A stretch of DNA of 64,000 bases from Caulobacteraceae bacterium (GTDB lineage Bacteria > Pseudomonadota > Alphaproteobacteria > Caulobacterales > Caulobacteraceae): positions 1 through 64,000 of the forward strand of contig CANESI010000001.1 of the NCBI GenBank assembly GCA_947441065.1. Direction: 5' to 3'. Under the pieces are notes generated by a model. The model was given only the letters and a program-made list of their open reading frames with translations, had not been told where the DNA came from and ran no database searches. Positions 1 through 64,000 of the stretch are shown piece by piece; the stretch's first letter is position 1, and each line of letters begins with the position of its first letter. The position numbers were made by a program, and so were the translations under genes.

Positions 1-1
1 G

Positions 2-274
2 CCCGCGCCGCCGCCCAAGCCCAAGACCGTCTGGCGTCTGAACATCACCTTCTGGCAGCCGATTGTGGCCCAAGTTGAGGCTCCGGCGGAGCAGGCTGGC
101 CCTCAGGCGCGCAAGCTGCGGCGTGATCCGGAGGCGGAACAGTTGGATGGGGCTAGCCTTCGGGCCTTGGCACAGCAGCCCTTGAGGCCTCAGAGGCTGC
201 AAAAGGGGCTCGATATTGGCCTGTTCGAGGTCCGCGCGCCGGAAGATCCGACCCGGCTGATCGCTGACGAATAG
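2..274 (+). CDS. C-terminal part of an unidentified protein (5' truncated)
   Basis: One open frame runs from the window edge to a TAG at 272-274. About 90 residues are visible, opening with a proline/lysine-rich stretch and then a short hydrophobic/aromatic segment (VWRLNITFWQP), followed by a charged, glutamine-rich tail. I do not recognise a domain. The frame is open from the first base, so the true start lies outside the window. It runs in the same direction as murI, about 50 nt before its likely start. Whether this is a real gene cannot be settled from 90 residues. Confidence 0.45.
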   Translation, partial: PAPPPKPKTVWRLNITFWQPIVAQVEAPAEQAGPQARKLRRDPEAEQLDGASLRALAQQPLRPQRLQKGLDIGLFEVRAPEDPTRLIADE

Positions 275-323
275 TCCCCTCCAACCGATAGACGCCCGGA
301 CCGGTCAGGGGTACATCTCAGAT

Positions 324-1175
324 ATTGCAATTGGTGTTTTTGATTCAGGGGTGGGCGGTCTTTCGGTCCATCGGGCGCTTGTGGACCGGCTTCCACAGGC
401 TGATTTCCTCTATCTGGCCGATCAGGCCAATGCCCCCTATGGCGGCAAGGGCGGCGAGGAGATTGTCGATCTGACGCGAGCGGGCTGTATTCGCCTGTTT
501 GATCAGGGCGCGTCCCTCGTCATCTTGGCCTGTAATACCGCCTCCGCCATCGCCCTTCGCCGCTTGCAACAGACCTGGTTGCCGACCTATCGCAAGGGCC
601 TTGGCCGGGCGGTCAATGTGCTGGGCATCATCGTGCCGACCATCGAGGCGGCGACGGGCCTGCCGTGGGAGCATGAGGCCGAGCGGCGCGGCGACAAGGT
701 CGAGCGGCTGGATGTTCTGGGTGTCTTTTCCACCCCCGGCACCGCCCGCAGCCGGGTCTATGAGATCGAGATCGACAAGCGCCGCCAGGATGTGGCGGTC
801 TTTTCCGAGCCCTGCCCCGACCTTGCCGGGATGATCGAGGCCAATGCCGCGCCGCAGGACCTGTTGGCTAAGATCACGGCCCATGTCTTGGCCTTAAGCC
901 AACGGATTGGCCGCATGCCGGACCGGGCGATCTTGGGCTGTACCCATTATGAACTGGTCGCGGACCTGTTTCGCCAAGCCTTGCCGCAGGGCACGCCCCT
1001 GATCCATCAGCCGGTCGCGACCGCCGAGGCGGTGGTGCGCTATCTGGCCCAGCACCCCGAATATGATCCGGGTAGTAGCGCCCTTCGCCGGTTCCTGACC
1101 ACAGGTGAGCCCGGCGCGCAAAATGATCTGGTTAAGGCCTTTTGGGGGGCGCCCCTTAGCTTTGACGCGGCCTGA
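324..1175 (+). CDS. murI: Glutamate racemase MurI, probable non-canonical ATT start
   Basis: Converts L- to D-glutamate for peptidoglycan in the cytosol. Both catalytic cysteines are present, in ACNTASA (about residue 70) and GCTHYE (about residue 206). The N-terminal IGVFDSGVGG motif, which carries the conserved Asp, is encoded at 330-359. No in-frame ATG, GTG or TTG lies between the upstream stop (258-260) and that motif. The first GTG (351) would delete the Asp. ATT at 324 gives MAIGVFDSG, about 12 nt after a CAGGGG run at 306-311, so I place the start there; CTG 264, ATA 288 or ATC 315 are alternatives. The predicted length of 283 aa is near the family norm. The 3' end overlaps the convergent ampG-like gene by 20 nt. 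Function is secure; the start is an inference. Confidence 0.88.
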   Translation: MAIGVFDSGVGGLSVHRALVDRLPQADFLYLADQANAPYGGKGGEEIVDLTRAGCIRLFDQGASLVILACNTASAIALRRLQQTWLPTYRKGLGRAVNVLGIIVPTIEAATGLPWEHEAERRGDKVERLDVLGVFSTPGTARSRVYEIEIDKRRQDVAVFSEPCPDLAGMIEANAAPQDLLAKITAHVLALSQRIGRMPDRAILGCTHYELVADLFRQALPQGTPLIHQPVATAEAVVRYLAQHPEYDPGSSALRRFLTTGEPGAQNDLVKAFWGAPLSFDAA

Positions 1176-2493
1176 CCAAGATCAGGCAAAGGATCAGGGC
1201 GGGCAGGCCGATGGCCCCGGCCCCGATGAAGAACAGGCCATAGGCGCCCATCAGTCCATGGGTGACCTGCAGGGTCTCGACCAAGGCCCCCGAAAAGCCC
1301 TTCAAGAACTTGCCGACCCAGGCATAGGTCGAGGTCAGGAGCGCATATTGGGTCGCCGTATAGCCCAGACTGGTTAGGCTCGACATATAGGCCACCAGCG
1401 CCACACCGGCAAAGCTCATGGCAAAACTGTCAAAGGCCATGATGGTGCTAAAGAGGGTCAGGTCTGCGCCCCGATAGGCCAAGAGGGCGAAGCTGGCCAC
1501 GGCGAAGGGCTGCAGAATGGCCCCGGCAATTAGGGTCTTGACCTGACCAAACCGCAGGGCGAAGAGGCCGCCCACGGCAATGCCCGCAATTGAGGCGATC
1601 AGCCCTGCCGAGCCACGCACAGCACCCACCATGTCCTTCGTAAAGCCAAGGTCGTGGTAAAAGGGATTGGCCATCGGCCCCATGATGAAGTCGGGCAAGC
1701 GATAGAGGCTGATCATGGCCAGCATCAAAAAGGCCATGACTCCGTGGGTTTTGAAAAAGGCCGCAAAGGGTCCGACAATGGCTTGGCGCATGCCGCCGAG
1801 GGTCCAGAGCGGTAGGGCGGCATCGTCGCGGTCTTGGGTCTCTTGGTCGCGGCGCGGTTCGCTAGCCTTGAGGCTGGCGATCAGGCCGACGGTCATGGCC
1901 GCGGCGGCAAGCCCATAGGACAGGTTCCAGCCAAAATGTTGCGCGGACACAAGGATCAGGGCGTCGGTGCATAGAAGGGCGGCGCGGTAGCCCAGTTGGA
2001 GGGCCGAGGACAGGAGCGCGATCTCCTCGCCATCATCGGCCGCCTCGATCCGCCAAGCATCGACGACAATGTCTTGGGTTGAGGAGGCAAAGGCCAGTAT
2101 CAGGGCAAAGATTCCGAGCATGGTCAGTCCGCCCTTAGGGCCGATCATGGCCATGGCGATCAGGGCGAGGCCGATCAGGATTTGGCTCATCACCATCCAG
2201 CCGCGCCGCCGCCCGAGCCTGCCCAGAAGGGGCGCGTCCAGTCGGTCAATAAACGGCGCCCACAGATATTTCAGCGAATAGGCGATGCCGACCCAGGACA
2301 GGAACCCGATGGCCTTCAGGCTGGTGCCCTCGTCGCGCAGCCAATAGCCCAGCGTATTGCCGCTGAGCAGGAACGGCAGGCCCGAGGAAAAGCCGAGCAT
2401 GAGCATGACCAGCACCTTGGGCTGGCGCAAAGACGCCATCACGTGCTTGGCCCCCATCTTGGTGGCCTTGGGGCTCTTAGTCTCTTCAGTCAT
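1156..2493 (-). CDS. ampG: AmpG-like MFS permease (muropeptide transporter family)
   Basis: Polytopic inner-membrane protein of 445 aa with about 12 hydrophobic segments and AmpG-type features: an early FSSGLPFLLSGNTLGYWL segment, the WAPFIDRLD loop and an ASSTQDIVVDAWRIE segment. AmpG proteins import anhydro-muropeptides for cell-wall recycling. The substrate here is inferred from the family and fits the neighbouring murI. ATG start. The gene sits 36 nt downstream of the hybrid kinase gene on the same strand and could be co-transcribed with it. Its 3' end overlaps murI tail to tail. Related MFS carriers of uncertain substrate share these motifs, so the exact role is less sure than the family. 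Confidence 0.8.
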   Translation of the reverse strand: MTEETKSPKATKMGAKHVMASLRQPKVLVMLMLGFSSGLPFLLSGNTLGYWLRDEGTSLKAIGFLSWVGIAYSLKYLWAPFIDRLDAPLLGRLGRRRGWMVMSQILIGLALIAMAMIGPKGGLTMLGIFALILAFASSTQDIVVDAWRIEAADDGEEIALLSSALQLGYRAALLCTDALILVSAQHFGWNLSYGLAAAAMTVGLIASLKASEPRRDQETQDRDDAALPLWTLGGMRQAIVGPFAAFFKTHGVMAFLMLAMISLYRLPDFIMGPMANPFYHDLGFTKDMVGAVRGSAGLIASIAGIAVGGLFALRFGQVKTLIAGAILQPFAVASFALLAYRGADLTLFSTIMAFDSFAMSFAGVALVAYMSSLTSLGYTATQYALLTSTYAWVGKFLKGFSGALVETLQVTHGLMGAYGLFFIGAGAIGLPALILCLILVRPRQS

Positions 2494-2529
2494 GGTGCGT
2501 GGTCCCGCCCGTCGGGGAACGCCCCCAAA

Positions 2530-3723
2530 TCACGGGACCAGATTGGCCTGAGCCGAGCCTAAGGTCCAGTGCGGCTTGACGCCGGTATCGCGCTGCAGCC
2601 AGTGCCACAGGGCACGGCGAAGGGCGATCCGCTCCAGCGGCTTGGACAGGAAATCATCCATGCCCGCGTTCAGGCACGTGGCGCGGCTATCTTCATCCTG
2701 ATGGGCGGTCAGGGCCAAGATGGGCGTCGTGATCCCCCGCGCGCGCAGGGCGGCGGTCAGGGAGGGGCCATCCATCTGGGGCAGGCCCATATCCATAAAG
2801 ATTAGGTCATAGGTACCGGCCAAGGTCTTGGACAGGACCTCGTCTGCACTCGAGGCGCAGTCTACGCGGCAACCCTCTTGGGTCAGCAGGGCGCGGGCGA
2901 GCAGGGCAGCAATGGCATTGTCCTCGACCACCAAGACCCGTGCGCCGCGATTGGACGCGGTGGCGCCATTGGCAGGGTCTTGGGCCTTGGGCTCAACAGC
3001 CTGTTGTTCTCTATCGAACCTAGCCTCAAACCACAGATCGCCGAGGCCCGTATGGCCTTCACTGAGGCCGAGACGGCCACCATGCAGATGGGCCAGGGTC
3101 TGGAGCTTGGCGAGGGTGAGGCGCTCTTGGTCACTGATGATAGGAGGATGGGCGGCCTCTAGGCTAGCGAGGGTCGGCTTGACCGAGAACCGCAGGCCGA
3201 TCTGAGCTGTTGCGACGGAGGATGGGCCCAATGGCTCCACCGACAGGGTCAGACTGCCCGATTTCAGGGTCGTTAAGGCCCGCTGGACCAGGGCCAGCAG
3301 GATTTGGCCTAGACGCTGTTCATCGGCCATAATTTTGGCCGGATGGGCCGCATCGAGCCCTTGCTCGGTCCAGTGGATGTTGAGGCCCCGGGTCAGGGCC
3401 TTTGGCCGAAGCTGTTCGCAGACCGATTGTAGCAAGGGCGCAAGGGCGATCGGTTGCCGGTTTAGGGCCACTATACCCGCGTTAAGCTTGGCCAGATCGA
3501 TCATCTCATTGACCAACCCCTGCAACTGATCGCCCGATTGGCGCAGGGCCGCAAGGTAGCGCTGCTGCTGGGGTGAGAGGTCCGTTTGGGCCATCAGGTC
3601 GGCCATGCCCAAGACCCCACTGAGCGGCGTGCGCAGGGCGTGGCTCAGGGTCGCCAGCACATGGCTGGTGTCGGCTGTGCCTTGAACGGCGGGCCGAGAC
3701 GGCGATTTTGGGTCCTGTTGCAC
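2530..3723 (-). CDS. Hybrid histidine kinase/response regulator with degenerate ATPase domain
   Basis: Soluble 397-aa protein with no membrane segment or obvious sensor domain. Residues 21-85 are a HisKA dimerisation domain (SHALRTP, phospho-His about 28). Residues 260-375 are a receiver domain with acidic pair E267/D268, phospho-acceptor D311 in FMDMGLPQMDG and K361 in LSKP. The region between, where HATPase_c should be, is short. RLGQILLALVQRAL replaces the usual N-box (NLLxNAxKFT), and no DxGxG or GLGL boxes are visible. It may bind no ATP and act as a phosphotransfer or phosphatase module. GTG start. It lies 47 nt downstream of comM and upstream of the ampG-like gene, same strand. Confidence 0.85.
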   Translation of the reverse strand: MQQDPKSPSRPAVQGTADTSHVLATLSHALRTPLSGVLGMADLMAQTDLSPQQQRYLAALRQSGDQLQGLVNEMIDLAKLNAGIVALNRQPIALAPLLQSVCEQLRPKALTRGLNIHWTEQGLDAAHPAKIMADEQRLGQILLALVQRALTTLKSGSLTLSVEPLGPSSVATAQIGLRFSVKPTLASLEAAHPPIISDQERLTLAKLQTLAHLHGGRLGLSEGHTGLGDLWFEARFDREQQAVEPKAQDPANGATASNRGARVLVVEDNAIAALLARALLTQEGCRVDCASSADEVLSKTLAGTYDLIFMDMGLPQMDGPSLTAALRARGITTPILALTAHQDEDSRATCLNAGMDDFLSKPLERIALRRALWHWLQRDTGVKPHWTLGSAQANLVP

Positions 3724-3770
3724 GCCTTCCCTTAGCCTGCCCAGCCTTAACGCTGAGTCAAAAGCTAAGC

Positions 3771-5372
3771 TTACCCATTGGTTAATCTTGTCGAGGAGTG
3801 GGCCGGTTGCGCCAAGGCTTGGACCGGATCGCCGGGGCTGCGGCGATAGATCAGGGCCTCGGCAATATGAAGGCGGCGCACCGGTTCGCTACCATCGAGA
3901 TCGGCAATGGTGCGGGCTAGACGTAAGGTCCGGGTCCAGCCCCTTGCCGTCACGCCCCCGGCCTCGGCGGCGCGGGTGAGAAGCTGACGGCCCGGCTCAT
4001 CGAGCGCGGCAATCTGTTCGAGCATCCGGCCCTGAGCCTCGGCATTGAGGCAAAGGTCGGGGCGCTCAGCCATGGCGGCGCTGGCCTCATCCTTGGCAAA
4101 GAAGGCTTGGGCGCGCTCCTGTTGAATCTGGCGCGCGCGCCTGACCCGTGCGGCCGCTTCGGCGGAGCCCTCGGCCGGGGGCGGTAGGGCCATATCGGCG
4201 GGGGTCACGGGCGGCATTTCGATCTGAAGATCGATCCGGTCCATCAGGGGACCAGAGACCCGTCCCTGATAGTCTTTTTGGCATTTTGGCGCGCGGCCAC
4301 AGGCCCCTTTGCCAACCCCGCCATGGCCACAGCGGCAGGGATTCATCGCGGCGATCAACTGGACGCGGGCGGGATAGCGGATATGGGCATTGGCCCTGGC
4401 CACCATCACCTCCCCGGTCTCTAGCGGCTGGCGCAAACTGTCGAGGGCCTGAACGCTAAATTCGGGCAGTTCGTCGAGGAACAGCACGCCATTATGGGCC
4501 AGCGACACCTCACCGGGCTTGGCCTTGATCCCTCCCCCCGTCAGGGCTGCCATAGAGGCGGAATGGTGCGGCGCCCGAAAGGGTCTGGCACGGGTTAGCC
4601 CGCCCTTGGCGATCAGGCCTGCAACCGAATGGACCATCGAGGTCTCGAGGAGCTCGACCGGCGACAGGGGCGGCAAGAGGCCGGGCAGCCGCTGGGCCAG
4701 CATCGACTTTCCCGAGCCCGGTGGTCCGACAAAGCACAGATTGTGCCCGCCCGCTGCGGCGATCTCGAGGGCGCGCTTGCCGCCCTCTTGGCCCTTGACG
4801 TCACGCAGGTCGGGAATGCCGGGGCCGTCCAACATCGGTCCCGGGACCGGCGGGCTCAGGACCTGAACCCCCTTAAAATGATTGATCAAGGCGATGAGGG
4901 AGCGGGGCGCTAGGATCGGCACATCCCCCGCCCAAGCCGCTTCTGGACCGGACGATTCTGGACAGATCAGGCCAAGGCCCATCCCATTGGCGGCGACGGC
5001 GGCAGGCAAGGCTCCGACCACAGGCGCAATCTGACCATCAAGGCCAAGCTCGCCAATGATGGCCCAGCCATTGAGGCTGTCGACTGGGATAACGCCCATC
5101 GCCGCCATGACGGCCAGCGCTATGGGCAGATCATAGTGGCTGCCCTCCTTGGGCAGGTCTGCTGGGGCCAGATTGACCACAAGCCTGCGCGCCGGCAGGG
5201 CAAGGCCCAGTCCTGCAAAGGCAGCACGCACCCGCTCGCGACTTTCACCGACCGCCTTGTCGCCAAGTCCAACCAGAACAAAGCAGACCTGACCGCCGGT
5301 CAACTGCACTTCAACATCGACGCGGCGGGCCTCAACCCCTTCAAACGCGACTGTGACAACCTTTGCGACCAT
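3771..5372 (-). CDS. comM: YifB/ComM-family Mg-chelatase-like AAA+ ATPase
   Basis: 533 aa, the usual family length. The N-terminal ChlI/Lon-S16-like domain (1-170) precedes an AAA+ core with Walker A GPPGSGKS at 216-223 and Walker B VLFLDE at about 296-301, a cysteine cluster (CRCGHGG...CGRAPKC) and the C-terminal Mg_chelatase domain. ComM is a hexameric helicase that drives branch migration during natural transformation in bacteria where it has been studied; that role is inferred here. ATG start. A CtrA-type site lies about 120 nt upstream of the start. It is followed by the degenerate hybrid kinase on the same strand. Confidence 0.93.
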   Translation of the reverse strand: MVAKVVTVAFEGVEARRVDVEVQLTGGQVCFVLVGLGDKAVGESRERVRAAFAGLGLALPARRLVVNLAPADLPKEGSHYDLPIALAVMAAMGVIPVDSLNGWAIIGELGLDGQIAPVVGALPAAVAANGMGLGLICPESSGPEAAWAGDVPILAPRSLIALINHFKGVQVLSPPVPGPMLDGPGIPDLRDVKGQEGGKRALEIAAAGGHNLCFVGPPGSGKSMLAQRLPGLLPPLSPVELLETSMVHSVAGLIAKGGLTRARPFRAPHHSASMAALTGGGIKAKPGEVSLAHNGVLFLDELPEFSVQALDSLRQPLETGEVMVARANAHIRYPARVQLIAAMNPCRCGHGGVGKGACGRAPKCQKDYQGRVSGPLMDRIDLQIEMPPVTPADMALPPPAEGSAEAAARVRRARQIQQERAQAFFAKDEASAAMAERPDLCLNAEAQGRMLEQIAALDEPGRQLLTRAAEAGGVTARGWTRTLRLARTIADLDGSEPVRRLHIAEALIYRRSPGDPVQALAQPAHSSTRLTNG

Positions 5373-5491
5373 GACCCCTTACCCCCGACTTATCCACAAG
5401 GGCACCACGGATTCAGGATCAGATCAAGAACAAAGACGGAACTGATATAGAAGATAGTCATAACTATTGATGTTTTTGTCGGCAATCGTGG

Positions 5492-5506
5492 TTAATGTCA
5501 GGTTAA
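5492..5506 (-). promoter_or_regulatory. CtrA-type binding site (TTAA-N7-TTAA)
   Basis: An exact TTAA-N7-TTAA occurs here. Read on the minus strand, both half sites extend to TTAACC. It overlaps the gshB stop codon and lies about 120 nt upstream of the comM start. CtrA is the cell-cycle master regulator of Caulobacterales and relatives. Site identity is by pattern only; 8 fixed bases can occur by chance. Confidence 0.4.
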
Positions 5507-6444
5507 GATCGAAGAGTTTCAATCCGATCCCAGAGTATTGAAGAGGCGTCAGCACCACCAAATCGTTTCAACTGTTGGGCACCCGTAGGCGAGGTAACAT
5601 TGATCTCAGTTAAGTAGTTTCCGATCACATCAATACCGACAAACATCAGTCCACGGCGTTTTAATTCTGGTCCGATCATGGCGCAGATCTCCAGATCGCG
5701 GGCGGTTAGGGCAACGGCTTCAGCCCGTCCCCCGACCCGCAGGTTGGAGCGTACCTGACCCTCGGCGGGGATGCGATTGATCGCCCCGACGGGCTCGCCA
5801 TCGACCAGCAGGACGCGCTTATCGCCCTTTTCCACGGCGGGCAGGAAGGCCTGGGCAATGACCGGCTCGCGGCTGATGGCCCGGTGCAGTTCGAGCATGG
5901 CTTCGAGATTTTGATCATCGGGCCGCAGACGCGCCACGCCCGAACCGCCGCCGCCATAGAGAGGCTTGAGCACAATGTCCTTATGCTCGTCGCGGAAGGC
6001 AAAGATCGCCTCATCGTCGCTGGTGATCAGGGTCGGGGGCTGCAGGCCTTCAAAGCCGGTGACGAACAGCTTTTCGGGGGCGTTGCGGACTTCGGAAGGA
6101 TTATTGACCACCAGAGTCTTGGGGTGGATGCGCTCGAGAAAGTGGGTGGCGGTGATGTAGGCCATGTCAAAGGGCGGATCTTGCCGCATCAGAACCACAT
6201 CCATTTCGGACAGGTCGCGGGTTTCCATCGGCCCCATCTGGCAGTGATCGCCCTGCACGGCCTTGAGCACGGCGCTGCGCCCACGGGCAAAGACCCGCTG
6301 GCCAAGCTGGGACAGGTGTTCGGGTTGATAGACCCACAGGCTGTGACCGCGCGCCTGAGCCTCCATCATCATCATGAAGCTGGTGTCGGTGGTGATGTTG
6401 ATCCCCTCGATGGGGTCCATCTGGATGGCGACCTTCAGGCTCAT
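5503..6444 (-). CDS. gshB: Glutathione synthetase
   Basis: 313 aa, normal GshB length. The sequence opens [22 protein letters not shown], typical of the prokaryotic enzyme. It has the ATP-grasp glycine loop ([15 protein letters not shown], about residue 160) and the C-terminal substrate/ATP region ending [12 protein letters not shown]. It joins gamma-glutamylcysteine and glycine using ATP, in the cytosol. ATG start with an AAGGAG ribosome site a few bases upstream. It lies downstream of rsmI and yraN on the same strand, a common alphaproteobacterial order. No gshA is in the window. Confidence 0.96.
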
Positions 6445-6483
6445 GGTGTGGGCTCCTTGTGAGGGGTCTTCAGTAAGGTTCGG

Positions 6484-6870
6484 TTAGAGGCCGTCATCGG
6501 GCCATGCTGCTCGGATATGCCGTGGCCAGCGCCCGGGCGCCAGTGCAATTAGATCAAGTCGGACTTCTGCTTCGCGCAGATTAGGCCGACGCGCCGCCAA
6601 TTCTCGCGCTGCACGATGCAGTCTTTGGCGCTGATCGGTACTGACCGCCTCAAGCGCATCGGCAAGGCTGAGGCGCAGCTTGACTTCAATGACCGCCAAG
6701 ACCTTGCCGCGCTGGGCCAAGATGTCGATCTCGCCCTGCGGGGTCTTTAGCCGAAAGCCCAAGATCCGGTAGCCCTTGAGCATCAGCCAAGCGGCCGCCC
6801 AAAGTTCAGCGCGCCGACCGCTTTGACGCGCCTTCATGCCGCGCTGGGTCTTGACCGTACCGGCCTTCAC
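6484..6870 (-). CDS. yraN: UPF0102 family protein YraN
   Basis: 128 aa. It contains the family signature of a predicted nuclease fold: GxRxxTPQGEIDILAQRGKVLAVIEVK spread over about residues 38-62, with the E-x-D and E-x-K residues of a restriction-endonuclease-like core. Its biological role is not established. GTG start overlapping the rsmI stop by 4 nt (GTGA), so it is translationally coupled to rsmI. The pair rsmI-yraN upstream of gshB is a familiar arrangement. Confidence 0.9.
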   Translation of the reverse strand: MKAGTVKTQRGMKARQSGRRAELWAAAWLMLKGYRILGFRLKTPQGEIDILAQRGKVLAVIEVKLRLSLADALEAVSTDQRQRLHRAARELAARRPNLREAEVRLDLIALAPGRWPRHIRAAWPDDGL

Positions 6871-7730
6871 GACACCCCCTTGAGGGCCAGAGCGCGCTTA
6901 TAGAGAAGCTTGCGCTCCAACCCCAAGGCCTTGGCCACTTGGGCTGCAGCCTCGGAGGGGCCCATGCGTGTAAGGGCTTCGGTCAGGGCGACGTCGGCAT
7001 CTTCTTCGGTTGAGGCGATGATCTCGCCCGGTCCGACGACAATGACGATCTCGCCCTTGGGCTTGTCGAGACGCGGATCGACGGCCAGTTCGGCCAAGGT
7101 GCCGCGAAGGGTGGTTTCATAGAGCTTGGTCAGTTCGCGCGAGACGCTGGCTTGGCGAGGGCCAAAGACGCTGGCCATATCGGCGAGACTATCGGCCAGC
7201 CGTGAGCCGCCCTCATAGAAGATCAGGGTGCTGCGAAGGGGGGCGAGGTCCGACAGGAAACTGATCCGCGCGGCGGATTTTGGCGGTGGAAAACCTGCAA
7301 ACAGGAACCGGTCCGTCGGAAGGCCCGCGACCGTCAGGGCCGCGAGCAGGGCCGAGGCACCGGGAATGGGCCAGACCTGAGCGCCTGCCTCAAGCGCCTC
7401 GCCCACCAGCCGATAGCCGGGATCCGACACCAGCGGTGTTCCGGCATCAGAAACCAAGGCGACCCGCCCGCCAGAAGCCAGCGCCGCCAAGATCTTGGGC
7501 CTGACCCGTTCAGCGGCATATTCGTCATAGCGCTCCAGCGGCTTTTTCAGCCCATAGGCATTGAGCAACTTGCCTGTGACGCGGGTATCTTCGGCCAGAA
7601 CCAGATCGGCCTGGGCCAGCACATCCAGCGCCCTAAGCGTGATATCGCGCAGATTGCCAATGGGCGTGGCGACAATATAGAGCCCCGGTGCCAGCTCTTG
7701 ATCTTTCGGTGGCGGATAGATGGGAACCAA
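6867..7730 (-). CDS. rsmI: 16S rRNA (cytidine1402-2'-O)-methyltransferase RsmI
   Basis: 287 aa tetrapyrrole-methylase fold. Signature segments: YIVATPIGNLRDIT near the N-terminus, LAEDTR (about residue 48), VSDAGTPLVSDPG (about 95) and the conserved FAGFPPPK segment. It methylates the ribose of C1402 in 16S rRNA with S-adenosylmethionine. The longest frame opens with TTG at 7730; an in-frame stop lies six codons upstream and no ATG precedes the conserved core, so TTG is the likely start. It overlaps yraN by 4 nt. Confidence 0.95.
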   Translation of the reverse strand: MVPIYPPPKDQELAPGLYIVATPIGNLRDITLRALDVLAQADLVLAEDTRVTGKLLNAYGLKKPLERYDEYAAERVRPKILAALASGGRVALVSDAGTPLVSDPGYRLVGEALEAGAQVWPIPGASALLAALTVAGLPTDRFLFAGFPPPKSAARISFLSDLAPLRSTLIFYEGGSRLADSLADMASVFGPRQASVSRELTKLYETTLRGTLAELAVDPRLDKPKGEIVIVVGPGEIIASTEEDADVALTEALTRMGPSEAAAQVAKALGLERKLLYKRALALKGVS

Positions 7731-7849
7731 GGGCTTGGGCTCGCGCTAAAGGGACAGGCGGAACGGTGACCTATGGATTAGCGCCAAAGCCCGCGCTTCA
7801 CCACCCTCGACGGTTCGAAACAGAGTCGCTTCAGTGTCGGCCTTACTTT

Positions 7850-8584
7850 CTAGAGTTTTTTTGGCACCAACGGATCAACCACGCGGAATACTGTGCCCGC
7901 TGTGGCATCGCGTACCAGATCAATGCGCTCACCATCCCAGTGATAGTCGAGATGTCGACCCTGTACCGGATCTGACGCGCAGTTCGGGTAGAAGAGCGCG
8001 GCGCACTCACCGCCAAAATGGCGCAGGCTCGGATAGACCAGACCATCGGCCCCGCTCGTCTTGAGGGTCCTGGCGAGCCCTTGGGAAGCCCCATAGTCAT
8101 CTGGATCAAGGGCTGGATTGGCTGAACCGGCCTGTCTCAGATCGTGCAGGGTCGCATGAACCGACAGGATGATCTCCCGAAATTGGGAGGTCCAGCCCGG
8201 TGCTTCGGCTGTACGGGCCATGAACCGGCCATGATGGTAGAGCGTTTCAAACAGGGCCGTCTCAAAGACCTTTCCGGCATAGAGCACGCCGTAGCGGCCA
8301 TCGTTGAACCGGCTTGGCCGGTCCATGCTGATATGGGTGAAGGGGGCCATCAAGTAGGAGGCCCCGCTGCCGCCGACCCGTCGCTCGGTCGGGACAAGGT
8401 CGAGATTGCCGACTGTCTCCATAATGCGCGGGTTGGTTTTTTGCTCGGCAGATATCAGCAAGGGCCAGTCAGCGGGGTCTGCAATATCTTCGAACAGGTC
8501 AATCGGTGGGTAGGCGCTACGGATGATCCTGACGGCCCCCGTCCATTCAATCTGGCTAACGGGGGGCCATTCCCGTTCGCTCAC
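7850..8584 (-). CDS. RES-domain toxin (NAD+-consuming family)
   Basis: 244 aa. The RES fold is recognised by the spaced residues R92 (SRFNDG), Y102 (VLYAG), E113 (ALFETLYHH) and S186 (VYPSLRHFGGE). Characterised RES toxins (MbcT, ParT, Xre-RES pairs) deplete or modify NAD+ or ADP-ribosylate targets; which applies here is unknown. The start overlaps the stop of the Xre-type antitoxin gene by 4 nt, the standard antitoxin-first order. The pair sits between hemW and rsmI, all on the minus strand, so it looks inserted into a housekeeping run. Confidence 0.85.
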   Translation of the reverse strand: MSEREWPPVSQIEWTGAVRIIRSAYPPIDLFEDIADPADWPLLISAEQKTNPRIMETVGNLDLVPTERRVGGSGASYLMAPFTHISMDRPSRFNDGRYGVLYAGKVFETALFETLYHHGRFMARTAEAPGWTSQFREIILSVHATLHDLRQAGSANPALDPDDYGASQGLARTLKTSGADGLVYPSLRHFGGECAALFYPNCASDPVQGRHLDYHWDGERIDLVRDATAGTVFRVVDPLVPKKL

Positions 8585-8994
8585 CAGCCACCGCGCTCGG
8601 CGTCGAGATAGCGGCGCACGCGCATGATGTCGGTCAGTTCACCGCCAAGCATAATGTCGAGCGCGCTTAATCCGGCAAAGGCTGAATTGCTAGACTTGAT
8701 CCAACCATAGCCGCGTTGGGCTTCGCTAAAGACGATCCGCAAGGCCTTATGGATGCCGATGAGGTTGGACAGTCGCGCTGCGCCATCGCGTGATACGCGG
8801 CCCGGTCCTTCGGCCTTCCAGCGCCTGTAGGTGCGCACTGGCATATCGAGCAGTGTCGCCGCCTGCTCGTCTGTGAGGCCCCATCGGCCAAAGAGGTTGA
8901 GAACCGCCCTAAACAGGGCGCCAGCCTCGTCCGGCGTAATCGGCTCCGGACGAAAGTCCGTGGCGGACGTATCAATGGGTTGCAGAGCCAACAT
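8581..8994 (-). CDS. Xre/MbcA/ParS-type antitoxin (DUF2384)
   Basis: About 137 aa. An N-terminal helical region with a helix-turn-helix (LTDEQAATLLDMPVRTYRRWK) is followed by the C-terminal toxin-binding DUF2384-type segment (SNSAFAGLSALDIMLGG, ending MRVRRYLDAERGGW). In known pairs the C-terminal tail plugs the RES active site. Two ATGs, at 9000 and 8994, are in frame. I prefer 8994 because a GGAGA at 9005-9001 then has a 6-nt spacer, whereas it abuts 9000. It is the first gene of the pair and is probably autoregulatory through the palindromes at 9003-9043. Confidence 0.85.
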   Translation of the reverse strand: MLALQPIDTSATDFRPEPITPDEAGALFRAVLNLFGRWGLTDEQAATLLDMPVRTYRRWKAEGPGRVSRDGAARLSNLIGIHKALRIVFSEAQRGYGWIKSSNSAFAGLSALDIMLGGELTDIMRVRRYLDAERGGW

Positions 8995-9002
8995 GATCAT
9001 TC

Positions 9003-9043
9003 TCCATATGGCACCTTATAGCCTAGAAAATGCCATATGGCAA
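9003..9043 (-). promoter_or_regulatory. RES/Xre promoter with two palindromic operator candidates
   Basis: On the minus strand, TTGCCA (9043-9038) and TATAAG (9020-9015) are separated by exactly 17 nt, a good sigma-70 layout. CCATATGG occurs twice, at 9004-9011 and 9033-9040, 29 bp centre to centre. The second is part of a perfect 12-bp palindrome TGCCATATGGCA (9031-9042) covering the -35. The first lies between the -10 and the antitoxin start. This fits autorepression by the Xre antitoxin. Confidence 0.65.
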
Positions 9044-9060
9044 TTGATGGCGCGCGTGCC

Positions 9061-10206
9061 CTATCCGGCCAACACAGAGGTGACGGCATCTAAGAGGGCG
9101 CGGCCTTGGGGGGTGGCGCAGAGCCGGTTGCCTTCGGTGGTGATTAGGCCAAGCTGGGCCAGCTGCACCACACGGTGATGGTCTGGCGTCAGGTCTAGGG
9201 CCGCTAACTCATTGAACGACACGCCCTCGTCGATACGCAGCCCCGCCAAGAGCCGTTCTTCGGCCTGTTCCTGCGGGCTCAAGACCTGCTCGCTCTCCCA
9301 GCCAAGGCCCGTGGCCTCGACCTGATCCCTATAGTCGCCGATCTTAGAGGCCGCGAAGGTGGCGACCCGTTCGCCTTCGACCGTAATCCGGCCGTGGGCA
9401 CCGGGCCCGACCCCGACATAGTCTTCACCTCGCCAATAGATCAGATTGTGACGCGACCGGGCGGCCTGACCCTTGGCATGGTTAGAGACCTCATAGGCAT
9501 CAAAGCCGCGCTGACTGAGCACGGTCTGGGTGGTTTCATAGAGCACAGCCCCAAGCTCATCATCGGGCGGAACCAGAGCGCCGCGCCGCACGGCCCGATC
9601 AAAGGCGGTGCCGCTCTCGATGGTTAGTTGATAGGGCGAAATATGGTCCGCTCCCAGATCGGCGGCGGCTGAGAGTTCATCGGCCCAAGCCTGCGGGGAC
9701 TGTCCGGGTAGGGCATAGATCAGATCGACCGACAGGCGCGCAAAAATGTCCCGCGCGGTCCGGGCGGCACGCTGGGCTTCATCCGCTCCATGGTTGCGGC
9801 CCAAGAGTTTGAGCGAGGCATCATTCAAGGACTGTAGGCCAAGAGACAGTCGCTCCACCCCGGCCTTGGCAAAGCCCTCGAACCGGTCTCGTTCAGCATC
9901 GGTGGGGTTGGCCTCAAGGGAAATCTCCAGCGCCCCTTGGGACGGCCAGAGGATCTTGGCCTCAGCAATGATCCTTGCCACTGCGTCGGGTTCCATCAGC
10001 GAGGGCGTGCCGCCGCCAAAGAAGATCGAGACCAGTGGACGCGGGCCGGTCAGGTCCGCTTGGGTGCGCATGTCGGTGAGGATGGCTTCGACCAACTGCG
10101 CCTGTTCAACCTTGCGGCCGCGATCGCGCACGACATTGAAATCGCAATAGGGACAGATGCGGGCGCAATAGGGCCAGTGGACATAGAGACCAAGGGGCAA
10201 GGTCAA
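9061..10206 (-). CDS. hemW: Radical SAM protein HemW
   Basis: 381 aa. The N-terminus carries the radical-SAM cluster motif CxxxCxxC (C14, C18, C21 in [10 protein letters not shown]), then [10 protein letters not shown] and LEANPTD segments and the C-terminal HemN-C region. HemW proteins resemble oxygen-independent coproporphyrinogen oxidase but are considered heme chaperones. TTG start, overlapping the rdgB stop by 4 nt, so it is coupled to rdgB. The order rdgB-hemW is typical for alphaproteobacteria. Confidence 0.93.
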
Positions 10207-10802
10207 AAGAGCGCCGCCTTGAGCTGATCAAAGGCCCTCATGCGGTGGCTCATATCGTCCTTGGCCTTGGGGTCCATTTCGCCAAAGGTCATCTGGTGAC
10301 CCTCAGGAACGAAGATTGGATCAAAGCCGAAGCCGTTCAGGCCGCGGGGGGGAAAGGTCAGGTTGCCGTCAATCCGGCCCTCAACGACAAAGGCAGGGCC
10401 ATGGGGCCAAGCCACGGCAAGGGCGCAGGTGAACCAAGCGTGGGTGCTTTTGTCGTCACTGTCATCCATCCGGCGCTCGACCTTGGCCATAGCCTCATAG
10501 AAATCCTTGCCGGGACCTGCCCAGCGCGCCGAATAGATGCCCGGTTCGCCGCCCAAGGCGGTGACCGACAGGCCGCTATCGTCCGACAGGGCGATCAGGC
10601 CGCTCGCATCGGCGGCGAGGCGGGCCTTGAGCAGGGCATTGCCGACAAAGCTAACCTCGGTTTCTTCGGGTTCGGGCAGGCCCAGTTCGCCCGCTGAGAC
10701 CAGATTAAACCGTCCCTCGAGCAACAGGCCTAGCTCTCGCACCTTGCCCGGATTATGGGTGGCGACGACGATTTTTGTTCCAGGCTCTAGGGACAGGGCC
10801 AT
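10203..10802 (-). CDS. rdgB: XTP/dITP pyrophosphatase RdgB
   Basis: 199 aa, the standard length. Motifs: [12 protein letters not shown] at the N-terminus, the substrate loop [15 protein letters not shown] and [12 protein letters not shown] near residue 150. It removes non-canonical purine nucleotides (ITP, XTP and deoxy forms) from the pool. ATG start 24 nt from the divergent glutathione-S-transferase gene. In many relatives rdgB directly follows rph; here a three-gene plus-strand block separates them. Confidence 0.96.
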
Positions 10803-10826
10803 GTTTCACTCCGAGAGGCATCACCG

Positions 10827-11420
10827 ATGAAGCTGTTCTTCTCCCCCACATCACCGTTCGTGCGCAAGGTGCGGATTTGCGCCATCGAGCTGGGCGTCGA
10901 CAATCAGCTGGAATTGACCGCGTCAAATGCCTTTGCCGAGGACGGTCTGCGCGACGTCAATCCCCTGTCCAAGGTTCCGGCCCTGCTGCTGGACGATGGC
11001 TCCGTCCTCTATGATTCGCCGGTCCTTTGCGAATATGTCGATCATCTGGGCGGCGGTGGTCTGTTCCCGCCTGCCGGTCCGGCCCGGTGGACGGCGCTGC
11101 GGCGTCAGGCTCTTGGCGATGGCATTTGCGACGCGGCCTTGCGCCAAGTTCTCGAAGGTCGCCGCGCCGAGGGTGATCAACATCAAGACGAGATTGACCG
11201 CCAAGCCTTGGCTGTCCATGCGGGGCTCGAGGCTCTGGAGGCAGAGGCCGATAGCCTCTCGGCTGACCGGATGACCATTGGCGAGATTACCGTGGCCTGC
11301 GCGCTGGGCTATCTGGACCTGCGTTTTTCCCATCAGGACTGGCGTATCGGTCGGCCAAGGCTGACGGCTTGGTTTGCCGAGGTCTCTCAGCGGCCCTCCA
11401 TCCAGTCGACCAAGCCTTGA
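10827..11420 (+). CDS. Glutathione S-transferase family protein
   Basis: 197 aa. The N-terminal thioredoxin-like domain (KLFFSPTSPFVRKVRI, SKVPALLLDDGS and the glutathione-binding turn DSPVLCEYVD) is followed by an all-helical C-terminal domain. It probably conjugates or transfers glutathione; the substrate is unknown. gshB in the same window makes the cofactor. First gene of the plus-strand block inserted between rdgB and rph, divergent from rdgB with only 24 nt between starts. Confidence 0.88.
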   Translation: MKLFFSPTSPFVRKVRICAIELGVDNQLELTASNAFAEDGLRDVNPLSKVPALLLDDGSVLYDSPVLCEYVDHLGGGGLFPPAGPARWTALRRQALGDGICDAALRQVLEGRRAEGDQHQDEIDRQALAVHAGLEALEAEADSLSADRMTIGEITVACALGYLDLRFSHQDWRIGRPRLTAWFAEVSQRPSIQSTKP

Positions 11421-11498
11421 GGCAAGGTTCTAGACCATTACCAAGGTTTAGTATCGCCAAACGATAAGCCAATTGATTGATAATCGATAATGACCTAG

Positions 11499-11536
11499 CC
11501 TCATCCTCGTCGCAAAGGGCGGCTGAGATGAGGAGC
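11499..11536 (+). promoter_or_regulatory. Leader hairpin before the DUF2975 gene that can cover its ribosome site
   Basis: CCTCATC (11499-11505) can pair with GATGAGG (11527-11533). The latter overlaps the GAGGAG ribosome site (11531-11536) of the gene starting at 11542. Just upstream, 11461-11490 holds several GATAA/TTGAT half-site-like repeats that might be an operator for the small XRE protein encoded downstream. Pattern-based only. Confidence 0.3.
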
Positions 11537-11541
11537 AGGCC

Positions 11542-12072
11542 ATGCGCGCCTTGGGTCCAGGTTCGGTGTCGAGCCTGCTAAAGATTGTTTTGGATGTGGT
11601 CTATGGGCTGATGCTGTTTGCGGTGGGTGTCCTTGTCATCGCTGCGATCGCCGCCCTGCTGTTCAAGATTGACCCTGCTGTCGTCAAGCAGATGTCGATT
11701 GATGGCCTACCCGCCGAGCGCCTGACCCAAGGCCCAGTGATTGCCCTTCTGCTGACGGTTGTCGGTCTCTATGTCGGCGGGGTGACGATGGTTATCCATC
11801 GCCTACGTCAGATCTTCGCCACCCTGACGGCGGGCGATCCTTTTCATCCCGACAATGTTCGGCGCCTTCGATTGATCGGTCTGATGTTGGTGACCTTGGA
11901 ACTGACCGGCTATGCCATCTCGGCGGGTCAGGTTTGGCTCTTCCCGGGCGGCACGAGAGAAGAGACCGTCTTTAGCCTGTCGAGTTGGTTCTCGATCCTT
12001 GTGGTCTTTGTGCTGGCCGAAGTGTTTCGCGAGGGTGCACGCCTGCGCCGCGAAGCCGAACTGACCATCTAG
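11542..12072 (+). CDS. DUF2975 family membrane protein
   Basis: 176 aa with four predicted membrane segments (about residues 15-40, 66-90, 112-132, 145-165). Between segments 2 and 3 is the family-typical RLRQIFATLTAGDPFHPDNVRRLRLIG region, and the C-terminus ends in charged residues (REGARLRREAE). Function is unknown. DUF2975 genes are commonly followed by a small XRE regulator, as here 20 nt downstream, suggesting a membrane partner or target of that regulator. Confidence 0.82.
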   Translation: MRALGPGSVSSLLKIVLDVVYGLMLFAVGVLVIAAIAALLFKIDPAVVKQMSIDGLPAERLTQGPVIALLLTVVGLYVGGVTMVIHRLRQIFATLTAGDPFHPDNVRRLRLIGLMLVTLELTGYAISAGQVWLFPGGTREETVFSLSSWFSILVVFVLAEVFREGARLRREAELTI

Positions 12073-12092
12073 GCCAAGGACAGGATCAAGCC

Positions 12093-12326
12093 ATGCCCAT
12101 TCGTGTCCAACTCGACCGCCTGCTCCATGATCGTCGCATGTCTCTGACCGAGCTTGCCGACCGGGTCGGTGTGACCATCGCCAACCTGTCGATCCTCAAG
12201 ACCGGCAAGGCCAGAGCCATGCGTTTTTCAACGCTCGATGCCCTGTGCCGAGAACTGGACTGCCAGCCCGGAGACCTGTTGGTCTTCGAGCCGGGTCCCG
12301 CCGATATCGAGGATGAGTGGGTCTAG
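12093..12326 (+). CDS. Small XRE-family HTH regulator (YozG-like)
   Basis: 77 aa, almost entirely a Cro/C1-type helix-turn-helix: [33 protein letters not shown], then [13 protein letters not shown]. The ATG at 12093 is chosen because it opens the conserved domain and follows an AAGGA/AGGA run; longer frames upstream lie inside the DUF2975 gene. Probably co-transcribed with DUF2975 and likely to regulate that operon. Its stop overlaps the convergent rph stop by 4 nt. Confidence 0.85.
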
Positions 12327-13042
12327 GCCTCGCCGACCGCGGCCCTTTGCAGGTGGACCAGCTCGTCAATGCCCTTGCGAGCCAGCCCGAACAGGCTGTC
12401 AAACTCGCCTTGGCTAAAGCCGCGCTTTTCACCGGTGGCCTGGACCTCGACGATCTGACCGGTGCCGGTCAGGACGAAGTTGGCATCGGCCTCGGCGTTG
12501 GAATCCTCTTCATATTCAAGGTCAAGGACCGGCACGTCCTTGTAGATGCCGCAGGAGACGGCCGCGACCACGTCAAGGATCGGATCGGCCTTGATGACGC
12601 CCTCTTCCATCAGATGTTTGGTGGCCAACCGAAGGGCGACCCAGGCGCCGGTGATGGCGGCTGTACGGGTGCCGCCATCGGCCTGAACCACGTCGCAGTC
12701 GACCGAGATCTGACGCTCACCCAAGGCCTTGAGGTCAGTGACAGCGCGTAAAGAACGTCCGATCAGGCGCTGAATCTCTTGGGTCCGGCCCGATTGCTTG
12801 CCTTGTGCCGCTTCACGGCGGCCACGGGTATGTGTGGCGCGGGGCAGCATGCCATATTCGGCGGTCACCCAGCCCTGGCCCTTGCCGCGCAAGAAGCCGG
12901 GGACGCCCTCTTCAAGGCTGGCGGTGACCAAAACCTTGGTGTGGCCAAAGGTCACCATGCAGGAGCCTTCGGCATAGCGATTAACGCCGGTTTCGAGGGT
13001 CACGACACGCATAGCATCGGGAAGACGGGCTGAAGGGCGCAT
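12323..13042 (-). CDS. rph: Ribonuclease PH
   Basis: 239 aa, full length. It opens [27 protein letters not shown] and contains [34 protein letters not shown] segments and the phosphate/active-site region [20 protein letters not shown]. It trims tRNA 3' ends phosphorolytically. ATG start. Divergent from hrcA across about 140 nt. The C-terminus does not show the frameshift known from E. coli K-12 rph. Confidence 0.96.
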
Positions 13043-13100
13043 GGATCGGCTTTCTTTGGGACCAACAGGGCGCTGTTGGACGGTTCATCTGTTGCAGACG

Positions 13101-13156
13101 CTTGCGCCTGCCTGTAGGGCGCTTATCCTATGGAAGTGGCGGGCCGTCCACGGCCC
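13101..13156 (+). promoter_or_regulatory. hrcA upstream region: heat-shock-like promoter candidate and hairpin
   Basis: CTTG (13101-13104) and CTTATCCT (13122-13129) are 17 nt apart, resembling alphaproteobacterial sigma-32 promoters. Downstream, GGGCCG and CGGCCC (13141-13156, loop TCCA) form a tight hairpin about 30 nt before the hrcA start. It has no T-run, so it is not a terminator. No CIRCE element was found here. Confidence 0.35.
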
Positions 13157-13184
13157 CTGACACACGGCCAATGATAAATTGATC

Positions 13185-14267
13185 ATGACCAGCTTTATTC
13201 AGGCCGGCATGCCTGCCTTGCGAACCCCATCTCTGGTCCAGCTTGACGAGCGTGCCCGCGACATCTTTCGAATGGTCGTTGAGACCTATCTGGAAACCGG
13301 CGAGCCCGTAGGGTCTCGGACCGTGTCCAAGGGCGGCGTGCACCTGTCTCCCGCCTCGATCCGCAACACCATGCAGGACCTAACCCAGCTTGGCCTGTTG
13401 GGCGCGCCCCATTCCAGCGCGGGCCGCTTGCCGACCCATGCGGGCCTGCGCCTCTTTATCGATGGCCTGCTCGAAATTGGCGATCTGAGCGAGGCCGAGC
13501 GGCGCGAGATTGATGCCGGGATGTTGGGCCTCAATGGCGGGGTTGAAGGGGCGTTAGATGCCGCCACCGCCATGTTATCGGCGCTCGCGGGTGGGGCTGG
13601 CGTGGTCGTGACCCCTGTGCGTGAAGCCGGGGTCAAGCATGTGGAGTTCATATCGCTCGGCGTCGATCAGGCCTTGGCGGTGATGGTGTTTGAAGATGGC
13701 ACGGTCGAGAACCGTCTGATGCATCGCCGCGCCGGGGTCACGCCCTCATCGCTGCAAGAGGCCTCGAACTTTCTCAATAGCCGCCTGATGGGCCGCACCC
13801 TTTTAGAAACCCGCAGCGAGATGCGCGGCGAACTGGACCGGGCCAAGAGCGAACTGAATGAGGCGGCAGCCCGTCTGGTCGAGGATGGGCTTGCGGCCTG
13901 GAGCGGCGGCGAAGATGCCAACCGCGCCTTGATTGTTAGGGGCCGCGCCAAGCTGCTGGGTCAAGGTCCGGCGCTGGATGATTTGGAACGGGTCCGCATG
14001 CTGTTCGACGATCTCGAACAGAAGGAACAGCTCATCGGCCTATTGGATGATGTGAAGGCGGCGCAGGGCGTCAGCATTTTCATTGGGGCAGAAACACGAT
14101 TGTTTTCACTTTCGGGTTCCGCTGTGATCGCGGCTCCCTATATGTCGGGCCGACAGAAGGTGGTTGGAGCGATCGGTGTGATCGGTCCGACAAGACTAAA
14201 CTACGCTCGGGTCATTCCCTTGGTGGACTATACCGCCAAAATGATCGGGCGATTGCTGGATAGGTAA
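13185..14267 (+). CDS. hrcA: Heat-inducible transcription repressor HrcA
   Basis: About 360 aa. The N-terminal winged helix ([31 protein letters not shown], then [12 protein letters not shown]) precedes the GAF-like and inserted domains, with the C-terminal [22 protein letters not shown] signature. HrcA represses groESL-type operons through CIRCE sites; none was seen in this window. A TTG at 13179 is in frame, but ATG 13185 (MTSFIQAG) is preferred. The start is 10 nt upstream coupled to grpE at the other end, forming hrcA-grpE. Confidence 0.95.
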
Positions 14268-14277
14268 GGAGTGCTGC

Positions 14278-14907
14278 ATGACTGAAGAAACCGCCCCCGC
14301 CGATGATATGGATCAGGCTACGACTGATGATGGCCAGACCGATTCTGCGCCAGAGGGCCCATCCGTAGAGGCGCTGCAGGCCGAGATCGCCGCTCTAAAA
14401 GAGCAGATCCTGCGCTATGCCGCCGACGGGGAAAATCTTCGCCGCCGCACCGAGCGCGAAATGAACGATGCGCGGGCCTTTGCCATCCAGAAGTTCGCCA
14501 AGGACCTGTTCGGCGTGTCGGACAATCTCAGCCGCGCCCTTCAGTCCATGCCGCGTGAGGGCCTTGAAGGGGCGATCCAAAATCTCGTGCTCGGCATCGA
14601 GATGACGGAAAAGGAACTGTCGGGCGCCTTCGAGCGCAATGGCATCAAGCGGGTCAATCCGGCGCGCGGTGACAAATTCGATCCACATCAGCATCAGGCC
14701 ATGATGGAACAGGATGACCCCGAGGTTAGCCCTGGCTCTGTGATCCAGGTCTTTGCGCCCGGTTATGAGCTGTTTGGCCGCGTTGTACGCCCCGCGATGG
14801 TGGTGGTTGCCTCCAAGGCTTCGGGCGCAACCGATCCGTCCGCTGCCAATGGGGCCTATGGGCAATCGGGTGGTGAGCCCGGGGCGGCGGTCGACCGCAA
14901 GGCCTAA
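14278..14907 (+). CDS. grpE: Nucleotide exchange factor GrpE
   Basis: 209 aa. An acidic N-terminal tail (1-35) leads into a long coiled coil (EALQAEIAALKEQILRYAADGENLRRR), then the beta-domain with GDKFDPHQHQAM and GYELFGRVVRPAMVVV signatures. It releases ADP from DnaK. AAGGAG ribosome site; 10 nt downstream of hrcA, so one operon. Its stop overlaps the convergent dienelactone-hydrolase-like gene by 4 nt. dnaK itself lies about 5 kb downstream. Confidence 0.96.
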   Translation: MTEETAPADDMDQATTDDGQTDSAPEGPSVEALQAEIAALKEQILRYAADGENLRRRTEREMNDARAFAIQKFAKDLFGVSDNLSRALQSMPREGLEGAIQNLVLGIEMTEKELSGAFERNGIKRVNPARGDKFDPHQHQAMMEQDDPEVSPGSVIQVFAPGYELFGRVVRPAMVVVASKASGATDPSAANGAYGQSGGEPGAAVDRKA

Positions 14908-15818
14908 GGCTTAGGTTTGACAGCAGGCGGGGTTCTGGGCTTGACGCCGTTCTTGGCGAAATGGCCCAGCATCCTTTGCCAGCCATCGGTGGCGGCGGCT
15001 TGATTGTAGGTTTCGCGATAGTCGGCATGGAACCCGTGCTGGGCCTCTGGATAGACGATCAGGTCGCTACCCTTTTTGCGCGCCGCGACGAAAGCCGCCT
15101 TAAGGGCGTCTGTATCCGCTTGCGGGATGCCCCTGTCCTTGCCGCCATAGAGCCCCAATACAGGGCCGTGCAGTTGCCCCACCACATCGATGGGCCAGAG
15201 CCGGTCTTCCGCGCCCAAGAACCCGCCACTGGCGGGCTTGGAGGTGCGACCATACCAAGCTACCGAGGCCTTGAGCTCCTTGAACTGGGCCGAGGCCATC
15301 CACGCCACCGCGCCGCCCCAGCAAAAGCCGGTGAGGGCAAAGCGCTTTTCGGCAAATTTCTGTTGCTTGGCCCAGTCGAGGGTCGCGGCAATATCGCTCA
15401 TGACCTGAGCATTGGTCGCGGTTTCAACGATCTTTTGGATCGCCTTGAAGTCCTTCAGCGGGGCTGGATCCCCCGCGCGATGGAAGAAGGCCGGCGCAAT
15501 GGCGACATAGCCCAGCTTGGCCAAGCGTCGGCAAACATCGCGGATATATTCATGCACCCCGAAAACCTCGGACACCACGATGACGACGGGATAGCGGCCT
15601 TTGGCCTCTGGCCGCGCGACATAGGCGGGCAGGGGCGATTCGGGGTGAGGGAAGGTCTCTTCGCTGGTGATCAGGCCGACATTGTCGGTGACGATCGGCT
15701 CAGCCTGCGCCGACAGGGCTGACACGGCGAAACCGGCAAAGAACAGACCGGCGATCCCCCGCCGCGACATGTGGAAATCTTGTGGCTGCGAGCCTTCGGG
15801 GCGGGTGAGGGAAACCAT
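14904..15818 (-). CDS. Exported dienelactone hydrolase family protein
   Basis: 304 aa alpha/beta hydrolase. The catalytic triad is visible: Cys166 in GFCWGG, Asp228 in YGGKDRG and His261 in EAQHGFH, the DLH pattern with a cysteine nucleophile. Residues 17-39 (MSRRGIAGLFFAGFAVSALS) look like a twin-arginine export signal, so it probably acts in the periplasm; the start could equally be the internal ATG at residue 17. Substrate unknown. Proline/lysine-rich C-terminus. Tail-to-tail overlap with grpE. Confidence 0.87.
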   Translation of the reverse strand: MVSLTRPEGSQPQDFHMSRRGIAGLFFAGFAVSALSAQAEPIVTDNVGLITSEETFPHPESPLPAYVARPEAKGRYPVVIVVSEVFGVHEYIRDVCRRLAKLGYVAIAPAFFHRAGDPAPLKDFKAIQKIVETATNAQVMSDIAATLDWAKQQKFAEKRFALTGFCWGGAVAWMASAQFKELKASVAWYGRTSKPASGGFLGAEDRLWPIDVVGQLHGPVLGLYGGKDRGIPQADTDALKAAFVAARKKGSDLIVYPEAQHGFHADYRETYNQAAATDGWQRMLGHFAKNGVKPRTPPAVKPKP

Positions 15819-15920
15819 GGGTCTATCCTTCGCAAAAGCCGTCTGTAAGGGCCGCCTATCGGGGCTGTTTGGCGGCCATCTTTTCGTGCTCGCCTAAATT
15901 GCGGCCTTATGGCCCGGCTG

Positions 15921-16550
15921 TCAAAGATTCACCGGCCCTGCAGCGCTGACCCTACGAAGGGTCAGGTTATACCGCCCGCCACCGGCTAGCAGGCGCGAGG
16001 ACCCGGCCAGAACCCGGTCGATGCCGTGAAAGGCTAGGCGGTCCTCTCCAGCCAAGAGGCAAACATCGCCAGACGCCAGCCGCACCGAACGCGTCTTGCC
16101 ACCGCGCGTGGTGCCACCAATGCGAAAGACGGCGGTGTCCCCCAGCGAGACGGACAGGACCGCAAAGCCAAAATCGGCCTCATCGCGGTCCTGATGCAGA
16201 CCCATCCGCGCGGTGGGTCCATAGAGATTGATCAGGCAGGCCTCGGGGGGAACGGCGGGATCGACCAGCTCCGACCAAAGATCGAGCAGGATCTTGGGGA
16301 TCGCAGGCCAGGGCTGGCCCGTCACCGGATGGTGCGCCTGATAGCGATAGCCCGCCCGATCCGACATCCAGCCCAAGGGCCCGCAATTGGTCATGCGCAC
16401 CGAAAAGGGCTGCCCTCCCGGCGTCACAGGCGTGAACAGGGGCGCAGCCGCGATGACGCGCTCGACCTCAGCCAACAGATCGCTCTGGGCCTTGGGGTCA
16501 AGCCGACCGGGTAGGAGTTGAAAACCGCTCATCCGTTCTAGATGGATCAA
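15921..16550 (-). CDS. alkB: AlkB-type alpha-ketoglutarate-dependent dioxygenase
   Basis: 209 aa. The iron ligands H119 and D121 (LHQDRDEADFG) and H175 (LAFHGIDR), and the 2-oxoglutarate-binding arginines R193 and R199 (RYNLTLRR), are all present, as is the substrate loop RYQAHHPVTG. It oxidatively demethylates N1-methyladenine and N3-methylcytosine in DNA or RNA. An internal ATG at residue 7 (MSGFQLLPG) is an alternative start. Divergent from the M1 aminopeptidase gene, 76 nt between starts. No ada-like regulator is nearby. Confidence 0.93.
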   Translation of the reverse strand: MIHLERMSGFQLLPGRLDPKAQSDLLAEVERVIAAAPLFTPVTPGGQPFSVRMTNCGPLGWMSDRAGYRYQAHHPVTGQPWPAIPKILLDLWSELVDPAVPPEACLINLYGPTARMGLHQDRDEADFGFAVLSVSLGDTAVFRIGGTTRGGKTRSVRLASGDVCLLAGEDRLAFHGIDRVLAGSSRLLAGGGRYNLTLRRVSAAGPVNL

Positions 16551-16626
16551 GCACGGCCTTGATCCAAGGGCTGGCGTTGAACGGGGGGCAAATCTTCGCT
16601 AAGCCCTGTCGAAACTAAACCTAGAG

Positions 16627-19308
16627 ATGACGGAAAAGATCATGCGGCAGATGGGCCAGATTTCGAAAAAGACCCTTTGGTTGGGCGCTGTCAGCGCCGC
16701 CTGTTTCTTCGCCCTCGGCAGTGGTCAGGCCCTGTCTGCGCCCGTCAAGCCAGAGGCGGCCAGCCAGCGTCAGGTTCTTCCCGATGAGGTCACGCCGTCA
16801 CGTTACGACATTCAGATCACGCCTGATGCCGCCAAGATGCGCTTTGACGGCAAGGTGACTATCGCCATCAGCGTCAAGCGGCCCACCCAGAGCCTGACCC
16901 TCAATGCCGCCGACCTGACCTTTTCCAAGGTGGTCTTGAGCGGCCGTGAGGCCGAGACCCCGACGGTTGCTTTCGATAACGAGGTCCAGACCGCCAAGAT
17001 CAGCTTTGCCAGCCCGATCCAGCCGGGCGATTACAGCCTGACCATCGACTATGCGGGCCTGATCAATACCCAGTCTCGCGGCCTATTTGCAGTCGATTAT
17101 GAGGACGCCAATGGCAAGGGCCAGATGCTGGTCACCCAGTTTGAAGCCCCAGACGCCCGCCGCTTTGTGCCCAGTTGGGATGAGCCATCGCGTAAGGCGG
17201 TCTTTGCCCTAGAGGCCATCGTGCCTGAGGGCCGCATGGCCCTGTCCAACATGCCGGAGGTCGCCAGCCAATTTCTGGGCGGGGGCCTAAAGAAGGTTCG
17301 GTTTGCCCCGACCCCTAAGATGAGCAGCTATCTGTTGTTCTTCGGTCTCGGCGATCTGGAGCGGCGCATCACCAAGGTCGGCGATGTTGAGGTCGGGGTG
17401 GTGACCAAGCGCGGTGATCTGGATAAGGGCCAGATTGCACTGGACGATGCCGCCAAGATCCTTGTTGAATTTAATGACTATTTCGGAACGCCCTACCCCC
17501 TGCCCAAGCTCGATAATCTTGCTGTGCCCAATGGCGGCGGCTTTGGTGCGATGGAAAATTGGGGTGCCATTCTCTATTTCGAACGGGTTCTTTTGCTCGA
17601 TCCCTTGCGTTCGAACGAGGCTGATCGACAGAACGTCTATTCTGTCGTGGCCCACGAGGTGGCGCACCAGTGGTTCGGCGATCTGGTCACCATGGCCTGG
17701 TGGGATGATATCTGGCTCAATGAGGGCTTTGCCTCTTGGATGGAGGCCCGCGTCGCCGACAGGATGCATCCGGACTGGAAGGTCTGGTTGAAGGAAGAAT
17801 CGGGCAAGGAAGCAGCCTTTAACCTCGATGCTAAGGCCTCGACCCATCCGGTGGTCCAGACGGTCAATACGGTCGAGCAGGTCTCGCAAATCTTTGACGC
17901 CATCACCTATCAAAAGGGTCAGGCGGTCATCCGGATGCTGGAAGATTATGCCGGTGAGGTGCCCTTCCGAGAGGGTGTGCGGGCCTATATGCGCACCCAT
18001 GCCTATGGCAATACGGTCACGCAGGATCTGTGGAGCGCGGTGGAGACCGCCGCCAATAAGCCGATCATCGCCATTGCCAATGATTTTATCCGTCAGCCGG
18101 GTGTGCCCCTGATCACGCTTGAACGGGCTGTCTGCAGCAAGGGACAGACGACGCTCACCCTTCGTCAGGGCCGATTTGGTCTGGATGAGGTCTCAAAGGT
18201 TTCTGGCGCTTGGCGCGTGCCGGTGCGGGTGGCCGTGCTGGGCCAAGAGGGCACCCAGACCGTCTTGACGAGTGGCAAGCCGGTGACCAAGGCGGTGATT
18301 GCGGGCTGCGGGCCGATCAAGCTCAATGCGGGTCAGGCGGGCTATTTTAGGTCCAACTATGCGCCCGCCCTGAAGGCCGGTTTGATCGCGCGCTTTAATG
18401 ATCTGGAGGCCAGCGATCAGCTTGGCCTGCTCAATGACGGGTTCGCCCTAACTCAGGGCGGCTATGCCCCCATCGGCGACTATCTGGACCTTTCGAGCCG
18501 CCTTAGCGCTTTCAGTGACCCCACGGTCATTGAGCGGTCTCAAGCGGTCTTGGGCCGCTTAAACAATCTGTTTGAAGGCGACCCGCGTCAGGGCGCGATG
18601 GCAGCCTATGGGCGCTCAGCACTCAACCCGGTTCTGGCCAAGATCGGTTGGCGCCCTGCCGCAGGAGAGTCGCCGCGTGTGAGCCTGCTGCGCCTTTCGC
18701 TGATCTCAGCCTTGGGCAGGATGGATGATCCCGCTGTCGTGGCCGAAGCCAAGCGCCGCTTCCTTGCCGCCGACACCGATCCGCAGGCCATGCCCGGCGA
18801 TATCCGTTCGGCCGTTCAGTCTGTGGCCCTAAGCCACGCCGACCAAGCCCTGTTCGACGAGGCCCTGCGCCGTGCCAAGGCGTCCAAGAGCCAGATGGAG
18901 CGCAATGAGCTGTTCTCGGCCATGGCCGGGGTGCGGGATCCGGCTCTGGCCAAGCAGATGCTCGACCTTTCGATCAGCGATACGGTTCCGGTGACCATTG
19001 GGCCGCGTCTGATCCAGCGCGTCTCCGGAAACCATGAGGTCATGGCTTGGCAATTTTCGCTCGATCATCTGGCGCGAATCGCCAAGGGCCTCGACTCCAT
19101 GGCCTCTGCCCAATTCATGCCGAGCCTCCTTTCCGGCACGCAAGATCCGGCCATGGTTAAAACCCTCGCCGACTATATCGAAAGTTCGGTCCGGCCCGAG
19201 GATCGGGCCAGAGCCAATGCGGCCCTTGGCAGTGCGCGTCAGAATGTCCGCTTCAAATCTGAACAGCGCGGTCGGGTCGATTCATGGTTGCGGAAAAAGG
19301 GTTTTTAA
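16627..19308 (+). CDS. Exported M1-family zinc aminopeptidase (PepN/ERAP type)
   Basis: 893 aa. A hydrophobic signal sequence at about 13-38 (KKTLWLGAVSAACFFALGSGQALSA) suggests a periplasmic location. The GAMEN exopeptidase motif is at 307-311, zinc site HEVAH at 343-347 and the third ligand in NEGFASW (E366). The C-terminal ERAP1-like helical domain (about 560-893) is complete. It removes N-terminal residues from peptides. Unlike cytosolic PepN it is secreted. It is monocistronic, divergent from alkB. Confidence 0.93.
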   Translation: MTEKIMRQMGQISKKTLWLGAVSAACFFALGSGQALSAPVKPEAASQRQVLPDEVTPSRYDIQITPDAAKMRFDGKVTIAISVKRPTQSLTLNAADLTFSKVVLSGREAETPTVAFDNEVQTAKISFASPIQPGDYSLTIDYAGLINTQSRGLFAVDYEDANGKGQMLVTQFEAPDARRFVPSWDEPSRKAVFALEAIVPEGRMALSNMPEVASQFLGGGLKKVRFAPTPKMSSYLLFFGLGDLERRITKVGDVEVGVVTKRGDLDKGQIALDDAAKILVEFNDYFGTPYPLPKLDNLAVPNGGGFGAMENWGAILYFERVLLLDPLRSNEADRQNVYSVVAHEVAHQWFGDLVTMAWWDDIWLNEGFASWMEARVADRMHPDWKVWLKEESGKEAAFNLDAKASTHPVVQTVNTVEQVSQIFDAITYQKGQAVIRMLEDYAGEVPFREGVRAYMRTHAYGNTVTQDLWSAVETAANKPIIAIANDFIRQPGVPLITLERAVCSKGQTTLTLRQGRFGLDEVSKVSGAWRVPVRVAVLGQEGTQTVLTSGKPVTKAVIAGCGPIKLNAGQAGYFRSNYAPALKAGLIARFNDLEASDQLGLLNDGFALTQGGYAPIGDYLDLSSRLSAFSDPTVIERSQAVLGRLNNLFEGDPRQGAMAAYGRSALNPVLAKIGWRPAAGESPRVSLLRLSLISALGRMDDPAVVAEAKRRFLAADTDPQAMPGDIRSAVQSVALSHADQALFDEALRRAKASKSQMERNELFSAMAGVRDPALAKQMLDLSISDTVPVTIGPRLIQRVSGNHEVMAWQFSLDHLARIAKGLDSMASAQFMPSLLSGTQDPAMVKTLADYIESSVRPEDRARANAALGSARQNVRFKSEQRGRVDSWLRKKGF

Positions 19309-19441
19309 GGTCCATGAGGGCCTCGAAGACGTGATTATGTGAAGGTCCACAGGTTCGTTGGGTCATTAGCCCTTGCTAAGACCCCATGGCTGCCCATATG
19401 CGGCTTCGCAGCGAGTGTTTCTCGCATGGCATTTAACGACC

Positions 19442-19470
19442 GTTGAGGGTCCGCATTTGCGGCCCTAATT
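19442..19470 (+). promoter_or_regulatory. Candidate sigma-32 promoter for dnaK
   Basis: GTTGAG (19442-19447) and CCCTAATT (19463-19470) are 15 nt apart, resembling the heat-shock consensus CTTGAA/CCCCATNT. The spacer holds a short perfect dyad CCGCA-TT-TGCGG (19451-19462). It lies about 95 nt upstream of the dnaK ATG. No other gene-like feature is seen in the 255-nt gap before dnaK. Confidence 0.4.
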
Positions 19471-19563
19471 CGGAGACCCTTTCGAACCGGGGACGCAATT
19501 CAAACCGGGCGCTTGTCCCAAGGCCTGACTAGACCGTCCGCCAGTTATGGAGCGACAGATCTC

Positions 19564-21456
<1,893 letters not shown>

Positions 21457-21624
21457 GGATTATCGGCCCTCGCGGCCCGTGCTTTTGGAATTGATCCGGG
21501 GGCGTGGGCAGCGGGGGTCTTTTGTCTTTCTCTCTGTACCCTTCTGCCTGCTTGCCAATGACGCCGGTCTTGGCCACCCTCTTCGGCAGATGAGATCTCC
21601 TTTGCGATAGGCACCGGTTTAGAC

Positions 21625-22785
21625 ATGGCGCGCGACTATTACGAAATCCTTGGGGTGACCCGCGAGGCCGATGCGGCCGAGATGAAGTCGGCCTTCCGCA
21701 AGGCCGCCATGCAGCACCACCCTGACCGCAATCCCGGCTGCACCGAATCCGAAGGCCGCTTCAAAGAGGTCAACGAAGCCTATTCGGTTCTCTCAGACCC
21801 CCAAAAGCGTGCGGCCTATGACCGATTTGGTCCCGACGGCGTGAACGGTATGGGTGGTGGCCGAGGCGGCGGCGCTGGCTTTGGCGATGTGAACGACATC
21901 TTCAATGATGTGTTTGGCGACGTCTTTGGCGACATGTTCGGCGGCGGCCAGCGCGGCCGTTCGCAAGGCCCGGCGCGTGGCCAAGACCTGCGCTATGATT
22001 TGGAAATCTCACTGGAGCAGGCCTATGCCAGCGCCGAGGTCGAGATTACCGTTCCCTCCTCCATCACCTGCGAGCCCTGTTCAGGCTCCGGGGCCAAGGC
22101 CGGGACCAGCCCGACCACCTGTACGACCTGCGGCGGCGCGGGACGTGTGCGGGCGACCCAAGGCTTCTTTGCCATCGAGCGGGCCTGCCCACGCTGTAAT
22201 GGGGCTGGCCGTGTCATCGCGGACCCCTGCCAGACCTGTCACGGCCACGGCCAGGTGCGGCGTGAGCGCACCCTTCAGGTCCGTATTCCAGCGGGCGTTG
22301 ATGATGGGGCCCGTATCCGGCTGGCCGGTGAAGGCGATGCGGGCGCGCGCGGTGGCCCTCGCGGCGATCTCTATATTTTCCTGTCGGTCCAGCCGCACGA
22401 GCTGTTCGAGCGCGATGGGCTGGATCTGATGTGCACGGTTCCTGTGCCCATGACCACCGCGGCGCTGGGCGGCGAGATCGAGGCCCCGTGCCTGATGGGC
22501 GCAGAGGGCAGCGACAGCGATTGCCGCGTCAAGGTCAAGGTTCCGGAAGGCGCCCAGAGCGGCCGCACCATTCGCCTCAAGGGTAAGGGCATGCCGTCCT
22601 TGCGCTCACGCGAACGCGGCGATCTGGTGGTGGAGCTATTTGTCGAGACCCCGACCAAGCTCAGCAATCGTCAAAAAGAGCTGCTGCGCGAACTGGCCGG
22701 GTCCTACGGCGAGGCGCAGCATCCGCAATCGACGGGCTTCTTGGGCAAGGCCAAGGCCTTCTGGGAAGATATTACTGGCGAATAG
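21625..22785 (+). CDS. dnaJ: Chaperone DnaJ (Hsp40)
   Basis: 386 aa, full type I architecture. J domain 1-70 with HPD ([10 protein letters not shown]), Gly/Phe-rich linker (about 75-120, with repeated FGD units), four CxxCxGxG zinc repeats ([32 protein letters not shown]) and the C-terminal substrate domains. It stimulates DnaK ATPase and delivers substrates. ATG start, in line with dnaK. The stop lies 6 nt from the convergent serine-hydrolase stop. Confidence 0.97.
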
Positions 22786-22791
22786 GCCCCA

Positions 22792-23961
22792 TCAGGCCGC
22801 GTAGACCGCCTGCTCGAAATCCTTGAACAGGGCCAGTACCGCTGGATCGGCAAAGGGCAGGAGCTGGGTCATCAGCACGCCCGCAACACCCGCCTCGGGA
22901 TCGGCCCAATAGTAGGTGTTGGCCAGCCCCGCCCAGGCCAGACTGCCGATGCTTCGGCCATTGGGTCCGGTCTTGGGATTGATGGCAAAGCCAAGGCCCC
23001 ACTGAGCATTTTCGGTCAAACCGATGGGCAGGCCTGCCTCCAGGTCCGAGGTCAGGAAGGGCATCTGGCTATCGAGTTTGCGCAAGGGCAGGTCACCGAT
23101 CTGGTTGGTGCTCATCAGGGCCAAGGTTTCAGCCGCCAAGATGCGCGCGCCATTGGCCCCTTCGCCGCGCCCTAAGATCATCTGCAAGAAGGCCAGATAG
23201 TCGGGTGCGGTGCTATAGAGCCCGCCGCCGCCGCCCCAAAATTCTGGGGTCTCATTGATGGGCAGGGCAAAGGGCATGAGGGCGCCATCGGGGCCTCGGG
23301 CATGGAGCCCCGCCAGCCTTGCCAACTGCTCAGGTCCCGGCAGGAAGTGGGTGTCGGCCATGCCGAGCGGACCGGTGATGTGATCGCGGACATAGACATC
23401 CAGCGCCTTGCCGCTAACTGCCTCTACGACCAGTCCGGCCCAGTCAATACCGATGCCATATTCCCATTGGGCACCTGGATCAAAGACCAGCGGCAGGTCC
23501 AAAGCGGCCTTAAGGCCCGTGCCGATACCCGGTGTCCCCGCCTGCTGCGCGTAACGCACCAGATCAGCGTTCCACATGTCATAGGCAAAGCCCGATGTGT
23601 GGGTCAAAAGCTGGCGAAGGGTGATGGGCCCAGCGGCGTCGCGCAGGATCGGCTCGCCGGTGCCCTTAAAGCCCTCCAGCACCTTGGGGCTGGCCAAGGC
23701 GGGCAGGACGGTGCCCAGGGGCTGGTCCAGATCGATCAGGCCCTGTTCGACCAACTGCATGGCCGCGACCGTGGTTATGGCCTTGGTCATGGAGGCAATG
23801 AAGAAGACATCATCGACGCTCAAGGCCTGATCGCTGCCCAAGGCCTTGGGTCCAAAGGCCCCGCTATAGATCAGGGCCCCGTCCTTGCTAGCTATGGCCA
23901 CATAGCCGGGCAGGGCAGGGTTGGCACTGTGGGCCGCGAGGGCCTGATGGATGGCGGTCAT
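22792..23961 (-). CDS. Serine hydrolase, beta-lactamase/esterase class C-like
   Basis: 389 aa. Active-site SxxK at S57-K60 (IASMTK) and the second tyrosine element at Y168 (WEYGIGIDW), where class C beta-lactamases have YxN; the LLTHTSGFAYD segment is typical of family VIII esterases and EstB-like enzymes. No signal peptide is visible, so it is probably cytosolic and more likely an esterase or peptidase than a resistance enzyme. Isolated on the minus strand between dnaJ and mutS. Confidence 0.86.
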   Translation of the reverse strand: MTAIHQALAAHSANPALPGYVAIASKDGALIYSGAFGPKALGSDQALSVDDVFFIASMTKAITTVAAMQLVEQGLIDLDQPLGTVLPALASPKVLEGFKGTGEPILRDAAGPITLRQLLTHTSGFAYDMWNADLVRYAQQAGTPGIGTGLKAALDLPLVFDPGAQWEYGIGIDWAGLVVEAVSGKALDVYVRDHITGPLGMADTHFLPGPEQLARLAGLHARGPDGALMPFALPINETPEFWGGGGGLYSTAPDYLAFLQMILGRGEGANGARILAAETLALMSTNQIGDLPLRKLDSQMPFLTSDLEAGLPIGLTENAQWGLGFAINPKTGPNGRSIGSLAWAGLANTYYWADPEAGVAGVLMTQLLPFADPAVLALFKDFEQAVYAA

Positions 23962-24109
23962 GGGCGGGCGTTCCTAGAGGCGTTCTAACGACGGTTCGCT
24001 CCATATGGGACGAAGGCGATTGGCCTGTAAACCGAAAGGCCTGCGTCGGCGCGGTCAAATCCTTTACAAAAGCTTAACCCCGCCGCCAAAGCCCTCTAGT
24101 CTGGCGCAC

Positions 24110-26809
24110 ATGAATGCTCCGGACGCCGTGATTCTTAGCCCCCAGATCCATCCCGACACCACCCCGGTGATGGCGCAATATTTTGATGCCAAGTCGCGCC
24201 AACCTGATGCGTTGGTGTTCTTTCGCATGGGCGATTTTTACGAGCTGTTCTTTGACGATGCGGTCAAGGCGGCCGAGGCCCTAGGCATTGCCCTGACCAA
24301 GCGCGGTAGCCATGGCGGCGAGCCGATCCCCATGTGCGGCGTTCCCGTCCATGCCTCGGAAGCCTATCTGGCCAAGCTGATCCGCAGTGGCTTTAAGGTC
24401 GCGGTCTGCGAACAGATGGAAGACCCGGCCGAGGCCAAGAAGCGTGGCTATAAGTCCATTGTCCGGCGCGATGTGGTGCGGATCGTCACCCCCGGCACCT
24501 TGACCGAAGATGGCCTCCTGGATGCGCGCGGAGCCAATCGCTTGGCCGCCATTGCCGTGCGGGGCGGGCAGGCCTCTGTGGCCAGTGTTGAACTCTCGAC
24601 CGGCGATGTTGAGGCCCTTGTCATGGAGCGCGAAGGCTTGGCCGCAGCGCTGGCGGCCCTGCAACCGTCTGAAATTCTCGTGCCCGATCGCCTGTTCGCC
24701 GACGAGATCGTGTCGGCGGCCTTAAAGGCGGTTTCGGGCCTGGTCCAGCCCATGGCCTCGGCTCTGGCTGAGCCCGGAGCATCAGAGGCGCGGCTCAAGC
24801 GGCTCTATGGCGTTGATACGCTCGACGGGTTCGGCGCCCTGACGGGGGCTGAGATCTCGGCTCTGGGCCTGATTGCGGCCCATCTGGAGACCACACAGGC
24901 CGGCAAGCTTCCGGCCCTTCGTCCGCCGCGCCGCGCGGGGGCTTCGGACATTATGGCCATCGATCCGGCCACGCGCTTTAGCCTTGAGATCGACCGGACC
25001 CAGAACGGGGGCCGCGAGGGGTCGCTTCTGGCGGCCATTGATCGGACCGTGACGGCAGGCGGGGCGCGGCTCTTGGCAGCGCGCTTGGCAAGGCCGCTTC
25101 TGTCACCCGTCGCCATCGGCGCGCGGCTCGACGGTGTGGGATGGTTCTTAGAGCGCCGTAGCCTTCGGGCGCGGTTGCGAGATCAGCTCAAAGGTTCCGG
25201 CGATATGGCCCGCGCCCTGTCGCGGCTGGCGCTCGGCCGAGGCGGGCCGCGTGATCTGGGCTGTCTGCGCGATGGTCTTAAGGCGGGAGAGGCCATTGCG
25301 GCTGCTGTTCTGTCTGGTGTCGGGCAGGGCGGTATGGATGGTCCCCCGCCTGAGATTGCCGAGGCCCTGTCGGCCCTGACCCCCTCTTTGCACCCGGACC
25401 TTGCGCGGTTCCTGGCCAATCTGAGCGAAAATCTGGGTGAGGACCTGCCCGCCCAAGCCCGCGACGGCGGCTTTGTTGCGCCCGGTGCCCGGCCCGAACT
25501 GGATCAGACCAGAGCCCTGCGCGACGATAGCCGCCGGGTGGTGGCCGCGCTGGAACAGGCGCTGATCGCCGAAACCAGCGTGCCCCTCAAGATCAAGCAC
25601 AATGCCGTGCTGGGCTATTTTGTCGAGGCCACGGCCAAGCAGGGCGAGGCCCTGTTTCAGCCGCCTTGGAACACGCGCTTCATCCATCGCCAGACCCTGG
25701 CCAATCAGGTGCGGTTCACGACCACCGAACTGGCCGAGCTGGACGCCAAGATCGCACAGGCGGCAGAGCGGGTGCTGGCCATTGAGGTCCAGACCTTTGA
25801 GCTGTGGCGCGCGGAGGCTCAGGCCCTTGCCGCGCCGATCCAAGCCGCTGCCGAAGGGGCCGCGCGGATTGATGTTGCCGCCGCCCTGTCCGAATGGGCC
25901 GATGATGTTCAGGCGGTCCGGCCGATCATTGACGACAGTCTGGTCTTTGAGGCCGAGGGCGCGCGCCATCCCGTCGTTGAGGCGGCGGTCAAGCGTCAGG
26001 GTCTGCCCTTTACCCCCAATGACTGCCTGCTCGATGGGGCCGGGCTGGCCGGGGTGCGGCTTGCGGTGGTGACCGGGCCGAACATGGCCGGTAAGTCGAC
26101 CTTCCTGCGCCAGAATGCCCTGTTGGCGGTGCTGGCTCAGGCTGGAGCCTATGTGCCCGCCACGCGCCTGCGCTTGGGCGTTGTTGACCGGCTCTTTAGC
26201 CGGGTTGGTGCCGGAGATGATCTGGCCCGAGGCCGCTCGACCTTCATGACCGAGATGGTTGAGACCGCCGCCATCCTGACCCAAGCCACAGCGCGCTCCT
26301 TGGTTATTCTTGACGAGATTGGCCGGGGCACCGCGACCTATGACGGTCTGGCCATCGCCTGGGCCTGCGCTGAGGCCCTGCACGATGTGAACCGCTGCCG
26401 CGCCCTGTTCGCCACCCACTATCATGAGCTGGCCAAGCTCGAGACCCGTCTGGCCAGTGTCGGCAACCTGTCCCTTCGCGCCAAGGAATGGAACGGCGAT
26501 CTGGTGTTCCTGCATGAGGCCAAGCCCGGACCGGCTGATCGGTCCTATGGGGTACAGGTCGCCAAGCTGGCCGGTGTGCCGATGGCGGTTGTGGCCCGTG
26601 CCCGCGAGGTCCTGCAGCGGTTAGAGAGCGAAACCGCCTCGCCGGTTCGGCTAGATGATCTGCCGCTATTTTCGTCCGCCCCCCCTGCGGTCGCCGCGCC
26701 GAACGCGCCGTCCAAGCTCGAGGCAGACCTTCGAACCTTGGACCTTGATGGCATGTCGCCGCGCGAAGCGATGGATGTTCTCTACCGGTTAAAATCCTTC
26801 CTTATATAG
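24110..26809 (+). CDS. mutS: DNA mismatch repair protein MutS
   Basis: About 899 aa from ATG 24110 (MNAPDAVILSPQ), chosen over an upstream GTG/ATG frame without homology. The mismatch-binding domain carries FFRMGDFYELFFDDA with the Phe-x-Glu motif. The clamp and lever region precedes the ATPase with Walker A GPNMAGKST, LARGRSTFMTEM and Walker B LVILDEIGRGT, then THYHEL. The C-terminus ends with the MutS beta-clamp/tetramerisation-like region. It recognises mismatches and recruits MutL. glnD, which commonly follows mutS in Caulobacter relatives, is displaced here by three flagellin genes. Confidence 0.97.
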   Translation: MNAPDAVILSPQIHPDTTPVMAQYFDAKSRQPDALVFFRMGDFYELFFDDAVKAAEALGIALTKRGSHGGEPIPMCGVPVHASEAYLAKLIRSGFKVAVCEQMEDPAEAKKRGYKSIVRRDVVRIVTPGTLTEDGLLDARGANRLAAIAVRGGQASVASVELSTGDVEALVMEREGLAAALAALQPSEILVPDRLFADEIVSAALKAVSGLVQPMASALAEPGASEARLKRLYGVDTLDGFGALTGAEISALGLIAAHLETTQAGKLPALRPPRRAGASDIMAIDPATRFSLEIDRTQNGGREGSLLAAIDRTVTAGGARLLAARLARPLLSPVAIGARLDGVGWFLERRSLRARLRDQLKGSGDMARALSRLALGRGGPRDLGCLRDGLKAGEAIAAAVLSGVGQGGMDGPPPEIAEALSALTPSLHPDLARFLANLSENLGEDLPAQARDGGFVAPGARPELDQTRALRDDSRRVVAALEQALIAETSVPLKIKHNAVLGYFVEATAKQGEALFQPPWNTRFIHRQTLANQVRFTTTELAELDAKIAQAAERVLAIEVQTFELWRAEAQALAAPIQAAAEGAARIDVAAALSEWADDVQAVRPIIDDSLVFEAEGARHPVVEAAVKRQGLPFTPNDCLLDGAGLAGVRLAVVTGPNMAGKSTFLRQNALLAVLAQAGAYVPATRLRLGVVDRLFSRVGAGDDLARGRSTFMTEMVETAAILTQATARSLVILDEIGRGTATYDGLAIAWACAEALHDVNRCRALFATHYHELAKLETRLASVGNLSLRAKEWNGDLVFLHEAKPGPADRSYGVQVAKLAGVPMAVVARAREVLQRLESETASPVRLDDLPLFSSAPPAVAAPNAPSKLEADLRTLDLDGMSPREAMDVLYRLKSFLI

Positions 26810-26912
26810 ATAATTATAAGTATTAAATTTATATTTTAGAATAATAGTTGTCGTTACTCAAAATAATTTTAGGTATTTACTTTTTGTTTATGATCGACCT
26901 GTAGAACGGTCG

Positions 26913-26931
26913 GTGCGGCAAAATGCTGCTC
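26913..26931 (+). promoter_or_regulatory. Shared upstream element of flagellin 1 (GTGCGGCA-N4-GCTGCTC)
   Basis: GTGCGGCA, four variable bases, then GCTGCTC, about 65 nt upstream of the flagellin 1 start. The same pattern recurs before flagellin 2. It resembles a GG/GC sigma-54 promoter but the spacing is 9 rather than 10, so the sigma factor is not assigned. The surrounding spacer (26821-26880) is only 10/60 G+C by hand count. Confidence 0.4.
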
Positions 26932-26977
26932 AATTTCTAAAATGGAAATTGAATACTCGGGAACAAGGGTTATCGCT

Positions 26978-27805
26978 ATGGAAAATAGCATCAATACCAA
27001 TTTAGGGGCCTATCTTGCCCTGCAAAATCTCACTACGACTTCTTTAGAGCTAACATCGACCCAAAATCGCATCAGTACAGGCCGCAAGGTGAATACAGCG
27101 GTCGACAATGGATCGACCTGGGCGATTGCGCAGAATCTGCGCGGCCAGTCGACGTCATTGAATGCTGTCAGGAATTCTCTCGATCGGGCTCAGTCCACGG
27201 TGGACGTCGCCCTGTCGGCCGGCGGGAACGTTTCTGATCTTTTGATCCAGATGAAAGAAAAGGTTCTGGCTGCATCGGACCAGTCGCTCGACTCCACCAG
27301 CCGATCTGCCCTTGCAGAGGACTTCAAGGTCCTTCGGGAGGCGATCAAGAAGACGGTGGCGAATGCGGATTTCGTCGGCACCAACATGCTGAAAACGGGT
27401 GGTATCAACGTACGGGCCCTCGCCAATGTCGACGGAAACTCCGTTATCACCGTTGTGGCTCAGAGTTTGGCTATCGGCGGCCCCAACGTTACCTTTAGTA
27501 TCAACTCAACAATCGCGACGGCAACGCTCGCCTCCAGCGTTCTAACCAAACTCAACACCTCCATTACCAACGTTAATACCAAGCTCGGTATTATGGGGGC
27601 ACAGTCCAAGGCGATCGGCCTTCACCTAACCTTTGTCCGCAAGCTGCAGGACAGTCTCGATGGTGGGGTGGGCAACCTGGTCGATGCGGATATGGCCAAG
27701 GAAAGCGCCAAGCTGCAGTCGCTCCAAACCAAGCAGCAGCTCGGTATCCAGGCGATCTCGATTGCCAATCAATCGACCTCATCGATCCTGTCGCTGTTCC
27801 GCTAG
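26978..27805 (+). CDS. Flagellin (copy 1, divergent)
   Basis: 275 aa from ATG 26978 (MENSINTNLGAYLALQNL), with AAGGG a few bases upstream; an earlier in-frame ATG lacks homology. Conserved D0/D1 ends: the N-terminal coil (RISTGRKVNTAVDNGSTWAIAQNLR) and C-terminal coil ending QAISIANQSTSSILSLFR. The central D2/D3 region is very short, as in Caulobacter flagellins. It polymerises into the filament outside the cell. It is the most divergent of the three copies, with more Asn/Thr in the centre. Own terminator at 27839-27868. Confidence 0.95.
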   Translation: MENSINTNLGAYLALQNLTTTSLELTSTQNRISTGRKVNTAVDNGSTWAIAQNLRGQSTSLNAVRNSLDRAQSTVDVALSAGGNVSDLLIQMKEKVLAASDQSLDSTSRSALAEDFKVLREAIKKTVANADFVGTNMLKTGGINVRALANVDGNSVITVVAQSLAIGGPNVTFSINSTIATATLASSVLTKLNTSITNVNTKLGIMGAQSKAIGLHLTFVRKLQDSLDGGVGNLVDADMAKESAKLQSLQTKQQLGIQAISIANQSTSSILSLFR

Positions 27806-27838
27806 AGCCCATAGTCCTAAAGATTGATGTCAATTAAA

Positions 27839-27868
27839 GGCGAGAGCGTGTGCGTTCTCGCCTTTTTT
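27839..27868 (+). terminator. Intrinsic terminator after flagellin 1
   Basis: GGCGAGAGCG (27839-27848) pairs with CGTTCTCGCC (27853-27862) with one G-T pair and a TGTG loop, followed by six Ts (27863-27868). Confidence 0.9.
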
Positions 27869-27979
27869 ATTATAATAAAAATGGTTAATTTTAATGTCTA
27901 TAAATTAATTACAAAGTAGTAATTGTAACTATTGTTTATTATATTAAAGTATTTTTAGGCATTTAGTGCCAACCTGAGG

Positions 27980-27998
27980 GTGCGGCATAGAGCCGCTT
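27980..27998 (+). promoter_or_regulatory. Shared upstream element of flagellin 2 (GTGCGGCA-N4-GCCGCTT)
   Basis: Same pattern as at 26913: GTGCGGCA, four variable bases, GCYGCTY. It lies 62 nt upstream of the flagellin 2 start (65 nt for copy 1). A further shared TTTTAGGYATTTA precedes both (26867-26879 and 27953-27965) at different distances. No copy was found before flagellin 3. Confidence 0.4.
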
Positions 27999-28019
27999 GT
28001 ACCTAAAATAGGTACTTAA

Positions 28020-28036
28020 CACTCTTAAATGGAGCG
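28020..28036 (+). promoter_or_regulatory. Flagellin leader motif around the ribosome site (copy 2)
   Basis: A 17-nt segment, CACTCTYAAATGGAGYG, 5 nt before the start codon. It matches the segment before flagellin 3 at 15 of 17 positions and at identical distance from the ATG. It includes the GGAG ribosome site. Conservation of the A-rich 5' half goes beyond a plain Shine-Dalgarno. Confidence 0.5.
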
Positions 28037-28041
28037 CCTCA

Positions 28042-28875
28042 ATGGCTATTAACAGTATTAATACGAACGATGGTTCGTTCGTTGCGTTGCAAAATCTTGC
28101 AGCGACCAATGCGAGCCTGAATGCCACCCAGGATCGGATCAGCACCGGCAAAAAGATCGCTAATTCTAAGGACAATGGCGCGATCTGGGCCATTGCTCAG
28201 AACCTGCGTGCGGCGTCTCAGTCGATCAATGCGGTAAAGCAGTCACTGGACCGCGCGCAGTCGACGGCTGATGTCGCCATCACCGCCGGAACCAACGTCT
28301 CTGACCTCTTGGTTCAGATGAAGGAAAAGGCCTTGGCGGCAGCCGACCGGGGACTGGATACCCAATCCAGACTGGCGCTCAATGACCAATTCAAGGTTCT
28401 GCGCGATACGATCAAAAAGACAGTGGACAATGCCGACTTCAACGGCTCAAACATGCTTAAGACCGTCGGCACCGACATGAGGGCCTTGGCCAACATTGCT
28501 GGTACCAACGTGATTACGATTAAGGCGCAGTCGATGGCCTTGGGTAGTGCTAACCTAACGGGCCTGTCTGCTACGAGCAGCTTCAATACGGCTTCGCAGG
28601 CTTCAACCTTTTTGGCTTCGGTCAACACAGCGATTGAGAGGGTAAATAGGGCCCTCGCCACCATGGGTGCGCAGTACAAGGCGGTAGAATTGCACAACAC
28701 CTTTATGGCCAAGCTTCAAGACAACCTTGATGCCGGTGTTGGTAACCTGGTCGATGCGGATCTGGGCCGAGAAAGTGCGCGGCTCCAGTCTCTTCAGAGT
28801 CGGCAACAGTTGGGTGTGCAGGCGGCTTCGATCGCCAATCAGTCAACATCGGCCCTGTTGGGTCTCTTTAGGTAA
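28042..28875 (+). CDS. Flagellin (copy 2)
   Basis: 277 aa, opening MAINSINTNDGSFVALQNL. The N-terminal coil holds RISTGKKIANSKDNGAIWAIAQNLR, and the C-terminus ends QAASIANQSTSALLGLFR. The central domain is minimal. It is closely related to copy 3 (shared NDGSFVALQNL-type start, LLVQMKEKALAA, GVGNLVDADLGRESARLQSLQ). Exported by the flagellar type III system. GGAG ribosome site inside a conserved leader motif, and its own intrinsic terminator downstream, so the three flagellins are probably separate transcripts. Confidence 0.96.
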   Translation: MAINSINTNDGSFVALQNLAATNASLNATQDRISTGKKIANSKDNGAIWAIAQNLRAASQSINAVKQSLDRAQSTADVAITAGTNVSDLLVQMKEKALAAADRGLDTQSRLALNDQFKVLRDTIKKTVDNADFNGSNMLKTVGTDMRALANIAGTNVITIKAQSMALGSANLTGLSATSSFNTASQASTFLASVNTAIERVNRALATMGAQYKAVELHNTFMAKLQDNLDAGVGNLVDADLGRESARLQSLQSRQQLGVQAASIANQSTSALLGLFR

Positions 28876-28883
28876 CAGCTATG

Positions 28884-28916
28884 GGGGAGGCGGCATCGCT
28901 GCCTCCCCTTCTTTTT
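28884..28916 (+). terminator. Intrinsic terminator after flagellin 2
   Basis: GGGGAGGCGGC (28884-28894) pairs with GCTGCCTCCCC (28898-28908) with one G-T pair and an ATC loop, followed by TTCTTTTT (28909-28916). Confidence 0.92.
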
Positions 28917-29050
28917 AGGTCTCTCGCTCTGGTATAACAATATTCATAAATATTCTTTCTCAGTTTTAGACTCAAGACTCGCTATATTTCTCACTCTACA
29001 TTAAAAATTGAACGTGGAAACACGATTTCACATCCAAATTAAATAGTCAT

Positions 29051-29067
29051 CACTCTCAAATGGAGTG
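29051..29067 (+). promoter_or_regulatory. Flagellin leader motif around the ribosome site (copy 3)
   Basis: Second copy of CACTCTYAAATGGAGYG, 5 nt before the flagellin 3 ATG; two substitutions relative to copy 2. The rest of this spacer (28920-29050) is AT-rich and shows no copy of the GTGCGGCA element. Confidence 0.5.
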
Positions 29068-29072
29068 TTGTC

Positions 29073-29909
29073 ATGTCCATGAACAGTATAAATACGAACT
29101 ACGGTTCGTTTGTCGCCCTTCAGAACCTGACCGAGACGAGCAGGGCCCTGCGTCAGACCGAAGATCGGATTAGCACGGGCCGCACGATTAATTCGAGCCG
29201 CGACAATGGCGCGATCTGGGCCATCGCCCAAAATCTGCGGGCGGGATCCCTGTCCATCAATGCGGTGAGAGGGTCGCTCGACCGCGCCCAGTCTGCGACC
29301 GATGTCGCCCTCAATGCGGGGTCAGCCATTTCAGACCTGCTGCTGCAGATGAAGGAGGCGGCCCTTGCGGCCTCCGATACCGGCCTTGATACCGCTTCCC
29401 GCTCCGCCCTGAATGACCAGTTTAAGGCCCTGCGCGATAGCCTCAAACGCACCGTCGACAATGCCGACTATAATGGCGTCAATATGATCAAGGCCGGCGG
29501 CACCATCGTCTCGGCCTTGGCCAGTGCCTCAGGCGGCAGTTACATCACCATTGCCCCTCAAAACCTCTCGCTGGGCAGCGCCAATGTGACGGTCAGTGTG
29601 GGCGCCAGCTTTTCCACGGCGGCTGAGGCCAGCACCTATCTGTCCCGCGTCACCTCCTCGATCGACAATGTGAACAAGCGTTTGGGCACGATGGGCGCAC
29701 AGTCCAGGGCCTTGGAGCTGCACAATGGCTTTATGGCCAAGCTGAAGGACACGCTGGATGTGGGGGTGTCTAATCTGGTCGATGCCAATCTTGGCCGCGA
29801 AAGCGCCATGCTGCAGTCATTGCAGGCGCGTCAGCAGTTAGGCGTTCAAGCCTTCTCCATCGCCAACCAGTCAAGCACAATGCTGCTTGGCCTGTTTAAG
29901 GCCCCGTGA
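29073..29909 (+). CDS. Flagellin (copy 3)
   Basis: 278 aa, opening MSMNSINTNYGSFVALQNL, with RISTGRTINSSRDNGAIWAIAQNLR and a C-terminal coil ending QAFSIANQSSTMLLGLFKAP. Codon use is more GC-rich than in copy 1. The last two residues (AP) extend slightly beyond the usual LLGLFR end. Structural filament subunit. No FlaF/FlbT genes, hook genes or export apparatus are in the window. Confidence 0.95.
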   Translation: MSMNSINTNYGSFVALQNLTETSRALRQTEDRISTGRTINSSRDNGAIWAIAQNLRAGSLSINAVRGSLDRAQSATDVALNAGSAISDLLLQMKEAALAASDTGLDTASRSALNDQFKALRDSLKRTVDNADYNGVNMIKAGGTIVSALASASGGSYITIAPQNLSLGSANVTVSVGASFSTAAEASTYLSRVTSSIDNVNKRLGTMGAQSRALELHNGFMAKLKDTLDVGVSNLVDANLGRESAMLQSLQARQQLGVQAFSIANQSSTMLLGLFKAP

Positions 29910-29937
29910 CCCAAGTCCAATAGTGGTCATTCTTTTT
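29906..29937 (+). terminator. Possible weak terminator after flagellin 3
   Basis: TGACC (29907-29911, overlapping the stop codon) can pair with GGTCA (29925-29929), followed by TTCTTTTT. The stem is only 5 bp with a 13-nt loop. Confidence 0.35.
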
Positions 29938-30012
29938 CACAAGGCAGTGGGCAATAGGCCTTAGGGGGCTTAAGTTAAGACCAGCCAACTTGGCTTGAAT
30001 TTGAGTGCCCCC

Positions 30013-32841
30013 ATGCCCCCAAGGCTTCGCCCGACCCGTCTGGAATATGTCGTTGATGGCCTGCGTCTGCGCGCCCAACTGTCGGCGGCGGCCTTGGATG
30101 CGATTGGCAATGAGGCCGAGCAGCGCCGCCGTGCGATTGAGATCCTAAAATCGGCCCTATTTCGCGGCCGCATGATTGCTAAGGAGCGGTTGGAAAGCGG
30201 TGCAGGCGGGATCGAGACCGCGCGTCTCCTGTCGGGTGTCACCGATGAGGTGGTCGGGGCCCTGTTCGACTTCACCACGGTCCATGTCTTCCGGGCTCGC
30301 AATCCTACCGAAGGCGAGCGTCTGGCCCTCTTGGCGGTCGGCGGCTATGGACGAGGGGCGCTGGCTCCCTTCTCGGACCTCGATCTGTTGTTCCTGCGGC
30401 CCTACAAACAGACCGCCTACGCCGAGAGCGTCATCGAATATATGCTCTATGCCCTGTGGGATCTGGGCTTCAAGGTCGGCCATGCCTCGCGCACCATCGA
30501 TGAATGTATCAAGCTGTCGCGCGAAGATTTCACCATCCGCACCTCGCTCTTGGAGGGCCGCCGCCTCACCGGTGACGAGCGCTTGGTCGAGGAGCTGCGC
30601 AGCCGTTTTCGCAATGAGGTGGTCAAGGGCACGGGCTCGGAATTTGTCGCCGCCAAGCTTAAGGAACGCGATGATCGCCATATTCGCGCCGGAGCCTCGC
30701 GCTATCTGGTCGAGCCCAATGTCAAGGAGGGCAAGGGCGCGCTGCGGGACCTGCACACCCTCTTTTGGATCGCGCAATATCTGCATCCCGCCGAGAATGT
30801 CGACGGGGTGGTTCAGCTCGATTTCTTTGAACAGCGTGAGGTGCGGGCCTTTATTCGGGCTTTCGACTTCCTCTGGGCCGTCCGCGCCCATCTGCATTTC
30901 GCCACGGGCCGGGCCGAAGAGCGCCTGACCTTTGACCTGCAGCCCGAGATCGCACGGCGGATGGGCTATGGCGACCGAGGCGATGCGCCAGCGGTCGAGC
31001 GGTTCATGCGCCGCTATTTCCTGATCGCCAAAGAGGTCGGGGCCCTAACTCGCACCTTCTGCGCCCAGCTGGAGGCCGAAGAGGCCAAGCGCCGCCCGCA
31101 GGGTCTGTCCCGGTTCTTGGGTGCGCCCCGCAAATCCACCCGCAAGGCGCTCGAGGTCGAGGGCTTCCATGAGGATGGTGGCCGTCTCAGCGTCGACGGT
31201 ATCTCAACCTTTGAAACCGATCCGATCAATATGCTGCGGCTGTTTGAGTTGGCCGATCAGCGCAATCTCGACCTGCATCCAGATGCCTTTACGGCCGTGA
31301 CCCGCGCCCTGCATCTGATTACCTCCAAGATGAGGCGCGACCCCATCGCGGCCAAGGTCTTCCTCAATATCTTAGCGCGCAGCAAACGCACCTATCGCAC
31401 CTTGACCCTGATGAATGAGGCCGGGGTCTTGGGGCGCTATCTTCCTGAATTTGGCCGCGTCGTCGCTCAGATGCAGTTCAATATGTACCATTCCTATACG
31501 GTCGATGAGCACACCCTGCGGGCTGTGGGCGTCATAGCCGATATTGCCACCGGTAAGATGGGCGAGGACCATCCTCTGGCCACCAGCATCTGGCCGCTGA
31601 TCGAGGACCGCGAGGTCCTGTTCCTCGCCATGCTGCTGCACGATACGGGCAAGGGCGGTGAGGGCGGGCAAGAAAAGGCCGGGGCTCGGGCGGCCCGCTC
31701 GGCCTGCGAGCGACTGGGGCTGGAGCGCGACCGGATCGAACTGATCGCGTGGCTGGTCGAGCACCATCTGGTCATGAGCGACTATGCCCAAAAGCGCGAT
31801 GTGGCCGATCCTCGCACCGTGACCGCCTTTGCGCGGATCATGGAAAATCCTGAGCGGATGCGCCTGTTGCTGGTCCTGACCGTGGCCGATATCCGCGCTG
31901 TGGGCCCGGGTGTCTGGAACGGCTGGAAGGGCCAGCTCATGCGCGAGCTGTTCACCGCCACCGAGGCCGTGTTCCGAGGCGGGCGCGGCTCTGACCCCAC
32001 CGCATCGGTCTTGCGCCAACAGCAGGCCGCCGCCGGTGCGATCCGCGAGCAGTTGATTGAGATCGATCCTGCCATCGCCCCTTGGGTGTCGATGATGGAG
32101 GACGCCTATTTCATGGGCTTTTCGCTCGACGAACATGCCAGCCATGCAAGGCTCGGTCTCAGGGCCGCTGAAATGGGCGGGGCCGCGGCCAGCGCTCGGA
32201 TCGCCAAAGATCGCAATGCGTCGGAGATCACCATTGCGGCCAGCGACCGGCGCGGTCTGTTCGCCGATCTGGCGCAGGTCATGTCGGCCATGGGAGCCAA
32301 TGTCGTCGGGGCGCGGGTCTATACCTCGCGCGCCGGTCAGGCCTTGGACGTGTTCTTTGTGCAGGATGTCAGCGGTGCGCCCTTTGGCGGGGACAATCCA
32401 AGGGCGCTGGACCGGATGATCGCGGCGCTGGAATCGGCTGCGCGCGGCGAGCCCATCACGCTGGAGGGCCGCGCGGCCATCGAACTGGGCCGTGCCGCTG
32501 CCTTCTCGATCTCACCCTCTGTCGTGATGGACAATGACACCTCCGAAGAGTCCACCGTGATTGAGGCCTCGGGCCGAGACCGCCCGGGCCTGTTGGCGGA
32601 TCTGGCGCGCACCCTGTCGGACGGGGGGCTGTCGATCCAGTCGGCCCATATTGATGCCTATGGCGAGCGGGCCGTCGATGCCTTCTATGTTCACGACAGT
32701 GACGGGCAGGGCCTGACCGATCCGCGACGCATCGGCGCGATCAAGACCCAGCTCCTCAAGGTCTTGGACGAGGAAGAATCCGCCCCCCACGGCAAGGCCA
32801 AGCCCCGACTTCAGCGCGCCCGCGCCAGTGTTGGCCGCTAG
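30013..32841 (+). CDS. glnD: Bifunctional uridylyltransferase/uridylyl-removing enzyme GlnD
   Basis: About 942 aa. The nucleotidyltransferase domain has GGYGRG (110-115) and the metal pair in SDLDLLFL; the GlnD-PII region follows; the HD hydrolase has LLHDTGKGG (about 550). Two C-terminal ACT domains open ITIAASDRRGLFADLA and IEASGRDRPGLLADLA. It senses glutamine and adds or removes UMP on PII proteins. ATG 30013 (MPPRLRPTRLEYVVDG) is preferred to an in-frame TTG at 29995; neither has a strong ribosome site. It lies downstream of the flagellin block. Confidence 0.96.
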   Translation: MPPRLRPTRLEYVVDGLRLRAQLSAAALDAIGNEAEQRRRAIEILKSALFRGRMIAKERLESGAGGIETARLLSGVTDEVVGALFDFTTVHVFRARNPTEGERLALLAVGGYGRGALAPFSDLDLLFLRPYKQTAYAESVIEYMLYALWDLGFKVGHASRTIDECIKLSREDFTIRTSLLEGRRLTGDERLVEELRSRFRNEVVKGTGSEFVAAKLKERDDRHIRAGASRYLVEPNVKEGKGALRDLHTLFWIAQYLHPAENVDGVVQLDFFEQREVRAFIRAFDFLWAVRAHLHFATGRAEERLTFDLQPEIARRMGYGDRGDAPAVERFMRRYFLIAKEVGALTRTFCAQLEAEEAKRRPQGLSRFLGAPRKSTRKALEVEGFHEDGGRLSVDGISTFETDPINMLRLFELADQRNLDLHPDAFTAVTRALHLITSKMRRDPIAAKVFLNILARSKRTYRTLTLMNEAGVLGRYLPEFGRVVAQMQFNMYHSYTVDEHTLRAVGVIADIATGKMGEDHPLATSIWPLIEDREVLFLAMLLHDTGKGGEGGQEKAGARAARSACERLGLERDRIELIAWLVEHHLVMSDYAQKRDVADPRTVTAFARIMENPERMRLLLVLTVADIRAVGPGVWNGWKGQLMRELFTATEAVFRGGRGSDPTASVLRQQQAAAGAIREQLIEIDPAIAPWVSMMEDAYFMGFSLDEHASHARLGLRAAEMGGAAASARIAKDRNASEITIAASDRRGLFADLAQVMSAMGANVVGARVYTSRAGQALDVFFVQDVSGAPFGGDNPRALDRMIAALESAARGEPITLEGRAAIELGRAAAFSISPSVVMDNDTSEESTVIEASGRDRPGLLADLARTLSDGGLSIQSAHIDAYGERAVDAFYVHDSDGQGLTDPRRIGAIKTQLLKVLDEEESAPHGKAKPRLQRARASVGR

Positions 32842-32905
32842 TGGTGGCCGGTTATGTCCCGCCCCTAGGCTTGACCCCGAAGGTCGCGCAAGCTAGGGCC
32901 GCGCA

Positions 32906-34606
32906 GTGACCGAACCCTTACCAGATCAGACCCCGGCGCCATCGCCCAAGACGCCTGCCCCCAAGCCCGGGGCGAGCCTGATGCGCTCGTCTTTGATCTA
33001 TTCGAGCCTGACCTTGGTCAGCCGGTTCATGGGTCTGGCGCGCGATCTGGTCGTCACGGCCCGCATTGGCGCCAGCGCCACCATCGCTGGAGACGCTTAT
33101 GCCACAGCGCTGGCCTTCCCCAACCTCTTTCGCCGGATCTTTGCTGAGGGGGCCTTTGCGGCCGCCTTTGTTCCGGCCTATTCCAAATCCCTGAGCGAAG
33201 ATGGCGAAGAGATTGCGGACAAGCTCGCGGCTGACGCTATGGCCACCTTGGCAGCGGCGACCATCATCCTGACCATTGCCGCCCAGTTGGCCATGCCTTG
33301 GCTGATGATCATCATGAATCCGGGCTATGTCTCCGATCCGGAAAAGTTCAAGCTTTCCGTGGTCTTGACACAATTGGCCATGCCTTACCTGCCCTGTATG
33401 GCCATCACAGCGCACCTGTCGGGCGTGCTCAATGCGAGAGGCCGGTTTGGCCTTTCGGCGGTGGCGCCAACCTTGCTGAACCTGATGATGCTGATCTTTG
33501 TCCTGCCGCAGCATGAGGCCCACGCCGCAGCGCGCTGGGCCATCTATGGGGTGGTCGTTTCGGGTGTGGCCCAAGCGCTGCTCCTGACTTGGGGCGTTAC
33601 CAAGTCGGGGGCTAAGGTCCATTGGCGGCTGCCGCGCCTGACCCCAGAGATCAAGAAACTCCTTGCCTTGGCCGTCCCCGGCGCCATCGCCGCCAGCGCG
33701 ACCCAAATCAATATCTTCATCTCTGGAAATCTGGTCTCCAGCGTCAATGGCGCGCGAAACTGGCTCAATGTGGCCGACCGTCTCTATCAGTTGCCGCTGG
33801 GTCTGGTCGGTGTCGCCATTGGGGTAGCCCTTTTGCCGCGCCTGTCGCGCGCGGTCCATTCGGGCGACAGCAAGGATGCGCAAGGGGCGATGGATGAGGC
33901 CGTAGCCTTAGCGCTCGCCTTCTGTCTGCCCGCGGCGGCGGCCCTGATCGCCATGCCCTATTTTTTGATTGATGGACTGTTCACCCGGGGCCTGTTCACG
34001 ACCTATGACTCGGTCGAAACCGCTAAGGCGCTGTTGCAATATGGTTGGGGGGTGCCAGCCTTTGTCCTGACGCGCATTCTCGCCCCTGCCTTCTTTGCGC
34101 GGCAGGACACCAAGGGTCCGATGGTCTTTGCGCTGGCCTCCGTGACCGTCAATGTGGTGCTTGGCATCGCCCTGTTCCGGCTTGTCGGCGTGCAGGGCAT
34201 TGCGGCGGCAACCAGCGCGGCGGCGTGGCTGAATGTGGCCCTGATGATGGGGGCACTGGCGCGGCGCGGCACCTATCGGCCTAGCGCTGCGGCTTGGAGC
34301 CGGATCATCCGCATCATTTTGGCCAGTCTGGCCGCAGGCCTTGTCATGGCCGCCGCCACCCATTGGCGCCCCCTCGTCGAGGCCCCGTTCGAGTTTATCC
34401 AGCTCACGGTGGGTGGGACCAAGGCGCTTGGGGCCAAGGAGATCGCGGTCTTGGTCGTGGTGGCCGTGGTCGGACTGCTCTATCCGCTGTTCCTGTTTGC
34501 CTTTGGTGGATTGACTCTAACCGAGGTAAAAGCGGCCTTGCGCCGTCCTGCTAAGGCGGAGCAAGACCCTTCGGCCCCGACCGTCCCGCCCCTTGATCTT
34601 GGTTAG
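32906..34606 (+). CDS. murJ: Lipid II flippase MurJ (MviN)
   Basis: 566 aa polytopic membrane protein of the MOP superfamily, about 14 membrane segments. Signature regions: SLIYSSLTLVSRFMGLARDLVVTARIG near the N-terminus, FPNLFRRIFAEGAFAAAFVPAYS, and NLVSSVNGARNWLNVADRLYQLPLGLVGVAIG. It flips the peptidoglycan precursor lipid II across the inner membrane. GTG start gives a Pro-rich cytosolic tail of about 25 residues; an internal ATG (MRSSLIYSS) is an alternative. In line with glnD and 12 nt upstream of trpS. Confidence 0.95.
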   Translation: MTEPLPDQTPAPSPKTPAPKPGASLMRSSLIYSSLTLVSRFMGLARDLVVTARIGASATIAGDAYATALAFPNLFRRIFAEGAFAAAFVPAYSKSLSEDGEEIADKLAADAMATLAAATIILTIAAQLAMPWLMIIMNPGYVSDPEKFKLSVVLTQLAMPYLPCMAITAHLSGVLNARGRFGLSAVAPTLLNLMMLIFVLPQHEAHAAARWAIYGVVVSGVAQALLLTWGVTKSGAKVHWRLPRLTPEIKKLLALAVPGAIAASATQINIFISGNLVSSVNGARNWLNVADRLYQLPLGLVGVAIGVALLPRLSRAVHSGDSKDAQGAMDEAVALALAFCLPAAAALIAMPYFLIDGLFTRGLFTTYDSVETAKALLQYGWGVPAFVLTRILAPAFFARQDTKGPMVFALASVTVNVVLGIALFRLVGVQGIAAATSAAAWLNVALMMGALARRGTYRPSAAAWSRIIRIILASLAAGLVMAAATHWRPLVEAPFEFIQLTVGGTKALGAKEIAVLVVVAVVGLLYPLFLFAFGGLTLTEVKAALRRPAKAEQDPSAPTVPPLDLG

Positions 34607-34618
34607 AAACTGCCTGTC

Positions 34619-35671
34619 ATGACTGAAACACCCGCTCCGGCCATCGCTCCTGCCGCCTATAGCGGCCCTGACCGCGTTCTGTCGGGCGTCCAGCCCTCTG
34701 GCGCGCTGCATCTGGGCAACTATCTGGGGGCCTTGACCAAGTTCGTGCGGCTGCAGGACGAGGTCGAGTGCTTTTTCTGCGTGGTTGATCTGCACGCCAT
34801 CACGGTCTGGCAGGACCCGGCTCTCCTGACCGCCCAGACCCGCGAGATCGCAGCGGCCTATCTGGCGGCGGGCGTTGATCCTAAAAAGGCCGCGATCTTC
34901 CCCCAGTCTGCGGTGCGGGCCCATGCTGAGCTGGCTTGGATCTTCAACTGCGTGGCGCGGCTCGGCTGGCTGGACCGGATGACCCAGTTCAAGGAAAAGT
35001 CGGGCAAGAACAAGGAACGCTCCAGCGTCGGGCTCTACACCTATCCCGTGCTCCAGGCGGCCGATATTCTGGTCTATAAGGCCACCCGCGTGCCGGTTGG
35101 CGAGGACCAGAAACAGCATCTTGAGCTGACCCGCGACATTGCCGCCAAGTTTAACAACGACTTTGCCGCCCCGGGCTTCTTCCCCTTGACCGAGCCCCTG
35201 ATTGATGGACCGGGCGCGCGCGTCATGAGCCTGCGCGATGGGGCGGCCAAGATGAGCAAGTCCGATCCCTCGGACAATAGCCGCATCAATCTGATGGATG
35301 ATGCCGACACCATCGCTCAAAAGATCCGTAAGGCCCGAACCGATCCTGAGCCCTTGCCCGAAGATCTTGAGACCCTCAAGGGTCGGGCAGAGGCCGATAA
35401 TCTGGTCGGCATCTATGCGGCTCTGGCTGGCATCACCAAGGCGGAGGTCTTGGCGCAATATGGCGGGCAAGGCTTTGGCAGTTTCAAACCAGCCCTAGCC
35501 GATTTGGCGGTCGCCGTGATGGGTCCGATTGGCGAGCGCATGCGCCGCCTGATGGATGATCCCGCTGAGATTGATCGCATCTTGGCCGACGGTGCCGAGC
35601 GCGCCCGCATCGTGGCTGATCCTGTGGTTGAAGAGACCAAACGTCTCGTCGGTTTCTGGCCCGGTCGCTGA
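34619..35671 (+). CDS. trpS: Tryptophanyl-tRNA synthetase
   Basis: 350 aa class I synthetase. The HIGH-type motif is HLGN at 31-34 ([15 protein letters not shown]) and the KMSKS loop is at 211-215 ([11 protein letters not shown]). Charges tRNA-Trp. ATG start 12 nt after murJ, probably one transcript glnD-murJ-trpS. The murJ-trpS adjacency is common in alphaproteobacteria. Confidence 0.97.
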
Positions 35672-35712
35672 GCCTTTCTACCCCTTCTGTTTTTGCCGTT
35701 GGAGATGTTCTG

Positions 35713-36204
35713 ATGCTCAAGACCCTCATTGTTGCCGTCGCCCTCTTGGCCGCGCCGAGCTTGGTTCAGGCCCATCAGGTCAAGGCTGGTAATCTAGAAC
35801 TGATCCACCCCCATATCCGCGCCTCGATGGGGCAGTCGCCGACCACGGCGGGCTATCTGACCATCCTCAATCATGGCAAGACCGCTGATCGCCTTATCTC
35901 CGCGTCCTGCACCTGCGCGGCCAGTGTTTCGATCCATGAGATGAAGATGACCGGATCAGTGGCCTCCATGAAGGCTGTTGCCTCGGTCGAGATTCCCGCT
36001 GGCGGCAAGGTGACCCTTGCGCCGGGCGGTATGCATCTGATGGTCATGGGCCTGAAGGCTCCGATCAAGGCCGGAGATAGGGTTCAGATGGTCCTGACCT
36101 TTGAAAAGGCCGGAGCCGTTAAGACGCCCTTTGAGGCGGCAGACAGGCCTGCTCCTAAGCCCATGTCCGATAAGATGCCCGGTATGGATCATTCGAACCA
36201 TTAG
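35713..36204 (+). CDS. Periplasmic copper chaperone PCu(A)C family
   Basis: 163 aa. A clear signal peptide occupies residues 1-20 (cleavage after VQA). The mature PCuAC domain has copper-ligand candidates H75 and M77/M79 (IHEMKMTG) and H108/M110 (PGGMHLMVMG). The Met/His-rich tail (MSDKMPGMDHSNH) may bind additional copper. These proteins deliver Cu(I) to the CuA site of cytochrome oxidase. No cox or sco gene is adjacent. Confidence 0.9.
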   Translation: MLKTLIVAVALLAAPSLVQAHQVKAGNLELIHPHIRASMGQSPTTAGYLTILNHGKTADRLISASCTCAASVSIHEMKMTGSVASMKAVASVEIPAGGKVTLAPGGMHLMVMGLKAPIKAGDRVQMVLTFEKAGAVKTPFEAADRPAPKPMSDKMPGMDHSNH

Positions 36205-36265
36205 GGCGTCGCGGTTCTGTGCAATGGCCCTTGCACTCTAAGCAGGTCAGAGCCACTTTCAGGTC

Positions 36266-36739
36266 ATGAGCACAAGAAAGTTTCTGGTCATTGCCGATGA
36301 CAGCCCTGAATTTGGGGCTGCGCTGCACTATGCCTGCCGCCGGGCCAAGACCACGGGCGGGACGGTGGCCCTGCTGCGCGTTCTTGAGCCTGCCGAATTT
36401 GAGCATTGGTCGGGCGTGCGCGATGAGATGCAGCGCCAACTGCGCCAAGAGGCCGAAGCGGTGCTCCAGCGCGCGGCAGAACAGGTCATGCAGGACCTTG
36501 GCCGTTCGCCGGAATTTCTGATCTTGGAATATGCCGATACCAAGTCGGCGATCCGAGCGGCCGTGGCAGCCGATCCTGACATCAAGATTTTGGTGCTGGC
36601 GGCGGCGGCAGGCGGGCGTGGTCCTGGGCCTCTGGTCGCATCCATCGCCAAGGATGGGGTGGCATGGGGCGCGCGCAAGATACCGGTGACGGTGGTTCCC
36701 GGTGACCTGACCCGCGAGGAAATAGCCGATCTGGCCTAA
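36266..36739 (+). CDS. Universal stress protein (UspA family)
   Basis: 157 aa, single Usp domain: KFLVIADDSPEFGAALHYACRRAK at the N-terminus, a helical middle, and an ADPDIKILVLAAAAGGRGPGP segment. The classic ATP-binding GxxGxxxxxxxGS run is only partly matched (GGRGPGPLVASIA), so nucleotide binding is uncertain. Function unknown beyond stress association. ATG start; lies between PCuAC and nfuA on the same strand. Confidence 0.85.
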   Translation: MSTRKFLVIADDSPEFGAALHYACRRAKTTGGTVALLRVLEPAEFEHWSGVRDEMQRQLRQEAEAVLQRAAEQVMQDLGRSPEFLILEYADTKSAIRAAVAADPDIKILVLAAAAGGRGPGPLVASIAKDGVAWGARKIPVTVVPGDLTREEIADLA

Positions 36740-36815
36740 TGCGGGCGGCTGAGCGGTTGTCTTTGTTGCCGCGCAGGGCCATTTAGTAGCCTCGACCCAC
36801 GCAAATGAGGCCCGC

Positions 36816-37385
36816 ATGTTCATTCAGACCGAAGCCACGCCCAATCCCGACGTCTTGAAGTTCCTTCCGGGCCGCGACGTGCTGGGTCAAGGCACCCGTG
36901 AGTTTCGCAGCGCCGCTGAGGCCATGGCCTCGCCCTTGGCTGCCGCGATCTTTGATCTGGACGGCGTCGGCCGAGTCTTTTTTGGGCCTGACTTTGTGAC
37001 GGTCACCAAGTCGGACAGCCTCGATTGGCCGCAACTCAAGGCGCCCGTGCTGGCCGCGATCATGGAGCACTTCACCTCGAATGCTCCGATCCTCAGCGAT
37101 GGTGGTGAAGCCGCAGGCCATGATGATGATGCCTATGAGGGCGACGTAGCCCAGATCGTGGCCGAGATTAAGGATCTGCTCGATACGCGCATTCGTCCTG
37201 CCGTGGCACAAGATGGCGGCGACATCCTGTTCAATCGCTTCGAGGCCGCGACCGGCGTGGTTTGGCTCCACATGCGCGGGGCCTGCGCAGGCTGCCCCTC
37301 CTCGTCTGCGACCTTAAAGTCGGGGGTCGAGAACATGCTCAAGCACTATGTTCCCGAAGTGACCCGCGTCGAACAGGCCCTTTAG
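36816..37385 (+). CDS. nfuA: NfuA-type Fe-S cluster scaffold/carrier
   Basis: 189 aa. The N-terminal Nfu_N domain ([22 protein letters not shown]) is joined to the C-terminal NifU domain with the cluster-binding C157-x2-C160 ([14 protein letters not shown]). It carries [4Fe-4S] clusters to apo-proteins. This is the alphaproteobacterial/mitochondrial NFU1-type architecture. The Fe-S enzyme MiaB and radical-SAM HemW in the window are plausible clients, by inference only. ATG start. Confidence 0.93.
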
Positions 37386-37411
37386 TCCTAAGATTTTTCG
37401 GAGATTTTCTG

Positions 37412-38002
37412 ATGTCCAATCCGCTCGACGACAAGGCCTTGGATCAACTGTTTCGCACGGCGCGGTCGCACAATGGCTGGACGGCGCAAACCGTCTCCGA
37501 GACCCTAATCCGGGCGGTCTATGAGTTGGCCAAATATGGTCCGACCTCGGCCAATGCCTCGCCCGCGCGGTTTGTCTTTGTGACATCACCTGAGGCGAAG
37601 GCCCGCCTGCTGCCGCTCCTGTCCGAAGGCAATCGCGCCAAGTCCGCAGCCGCGCCTGTGACGGTGATCATTGGCCAAGATCTGGACTTTGCCGAACAGA
37701 TGCCGCGCCTCTTTCCCCATGATCCCAATGCCCGCTATTGGTTCAGCGCGCCGGGCGTGACCGAGGCCACCGCCATGCGCAACAGCACCCTTCAGGGGGC
37801 CTATCTGATGATCGCGGCGCGCGCGCTCGGTCTCGATTGCGGGCCAATGTCGGGCTTTGATAGCGCGGGCGTTGATGCCGAGTTCTTTGCCGACACCAAT
37901 ATCAAGGCCAATTTCCTGTGTAATATTGGCTATGGCACGGACGAGCACCTCTTTGCCCGCTCACCGCGTCTGGCCTTTGAGGAAGCCTGTCAGGTCCTGT
38001 GA
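37412..38002 (+). CDS. Nitroreductase family protein, RutE/HadB-like (malonic semialdehyde reductase type)
   Basis: 196 aa from ATG 37412 ([14 protein letters not shown]); a longer frame extends back into nfuA without homology. Flavin-binding family features: [44 protein letters not shown] and [11 protein letters not shown]. The closest recognised subgroup is RutE/HadB-like reductases. No other rut pathway genes are present, so pyrimidine catabolism is doubtful. A general NAD(P)H flavin oxidoreductase is possible. Confidence 0.88.
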
Positions 38003-38024
38003 TCGGACAGCTTAGGGCCGCCGC

Positions 38025-38687
38025 ATGATCCTTCTGGCCCTCGATACGGCCCTGAATGCCTGCAGCGTCGCGCTGGTCGAGGATGGACGCGTGCTGGCCA
38101 GCCAGAGCGAACCCATGGTGCGTGGCCACCAAGAGCGCTTGGCCCTGATGGTACAAGAGGTGATGGCCAAGGCGGATCTGCCCTTTTGCGCATTGGACCG
38201 GATCGCCGTTACGGTCGGGCCGGGCTCCTTTACCGGCCTTCGGGTCGGCATGGCCTTTGCCAAGGGGCTGGCTCTGGCGCTGGATCGGCCCTGTATCGGT
38301 ATTGGCTCCTTGCAGGCTCTGGGCGCTTCGGTCTCGCCTGAGGGGCTGGTCGCTGCAGTCATTGATGGGCGCCGGGGCCAGCTTTATGTGCAGGCCTTTA
38401 TCGATGGCCATCCCGTCATGGCCCCCGATGCCCTGTCCGCCGAGGTAGCGGCCGCGAGGCTGGGTGAGCTTTGGCAAGGTGGGCCTGTCACCTTGGTCGG
38501 ACCGGGGGCCTCGGCTCTGGCCGGTATCTTTGCCCAAGCGGTGGTGATCGAGCTTGCCGCTGCCGATCCCGCCGCCATTGCCCAGCAGGCGAGCATCGCC
38601 CCAATTGTGCCGCCCAAGCCGCTCTATCTGCGTGCGCCCGATGCCAAGCTGCCGGGCGGTATCACGCCGCCGGATCTGGACCTGTGA
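38025..38687 (+). CDS. tsaB: tRNA threonylcarbamoyladenosine biosynthesis protein TsaB
   Basis: 220 aa ASKHA-fold protein: LALDTALNACSVALVEDGRVLA at the N-terminus and GPGSFTGLRVGMAFAKGLALAL (about residues 64-85). Partner of TsaD in making the t6A37 modification of ANN-reading tRNAs. ATG start. The stop overlaps the rimI GTG start by 4 nt. The tsaB-rimI pairing is widespread. Confidence 0.95.
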   Translation: MILLALDTALNACSVALVEDGRVLASQSEPMVRGHQERLALMVQEVMAKADLPFCALDRIAVTVGPGSFTGLRVGMAFAKGLALALDRPCIGIGSLQALGASVSPEGLVAAVIDGRRGQLYVQAFIDGHPVMAPDALSAEVAAARLGELWQGGPVTLVGPGASALAGIFAQAVVIELAAADPAAIAQQASIAPIVPPKPLYLRAPDAKLPGGITPPDLDL

Positions 38688-39157
38688 CGAAGGTTCAGCA
38701 GGCGCCGGTTCGCGTGGCCGCACAGCGCGATGCCCAAGCCCTCGCGGCGCTTCATGCCCGCGCCTTTGATCATCCTTGGCTGGTGACCGCCATCGCCGAT
38801 CTGTTGGCAGGGGAGGATGTGATCGCCCTGATGGCGGAAGATTCCACCGGTCCCCTCGGCTTTGTCTTAGCGCGCGTGGTGGCTGGCGAAGCCGAAATCT
38901 TGACCATTGCCGTTGATCCAAACCATCGCCGTAGCGGCCTTGGGCAGGCCCTCTTGGCGGCGGCCAGCGACCGGGCGACACAGCAGGGCGGCGAGGCGCT
39001 GTTTTTAGAGGTGTCTGTCGCCAATCAGGCCGCCCTTGCCCTCTATGAGCAGGCGGGTTTCGTTCGGGTTGGTTTGCGACGCGGTTACTATAGGGGCGCG
39101 GATGGTCGGTCAGTTGATGCCTTGGTCTTGCGACGCAACCTTAACAAGCGCGCCTGA
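38684..39157 (+). CDS. rimI: Ribosomal protein S18 alanine N-acetyltransferase RimI
   Basis: 157 aa GNAT-fold protein. The acetyl-CoA loop is in ILTIAVDPNHRRSGLGQALL, and the C-terminal FLEVSVANQAALALYEQAGFVRVG is typical of RimI. GTG 38684 overlaps the tsaB stop (GTGA), giving translational coupling; a much longer frame runs back inside tsaB and is not credible. Acetylates the N-terminus of S18; in alphaproteobacteria the target is inferred. Confidence 0.92.
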   Translation: MTKVQQAPVRVAAQRDAQALAALHARAFDHPWLVTAIADLLAGEDVIALMAEDSTGPLGFVLARVVAGEAEILTIAVDPNHRRSGLGQALLAAASDRATQQGGEALFLEVSVANQAALALYEQAGFVRVGLRRGYYRGADGRSVDALVLRRNLNKRA

Positions 39158-39192
39158 TACCGCTATGATGCTCACGTTAGGTTGGCAGGCGG

Positions 39193-39627
39193 GTGGGCGT
39201 TTTGGACCGTATTGAACAGCTATGTGTCGACAAGGGCATGCGGATGACCGATCAGCGCCGCGTGGTGGCGCGTGTTCTGTCCAACGCGACGGACCATCCC
39301 GACGTTGAAGAGCTCTATCGCAGGTCAGCGGCCGTAGATCCTCACATCTCGATCGCGACCGTCTATCGCACCGTGCGCCTGTTCGAAGAGGCCGGCATCA
39401 TTGCCCGCCACGAGTTTCGCGACGGCCGCGCGCGCTATGAAGAGGCACCGCAAGATCACCACGACCACCTCATCGATATGAAGACCGGAAAGGTCATTGA
39501 GTTCATGGACGAAGAGATCGAAGCCCTACAGGCGGCCATTGCGCGCCGCCTCGGCTATCGGCTCATTGATCACCGGCTAGAGCTCTATGGTGTGCCTTTG
39601 GACGCGGCAGAGGACAGCAAGGGTTAA
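39193..39627 (+). CDS. fur: Ferric uptake regulator family protein Fur
   Basis: 144 aa. The winged helix (RMTDQRRVVARVLSNATDHPDVEELYRRSA, then ISIATVYRTVRLFEEAGII) is followed by a dimerisation domain with the metal-binding HHDHLID segment. The paired CxxC structural-zinc motifs of enterobacterial Fur are absent; the only Cys is near residue 11. That is usual for alphaproteobacterial Fur. GTG start. Represses iron uptake with Fe(II); Mur or Irr are alternatives, but the motif pattern fits Fur. Confidence 0.9.
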   Translation: MGVLDRIEQLCVDKGMRMTDQRRVVARVLSNATDHPDVEELYRRSAAVDPHISIATVYRTVRLFEEAGIIARHEFRDGRARYEEAPQDHHDHLIDMKTGKVIEFMDEEIEALQAAIARRLGYRLIDHRLELYGVPLDAAEDSKG

Positions 39628-39681
39628 GCGGCTCTGGCTGGGCATCTTGCCACCGGACCTCTACGACCCCATAACCCCATC

Positions 39682-41039
<1,358 letters not shown>

Positions 41040-41043
<4 letters not shown>

Positions 41044-41987
41044 GCCGCGTCATCGACGAGTTCATCGCCCTGCCTGAGCCCATTCAGGCGGCCATTTGCG
41101 GGGCCAATGCCCGCCATGTTGCCCTGATCGAAAATGCCTTTTCGGTACTGATCGAGACGCCCGGCGGGGGTCTGGCTCTGCGCGGTGCGGCCAAGAGCCT
41201 GACCGGGGCCAAGGCGGTGATCGATAGTTTGGCTGACCGTGCCCGCTCGGGGGCTGAGGTGGCCGAATCGGATGTCCGCATGGCCATTGGCGCGGTGCGC
41301 TCTGGCGATAAGCCCGGCGCGGCCCGGTCCATGCCGATGGGCAAGCGCGGTGTGGTGGCGGCCAAGACGGCGGCTCAAGCCAACTATCTGGAGATGCTGA
41401 GCCGATATGAGCTGGTCTTCGGCGTCGGCCCTGCCGGAACCGGCAAGACCTATCTGGCTGTGGCACACGGGGCCAATATGTTGCTGCGCGGCGAGGTGGA
41501 CCGTCTGGTCGTGACTCGTCCAGCCGTCGAGGCGGGCGAGCGTCTGGGCTTTTTGCCGGGCGACCTGACCGAGAAGGTTGACCCCTATATGGCCCCGGTC
41601 TGGGAGGCCCTGACCGATCTGTTGGGCGCTGAACAGCTTCGCCGCCGCCGTGAAAAGGGCGAGATCGAGGTTGCCCCCATCGCCTTCATGCGCGGACGGA
41701 CCCTGAGCCATGCCTTTGTCATTGTCGATGAGGCCCAGAACGCCTCGCGCCTGCAGATGAAGATGGTCCTGACCCGTCTGGGTGAGGGCGCGCGGATGGT
41801 GGTAACGGGCGATCCCTCGCAGGTTGACCTGCTCAATCCCAGAGACTCTGGCCTGTCCCACGCGGTGGGCCTCTTGGATGGGGTCAAGGGCGTCGGCATT
41901 TCGCGCTTTTCAGCCGAGGATGTGGTACGCCATCCCTTGGTCGAGCGCATTGTGCGGGCCTATGACGCCGACAGTAACCGGACCTAG
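41040..41987 (+). CDS. phoH: PhoH family ATPase/RNA helicase-like protein
   Basis: 315 aa. An N-terminal KH-like portion (about 20-90) precedes the PhoH ATPase with Walker [11 protein letters not shown] at 128-137 and Walker [10 protein letters not shown], then [11 protein letters not shown]. Together with YbeY it forms a conserved rRNA-processing neighbourhood; its exact role is not settled. TTG start within TTGA at the miaB stop, so translation is coupled. ybeY follows 2 nt later. Confidence 0.94.
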
Positions 41988-41989
41988 CG

Positions 41990-42493
41990 ATGGATCCTCT
42001 CGCCATTGAGGTGGAGATTGACGACGAGGCTTGGTTGCCCGCCCTGTCCTTGACGCAGGACGAGACCCAAGCCCTGATCGGCAGAGCCGCTCAGGCGGCC
42101 TTGTCCGCGCCGCGCCTGACCGATGTTGAGGGTAGCGCGATAGTGGTGCTGTTGACGGATAATGAGGCGGTTCAAGCCTTGAACGGCCGGTTCCGGGGGC
42201 AAGATAAGCCCACCAATGTCCTGTCCTTTCCCGCCCCGCAGAATACTGAAGGTCATTTGGGTGATATAGCCTTGGCGCTCGGGGTCTGCGTGCGCGAGGC
42301 CGATGAGCAGGGTAAGAGCCTTGCCGATCATCTTTGTCATCTAACGGTGCATGGGACCTTGCATCTTTTAGGCTATGATCACGAAACCGACGCTGAGGCT
42401 GAGTTGATGGAGGGGCTAGAACGCACCCTTCTGGCTGGCCTTGGTGTGACGGACCCCTATGGAGCGCCCGCGCAAGACCATGTCCAGTCCTGA
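41990..42493 (+). CDS. ybeY: Endoribonuclease YbeY
   Basis: 167 aa metal-dependent RNase. Zinc-site motif H-x3-H-x5-GxxH is seen in HLTVHGTLHLLGYDH. Also FRGQDKPTNVLSFP and the RNR-equivalent loop LNGRFRG. Works in 16S rRNA 3'-end maturation and ribosome quality control. ATG start 2 nt after phoH; the 3' end overlaps corC. Confidence 0.96.
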   Translation: MDPLAIEVEIDDEAWLPALSLTQDETQALIGRAAQAALSAPRLTDVEGSAIVVLLTDNEAVQALNGRFRGQDKPTNVLSFPAPQNTEGHLGDIALALGVCVREADEQGKSLADHLCHLTVHGTLHLLGYDHETDAEAELMEGLERTLLAGLGVTDPYGAPAQDHVQS

Positions 42494-43394
42494 CGATCCC
42501 AGTTCCAAGACCCCCTCAACCAACGGCACTCAAAAGCCGGTCGCTCGCCGCCGTCGCAGTGATCGCGGCCTGTTCGCTGCGCTGGGATGGGGCCGGAAGG
42601 GTAAGGGCGCAACGCCAACGGCCTCAACCGGTGCGGCTACAGCCGATGGGGCCGTCGATATTGTCGATCAGGCCGAGGCCTTTAAGACCCTGCGCGTCGA
42701 TGACGTCATGACCCCGCGCGCCGACATTGTTGCCATCGATATTTCCGCGCCCTTTGAAGAGGTCCTGTCGACCTTCATCGAGGCTGGCCATTCACGTATG
42801 CCGATCTATCGCGACAATCTCGATGACCCGGTCGGGGTGGTCCATGTCAAGGATGTGTTCAAACTGCTCGCCGATGAGGCCAAGCGCCCGGCCCAGAGCG
42901 AGCCGGTGTTGCACCGCCTTCGCCGTGAAGTGCTCTATGTCCCCGCCTCGATGAGGGCGGCGGACCTGCTGGTCAAGATGCAGGCGACGCGCATCCATAT
43001 GGCGCTGGTGATTGATGAGTACGGTGGCACCGACGGCATTGTCACGCTTGAGGATCTGGTTGAGGCCGTTGTCGGTGAGATTGATGATGAGCATGATGAC
43101 GCCCATCAGGCCTCCATCGTCGCGCGCGCTGGCGGTATCTATGAATGTGATGCCCGCGCGCCGCTGGAAGAGCTCGAGGCTATGGCTGATACTGAGCTGA
43201 TGCTGGCCGACTATGAGGAAGAGATCGACACGGTCGGCGGGCTGGTCAGCGCCCTTGCCGGACGGGTGCCGCAGCGCGGCGAGGTGATCGCCCATCCCTC
43301 AGGCTTCGAGTTCGAAATTACCGATGCGGACCCGCGCCGGGTCAAGCGCCTACGGATGAGAAGCGCCACGCCAGCGGCTATAGAAGCCCCGTGA
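42459..43394 (+). CDS. CorC/HlyC-type CBS-domain protein (hemolysin family, soluble)
   Basis: 311 aa. A low-complexity, basic N-terminal tail (about 1-60), then paired CBS domains ([14 protein letters not shown] and [15 protein letters not shown], with VVHVKDVF and [15 protein letters not shown]) and the C-terminal CorC_HlyC domain (about 230-300). No DUF21 membrane domain, so it is the soluble CorC form linked to magnesium/cobalt efflux or membrane homeostasis; function is inferred. A second ATG at 42480 would shorten the overlap with ybeY from 35 to 14 nt and is equally possible. Confidence 0.9.
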
Positions 43395-45001
43395 TCCAAC
43401 AGCGCCTCGATCTCGTGGCGCGCTGGGCGCAGGGACGGTGGGGCGCGGCCCTTTGCTGTCTGTTGGCAGGGTTGGGCGCGGCGTTGGCGCACCCGCCCTT
43501 TGGGGTTCTGCCCGGACTGTTGGGCTATGGTCTCGCGCTTCACCTGATTGATCAGGATACGGGTGCGCCCCATCGATTGAGGGGCGGCTTTTGGCGCGGC
43601 TGGCTGGTCGGTCTGGCCTATTTTTTCGTCAGCACCTGGTGGGTCGGCGAAGCCTTTTTGGTCGAGATTGAGCTCTATGGCTGGATGGCCCCGATCGCGG
43701 TCCTGTCCCTGTCGGGCGGGCTGGCCCTGTTTTGGGGGGCGGCGGCCCTAGCCTATCGGTGGGTGGTTCCCAAACAGGCCTCAGCCTTGGTTCGGATCTC
43801 AGCCTTTGTGCTGGTCTTTTCGGTCGTCGAATGGCTGCGAGGCCATGTTCTGACGGGCTTTGCCTGGAACCTGCCGGGGGAGACTTGGCGGGCGGGGTCT
43901 GCACCCTCACAAATGGCGTCGGTGGTTGGGGCCTATGGGCTGAGCCTTATCACCCTATGGATCGCCGGATCCTTTGGCCTGCTGCTGCGCCAAGATCAGC
44001 GGCGGCAGGGCTTGGTCCTCGCGAGCCTTGCCGTCGCCTTGGCCGCAGGTCTCTATGGCTTTGGCATGGTTCGGTTGGGTAGCGCTTTAGTTCCATCGGC
44101 AAGCGGCCCTGTGGTGCGCATCGTCCAGGCCAATATTCCACAGTCCGCCAAATGGACGCCGGAAAATTTCCGCAATATTCTGGCCAAATATACAGCCCTG
44201 ACCGCCCATCCGAGCAAGGGCCCCGTTCCGGCGGTGGTGATTTGGCCCGAGGGCGCTATTCCGGCCGCCTTGGATGACTATCTGGCGCCCGGCAGCTGGA
44301 CGCGTGAGGCGGTCGTGGCCTCGCTCAAGCCCGGTCAGGTCCTGATGGTGGGCGGCTATCGACTGGGAGGTACCTTCGAGAGACCGGTCTATTATAACAG
44401 CCTGCTGGGTGTCCGCCGCGAGGATGAGGGCCTGAAGGTCACGGGCGTCTATGACAAGTTCCGGCTGGTGCCTTTCGGAGAATATCTGCCGTTGGGCGAG
44501 ATCCTTGGGCGGCTAGGTATTCGGCGCCTTGTCCATGCCCCGGATGATTTCACGCCGGGTCCAAGGCCGCAGCCCGTCCAGTTTGATGGCTTGCCGCTGG
44601 TTCAGCCCCTGATCTGTTACGAGAGCCTGTTTCCGGGCTTTACGCGCGAGGGGGCGGCCCTGTCCGGCCGCCGCGCGGCGTGGATATTGAACATCTCGAA
44701 TGATGCCTGGTTTGGCAAGACCAGCGGCCCTTGGCAGCATTTGAACATTGCCAGCTACCGCGCCATCGAAGAGGGACTGCCGATGGTGCGGTCGACGCCG
44801 ACCGGCATATCGGCCGTGATTGACGCCTATGGCCGACGTGACCCAAGCCAAAGCCTGGTTCAGGGGGCTGAGGGGGTCATTGATTCGATCCTGCCGGAGG
44901 CTCTGGCTCCAACCGTCTATAGCCGTCTTGGCGATGGACCCTTCGCCGCCATGTTATTGATAGTCTTGATTATTATATTGGTCTTAAGGCGCCGTAATTA
45001 G
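43391..45001 (+). CDS. lnt: Apolipoprotein N-acyltransferase Lnt
   Basis: 536 aa. The N-terminal half has about seven membrane segments; the periplasmic nitrilase domain carries the catalytic triad E287 (WPEGAIP), K356 (YDKFRLVPFGE) and C409 (ICYESLF). A last membrane helix ends the protein (MLLIVLIIILVL). Adds the third acyl chain to lipoproteins. GTG start overlapping corC by 4 nt. The small lipoprotein at 54855 would be one of its possible substrates. Confidence 0.96.
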   Translation: MIQQRLDLVARWAQGRWGAALCCLLAGLGAALAHPPFGVLPGLLGYGLALHLIDQDTGAPHRLRGGFWRGWLVGLAYFFVSTWWVGEAFLVEIELYGWMAPIAVLSLSGGLALFWGAAALAYRWVVPKQASALVRISAFVLVFSVVEWLRGHVLTGFAWNLPGETWRAGSAPSQMASVVGAYGLSLITLWIAGSFGLLLRQDQRRQGLVLASLAVALAAGLYGFGMVRLGSALVPSASGPVVRIVQANIPQSAKWTPENFRNILAKYTALTAHPSKGPVPAVVIWPEGAIPAALDDYLAPGSWTREAVVASLKPGQVLMVGGYRLGGTFERPVYYNSLLGVRREDEGLKVTGVYDKFRLVPFGEYLPLGEILGRLGIRRLVHAPDDFTPGPRPQPVQFDGLPLVQPLICYESLFPGFTREGAALSGRRAAWILNISNDAWFGKTSGPWQHLNIASYRAIEEGLPMVRSTPTGISAVIDAYGRRDPSQSLVQGAEGVIDSILPEALAPTVYSRLGDGPFAAMLLIVLIIILVLRRRN

Positions 45002-45064
45002 ATAAAACCACGTGACAGGTCGCGATTAATGGTAAACAAAAATGCCATCCAAGGTTAAATCTAT

Positions 45065-45532
45065 ATGGAACAGACATCCATGGGCGTGCCAGCACCAATT
45101 GAACGATTTCCGAATCCCGCAGACTTGCATGTCGGCGCAAGAGTTCGGATGCGACGTAAGCTTCTTGGCATTAGTCAGGAGAAACTGGCGGAAGAGCTTG
45201 GCCTGACCTTTCAGCAGATCCAAAAATACGAAAGGGGTGCCAATCGCGTCAGCGCCTCAAAACTTTATGAAATTGCTCGCGCCCTATCGACACCGGTCGC
45301 CTATTTCTTTGATGGTCTCAGTGATCCGACGGAGCCGCAGAGGTTTGGCTTTGCTGAATCGGGTTCCGACCAGTTTGTGCACGAGTTCCTAATGACTCCA
45401 GAAGGGCTGGAACTGGCGATACTCTTTCCAAAGGTCCCAAGGGGGCGCCTGCGGCGGCGGTTGCTAGAGCTGGTTCGGGCCATGGGCGACCCCTCTGGTG
45501 TGGTCGACTTGGATAAGGATCCTCACGACTAG
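45065..45532 (+). CDS. XRE-family transcriptional regulator
   Basis: 155 aa. A Cro/C1 helix-turn-helix at about 22-77 (VGARVRMRRKLLGISQEKLAEELGLTFQQIQKYERGANRVS), then ASKLYEIARALSTPVAYFFDGL. The C-terminal ~60 residues form a basic helix (RGRLRRRLLELVRAM). Regulators of this type between lnt and metK are common in Caulobacterales and Rhizobiales; their targets are poorly known. Directly downstream is a dyad in the metK promoter that it might bind. Confidence 0.9.
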   Translation: MEQTSMGVPAPIERFPNPADLHVGARVRMRRKLLGISQEKLAEELGLTFQQIQKYERGANRVSASKLYEIARALSTPVAYFFDGLSDPTEPQRFGFAESGSDQFVHEFLMTPEGLELAILFPKVPRGRLRRRLLELVRAMGDPSGVVDLDKDPHD

Positions 45533-45554
45533 ACATGCAACCAAAAGACCTGAC

Positions 45555-45583
45555 TTGCAGATATAAACATATCTTTATATGAT
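45555..45583 (+). promoter_or_regulatory. metK promoter with an inverted repeat in the spacer
   Basis: TTGCAG (45555-45560) and TATGAT (45578-45583) are 17 nt apart; the -10 is good, the -35 poor. The perfect inverted repeat AGATAT-AAAC-ATATCT (45560-45575) fills the spacer, where a bound repressor would block polymerase. The rest of the 137-nt leader up to the metK start was inspected for a SAM riboswitch; none was recognised. Confidence 0.5.
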
Positions 45584-45669
45584 TGGCGCTTAAGGGGTGC
45601 GTGAGGCGAAGCGTATCCTCAATCATCCTCGCCTATCCGATAAAGACTTTCCTGCAAGGAGTGTGTCCT

Positions 45670-46866
45670 GTGAGCCGTGCATCCTATATTTTCACGAGCG
45701 AAAGCGTTTCTGAGGGCCATCCTGATAAGGTTGCCGATCGGATCTCTGATGTGGTTGTTGACGCCTTTCTCGGCGAAGAGCCAGAGGCCCGCGTGGCCTG
45801 CGAGACCCTCGTCACGACCAACCGTATTGTTCTCGCCGGTGAGGTTCGCGCCTCGACCAAGGAAAAGACCAAGGCCATCATTGCTGGTCTAGAGCCCAAG
45901 GTTCGCGCGGCGATTAAGGATATTGGCTACGAGCAAAAGGGCTTCCATTGGGAAAAGGCCAAGTTCGCTTGCCACCTCCATGGTCAGTCGGCCCATATTG
46001 CACAGGGCGTCGATTCCTCTGCGACCAAGGATGAGGGCGCGGGCGATCAGGGCATTATGTTCGGCTATGCGACCAATGAGACGCCGCAGCTCATGCCTGC
46101 GACGCTGCAATATAGCCACGACATCCTGCATCGTTTGGCCCAGCTGCGTCACTCGGGCGAGCTGTCAGAGCTGGAACCCGACGCCAAGAGCCAGGTGACC
46201 CTGCTCTATGAGAACGGCAAGCCGACCCAGGTCCTACAGATCGTGGTGTCCCACCAGCACAAGAAGCGCATCGACGGTAAGATCGCGACCTCTAAGCGGG
46301 TGCTCGACCTGATCAAGCCGCATGTCCTGTCGATCTTCCCTGAGGGTCTGGTGACCCGCAAGACCAAGTGGCACGTCAACCCCACCGGCCGTTTTGAGAT
46401 CGGCGGCCCCGATGGGGATGCCGGCCTGACCGGCCGCAAGATCATTGTCGACACCTATGGCGGCGCCTCACCCCACGGCGGCGGCGCCTTCTCTGGCAAG
46501 GACCCGACGAAGGTGGACCGTTCGGCGGCCTATCTGTGCCGTTATCTGGCCAAGAATGTTGTCGCCGCAGGTCTGGCCGACAAGTGCACGATCCAAATCT
46601 CCTACGCCATTGGCGTGGCTCAGCCCCTGTCCTTCTATGTCGATCTGCATGATACGGGCCGCGTCGATCCAGCCCTTCTGGAGAAGGTCCTGCCAGAACT
46701 GGTTGGCGGTGCGACCCCGCGCGCCATCCGCGAGCACCTGCAGCTCAATCGTCCCATCTATGCCCGCACCGCAGCCTATGGCCACTTTGGCCGTGAGCCG
46801 GACAATGAAGGCGGCTTTAGCTGGGAGCGCACCGATCTGGTCAAGGACTTGAGCGGTCTGGCCTAA
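45670..46866 (+). CDS. metK: S-adenosylmethionine synthetase
   Basis: 398 aa from GTG 45670 ([27 protein letters not shown] split), with AGGAG 9 nt upstream; an in-frame upstream ATG lacks homology. Motifs: GHPDKVAD (substrate/metal), [12 protein letters not shown] (methionine binding), [18 protein letters not shown]. It makes SAM from methionine and ATP, the cofactor for RsmI, TrmB, MiaB and HemW in this window. trmB follows 17 nt later. Confidence 0.97.
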
Positions 46867-46883
46867 TCAGGCTAAGGGGCGCT

Positions 46884-47576
46884 ATGTCCATTGGCCAAAA
46901 ACCTCACGGGCCTTTGCGTTCCTATGGGCGCATCAAGGCGCGGCAACTGAAGACGCGGCAGGCGGGCCTGATCGAGGCCAATCTGCCGCGCCTATCCATC
47001 CCCGATCCCGCCCTCGGGCCGATTGATCCGGCGGCCCTTGCGCCCGGTTTCGACGAGGTCTGGCTGGAGATCGGCTTTGGCGCAGGCGAGCATATGGCCG
47101 CCCAGGCCCAGCGCCATCCGCAGGTCCTGATCATGGGGGCCGAGCCGTTCTTAAATGGTGCCGCCAGCGCCGTGCGCCACATTGACGAGCGCGGCATCGA
47201 CAATATCCGCATCCTTCAGGGCGATGGGCGCGAGCTGGCCGCAGCCCTGCCGAGCGCGTGCCTCTCGCGCATCTTCATCCTCTTCCCCGACCCTTGGCCC
47301 AAGTCGCGCCATCATAAGCGCCGCCTGATCCAGCCGGCGGTCATTGCCGAGCTGGCGCGGGTCTTAAAACCAGGTGGGCGCCTAAGATTTGCCACCGACT
47401 GGGCCGACTATGCCGACTGGACCCTGCAAAGGTTCAATCACAGCGCCGATTTCCGCTGGACCGCCGAGAGGGCCACCGACTGGACCACTCCGCCAGCCGA
47501 CCACGTCACCACGCGCTATGAAGAAAAACGCCTCGGCGATTGTGACCCTGTGTTTCTGGATTTTGAGCGGGCTTAG
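46884..47576 (+). CDS. trmB: tRNA (guanine-N7-)-methyltransferase TrmB
   Basis: 230 aa. SAM-binding IGFGAGEHMAAQA (about residue 60) and the family signature FPDPWPKSRHHKRRLIQP. Methylates G46 of tRNAs. ATG start 17 nt after metK, likely the same transcript. The 144-nt spacer after it (47577-47720) is AT-rich at first and shows no feature I can support. Confidence 0.95.
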   Translation: MSIGQKPHGPLRSYGRIKARQLKTRQAGLIEANLPRLSIPDPALGPIDPAALAPGFDEVWLEIGFGAGEHMAAQAQRHPQVLIMGAEPFLNGAASAVRHIDERGIDNIRILQGDGRELAAALPSACLSRIFILFPDPWPKSRHHKRRLIQPAVIAELARVLKPGGRLRFATDWADYADWTLQRFNHSADFRWTAERATDWTTPPADHVTTRYEEKRLGDCDPVFLDFERA

Positions 47577-47720
47577 GGCGCGCGCCAAAAATTCGAATAG
47601 ACTTTTAACGACTTTTGATAGATAAATGGGCTGCACGGTCTTCGCATGGTGATAAGGGCTCTGGGAGCACTTTCGTCAGGATAGCCATGATTGCGGATTT
47701 CGCGGGTCGTGCTTTTTTCT

Positions 47721-48383
47721 CTAATAATAGTGGGTGCTTCCCGCAGCCCACAGATCATATTCGTATGTGATCCGGTCCTCTATCAAGCTGTATGAGCGAA
47801 GGTCATGGCCTCCGCTTTCCCACTTTCTCTGAATTGCCCATGCACAGTAGTCAGCAACCTGTAGGCATGGGTCTGATCCGCAAGGCAAAAAATCAGTTTT
47901 CCATTCTTTGGCACGCATGGTTTGCCGCATGACGTCATCAACAGCCTCTTTGAAGGCGGCGCGCTCTTTCCTGACCCCCAATGAGGCCGCTGTGACGAGA
48001 GCCTTATGATCCGTGGTGAACTGGTCCTTGGTGCCGTGCTTAAAGTGGTAGTACCAGCCGAATTTGTAGAAGGTTGGTTTACTTGTTTTGACATGGGCTT
48101 GGGCCTTGGACTTTTCCATGATCGTGGCCTGTATTTGGAAGGGGTGCCCCAAGATGGTTTCATAAACCGCATCGCGGACGACCTGTTTGTCTGTTGTCGC
48201 GTGGAAATGCTCACCCAAGTCAGCGCCTTGCCAAACCAATTTTCTTCTAAGGTCGAGAAGTGACGTAGCGACCGAACACTCCTCCATGGTCACGGAACAG
48301 AGTATAAAACATCGGCTTACGTTCTGTCCCTTCGTGAAGGTGAAGCAACCCGCTTCGTCAGCGAACAGGAATCGATTGAGCAT
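47721..48383 (-). CDS. DUF3800 domain protein (predicted nuclease-like), probably acquired
   Basis: 220 aa from ATG 48383 (MLNRFLFADEAGCFTF), chosen because DUF3800 proteins begin with a hydrophobic strand ending in D-E/S-x-G; a longer frame to 48488 is possible. Acidic residues near the start and near the C-terminus (CLQVADYCAWAIQRKWE) match an RNase-H-like fold proposed for the family. Function unknown; relatives occur in mobile and defence-rich regions. It is the only minus-strand gene between metK and pnp, and its G+C is low (25/60 at 48061-48120). Confidence 0.8.
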   Translation of the reverse strand: MLNRFLFADEAGCFTFTKGQNVSRCFILCSVTMEECSVATSLLDLRRKLVWQGADLGEHFHATTDKQVVRDAVYETILGHPFQIQATIMEKSKAQAHVKTSKPTFYKFGWYYHFKHGTKDQFTTDHKALVTAASLGVRKERAAFKEAVDDVMRQTMRAKEWKTDFLPCGSDPCLQVADYCAWAIQRKWESGGHDLRSYSLIEDRITYEYDLWAAGSTHYY

Positions 48384-48545
48384 ATTTGCATAAATAAACC
48401 AATTCAGGCGTAAACTAAAGAGCCATCCAGGGTCGCGATGACATGCCGCGTCCTTCGCGGGATAGGAGAACGATAAAATCCCTTTCAAAACGGGGAGGTG
48501 ACAAGTCGCTCATCCGGTTCTATAAGACCCCCACATCGATCGATG

Positions 48546-48594
48546 GCGTTGGATGACGCTTTCGAGCGGCGGCCGGAAGGCTCGCCGCTTTTTT
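48546..48594 (+). terminator. Attenuator-like intrinsic terminator in the rimP leader
   Basis: AGCGGCG (48565-48571) pairs perfectly with CGCCGCT (48583-48589), with a further GCC/GGC pairing around a GGAA loop, followed by six Ts (48589-48594). It stands 20 nt before the rimP start. The 5' arm can instead pair with CGCT (48557-48560) around a TTCG loop, and that CGCT overlaps an ACGC able to pair with GCGT (48546-48549). Three mutually exclusive hairpins in order are the layout of an attenuator. Confidence 0.65.
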
Positions 48595-48614
48595 GTTGCT
48601 TTGAGAGGCTAAGC

Positions 48615-49178
48615 TTGCGCGGCAAGACCAGTGAAGACCGGGACCTGATCTCCCTCCTCGACCCCGTGGTTGAGGCGGCGGGCTTTGAGCTTGTGCGTCT
48701 GCGTCTGATGAGCGGCACCCAGACCCGGCGCCTTCAACTGATGGCCGAACGTCCCGATGGCAGCATGAATGTCGAAGGCTGTGCGATGTTGTCGCGCGCC
48801 GTGGCCGAGGTGCTGGACGCCGCCGATCCGATCACGGGCGAATATCTCCTAGAGGTTTCAAGCCCCGGCATTGATCGCCCCCTGACCCGCCTCAAGGATT
48901 TCGAGACCTATGAAGGGCTAGAGGCGCGCATCGAACTGGACCGCCTGTGCGAAGGGCGCAAACGTTTCAAAGGCCAGTTGGCTGGCCTTGAAGACGGCGC
49001 TGTCGCGATCAATCTAGAGGGTGAGCCTGACCATACCACCTTGATCCCCTTTGATTGGGTGATCGAGGCCAAGCTCGTCCTGACCGACGAGTTGATGAAA
49101 CGTGGCGCAGACGAACGCGCTTCCCGAATGACCCCGCAAGATTCGCTAGATGGCGAAGACGAAGAGGACCTGGCCTAA
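48615..49178 (+). CDS. rimP: Ribosome maturation factor RimP
   Basis: 187 aa from TTG 48615 ([23 protein letters not shown]), with GAGAGG upstream. In-frame ATGs further upstream (e.g. 48543) would place a strong terminator inside the coding sequence and add a tail without homology. Motifs: [11 protein letters not shown] and [18 protein letters not shown]. Helps assemble the 30S subunit. Its stop overlaps the nusA start by 1 nt (TAATG). First gene of the nusA-infB operon. Confidence 0.93.
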
Positions 49179-50806
49179 TGAGCGTCACCGGCATTTCCGC
49201 AAACCGGCTTGAACTCCTACAGATCGCTGACGCCGTTGCGCGTGAGAAATCGATCGAAAAGGAAATTGTGATCGAAGCCATCGAGGAGGCGATCCAGAAG
49301 GCGGCGCGCTCGCGTTATGGCGCTGAGCACGATATCCGCGTCCATATCGACACCCGCACCGGCGAGATGACCATCACCCGCGTGGTGACGGTGGTTGCCG
49401 ACGGCACGGTTGAGAATGAATATGCCGAACAGAGCCTGACCGACGCCTTGAAGGGCGATAAGGAAGCGGCCATCGGCAAGACCTATACCGAAATCCTGCC
49501 GCCCTTCGAATTTGGCCGAGTCCAGACCCAGATGGCCCGTCAGGTTGTGACCCACAAGGTCCGCGAAGCCGAACGTGAGCGCCAGTACGAAGAGTTCAAG
49601 GACCGCATCTCCGAAGTGGTCAATGGCACGGTCAAGCGCGTCGAATATGGCAATGTCATTGTCGATCTCGGCCGTGGTGAAGGCATTATGCGCCGCGACC
49701 AAGCCATCCCGCGCGAGAACTTCCAGATCGGCGACCGCGTCCGGGCCTATATCTATGATGTGCGCCGCGAGACCAAGGGTCCGCAGATCATGCTCAGCCG
49801 CGCCCATGGTGGCTTCATGGCCAAGCTGTTCGCGCAAGAAGTGCCGGAAGTCTACGACGCCGTCATCGAGATCCGTGCCGTTGCCCGCGATCCAGGCAGC
49901 CGCGCCAAGATGGCTGTGGTCTCCAATGATAGCTCCATCGATCCCGTCGGCGCTTGCGTGGGTATGCGCGGTAGCCGGGTTCAGGCCGTTGTGGCTGAGC
50001 TTCAGGGCGAAAAGATCGACATCATCCAATGGTCGCCTGATGAAGCCACCTTCATCGTTAACGCCTTGGCCCCTGCCGAAGTCACCAAGGTCGTGCTCGA
50101 TGAAGAGGACGAGCGCGTTGAAGTGGTGGTGCCGGACGAGCAACTGTCCTTGGCCATTGGTCGCCGCGGCCAGAATGTGCGTCTGGCCAGTCAGCTGACC
50201 GGATGGCAGATCGATATCATGACCGAAAGCCAAGAGAGCGAGCGTCGTCAGCGCGAATTTGCCGAGCGCACGACCCTGTTCCAAGAGGCCTTGGACGTCG
50301 ACGAAGTGATCGCCCAACTGCTGGTCACCGAAGGCTTCGCCGCTGTGGAAGACGTGGCCTATGTCGAGGCCGAAGAGATTGCCAGCATCGAAGGCTTTGA
50401 TGATGACACGGCCGAAGAGCTTCAGGCCCGCGCCCGCGACTTCCTTGAGCGTGAGGCGGCGGAGCTGGATTCCAAGCGTCGCGCCCTCGGCGTCGAAGAT
50501 GGTCTCCTGCAGATTGAAGGCCTGACCATTGCGATGGCCATTGCCCTCGGTACCGGCGAGGTCAAGACGGTTGAAGATCTGGCCGATCTGGTGCCGGACG
50601 ATCTGCGCGGCTGGTTCGAAGCCAAGGACGGTGCCCGCGTGCGTCAGCCCGGCCTGCTGGAAAGCTTCAATCTGTCACCGGAAGATGCCGAGGCCCTTAT
50701 CATGGGCGCTCGCGTCGTGATGGGCTGGGTCGAGGCTCCGGAAGTGGTTGAAGACGAGCCTGAGCTTGAGGCCGACCTTGAGCCTGAGGCCGATGCCGAG
50801 GCTTGA
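49178..50806 (+). CDS. nusA: Transcription termination/antitermination factor NusA
   Basis: 542 aa from ATG 49178 ([24 protein letters not shown]). The N-terminal RNAP-binding domain is followed by S1 ([17 protein letters not shown]), two KH domains ([18 protein letters not shown] and [16 protein letters not shown]), and C-terminal acidic helix-hairpin-helix repeats ([26 protein letters not shown]). Modulates pausing and termination; it could itself act on the leader upstream of rimP. Confidence 0.97.
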
Positions 50807-50944
50807 TCTTGGTGTGAGGGGCTTGCCCCTCATTCCATCCTTCTTTGACCAAAGCCCCCGGTGGGGGTGGACTATTTTCATCTAGACCCTTGGCCCTTGG
50901 GCGGGGGTGGGTGAGGGACCTTTCCCTCCGGAGACTTCGCGCCC

Positions 50945-51634
50945 TTGACCACCGATGCCGTGCCCATAGAGCAGGACGCCTCTTTGCCAGAGGCCCCGCA
51001 AGAGCCGCGTGCGCACCGGACCAAGGCGCAGGCCGACCGCGAGCGTCGCTGCATCGTCAGTGGCGAGGTGGTGCCTGAAGAAAAGCTCATCCGTTTTGTG
51101 GCTGGTCCTGGCGGCGTGGTCGTGCCGGATCTGGCGCGGAAACTGCCGGGCCGTGGGCTCTGGGTCACCGCCAATCGTGAGGCGGTGACGACGGCGGCCA
51201 AGAAGGGTGCCTTTTCCCGTGCCGCCAAGGCCAAGCTGTCGGCTCCTGCCGATCTGGCCGATCAGGTGGAGCGGCTCTTGACCCAGCGGGTTCTGGACGG
51301 TCTGGGACTGGCCCGCCGGGCCGCCGATCTGACCTTTGGTTTTGAAAAGGCCGGGGCTGCGATTAGTGCCGGCAAGGTCTCTTGGATGGTTGAAGCCAGC
51401 GACGGTGCCGATGATGGGCGTCGAAAGATGCTGCAAATCGCCCGGCGTGTCCCCCGTAGGCCACGTTTGCTAGGGATTTTCACAGCAGACGAATTGAGTT
51501 TGGCCTTAGGGCTTGGAAATGTGATACACCTCGTCTTCCTTGCGGGGCGAGGCGCTGATCGTTGGACACAGGATGTCGAGCGGCTATCAGGCTTTCGCTC
51601 GCTCATCCCAACGAGTTGGCGCGAGGAGCCGTGA
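50945..51634 (+). CDS. YlxR-type (DUF448) RNA-binding protein with L7Ae-like extension
   Basis: 229 aa. The DUF448 motif (RRCIVSGEVVPEEKLIRFVAGPGG, residues about 34-57, and GRGLWVTANREAV) is followed by an L7Ae/ribosomal-eL8-like half (about 95-215). This fused form is usual in alphaproteobacteria. Role unknown; always between nusA and infB. TTG start. The preceding 138-nt spacer holds a GAGGGGC-TT-GCCCCTC hairpin (50817-50832) without a clear U-tract. Confidence 0.88.
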   Translation: MTTDAVPIEQDASLPEAPQEPRAHRTKAQADRERRCIVSGEVVPEEKLIRFVAGPGGVVVPDLARKLPGRGLWVTANREAVTTAAKKGAFSRAAKAKLSAPADLADQVERLLTQRVLDGLGLARRAADLTFGFEKAGAAISAGKVSWMVEASDGADDGRRKMLQIARRVPRRPRLLGIFTADELSLALGLGNVIHLVFLAGRGADRWTQDVERLSGFRSLIPTSWREEP

Positions 51635-51732
51635 GAGCGGGCGGGGACGAAACCCTTCGTCCCGGCTCATTATCTATGGTTGAAGACTAAGGCCGGGCCC
51701 GTTCGGGGACCGGAAGTGAGTAAAGCGAGCGG

Positions 51733-54705
51733 ATGAACGACGCGAACGACAATGAAAACGACCGTCCCGACGGTTCGGCCGGCCAATCTAACGGCCAACC
51801 CGGCGGCAGGGCTCCCCTGACGCTGAAGCCCCGTGCAGGTGCGGTCAGTGCCGGTACGGTGAAGCAAAGCTTCAGCCACGGCCGGTCCAAGACGGTGGTC
51901 GTAGAGACCAAGCGTCGCCGTGTAGACGGCGCGCCAAGCGGGCCTGCGCCTGCGCCGGTTCAGGCCGAGCGCCGCCCAGCCCCTGAGGCTGCCCGTCCGC
52001 AGGAGCCGCGTCCTCCGCGTCCCCAGCAGCCGCTTCAGACCAATCTGAATCTTTCGGCGGAAGAGATGCGCGCCCGTCAGCGCGTCGTTGAAGCCGCTCG
52101 CGCTGAACAAGAACGCCAAGTGGCCGAACGCAAGGCGCTCGATGATGCGCGCCGCGCCGAGGAAGAGGCAATGCGCCGCGCCGCCGCTGAGGCCCGCGCC
52201 GCTGAGGCTGCCCTTCAGGCCAAGATGGCGCCGCCGCCTGCTGCGGATGCCGTTGCACCAACACCGGTCAAGGCAGAAGCTCCGGCTCCAGCCCCAGCGC
52301 CTGTTGCTGCTCCGGCCCCTGCGCCGGTTGCGGTTCAGCCTCCACCCTATCGGGCTCCTGAGCCGATCCGTGCCGCGCCAACCCGTCCAGTTGAGCCGCG
52401 CCGCGATGATCGTCAGGCCACCACGACCTATCGCAGTGATGCGCCGCGTCCGGCTCCGACCGGTCCGCGTCCGCCGCGTGACGGCCAGCGCCCCAATACA
52501 GATCGTGCTGCCCCGCCTGCTCGCGCCGGTGAGACGGTTCGTTATTCGGCCCTTACGCCGCGTCCCGCTCCGCCGCGCCCCGGTGCTCAGGGGGCTCGCC
52601 CCGGTCCAGGAGGTCGTCAGGCCCCGCCTTCGGCCCCGGTAACGCCCGATGTGCAGCGCGCCGCGCGTACCGCCCCTCCAGGTGCGGGCAAGGACCGTCG
52701 TCCTCAGGATCTGGACGAGGATAGCATCAAGCGCGCCAAGGCCGCAGCGCCGGGCGGCAACGCCAAGGCTGTCAGCCGCGTTAAGGGTGCACCCCAACGC
52801 CGCGAAGGTCGCCTGACCATCCAAGCCGTCGCCGGTGATGGAGAGTCCGCTGACCGCATGCGCTCGCTGGCCTCGGTTCGCCGGGCCCGTGAACGCGAGC
52901 GTGAAAAGCGCAAGGGCGGTGGCGCTCAGGATCAGATCAAGGTCACCCGTGACGTGGTCATTCCTGATGTCATCACCGTGCAGGAACTGTCACAGCGCAT
53001 GGCCACCCGCGCCGTTGACGTGATCAAGTTCATGATGCGCCAAGGCATGATGCTCAAGATCAACGACGTGATCGATTCCGATACGGCTGAACTGATCGCC
53101 ACGGAATTTGGCCACAATGTTACCCGCGTGTCGGAGTCTGACGTTGAAACCGGCTTCCTGTCGGCGGAAGATCACGATCAAGACACCATCTCACGGCCCC
53201 CCGTGGTCGCGGTTATGGGTCACGTTGACCACGGCAAGACCAGTCTGTTGGACGCCTTGCGTTCGGCCGATGTGGCGGGCGGTGAGCATGGCGGCATTAC
53301 CCAGCATATTGGAGCCTATCAGGTCCGTCTGCCTGCGGGCGACCGGGTCACCTTCCTCGACACGCCCGGTCACGCGGCCTTCTCGGCCATGCGAGCGCGC
53401 GGTGCCAATGTCACTGACATCGTGGTTCTGGTCGTGGCCGGTGATGACGGGGTCATGCCTCAGACCATCGAAGCCATTCACCATGCCAAGGCTGCCGGTG
53501 CGCCGATTATCGTGGCCGTCAACAAGATGGATAAGCCCGGTTCCGATGCCACCCGCGTCGTCAACGAGCTTCTGCAGCACGAGATCGTGGTCGAAAGCCT
53601 CGGCGGTGACACCCAGATCATTGAGGTCTCTGCCCTCAAGAAAACCGGTCTGGACAAGCTGATCGAAGCCATTCTGATCCAAGCCGAAATGATGGACCTG
53701 AAGGCCAATCCGGATCGGACGGCTGAAGGTGTGGTCATTGAAGGCAAGCTCGACAAGGGACGCGGCCCCGTGGCCACGGTTCTGGTCAAGCGTGGCTCGC
53801 TCAAGCGCGGCGATATTGTCGTGGCCGGTGCCGCTTGGGGCCGCGTGCGCGCCCTGATCAACGAACGTGACGAGCAGGTCTTGGTGGCTGAACCCTCCGT
53901 GCCTGTCGAAATCCTCGGCCTTGATATGCCTCCGAGCCCCGGCGAAGCCTTCGCTGTGGTGGAAAATGAGGCTCGCGCCCGTGAACTGACCGAATATCGT
54001 GACCGTAAGCGCCGCGATAAGATGCTGACCCCCACTGCTGCCGGTGCGACCTTGGCCGATATGATGGCCAAGCTGCAGGACAAGAAGCTTAAAGAGCTTG
54101 CCCTGATCGTGAAGGCGGACGTGCAAGGTTCGGCCGAAGCCATCATTGGTTCGCTGGAGAAGATCTCCACCGATGAGGTGCGGGCACGGATCATTCACTC
54201 CGGCGTCGGTGCCATCAACGAGAGCGATGTGCTGCTTGCTAAGGGCTCCGGCTCGCCCATCCTCGGCTTCAATGTCCGCGCCTCTAAGCAGGCCCGCGAT
54301 CTGGCTGAGCGCGAAGGCGTCGAGATCCGTTATTACGCGATCATCTATGACCTGCTCGACGACATCAAAAACGTGCTCTCGGGCATGTTGTCGCCGATCC
54401 AACGCGAAACCTTCCTCGGCAATGCCGACGTTCTGCAAGCCTTCGATATCTCCAAGGTCGGCAAGATCGCCGGTTGCCGGGTCACAGAAGGGGTCGTTCG
54501 CAAGGGCGCCAAGGTCCGGATCATTCGCAACGATATTGTGGTGCTGGAACTGGGCACCTTGCAGACGCTCAAGCGCTTCAAGGACGAGGTCAACGAGGTC
54601 AATGCCGGCCAAGAGTGCGGCATGGCCTTTGCGGGCTTCCAAGACATCAAGGCTGGCGACGTCATCGAGTGCTTCACGGTCGAGACCATCAAGCGTTCGC
54701 TCTAA
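51733..54705 (+). CDS. infB: Translation initiation factor IF-2
   Basis: 990 aa. A long Ala/Pro/Arg-rich N-terminal extension (about 1-380) includes a charged coiled coil ([29 protein letters not shown] region). IF2-N (about 415-465) precedes the G domain: G1 GHVDHGKT at 496-503, [12 protein letters not shown]. Then beta-barrel and C-terminal fMet-tRNA-binding domains. GTPase that positions initiator tRNA on the 30S subunit. ATG start. Confidence 0.97.
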
Positions 54706-54729
54706 TCGTCGCTTTGGCTGAATAGATTT

Positions 54730-54771
54730 CAGGCCACTGGACCCGATGGGGTGCGGTGGCCTGATGCTTTT
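54730..54771 (+). terminator. Probable terminator after infB
   Basis: CAGGCCAC (54730-54737) pairs perfectly with GTGGCCTG (54756-54763), with a small inner CCC/GGG stem, followed by ATGCTTTT. The T-run is short, so termination may be partial and read-through into the lipoprotein/rbfA genes is possible. Confidence 0.5.
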
Positions 54772-54854
54772 GGGCTTTGGATTGGGCTGGCCGAACGCCT
54801 TGGCTATAATTGCGCCGAAACGACAAGGTTCACTGATCCTAACGGAGGCCGACC

Positions 54855-55376
54855 ATGACCCTTTCTCACTGGACCTTGAGCCTCTTCGCTGCGGCCCTGT
54901 TGAGCGGATGCGCCACGACGAACCGTTACGATGCGGCAGAGGATGTTCATGCCCTGTTGGTGGCGGTTCGAAACCACGACCGGGCCGGGTTTGATGCCCA
55001 TATTGATCGGCCCGCTCTCAAGGTCCAGCTGCGCGGCCGTCTGGTGGCCGAGGCCGCCAAGGCCCATGGCACAGACAGTCTTGCCGTGCTTGGCGCGATT
55101 CTAGCCCGGCCCCTCGTCGATCTGGCTGTCGATCAGTTGGTGCAGCCCGACGTCTTCGCGGCCGTCGCTGAGACCATGGGCTATTCGGCAACCAAGCCCG
55201 TGCCTGATCGCTTGGCCATTGCCAGCCTCCTTCGTCCCATCGACGAGACAACCGCCTGCGCGCCCCGCAAGAAGGACGGTCCGTGTCTCTTGGTCTTCCA
55301 CAAGGATGCCGGAAGCTGGCGTCTCGTGGGATTTGAAGGCGATACAGGGATGTTACGGGTCGGGCCTCGACGCTGA
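54855..55376 (+). CDS. Small lipoprotein, DUF2939-like
   Basis: 173 aa. A lipoprotein signal ends in LLSGC (Cys18). The mature part starts YDAAEDVHALLVAVRNHDRAGFDAHIDRPALKVQLRG, resembling DUF2939, where two helices are followed by a conserved Asp-x-Pro-x-Leu/Leu-Lys segment, and ends with a small beta domain. Function unknown, envelope-located. It interrupts the usual infB-rbfA adjacency; its own GGAGG-like ribosome site precedes ATG. Confidence 0.75.
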   Translation: MTLSHWTLSLFAAALLSGCATTNRYDAAEDVHALLVAVRNHDRAGFDAHIDRPALKVQLRGRLVAEAAKAHGTDSLAVLGAILARPLVDLAVDQLVQPDVFAAVAETMGYSATKPVPDRLAIASLLRPIDETTACAPRKKDGPCLLVFHKDAGSWRLVGFEGDTGMLRVGPRR

Positions 55377-55491
55377 GTGGCCGACATAACCCCCCTCCCT
55401 CGACTTTCCACCTCAGTGGGGCTACAAGCCACGTCCTTTTTGTCCGTCCCTTCCGCGGCGTCCGATCCGCCGGTGAGGCTAGGAGAGTGCT

Positions 55492-55935
55492 ATGAAACGT
55501 CCTGCTAAGGCTTCGCGCCCGTCCGGGCCTTCGGGTCCCAGCCAGCGTCAGTTGCGCGCGGGCGAGCTTGTTCGTCATGCTCTGGTCGAGATCCTGCGGG
55601 AGGAGACCTTTCTGGATCCGACCCTGGCGGGGGTGATCGTGACCGTGACGGAGGTGCGGATGACCCCGGACCTGCGTCACGCCATGTGTTTCGTACAGCC
55701 TCTGCGCGGTGAAAATGCCAAGCCCATCGTCAAGTCGCTCAATGCGGTCTCGAAATATATCCGCGGCCTGCTGGGCCGGATGATCGACATGAAGTTTACG
55801 CCCGATCTGCGGTTCATCCACGATCAGAGCTTCGCCACCGCCGAGCATATCGAAAAACTGTTCGATGATCCTCGCGTGCGCGCCGATCTGGCCGCGCCCG
55901 ATGAGGATGAAGACGGCGACCATGGCCCGGCGTAA
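55492..55935 (+). CDS. rbfA: Ribosome-binding factor A
   Basis: 147 aa single KH-like domain: [19 protein letters not shown], the [19 protein letters not shown] strand region and [23 protein letters not shown]. Binds the 30S platform during late assembly and cold shock. Short basic N-terminal extension and acidic tail. The 3' end overlaps truB by 14 nt. Confidence 0.95.
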
Positions 55936-56902
55936 GAAGGGCCTGCCCATATCGGGCTGGATCGTCCTTGATAAGCCGCATGATATGGGCTCGACCACGG
56001 CGGTTAGCCGGGTTCGGCGGCTATTCAATGCCCAAAAGGCCGGTCATGCCGGAACGCTCGACCCGTTAGCCACTGGCATCTTGCCCATCGCGTTGGGCGA
56101 GGCGACCAAGACCGTGCCCTATCTGATGGAGGCCGATAAGACCTATCGGTTCACCGTCGCGTGGGGGACATCGACCGCGAGCTTTGACCGCGAGGGCGAG
56201 GTGACCGCGACCTCGGATGTGCGTCCCGACCCTGCGGCCATTGCCGAGGCCCTCAAGAGCTTTGTTGGTGAGATCGATCAGGTTCCCCCCAACTTTTCGG
56301 CCATCAAGGTCGATGGCGAGCGGGCCTATGATCTGGCCCGTGAGGGGGTCGAGTTCGAGCTCGCTGCCCGCCGGGTCACGATCTATGAGGCCGATCTGGT
56401 CGAGATCCCGGACCCCGACCATGCGGTAATTGATATAAGGTGTGGCAAGGGAACCTATGTCCGTTCTGTGGCCCGTGACCTTGCCGTCATGCTCGGGGCC
56501 TGCGGTCACGTCAGCGATCTGCGCCGCCTGCGCGTTGGGGCCTTCGGGCAAGAGCGTGCAATTACACTAGAATTTCTGGAAGAGTTGGTGCATAAGAGCG
56601 CCGCTTCGGAGGCTTTGCTTCCCGTTGAGACCGCGCTGGACGACATCCCGGCGCTGGCCATAACTGAGGAAGAGGCATTCCGGCTCAAGCAAGGGCGCCC
56701 GATCATTCTGCTTCCCAGACAGGTCGAAACGCTTCGTGCGTCTCGCGTTCCCCGGACCATTGGGGGGCAAGATGCGTCTCGAACCGTTTTGGCAAAGCTG
56801 GGTGGCCTAGCGATCAGCCTTTGTGAGATGCGCGCCGGACAGCTTAGTCCGACGCGGGTATTTCATCTTGAACAAGGAGACACCGATGTCGATCACGATT
56901 GA
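55922..56902 (+). CDS. truB: tRNA pseudouridine-55 synthase TruB
   Basis: 326 aa from ATG 55922 ([19 protein letters not shown]). The catalytic Asp is D47 in [27 protein letters not shown] and [13 protein letters not shown] segments are conserved. Makes psi-55 in the T-loop of tRNAs. It starts inside rbfA (14-nt overlap) and its last codons overlap rpsO by 17 nt, so rbfA-truB-rpsO is tightly packed. Confidence 0.96.
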
Positions 56903-57155
56903 ACGTAAAGCTGAAGTCATCCAAGCCCATGCTCGCTCTGAAGGCGACACCGGCTCGGCCGAAGTGCAGGTGGCGATCCTGTCAGAACGGATTTCCAATC
57001 TGACCGAGCACTTCAAGACCCACAAAAAGGACAACCACTCGCGTCGCGGCCTTCTGAAGATGGTCTCGCAACGCCGTCGTCTCCTGGACCACCTGAAGGA
57101 CACAGATCATGGCCGCTATGCCGCTCTGATCCAAACCCTGGGCCTGCGCCGCTAA
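56886..57155 (+). CDS. rpsO: 30S ribosomal protein S15
   Basis: 89 aa, exact family length, from ATG 56886 ([29 protein letters not shown]). Helical bundle with [16 protein letters not shown] and [10 protein letters not shown]. Binds 16S rRNA near the central-domain three-way junction. AAGGAG-like site (CAAGGAG) lies within the truB 3' end. In many bacteria rpsO autoregulates via its leader; here the leader is coding sequence of truB. Confidence 0.97.
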
Positions 57156-57240
57156 GGCACAGCCAAGACTGCCTTCCTCCTCGCCCCAATGGCATGAGTC
57201 CGATAGGGGGCGGGGGGAAGTCTAGACCAAGGACGACAAT

Positions 57241-57268
57241 GCCGGGTTAGCGAATGGTCGCTCCCGGC
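57241..57268 (+). ncRNA. Stem-loop in the rpsO-pnp spacer (possible RNase processing site)
   Basis: GCCGGG/CCCGGC (57241-57246, 57263-57268) and AGCGA/TCGCT (57249-57253, 57258-57262) form an 11-bp stem with a TT bulge and ATGG loop. No U-tract follows, so it is not a terminator. It sits 54 nt before pnp, where E. coli has an RNase III site used for PNPase autoregulation. Role inferred by position. Confidence 0.45.
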
Positions 57269-57322
57269 TCGTCCCGCATCCCCCGTAAGGAATGGGCCTG
57301 GGGGGGAGACCGAAAGACAAAC

Positions 57323-59470
57323 ATGTTCGACATTAAACGTAAATCCATCGACTGGGCCGGCCGCACGCTGACCCTCGAGACCGGCCGTATTGCGCGTCAA
57401 GCTGACGGCGCTGTGCTGGCCACCTACGGCGAGACCGTGGTTTTGGCGACCGTCGTCGCCGCCCGTTCGCCAAAAGCCGGGATCGACTTCTTCCCGCTGA
57501 CCGTGAATTATCAGGAAAAGACCTTTGCCGCCGGTAAGATTCCCGGTGGCTTCTTCAAGCGCGAGGGCCGTCCCTCCGAAAAGGAGACCCTGGTCTCGCG
57601 CCTGATCGACCGTCCGATCCGCCCTCTGTTCGTCAAGGGCTTCAAGAACGAGACCCAAGTGGTCATCACCGTTCTGGCGCACGATCTTGAGAATGATCCA
57701 GACATCTTGGCCATGGTTGCCGCTTCGGCTGCCCTGACCATTTCGGGCGTTCCCTTCATGGGCCCCATCGGTGCAGCGCGCGTCGCCTACATCAATGGCG
57801 AGTACGTCCTGAACCCAACCCTCGACCAGATGACGGCCGAAAACCGTATGGATCTGGTTGTCGCCGGCACCAACGACGCCGTGATGATGGTTGAATCCGA
57901 AATTAAGGAACTTCCAGAAGAGATCGTTCTGGGCGGCGTCATGTTCGCTCAACGCGGCTTCCAGCCCGTGATCGACGCGATCATCGAGCTGGCCGAACAT
58001 GCGGCCAAGGAGCCTTGGGACTTCCACGCTGAAGACCTGTCGCCCCTGGAAAACAAGATCAAGGCCCTCGTCGGCGAAGATCTGAAGGCCGCCTACAAAC
58101 TGACCGGCAAGCAAGACCGCCATGCGGCTCTGGACGCGGCCAAAAAGATCGCCGCTTCGGCGCTGATCAAGTCTGACGCCAACCCAGACGGCTATGACAG
58201 CAGCAAGTTCGGCTCAGCCTTCAAGGAATGCGAAGCCTCGGTCCTGCGTCGCGACGTTCTGGAAACCAAGATCCGCATCGATGGCCGCGCGCTCGACAAG
58301 GTCCGTCCGATCATCGGTGAAGTGGGTATCTTGCCCCGCGCCCACGGTTCGGCCCTGTTCACACGCGGCGAGACCCAAGCCCTCGTGGTTGCCACCCTCG
58401 GCACCGGCGATGACGAGCAGTTCATCGACGCGCTGGAAGGCACCTACAAAGAAAACTTCCTGCTGCACTATAACTTCCCTCCCTATTCGGTCGGTGAGAC
58501 CGGCCGCATGGGTTCGCCCGGTCGCCGCGAAATCGGCCACGGCAAGTTGGCTTGGCGCGCCCTGCGTCCCATGCTGCCTGCCAAGTCGGACTTCCCCTAC
58601 ACCATCCGTCTGGTCTCCGAGATCACCGAGTCGAACGGCTCGTCCTCGATGGCTACGGTCTGCGGCTCCTCCTTGGCGCTGATGGATGCGGGCGTGCCGA
58701 TGATTAAGCCTGTGTCGGGTATCGCCATGGGTCTGATCCTCGAGCCCGATGGCTATGTGGTTCTGTCGGACATCTTGGGTGACGAAGATCACCTCGGCGA
58801 TATGGACTTCAAGGTTGCCGGTACCGCTGACGGTATCACCAGCCTGCAGATGGACATCAAGATCCCCGGCATCACCGAAGAGATCATGGACAAGGCCCTC
58901 AACCAAGCCAAGGGTGGTCGTCTCCACATCCTCGACGAGATGGCCAAGGCCATTGACGGTGCCCGTTCTGAGATCGGCGAATATGCCCCCAAGATCGAGA
59001 CCATCAACATCCCTACCGACAAGATCCGTGAAGTCATCGGTTCGGGCGGCAAGGTGATCCGCGAGATCGTCGAAAAGACCGGCGCTAAGATCGACATCCA
59101 AGATGATGGCACGGTCAAGGTTTCGGCTTCGGACGGCTCCAAGATCAAGGCCGCTATCGACTGGATCAAGTCGATTGCCTCCGAGCCTGAGCTGGGTGCC
59201 ATCTATGACGGTAAGGTCGTGAAGGTTGTCGATTTCGGCGCTTTCGTGAACTTCTTCGGCGCCAAGGACGGTCTGGTTCACATCAGCCAACTGTCGCAGA
59301 ACAAGGTCGCCAAGACCTCGGACGTGGTGACTGAGGGCCAAATCGTGAAGGTCAAGCTCATGGGCTTTGACGATCGCGGTAAGGTTAAGCTGTCCATGAA
59401 GGTCGTTGATCAGGAAACCGGTGAGGACCTGACCAAGCGTGAAGTGCCAGCCGAAGACGCCGGCGCCTAA
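57323..59470 (+). CDS. pnp: Polyribonucleotide nucleotidyltransferase (PNPase)
   Basis: 715 aa from ATG 57323 ([21 protein letters not shown]). Two RNase-PH domains ([16 protein letters not shown] and the second with [39 protein letters not shown]), then KH ([15 protein letters not shown]) and S1 ([20 protein letters not shown]). Phosphorolytic 3'-5' exonuclease of the degradosome. Terminator downstream at 59499-59533. Confidence 0.98.
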
Positions 59471-59498
59471 ACCGACTTCAAAACTGAAGACAAGATCG

Positions 59499-59533
59499 CA
59501 GGCGGGCCCCACAGGGCTCGCCTGTTTTCTTTT
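59499..59533 (+). terminator. Intrinsic terminator after pnp
   Basis: CAGGCGGGCCC (59499-59509) pairs with GGGCTCGCCTG (59514-59524) with one G-T pair and a CACA loop, followed by TTTTCTTTT. It closes the rimP-to-pnp operon. Confidence 0.92.
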
Positions 59534-59621
59534 GAATCATTACCAATAATAGTATTTGCTCCTGCTCGTCATGGCTGTATGGAGGTGATTGATAATTCAC
59601 CCCTTAAGGCTGTGTTAGATC

Positions 59622-61373
59622 ATGGAGGAAAAGACGGGCTATGCCTTGGTGGCACAGGAGCGTGCCCAAACGCTTTTGGTGCGCTTGGCGCTGGCGGCTT
59701 TTCTTGGCGTCACAGCGGCGGTCGTCTCGCCCTCTTGGTGGCCTGCCTACTGGTTCATCGCGGTCTGTTTCGGCCAAGGGCTGGACCACCTAGTCCTTAG
59801 ACCCTTTCGCCGCGACCCGACCGATAGGCGGTCGGCGGCCTATCGGGCCATGTGCTGTATCGTGGTTTTCTTGAACACCGCGCTTTACGCTGCGACCAGT
59901 TTCTATCTTTGGCGAACGGGCGGTGACATCGGCAAGGCCTTTGCCATGATCCAAGCCTGTGGCGGGCTGTTGCATGTCAGCCTGCACATGCGCCGCGAGC
60001 GGTCCTTGCTGATCGCGGCAGGATTGGCCCATATCCTCTATCTGTTGGGGCTTCCGGCCTTGGAGCTGGTCTCGACCCGGCCACTGGCTATTCTCATGGC
60101 TACGCTCGGCGGTGTCTATTTCATCTCTCAACTGTCCATCGCGGTGCGCCAAGCCAATGAAGAAACCTTGGCCTTGGAGGCGGCCAGAGCTGAAGCCGAA
60201 AGGGCCAGTCTGGCCAAGACCGAATTTCTGACCACCATCAGCCATGAGATCCGCACACCGATGAATGCGGTGGTGTCAGCAGGCTTTCTCTTAAAGCGAA
60301 CATCCCTGACCCAAGAACAGATGAGCCACCTGTCTATGCTGACCCACGCCAGCGACGTGCTGCTCGGTCTGCTGAATGATGTGCTGGACCTGTCACGGAT
60401 CGAGGGCGGTAAGCTGGCCATAACCAATGCGGATCTAGACTTGCATGATCTGTTGAACGCTCTGGTGGCCCTCTGGCGGCCCCAGATTGTCGAGAAGGGC
60501 TGTCTGCTCAATCTGGATCTTGATCCCAAGGTGCCGCAGGCCATCCGCGCCGACCCCCTGCGCTTGCGTCAAATCCTGTTCAACCTGCTCTCCAACGCGG
60601 TCAAGTTTACCGACCGAGGTCATGTCACCTTGCGGGTGCGGCTGGGGGGTGAGGGTCGGCTCTGTTTTGAGGTGGAGGACACAGGCTGCGGGATTCCTGA
60701 GGCGGCCCTTCCTCGGCTATTCAACAGTTTTGAGCAGGTCGATAGCAGCACGACCCGGCGCCATGGGGGCAGTGGTTTGGGCCTCGCCATCAGCCGCAAG
60801 CTTGCCCAACTGATGGGGGGGACCTTGACCGTGACGTCGCAGCTTGGCCTTGGGTCCGTCTTTCGTCTGGACCTGCCGCTATTGCCGATATTGGGGCCGC
60901 AGTTTAGCCATGACCGCCGCCGTTTGGCGCGTGAGCCCCTCTCATCAAAGCCCTTACCGACGCGGCTAGACCCCATGACGGTGCTGGTCGCTGAAGATCA
61001 TGAGGTCAATCGTAAGATCATTGGCCTGTTCCTAGATCCCATCGGCTGCGAGGTGGCCTTTGCGGTCAATGGCCAAGAGGCTGTGGACTTGGCGATGGCG
61101 CATCCCTTTGACGTGATCTTCCTCGATATGCAGATGCCGATCATGGATGGGCTCGAGGCGGCTAGGATCATCCGGAGCGGCGGACTAAACGCCAAGTCCC
61201 CGATTATTGCCATTACCGCCAATGTTTTGATGTCTCACCGCCTCGCCTGGAGCGAGGTCGGCGCCGATGCTTTTCTCGCCAAGCCGATAGACCCAAACCT
61301 GCTGGTCGCGACCCTAAAACAGGTTATCAATAGCCAAGAGGATGCGGAGCCTAGCCAGATTTCGATCCCATGA
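59622..61373 (+). CDS. Membrane-associated hybrid sensor histidine kinase
   Basis: 583 aa. Residues about 20-172 hold five or six membrane segments (MASE-like sensor of unknown ligand). A coiled linker (175-200) leads to HisKA with H208 (TISHEIRTPM), HATPase_c with N-box NLLSNAVKFT (321-330), G1 DTGCG (353-357) and G2 GGSGLGLAIS (382-391), and a C-terminal receiver with E458/D459, D502 (FLDMQMPIMDG) and a lysine in LAKP. All catalytic residues are present, unlike the kinase at 2530-3723. No partner regulator is adjacent. Confidence 0.93.
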   Translation: MEEKTGYALVAQERAQTLLVRLALAAFLGVTAAVVSPSWWPAYWFIAVCFGQGLDHLVLRPFRRDPTDRRSAAYRAMCCIVVFLNTALYAATSFYLWRTGGDIGKAFAMIQACGGLLHVSLHMRRERSLLIAAGLAHILYLLGLPALELVSTRPLAILMATLGGVYFISQLSIAVRQANEETLALEAARAEAERASLAKTEFLTTISHEIRTPMNAVVSAGFLLKRTSLTQEQMSHLSMLTHASDVLLGLLNDVLDLSRIEGGKLAITNADLDLHDLLNALVALWRPQIVEKGCLLNLDLDPKVPQAIRADPLRLRQILFNLLSNAVKFTDRGHVTLRVRLGGEGRLCFEVEDTGCGIPEAALPRLFNSFEQVDSSTTRRHGGSGLGLAISRKLAQLMGGTLTVTSQLGLGSVFRLDLPLLPILGPQFSHDRRRLAREPLSSKPLPTRLDPMTVLVAEDHEVNRKIIGLFLDPIGCEVAFAVNGQEAVDLAMAHPFDVIFLDMQMPIMDGLEAARIIRSGGLNAKSPIIAITANVLMSHRLAWSEVGADAFLAKPIDPNLLVATLKQVINSQEDAEPSQISIP

Positions 61374-61374
61374 T

Positions 61375-61388
61375 ATGATGATCATCAT
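61375..61388. promoter_or_regulatory. Perfect 14-bp palindrome before the SDR gene
   Basis: ATGATGATCATCAT is its own reverse complement and lies in the 36-nt gap between the hybrid kinase stop and the SDR start. Could be an operator; the repeated ATG/CAT triplets also make chance occurrence possible. Confidence 0.3.
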
Positions 61389-61409
61389 TCTATAGGTTGG
61401 GGTAGAGAC

Positions 61410-62135
61410 ATGACAGCGAAGGTGGCCTTGGTAATAGGGGCAGGGGATGCCTTGGGCGGGGCCATTGCCCGTCGTTTCGCGCGTGAAGGCTATGTCGCCG
61501 TCGGTGTGCGCCGTCAGCAGGACAAGCTCACCGCGCTGGTCGAGGCCATCGAGGCCGAGGGCGGCAAGGCCTTTGGCTTTGGCTGCGATGCCCGAAAGGA
61601 AGAGGAGGTCATCGCCCTCTTTGACCGGATCGAGGCCGAGATTGGCCAGGTCGAGGTCTGCGTGTTCAATATAGGGGCCAATGTCCGGTTCTCGATCTCC
61701 GACACCACGGCGCGGGTCTATTTCAAGGTCTGGGAGATGGGCTGCTTTGCCGGGTTCCTCACGGGGCGGGAAGCAGCTCGGCGCATGGAGCCACGTGGCC
61801 GGGGCACGATCCTCTTTACCGGCGCGACCGCAAGCGTCAGGGGCCGCGAAGGCTTTTCAGCCTTTTCCGGCGCAAAACATGCGCTGCGCGCCTTGGCCCA
61901 GTCCATGGCACGCGAGCTGGGGCCAAAGGGTATCCATGTCGTGCACACCCTGATTGACGGTCCAATCGATACCCAATGGATCGCCGAAAACTTCCCCGAA
62001 TCCTATGCCCGCAAGGCGCAGGATGGGATCCTTGATCCGGACCATATTGCCGACAACTACTGGCACCTCCACACCCAACCGCGCGATAGCTGGACCCATG
62101 AGCTCGATCTTCGGCCCTGGTCAGAAAGCTGGTAA
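61410..62135 (+). CDS. Short-chain dehydrogenase/reductase family protein lacking the catalytic Tyr
   Basis: 241 aa Rossmann-fold SDR. The cofactor loop is GAGDALGGAIARRF (10-23), with R34/R35 after beta-2 suggesting NADP(H), and NIGAN (87-91) replaces NNAG. The YxxxK motif reads FSGAK: F152 replaces the catalytic Tyr, K156 is kept and S142 lies at the usual serine position. A subgroup of bacterial SDRs shares this Phe, so reductase activity is doubtful. ATG start. Substrate unknown. Confidence 0.87.
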   Translation: MTAKVALVIGAGDALGGAIARRFAREGYVAVGVRRQQDKLTALVEAIEAEGGKAFGFGCDARKEEEVIALFDRIEAEIGQVEVCVFNIGANVRFSISDTTARVYFKVWEMGCFAGFLTGREAARRMEPRGRGTILFTGATASVRGREGFSAFSGAKHALRALAQSMARELGPKGIHVVHTLIDGPIDTQWIAENFPESYARKAQDGILDPDHIADNYWHLHTQPRDSWTHELDLRPWSESW

Positions 62136-62170
62136 GGGCTTGCTCCTTGAATTTTGGACGCTTCAGTCCA

Positions 62171-62218
62171 TTTGAACATTGAGTCTGGCGAGACGGCCCG
62201 ATAGACAGGTTGTTCAAA
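62171..62218. promoter_or_regulatory. Long-spaced inverted repeat before emrA
   Basis: TTTGAACA (62171-62178) and TGTTCAAA (62211-62218) are perfect inverted repeats 32 nt apart, 23 nt before the emrA start. A small GTCT-GGCG-AGAC dyad (62183-62194) lies between. Could be two half-operators for an unlinked TetR/MarR-type repressor. No regulator gene is adjacent. Confidence 0.35.
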
Positions 62219-62240
62219 CTTAAAGTTCGGGGGTCGGCGC

Positions 62241-63350
62241 ATGCCGAGGGCAAAACTCATTCCGCTGTTGGTGGCCGCAGTCGTCGGTCTGGGCCTCATC
62301 GCTGGCGTTAGCGTCTGGTGGACCAACAAGCAGCGCTACGAAACCACTGACAATGCCTATGTTCAGGCCGATACGGTCACGGTCAGCCCTCAGATCGACG
62401 GCTATGTCGCCGAGGTCTTGGTTGCCGATAACCAGAAGGTCGAGGCCGGTCAGGTCCTTGTGCGGCTGGATGCTTCGCAATCAGAAGCGAAGCTGGCCCA
62501 GGCCGTTGCCAAGGTCGCGGCCCTAGAGGCCGCCATCAAGGGGGTCGACGATAAGGTCTCGCTTGAGCAGGCCCTGATCGCTCAGCGCGCCGCGGTCGTG
62601 ACCAGCGCCAAGGTCGATGCCCAGCGCGCGGCGCTTGATCTGCAACGATACCGGGCCCTGTCTGGCAATGGCTGGGTCTCCGACCAGCGGCTCCAGACGG
62701 TCGGAGCCACTGCCGCCCAGACCAGCGCCAATGTCGCCCAGGCCGAAGCCAGTCTGCAGGCTGAGCGTCAGGTCGCCAATTCCCTCACCTCCGCCAAGGC
62801 CCAGACCAGCGCAGAGGCCGCCGCTGCCCGCGCGGCGATGGAGCAGGCTAGGATTGAAGTGGAGCGCACCGTCATCCGCGCGCCGGTTGCCGGGATTGTC
62901 GGTGCCCGCGCGGTGCGTCCTGGCCAGTATATTCGCCCCGGCTCGGCCCTGATGAGTGTCGTGCCCCTGACAGACACCTATGTCTTGGCCAATTTCAAAG
63001 AGACCCAAGTTAGCCGTATCCGTATTGGCCAGAGCGTCGAGATCAAGGCCGATGCTTTCAGCAAGACCCCGATCCGTGGGCGGGTGGACAGTTTCGCCCC
63101 CGCCACCGGTTCAGAATTTGCCCTGATCCCCGTCGAGAATGCCGTGGGCAACTTTACCAAGATTGTCCAGCGCGTGCCGGTCAAGATCGTGGTCGAAGCC
63201 AATGATCCGCTTAAGGGCGCCCTGCGTCCCGGCCTGTCGGTCGAGGTTCAGGTCGATGTGCGCGGCAAGACCGGTCCCTCCTTTGCCGAGGCCAGTTCTG
63301 CGGCGCGTCAGCCAGCCCCTGCGGCGGATCTTAAGAGCGCGGCTCAGTGA
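62241..63350 (+). CDS. emrA: EmrA/HlyD-family membrane fusion protein
   Basis: 369 aa. One N-terminal membrane anchor (about 7-28, PLLVAAVVGLGLIAGVSVWW), then the biotinyl-lipoyl half motif YVQADTVTVSPQIDGYVAEVLVADNQKVEAGQVL, a long alpha-helical hairpin (about 80-205, Ala/Gln-rich), and the second half motif VIRAPVAGIVGARAVRPGQYIRPGS. Periplasmic adaptor of an EmrAB-type drug efflux pump. ATG start. Its stop overlaps the emrB GTG start by 4 nt. Confidence 0.93.
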   Translation: MPRAKLIPLLVAAVVGLGLIAGVSVWWTNKQRYETTDNAYVQADTVTVSPQIDGYVAEVLVADNQKVEAGQVLVRLDASQSEAKLAQAVAKVAALEAAIKGVDDKVSLEQALIAQRAAVVTSAKVDAQRAALDLQRYRALSGNGWVSDQRLQTVGATAAQTSANVAQAEASLQAERQVANSLTSAKAQTSAEAAAARAAMEQARIEVERTVIRAPVAGIVGARAVRPGQYIRPGSALMSVVPLTDTYVLANFKETQVSRIRIGQSVEIKADAFSKTPIRGRVDSFAPATGSEFALIPVENAVGNFTKIVQRVPVKIVVEANDPLKGALRPGLSVEVQVDVRGKTGPSFAEASSAARQPAPAADLKSAAQ

Positions 63351-64000
63351 GCCAAACCGGCGCAGCCGCGCCTGACGTCGGCGCTCCGGCCACGGTCGAC
63401 TGGGTCAAACTCTTTCTGGGGTTTGGCGCGATGGTGGTTGGCCAGTTCATGGCCGTCCTCGACATTCAGATTGTCGCCTCGTCCTTGCCTCAGATCCAAG
63501 CGGGCATTGGTGCCAGCGCTGACGAGGTCAGTTGGATCCAGACCTCCTATCTGGTGGCCGAGGTCGTGATGATCCCGCTATCGACTTACCTGTCCAGAAT
63601 CTGGGGCACTCAGAAGGTCTATATGGCCTCTTGCTTTGGCTTTGTGGTGATGAGCGTGGCCACGGGCTTGGCGTCGAACATTGAGACCATGATTGTTATG
63701 CGGGCCCTGCAAGGCTTTGTCGGCGGGGCCATGATCCCGACGGTCTTTGCCGTCGCCTTCACGGCCTTCCCGCCGGAGAAGCGGATGTTGTCCAGTGTGA
63801 TCATGGGGATGATCATTACCTTGGCCCCAACGGTCGGCCCGGTTCTGGGTGGACATCTGACCGAGTGGCTGAACTGGCGCTGGCTGTTCTTCATCAATGT
63901 CCCCCCAGGTCTGTTGGTCCTGTTTCTGGTCAGCCGCTATGGCGATTTTGACAAGGGCGACCGGAGCCTGACCAAGGGCTTTGACTGGATTGGACTGGCC
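63347..64000 (+). CDS. emrB: EmrB-type DHA2 MFS efflux transporter (3' truncated by window)
   Basis: 218 residues visible, from GTG 63347 overlapping emrA (GTGA). Membrane segments include GFGAMVVGQFMAVLDIQIVASSLPQI with the DHA2 motif D1-like LDIQIVASSLP, WIQTSYLVAEVVMIPLSTYLSRIWGTQKVY (motif A region) and LAPTVGPVLGGHLTEWLNWRWLFFINVPPG (motif C and the WRWIFxINxP signature), consistent with 14-TM DHA2 exporters. The frame is open to the window edge. Works with EmrA to export hydrophobic toxic compounds. Confidence 0.93.
   Translation, partial: MSQTGAAAPDVGAPATVDWVKLFLGFGAMVVGQFMAVLDIQIVASSLPQIQAGIGASADEVSWIQTSYLVAEVVMIPLSTYLSRIWGTQKVYMASCFGFVVMSVATGLASNIETMIVMRALQGFVGGAMIPTVFAVAFTAFPPEKRMLSSVIMGMIITLAPTVGPVLGGHLTEWLNWRWLFFINVPPGLLVLFLVSRYGDFDKGDRSLTKGFDWIGLA

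Follow-up and report, generated by a model that had tools for sequence, protein, structure and literature searches.

What does the short segment in front of rimP do, and does it help to set the expression of the rimP-nusA-infB operon? The question was raised by a preliminary description of a 64,000-nucleotide stretch of a metagenome-assembled Caulobacteraceae genome (assembly GCA_947441065.1, contig CANESI010000001.1, positions 1 to 64,000; hereafter the window), in which an attenuator-like leader, built from a strong terminator and overlapping alternative stems, was placed directly upstream of rimP. The hairpins, including the third stem at 48546-48559, the T6 tract and an ATG at 48543 on which that description was based are all present in the window, and the features that bear on the question are the following:

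48498..48503, forward strand: -35-like element GTGACA, read from the sequence, 17 nt before the -10 element
48521..48526, forward strand: -10-like element TATAAG, from the sequence and from comparison within the family
48533..48538, forward strand: ACATCG, likely RNA 5' end, with +1 placed at A48533 from the spacing
48541..48564, forward strand: hairpin P1, core stem 48546-48550 / 48555-48559, loop GGAU
48541-48543 / 48562-48564, forward strand: outer pairs of P1, weak and less secure than the core
48565..48594, forward strand: predicted intrinsic terminator P2, stem 48565-48574 / 48579-48589, bulge U48582
48589-48594, forward strand: T6 tract of P2, ending 20 nt before rimP
48603..48608, forward strand: Shine-Dalgarno-like GAGAGG, read from sequence only
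48615..49178, forward strand: rimP (Pfam), start codon TTG 48615, from which homologues align
49178..50806, forward strand: nusA, start codon overlapping the stop of rimP (TAATG), as read in the sequence
51733-54705: open reading frame of infB, recognised by eye in the ORF list

The gene order in the window is metK, trmB, a DUF3800 gene on the opposite strand, rimP and nusA, followed by infB and pnp. The products of four of these genes (trmB, DUF3800, rimP, nusA) were compared with Pfam, and the remaining genes were named by eye from the list of open reading frames. RimP was recognised by its RimP_N (5.8e-22) and C-terminal SH3 (3.3e-9) domains and NusA, searched as the longer ORF 49055-50803, by NusA_N (3.6e-32) and KH_5 (1.7e-31). 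The leader thereby occupies the 5' region of a rimP-nusA-infB operon in which RimP and NusA are assigned by Pfam and infB by eye. The nearest named rimP loci (99% identical) belong to Caulobacteraceae metagenome-assembled genomes, and further matches were found in Caulobacter, Phenylobacterium and Asticcacaulis.

The family comparison points to a likely transcription start for the leader. Among 73 distinct Caulobacteraceae promoter and leader sequences, obtained from 81 loci, 71 have the word TA[TA]A no more than 22 nt ahead of the leader start, as against 10.6% of shuffles, and 65 have it at a distance of 12-14 nt, as against 1.6%; a -35-like word (by a loose pattern) accompanies the -10 word in 54 of the 73, as against 1.0% of shuffles. 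The hexamer ACATCG that follows is nearly fixed in 49 leaders, with A1, A3, T4, C5 and G6 invariant and C2 retained in at least 90%. Judging from the spacing of the promoter words, ACATCG is probably the RNA 5' end and the promoter is probably sigma-70-like, which would put the beginning of the P2 U tract 56 nt downstream of the likely transcription start.

In P2, A48565-C48574 pairs with G48579-U48589 leaving U48582 bulged, and the hairpin alone is predicted to fold with -20.1 kcal/mol. The window leader taken alone is only moderately unusual against shuffled sequences (z -1.86; its folding is equalled or bettered in 10 of 200 shuffles), so that the case for the terminator rests on comparison. 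A consensus scanner called neither P2 nor the promoter at the window leader, because its stem rule has no room for a bulge and its -10 rule demands a final T. Within the order Caulobacterales, 58 of 60 genomes, including the window's own, gave a RimP match, and 57 loci were read, one (G006) being left out since its contig begins inside rimP; by a permissive script, all 57, window included, show a terminator-like hairpin immediately ahead of rimP, with a lowest score of 13.7. A class-wide draw of 192 genomes yielded RimP_N in 171 and no RimP match in 21. Reading down the list of RimP E-values, and thus covering mainly the best-scoring loci in a non-random way that left out the weakest, we examined 130 of the 171 (G000, G007, G036 and G247 were skipped): in the 250 nt upstream of rimP, 98 carry a terminator with a score of 16 or more (4.1% of shuffles), 92 one with 18 or more (1.5% of shuffles), and 32 none that reaches 16. 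By this comparison the strong terminator of the preliminary description is real and sits where it was placed, 20 nt before rimP, and the view of the region as an attenuator-like leader of the nusA operon is borne out to the extent that a conserved terminator adjoins rimP and a promoter word precedes it. We infer that transcription terminates at P2 in vivo.

The second element, P1, was assessed in two alignments: A1, with 28 distinct family leaders (L002, L003, L005 and L016 were excluded as identical to others), and A3, with 49 of 59 distinct leaders, from which ten with another P1 geometry (L020, L024, L031, L032, L226, L230, L231, L232, L234 and L236) were dropped. P1 and P2 together show 21 cells changed on both sides in A1, compared with 5.5 in shuffles; P1 with its outer pairs is 87.8% paired in A1, where L020, L024, L031 and L032 were kept. 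In A3 all 245 cells of the 5-bp core are paired (G-U counted), with 16 double changes compared with 2.9 in shuffles, a value reached by none of 500, and the 12 distinct stem sequences all pair, again counting G-U. These counts come from related sequences, and a quick RimP tree, on which pair 20-27 changed state at least seven times and pair 19-28 at least three times, corrects for kinship only partly. On this covariation, P1 is a real RNA hairpin in Caulobacteraceae. P1-like folding across the class has a mean z of -0.55 over 98 loci, with 32% below -1, and demonstrates no class-wide P1; for 20 leaders of a Rhodobacteraceae set, RNAalifold recovered the terminator but no long 5' hairpin, whereas the single-sequence folds display 5' hairpins. 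A GGA in a hairpin loop is the CsrA-binding consensus, and the P1 loop contains one. We rejected this reading: the CsrA domain PF02599 is found in none of 40 family genomes, while the control search recovered it from E. coli, B. subtilis and T. maritima, and CsrA is an unlikely ligand of the leader.

P2 evolves in a different manner along its length. Four G-C/C-G pairs at its base are identical in 49 of 49 leaders and the fifth is paired in 47, and the upper part covaries (17 double-change cells in the same leaders). The seven 3'-arm bases before the U tract have a mean pairwise identity of 0.83 (n=28), compared with 0.41 for the same positions in the Caulobacteraceae terminator behind pnp (n=24 of 30 loci, six having no terminator); script anchoring was approximate and the genome sets are not identical in this comparison, yet the gap is large. 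Since the invariance of the base exceeds what pairing needs, it is likely to be under sequence recognition.

The unit is also specific to its locus. A model of the leader, R1, scores 86.5 bits at the window leader and 23.2 bits at the next-best place in the window's genome. Of the 36 family genomes, 33 have a complete rimP, and in all of these but G021 R1 finds its best match at the rimP leader, a result that speaks for a lack of rivals and not for independent detection, since those 32 leaders are all in R1 or identical to one in it. Among the matches listed, the best other place elsewhere in the family reaches 32.3 bits (G012), and the weakest rimP leader has 32.9 (G019). Applied to 73 named loci outside the model, some of them from the same genomes, R1 gives leaders of Caulobacter, Phenylobacterium and Asticcacaulis 31 to 87 bits; in other families of the order the scores are marginal and several best matches lie away from the rimP leader. 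A search of viral contigs for the pattern GAGCGGCGGNC..GCCGCTTTTT produced no match. Unrelated sequence has taken over the interval from trmB to the promoter in two species of the genus, the window species and L004, yet promoter and leader are intact in both, which indicates that the unit belongs to rimP and not to the preceding gene. As to the replaced DNA itself, the window has the DUF3800 gene (47721-48488, reverse strand; Pfam 1.4e-5) between trmB and the rimP promoter, and L004 carries other unrelated DNA in the trmB-rimP gap (about 1330-1400), where the end of an open reading frame looks, by eye only, like the C-terminus of a RelE/YoeB-type toxin. In the sister species L002, L003 and L005, trmB directly precedes the promoter, and similarity to the window resumes about 13 nt upstream of the -35 element.

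How does this leader relate to known ones? The rimP-leader, described as the most ubiquitous attenuator, consists of a terminator with a GGGc..gCCC stem motif; in its general form it has no larger conserved elements and no visible antiterminator, and NusA, cited there as a repressor of its operon, was proposed as the sensor (Naville and Gautheret, 2010; PMC2965389). The preliminary description named it as a known element of gammaproteobacteria with a terminator; according to the same source it is not confined to that group (PMC2965389). The window shares with it a highly conserved intrinsic terminator just upstream of rimP-nusA-infB, at a distance of 20 nt for a terminator identified by its sequence alone, compared with 4-130 nt in the published account (PMC2965389). 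Unlike the rimP-leader, the window terminator has no GGGc..gCCC in its stem, the base reading GCGGC..GCCGC in its family, and Caulobacteraceae add the covarying P1 and the conserved 5' end before the terminator. Of the 98 class terminators, 72 contain GGGC together with GCCC, as do all 20 leaders of the Rhodobacteraceae set, so that the class carries the rimP-leader element; GGGC..GCCC is retained in 18 of 59 distinct Caulobacteraceae leaders and is absent from the window. Taken by position and sequence, the window leader seems to be a relative that has diverged while keeping its place, a lineage variant of the rimP-leader. In Rfam, where we take RF01770 to be the rimP-leader family, no family matches the window at gathering; at E<=10 only Xoo2 (14.7 bits, E 1.4) and SNORA21 appear in 48450-48700, and the rimP family has no match at E<=1 in 12 class loci.

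The operon has been studied elsewhere. In E. coli, terminators precede rimP in metY-rimP-nusA-infB, and operon transcripts rise when NusA termination is reduced (PMC6511841). The window thus resembles the t1/t2 leader of E. coli in having its terminator upstream of rimP, where termination involving NusA limits the E. coli operon transcripts; it differs in having one short leader in place of metY, several promoters and RNase III sites. The B. subtilis leader is about 180 nt long (PMC2965389), compared with about 60 nt in the window, for which NusA dependence is a proposal. Among the matches listed in the open literature, judged by titles and the beginnings of abstracts, none concerns a rimP leader in Caulobacter or other alphaproteobacteria; the name rimP-leader turns up in two of the open papers. 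The main text of PMC2965389 contains neither 'Alphaproteobacteri-' nor 'Caulobacter', and 'alpha-proteobacteria' once, in the title of a reference; that of PMC2573895 contains no rimP or nusA, and the available text of PMC8060035 no rimP, ylxS or autoregulation.

Several observations were made on the leaders of the wider class. Those of the Rhodobacteraceae set (L238-L259) have an architecture of their own, with TATA, CAACAGCGG..., a 5' hairpin and a terminator built around CGGGCC..GGCCCG or CGCCCG, after which come a T tract and G. The class rimP terminator (L058-L187) is often GTGGGC..GCCC[AG]C (58 of 98), then a T tract, often GTT, and a short sequence after the T tract seems, by eye, to be conserved. 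One class leader (L112:325-382, reverse strand) matches the Salmonella sRNA family STnc390 with 26.8 bits, below gathering (E 0.033), perhaps as a related leader or simply as a similar terminator. A record titled Enemella evansiae (L252), presumably an actinobacterium, has a rimP locus and a leader of the Rhodobacteraceae type, and is probably a case of contamination or mislabelling.

With modest confidence, we lean towards a premature-termination leader of the rimP-leader kind, for which negative feedback by NusA would be the most likely logic. The segment 48533-48598 would encode the 5' leader of the rimP-nusA-infB transcript. Polymerase would initiate at about A48533, P1 (about +9 to +32) would form as a separate RNA element ahead of P2, and polymerase would then meet P2 and its U6 (about +33 to +62), where some transcripts would end as a leader RNA of about 60 nt and the rest would read into rimP-nusA. 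More NusA would bring more leader termination and less rimP-nusA-infB mRNA. Feedback appears the likeliest logic because NusA, the product of the second gene, stimulates intrinsic termination and reportedly limits its own operon in E. coli. In B. subtilis, NusA is likewise reported to work at intrinsic terminators, among them the one in its own operon, in autoregulation. We infer NusA to be the sensor, and P1 probably serves to position NusA or to keep the 5' region out of P2. The promoter word, P1, P2, the invariance of its base and the locus specificity, on which this proposal draws, come from the comparison of leaders.

Other readings of the same segment differ in what they make of its neighbours and of its alternative structures. 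P2 might merely end the transcripts of trmB, the gene upstream, or serve as an insulator; in the sister species some 70 nt separate the end of trmB from the leader, and P2 would stop trmB transcripts too, but a promoter word lies in between in 71 of 73 sequences, trmB was found in only 23 of 57 order-level stretches and the neighbour in the window is the DUF3800 gene on the other strand. We disfavour this explanation on account of the intervening promoter word and the varying neighbour, and regard it as very improbable. A leader sensed by ribosomes, with an ORF translated through P1 and P2, is harder still to credit. The window has both candidate frames: the one opened by ATG 48543 leads into rimP at TTG 48615, as the preliminary description had it, and the one from ATG 48553 runs to TAA 48610-48612. 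Of the 59 distinct leaders, 17 have some in-frame ATG ahead of rimP, which in L234 lies outside the 66-nt leader, and 31 have no stop codon in the rimP frame along the full length of the leader. The ATG at 48543, however, has a counterpart in 2 of 59, the rimP frame relative to +1 splits 23/18/18, and no conserved short ORF across the hairpins was found over these leaders. The third base of the P1-loop ATG is A in 13 of 49 because it is a stem partner (UG 29, UA 13, CG 7), which points to RNA pairing and not to coding; the frame split and this ATG/ATA variation led us to reject leader ORFs. The classical attenuator, in which stems 1:2, 2:3 and 3:4 exclude one another, or in which UCG of the RNA 5' end (+4 to +6) finds its partner in a CGA/CGG at the P2 5' arm or a little way into it, is improbable. 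All three stems are present in the window, and folds of its growing transcript form P1 first, then extend P1 transiently into the P2 5' arm (ends 48568-48582); by 48586, however, they have settled into P1 plus P2. The comparative alignment that had been suggested as a check upheld the arms of P1 (1:2) and P2 (3:4), which are conserved and covary, and found no compensatory change in the TTCG-loop stem (2:3), CGCU(48557-60)/AGCG(48565-68). This stem, at -4.1 kcal/mol in the window, pairs in 81.1% of cells in A1 and 85.1% in A3, with 0 double changes in 28 or 49 leaders, a result that each of the 500 shuffles equals or exceeds; its apparent conservation comes from P1 and P2, of which its arms are part. 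Where the P1 3' arm changes, the P1 5' arm follows and the basal P2 arm stays fixed. A covarying alternative stem using the terminator 5' arm, the mark of a classical two-state attenuator, was not found in the proposed place, and helices of 4-6 bp, more than 75% paired, that join the 3' side of P1 with the 5' arm of P2 reach 2 double-change cells at most. The 5'-end variant, a closing stem of UCG(N) with (N)CGA ending at the basal A48565 of P2, pairs in 86.5% of cells and has 9 double-change cells, but these are confined to one pair, which is unpaired in 25 of 46, and the stem would cost P2 one A-U pair; with 4 of 500 shuffles reaching its covariation score and 43 of 500 its double-change count, it leaves a small door for a 5'-end switch.

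There is, finally, the reading of a passive leader with no sensor, in which P2 would terminate at a fixed rate, or the two hairpins would mainly protect the mRNA 5' end or release a small RNA of about 60 nt. We hold it to be unlikely, if worth keeping in mind: P2 with its U6 looks strong, no antiterminator is supported, P1 lies close to the 5' end and the leader RNA would be short and structured, but the invariance of the P2 base, beyond the need of pairing and beyond the pnp terminator, suggests recognition. The strength of P2 tells against the feedback leader as well, in that NusA-dependent terminators tend to be weak. The family comparison produced no antiterminator that would explain readthrough, no class-wide P1 was demonstrated, 32 of 130 class loci score below 16 and ten of 59 leaders have another P1 geometry. 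In favour of the premature-termination leader stand the presence of P2 at 57 of 57 order loci and at 98 of 130 class loci, the covariation of P1, the retention of the unit where upstream DNA was replaced, the frozen P2 base, the specificity of R1 and folds that end in P1 plus P2. Fusions carrying the E. coli rimP 5'UTR were lower in a Rho mutant (PMC7815308), and further termination factors may therefore play a part. On the sequence comparison, the interpretation given in the preliminary description is partly supported.

A more specific form of the feedback leader, which we put forward tentatively and as rather doubtful, is that P1 and the invariant P2 base act together as a single protein-binding module, which NusA (or RimP) would recognise on the nascent RNA, making a sensor-type leader in Alphaproteobacteria with family-specific versions, as in Caulobacteraceae and Rhodobacteraceae, that would have co-evolved with NusA. 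If so, the 5' hairpin would evolve by compensatory change and the terminator base would be frozen by recognition. For E. coli there is an outline of how NusA, IF2 and the other products of the operon adjust their own amounts, and the sensor of the rimP-leader is still only proposed. A 66-nt unit with a promoter word, a covarying hairpin and an invariant terminator base would make the question of the sensor directly testable in Caulobacter, and R1 could mark the element across Caulobacteraceae, where Rfam searches gave no match.
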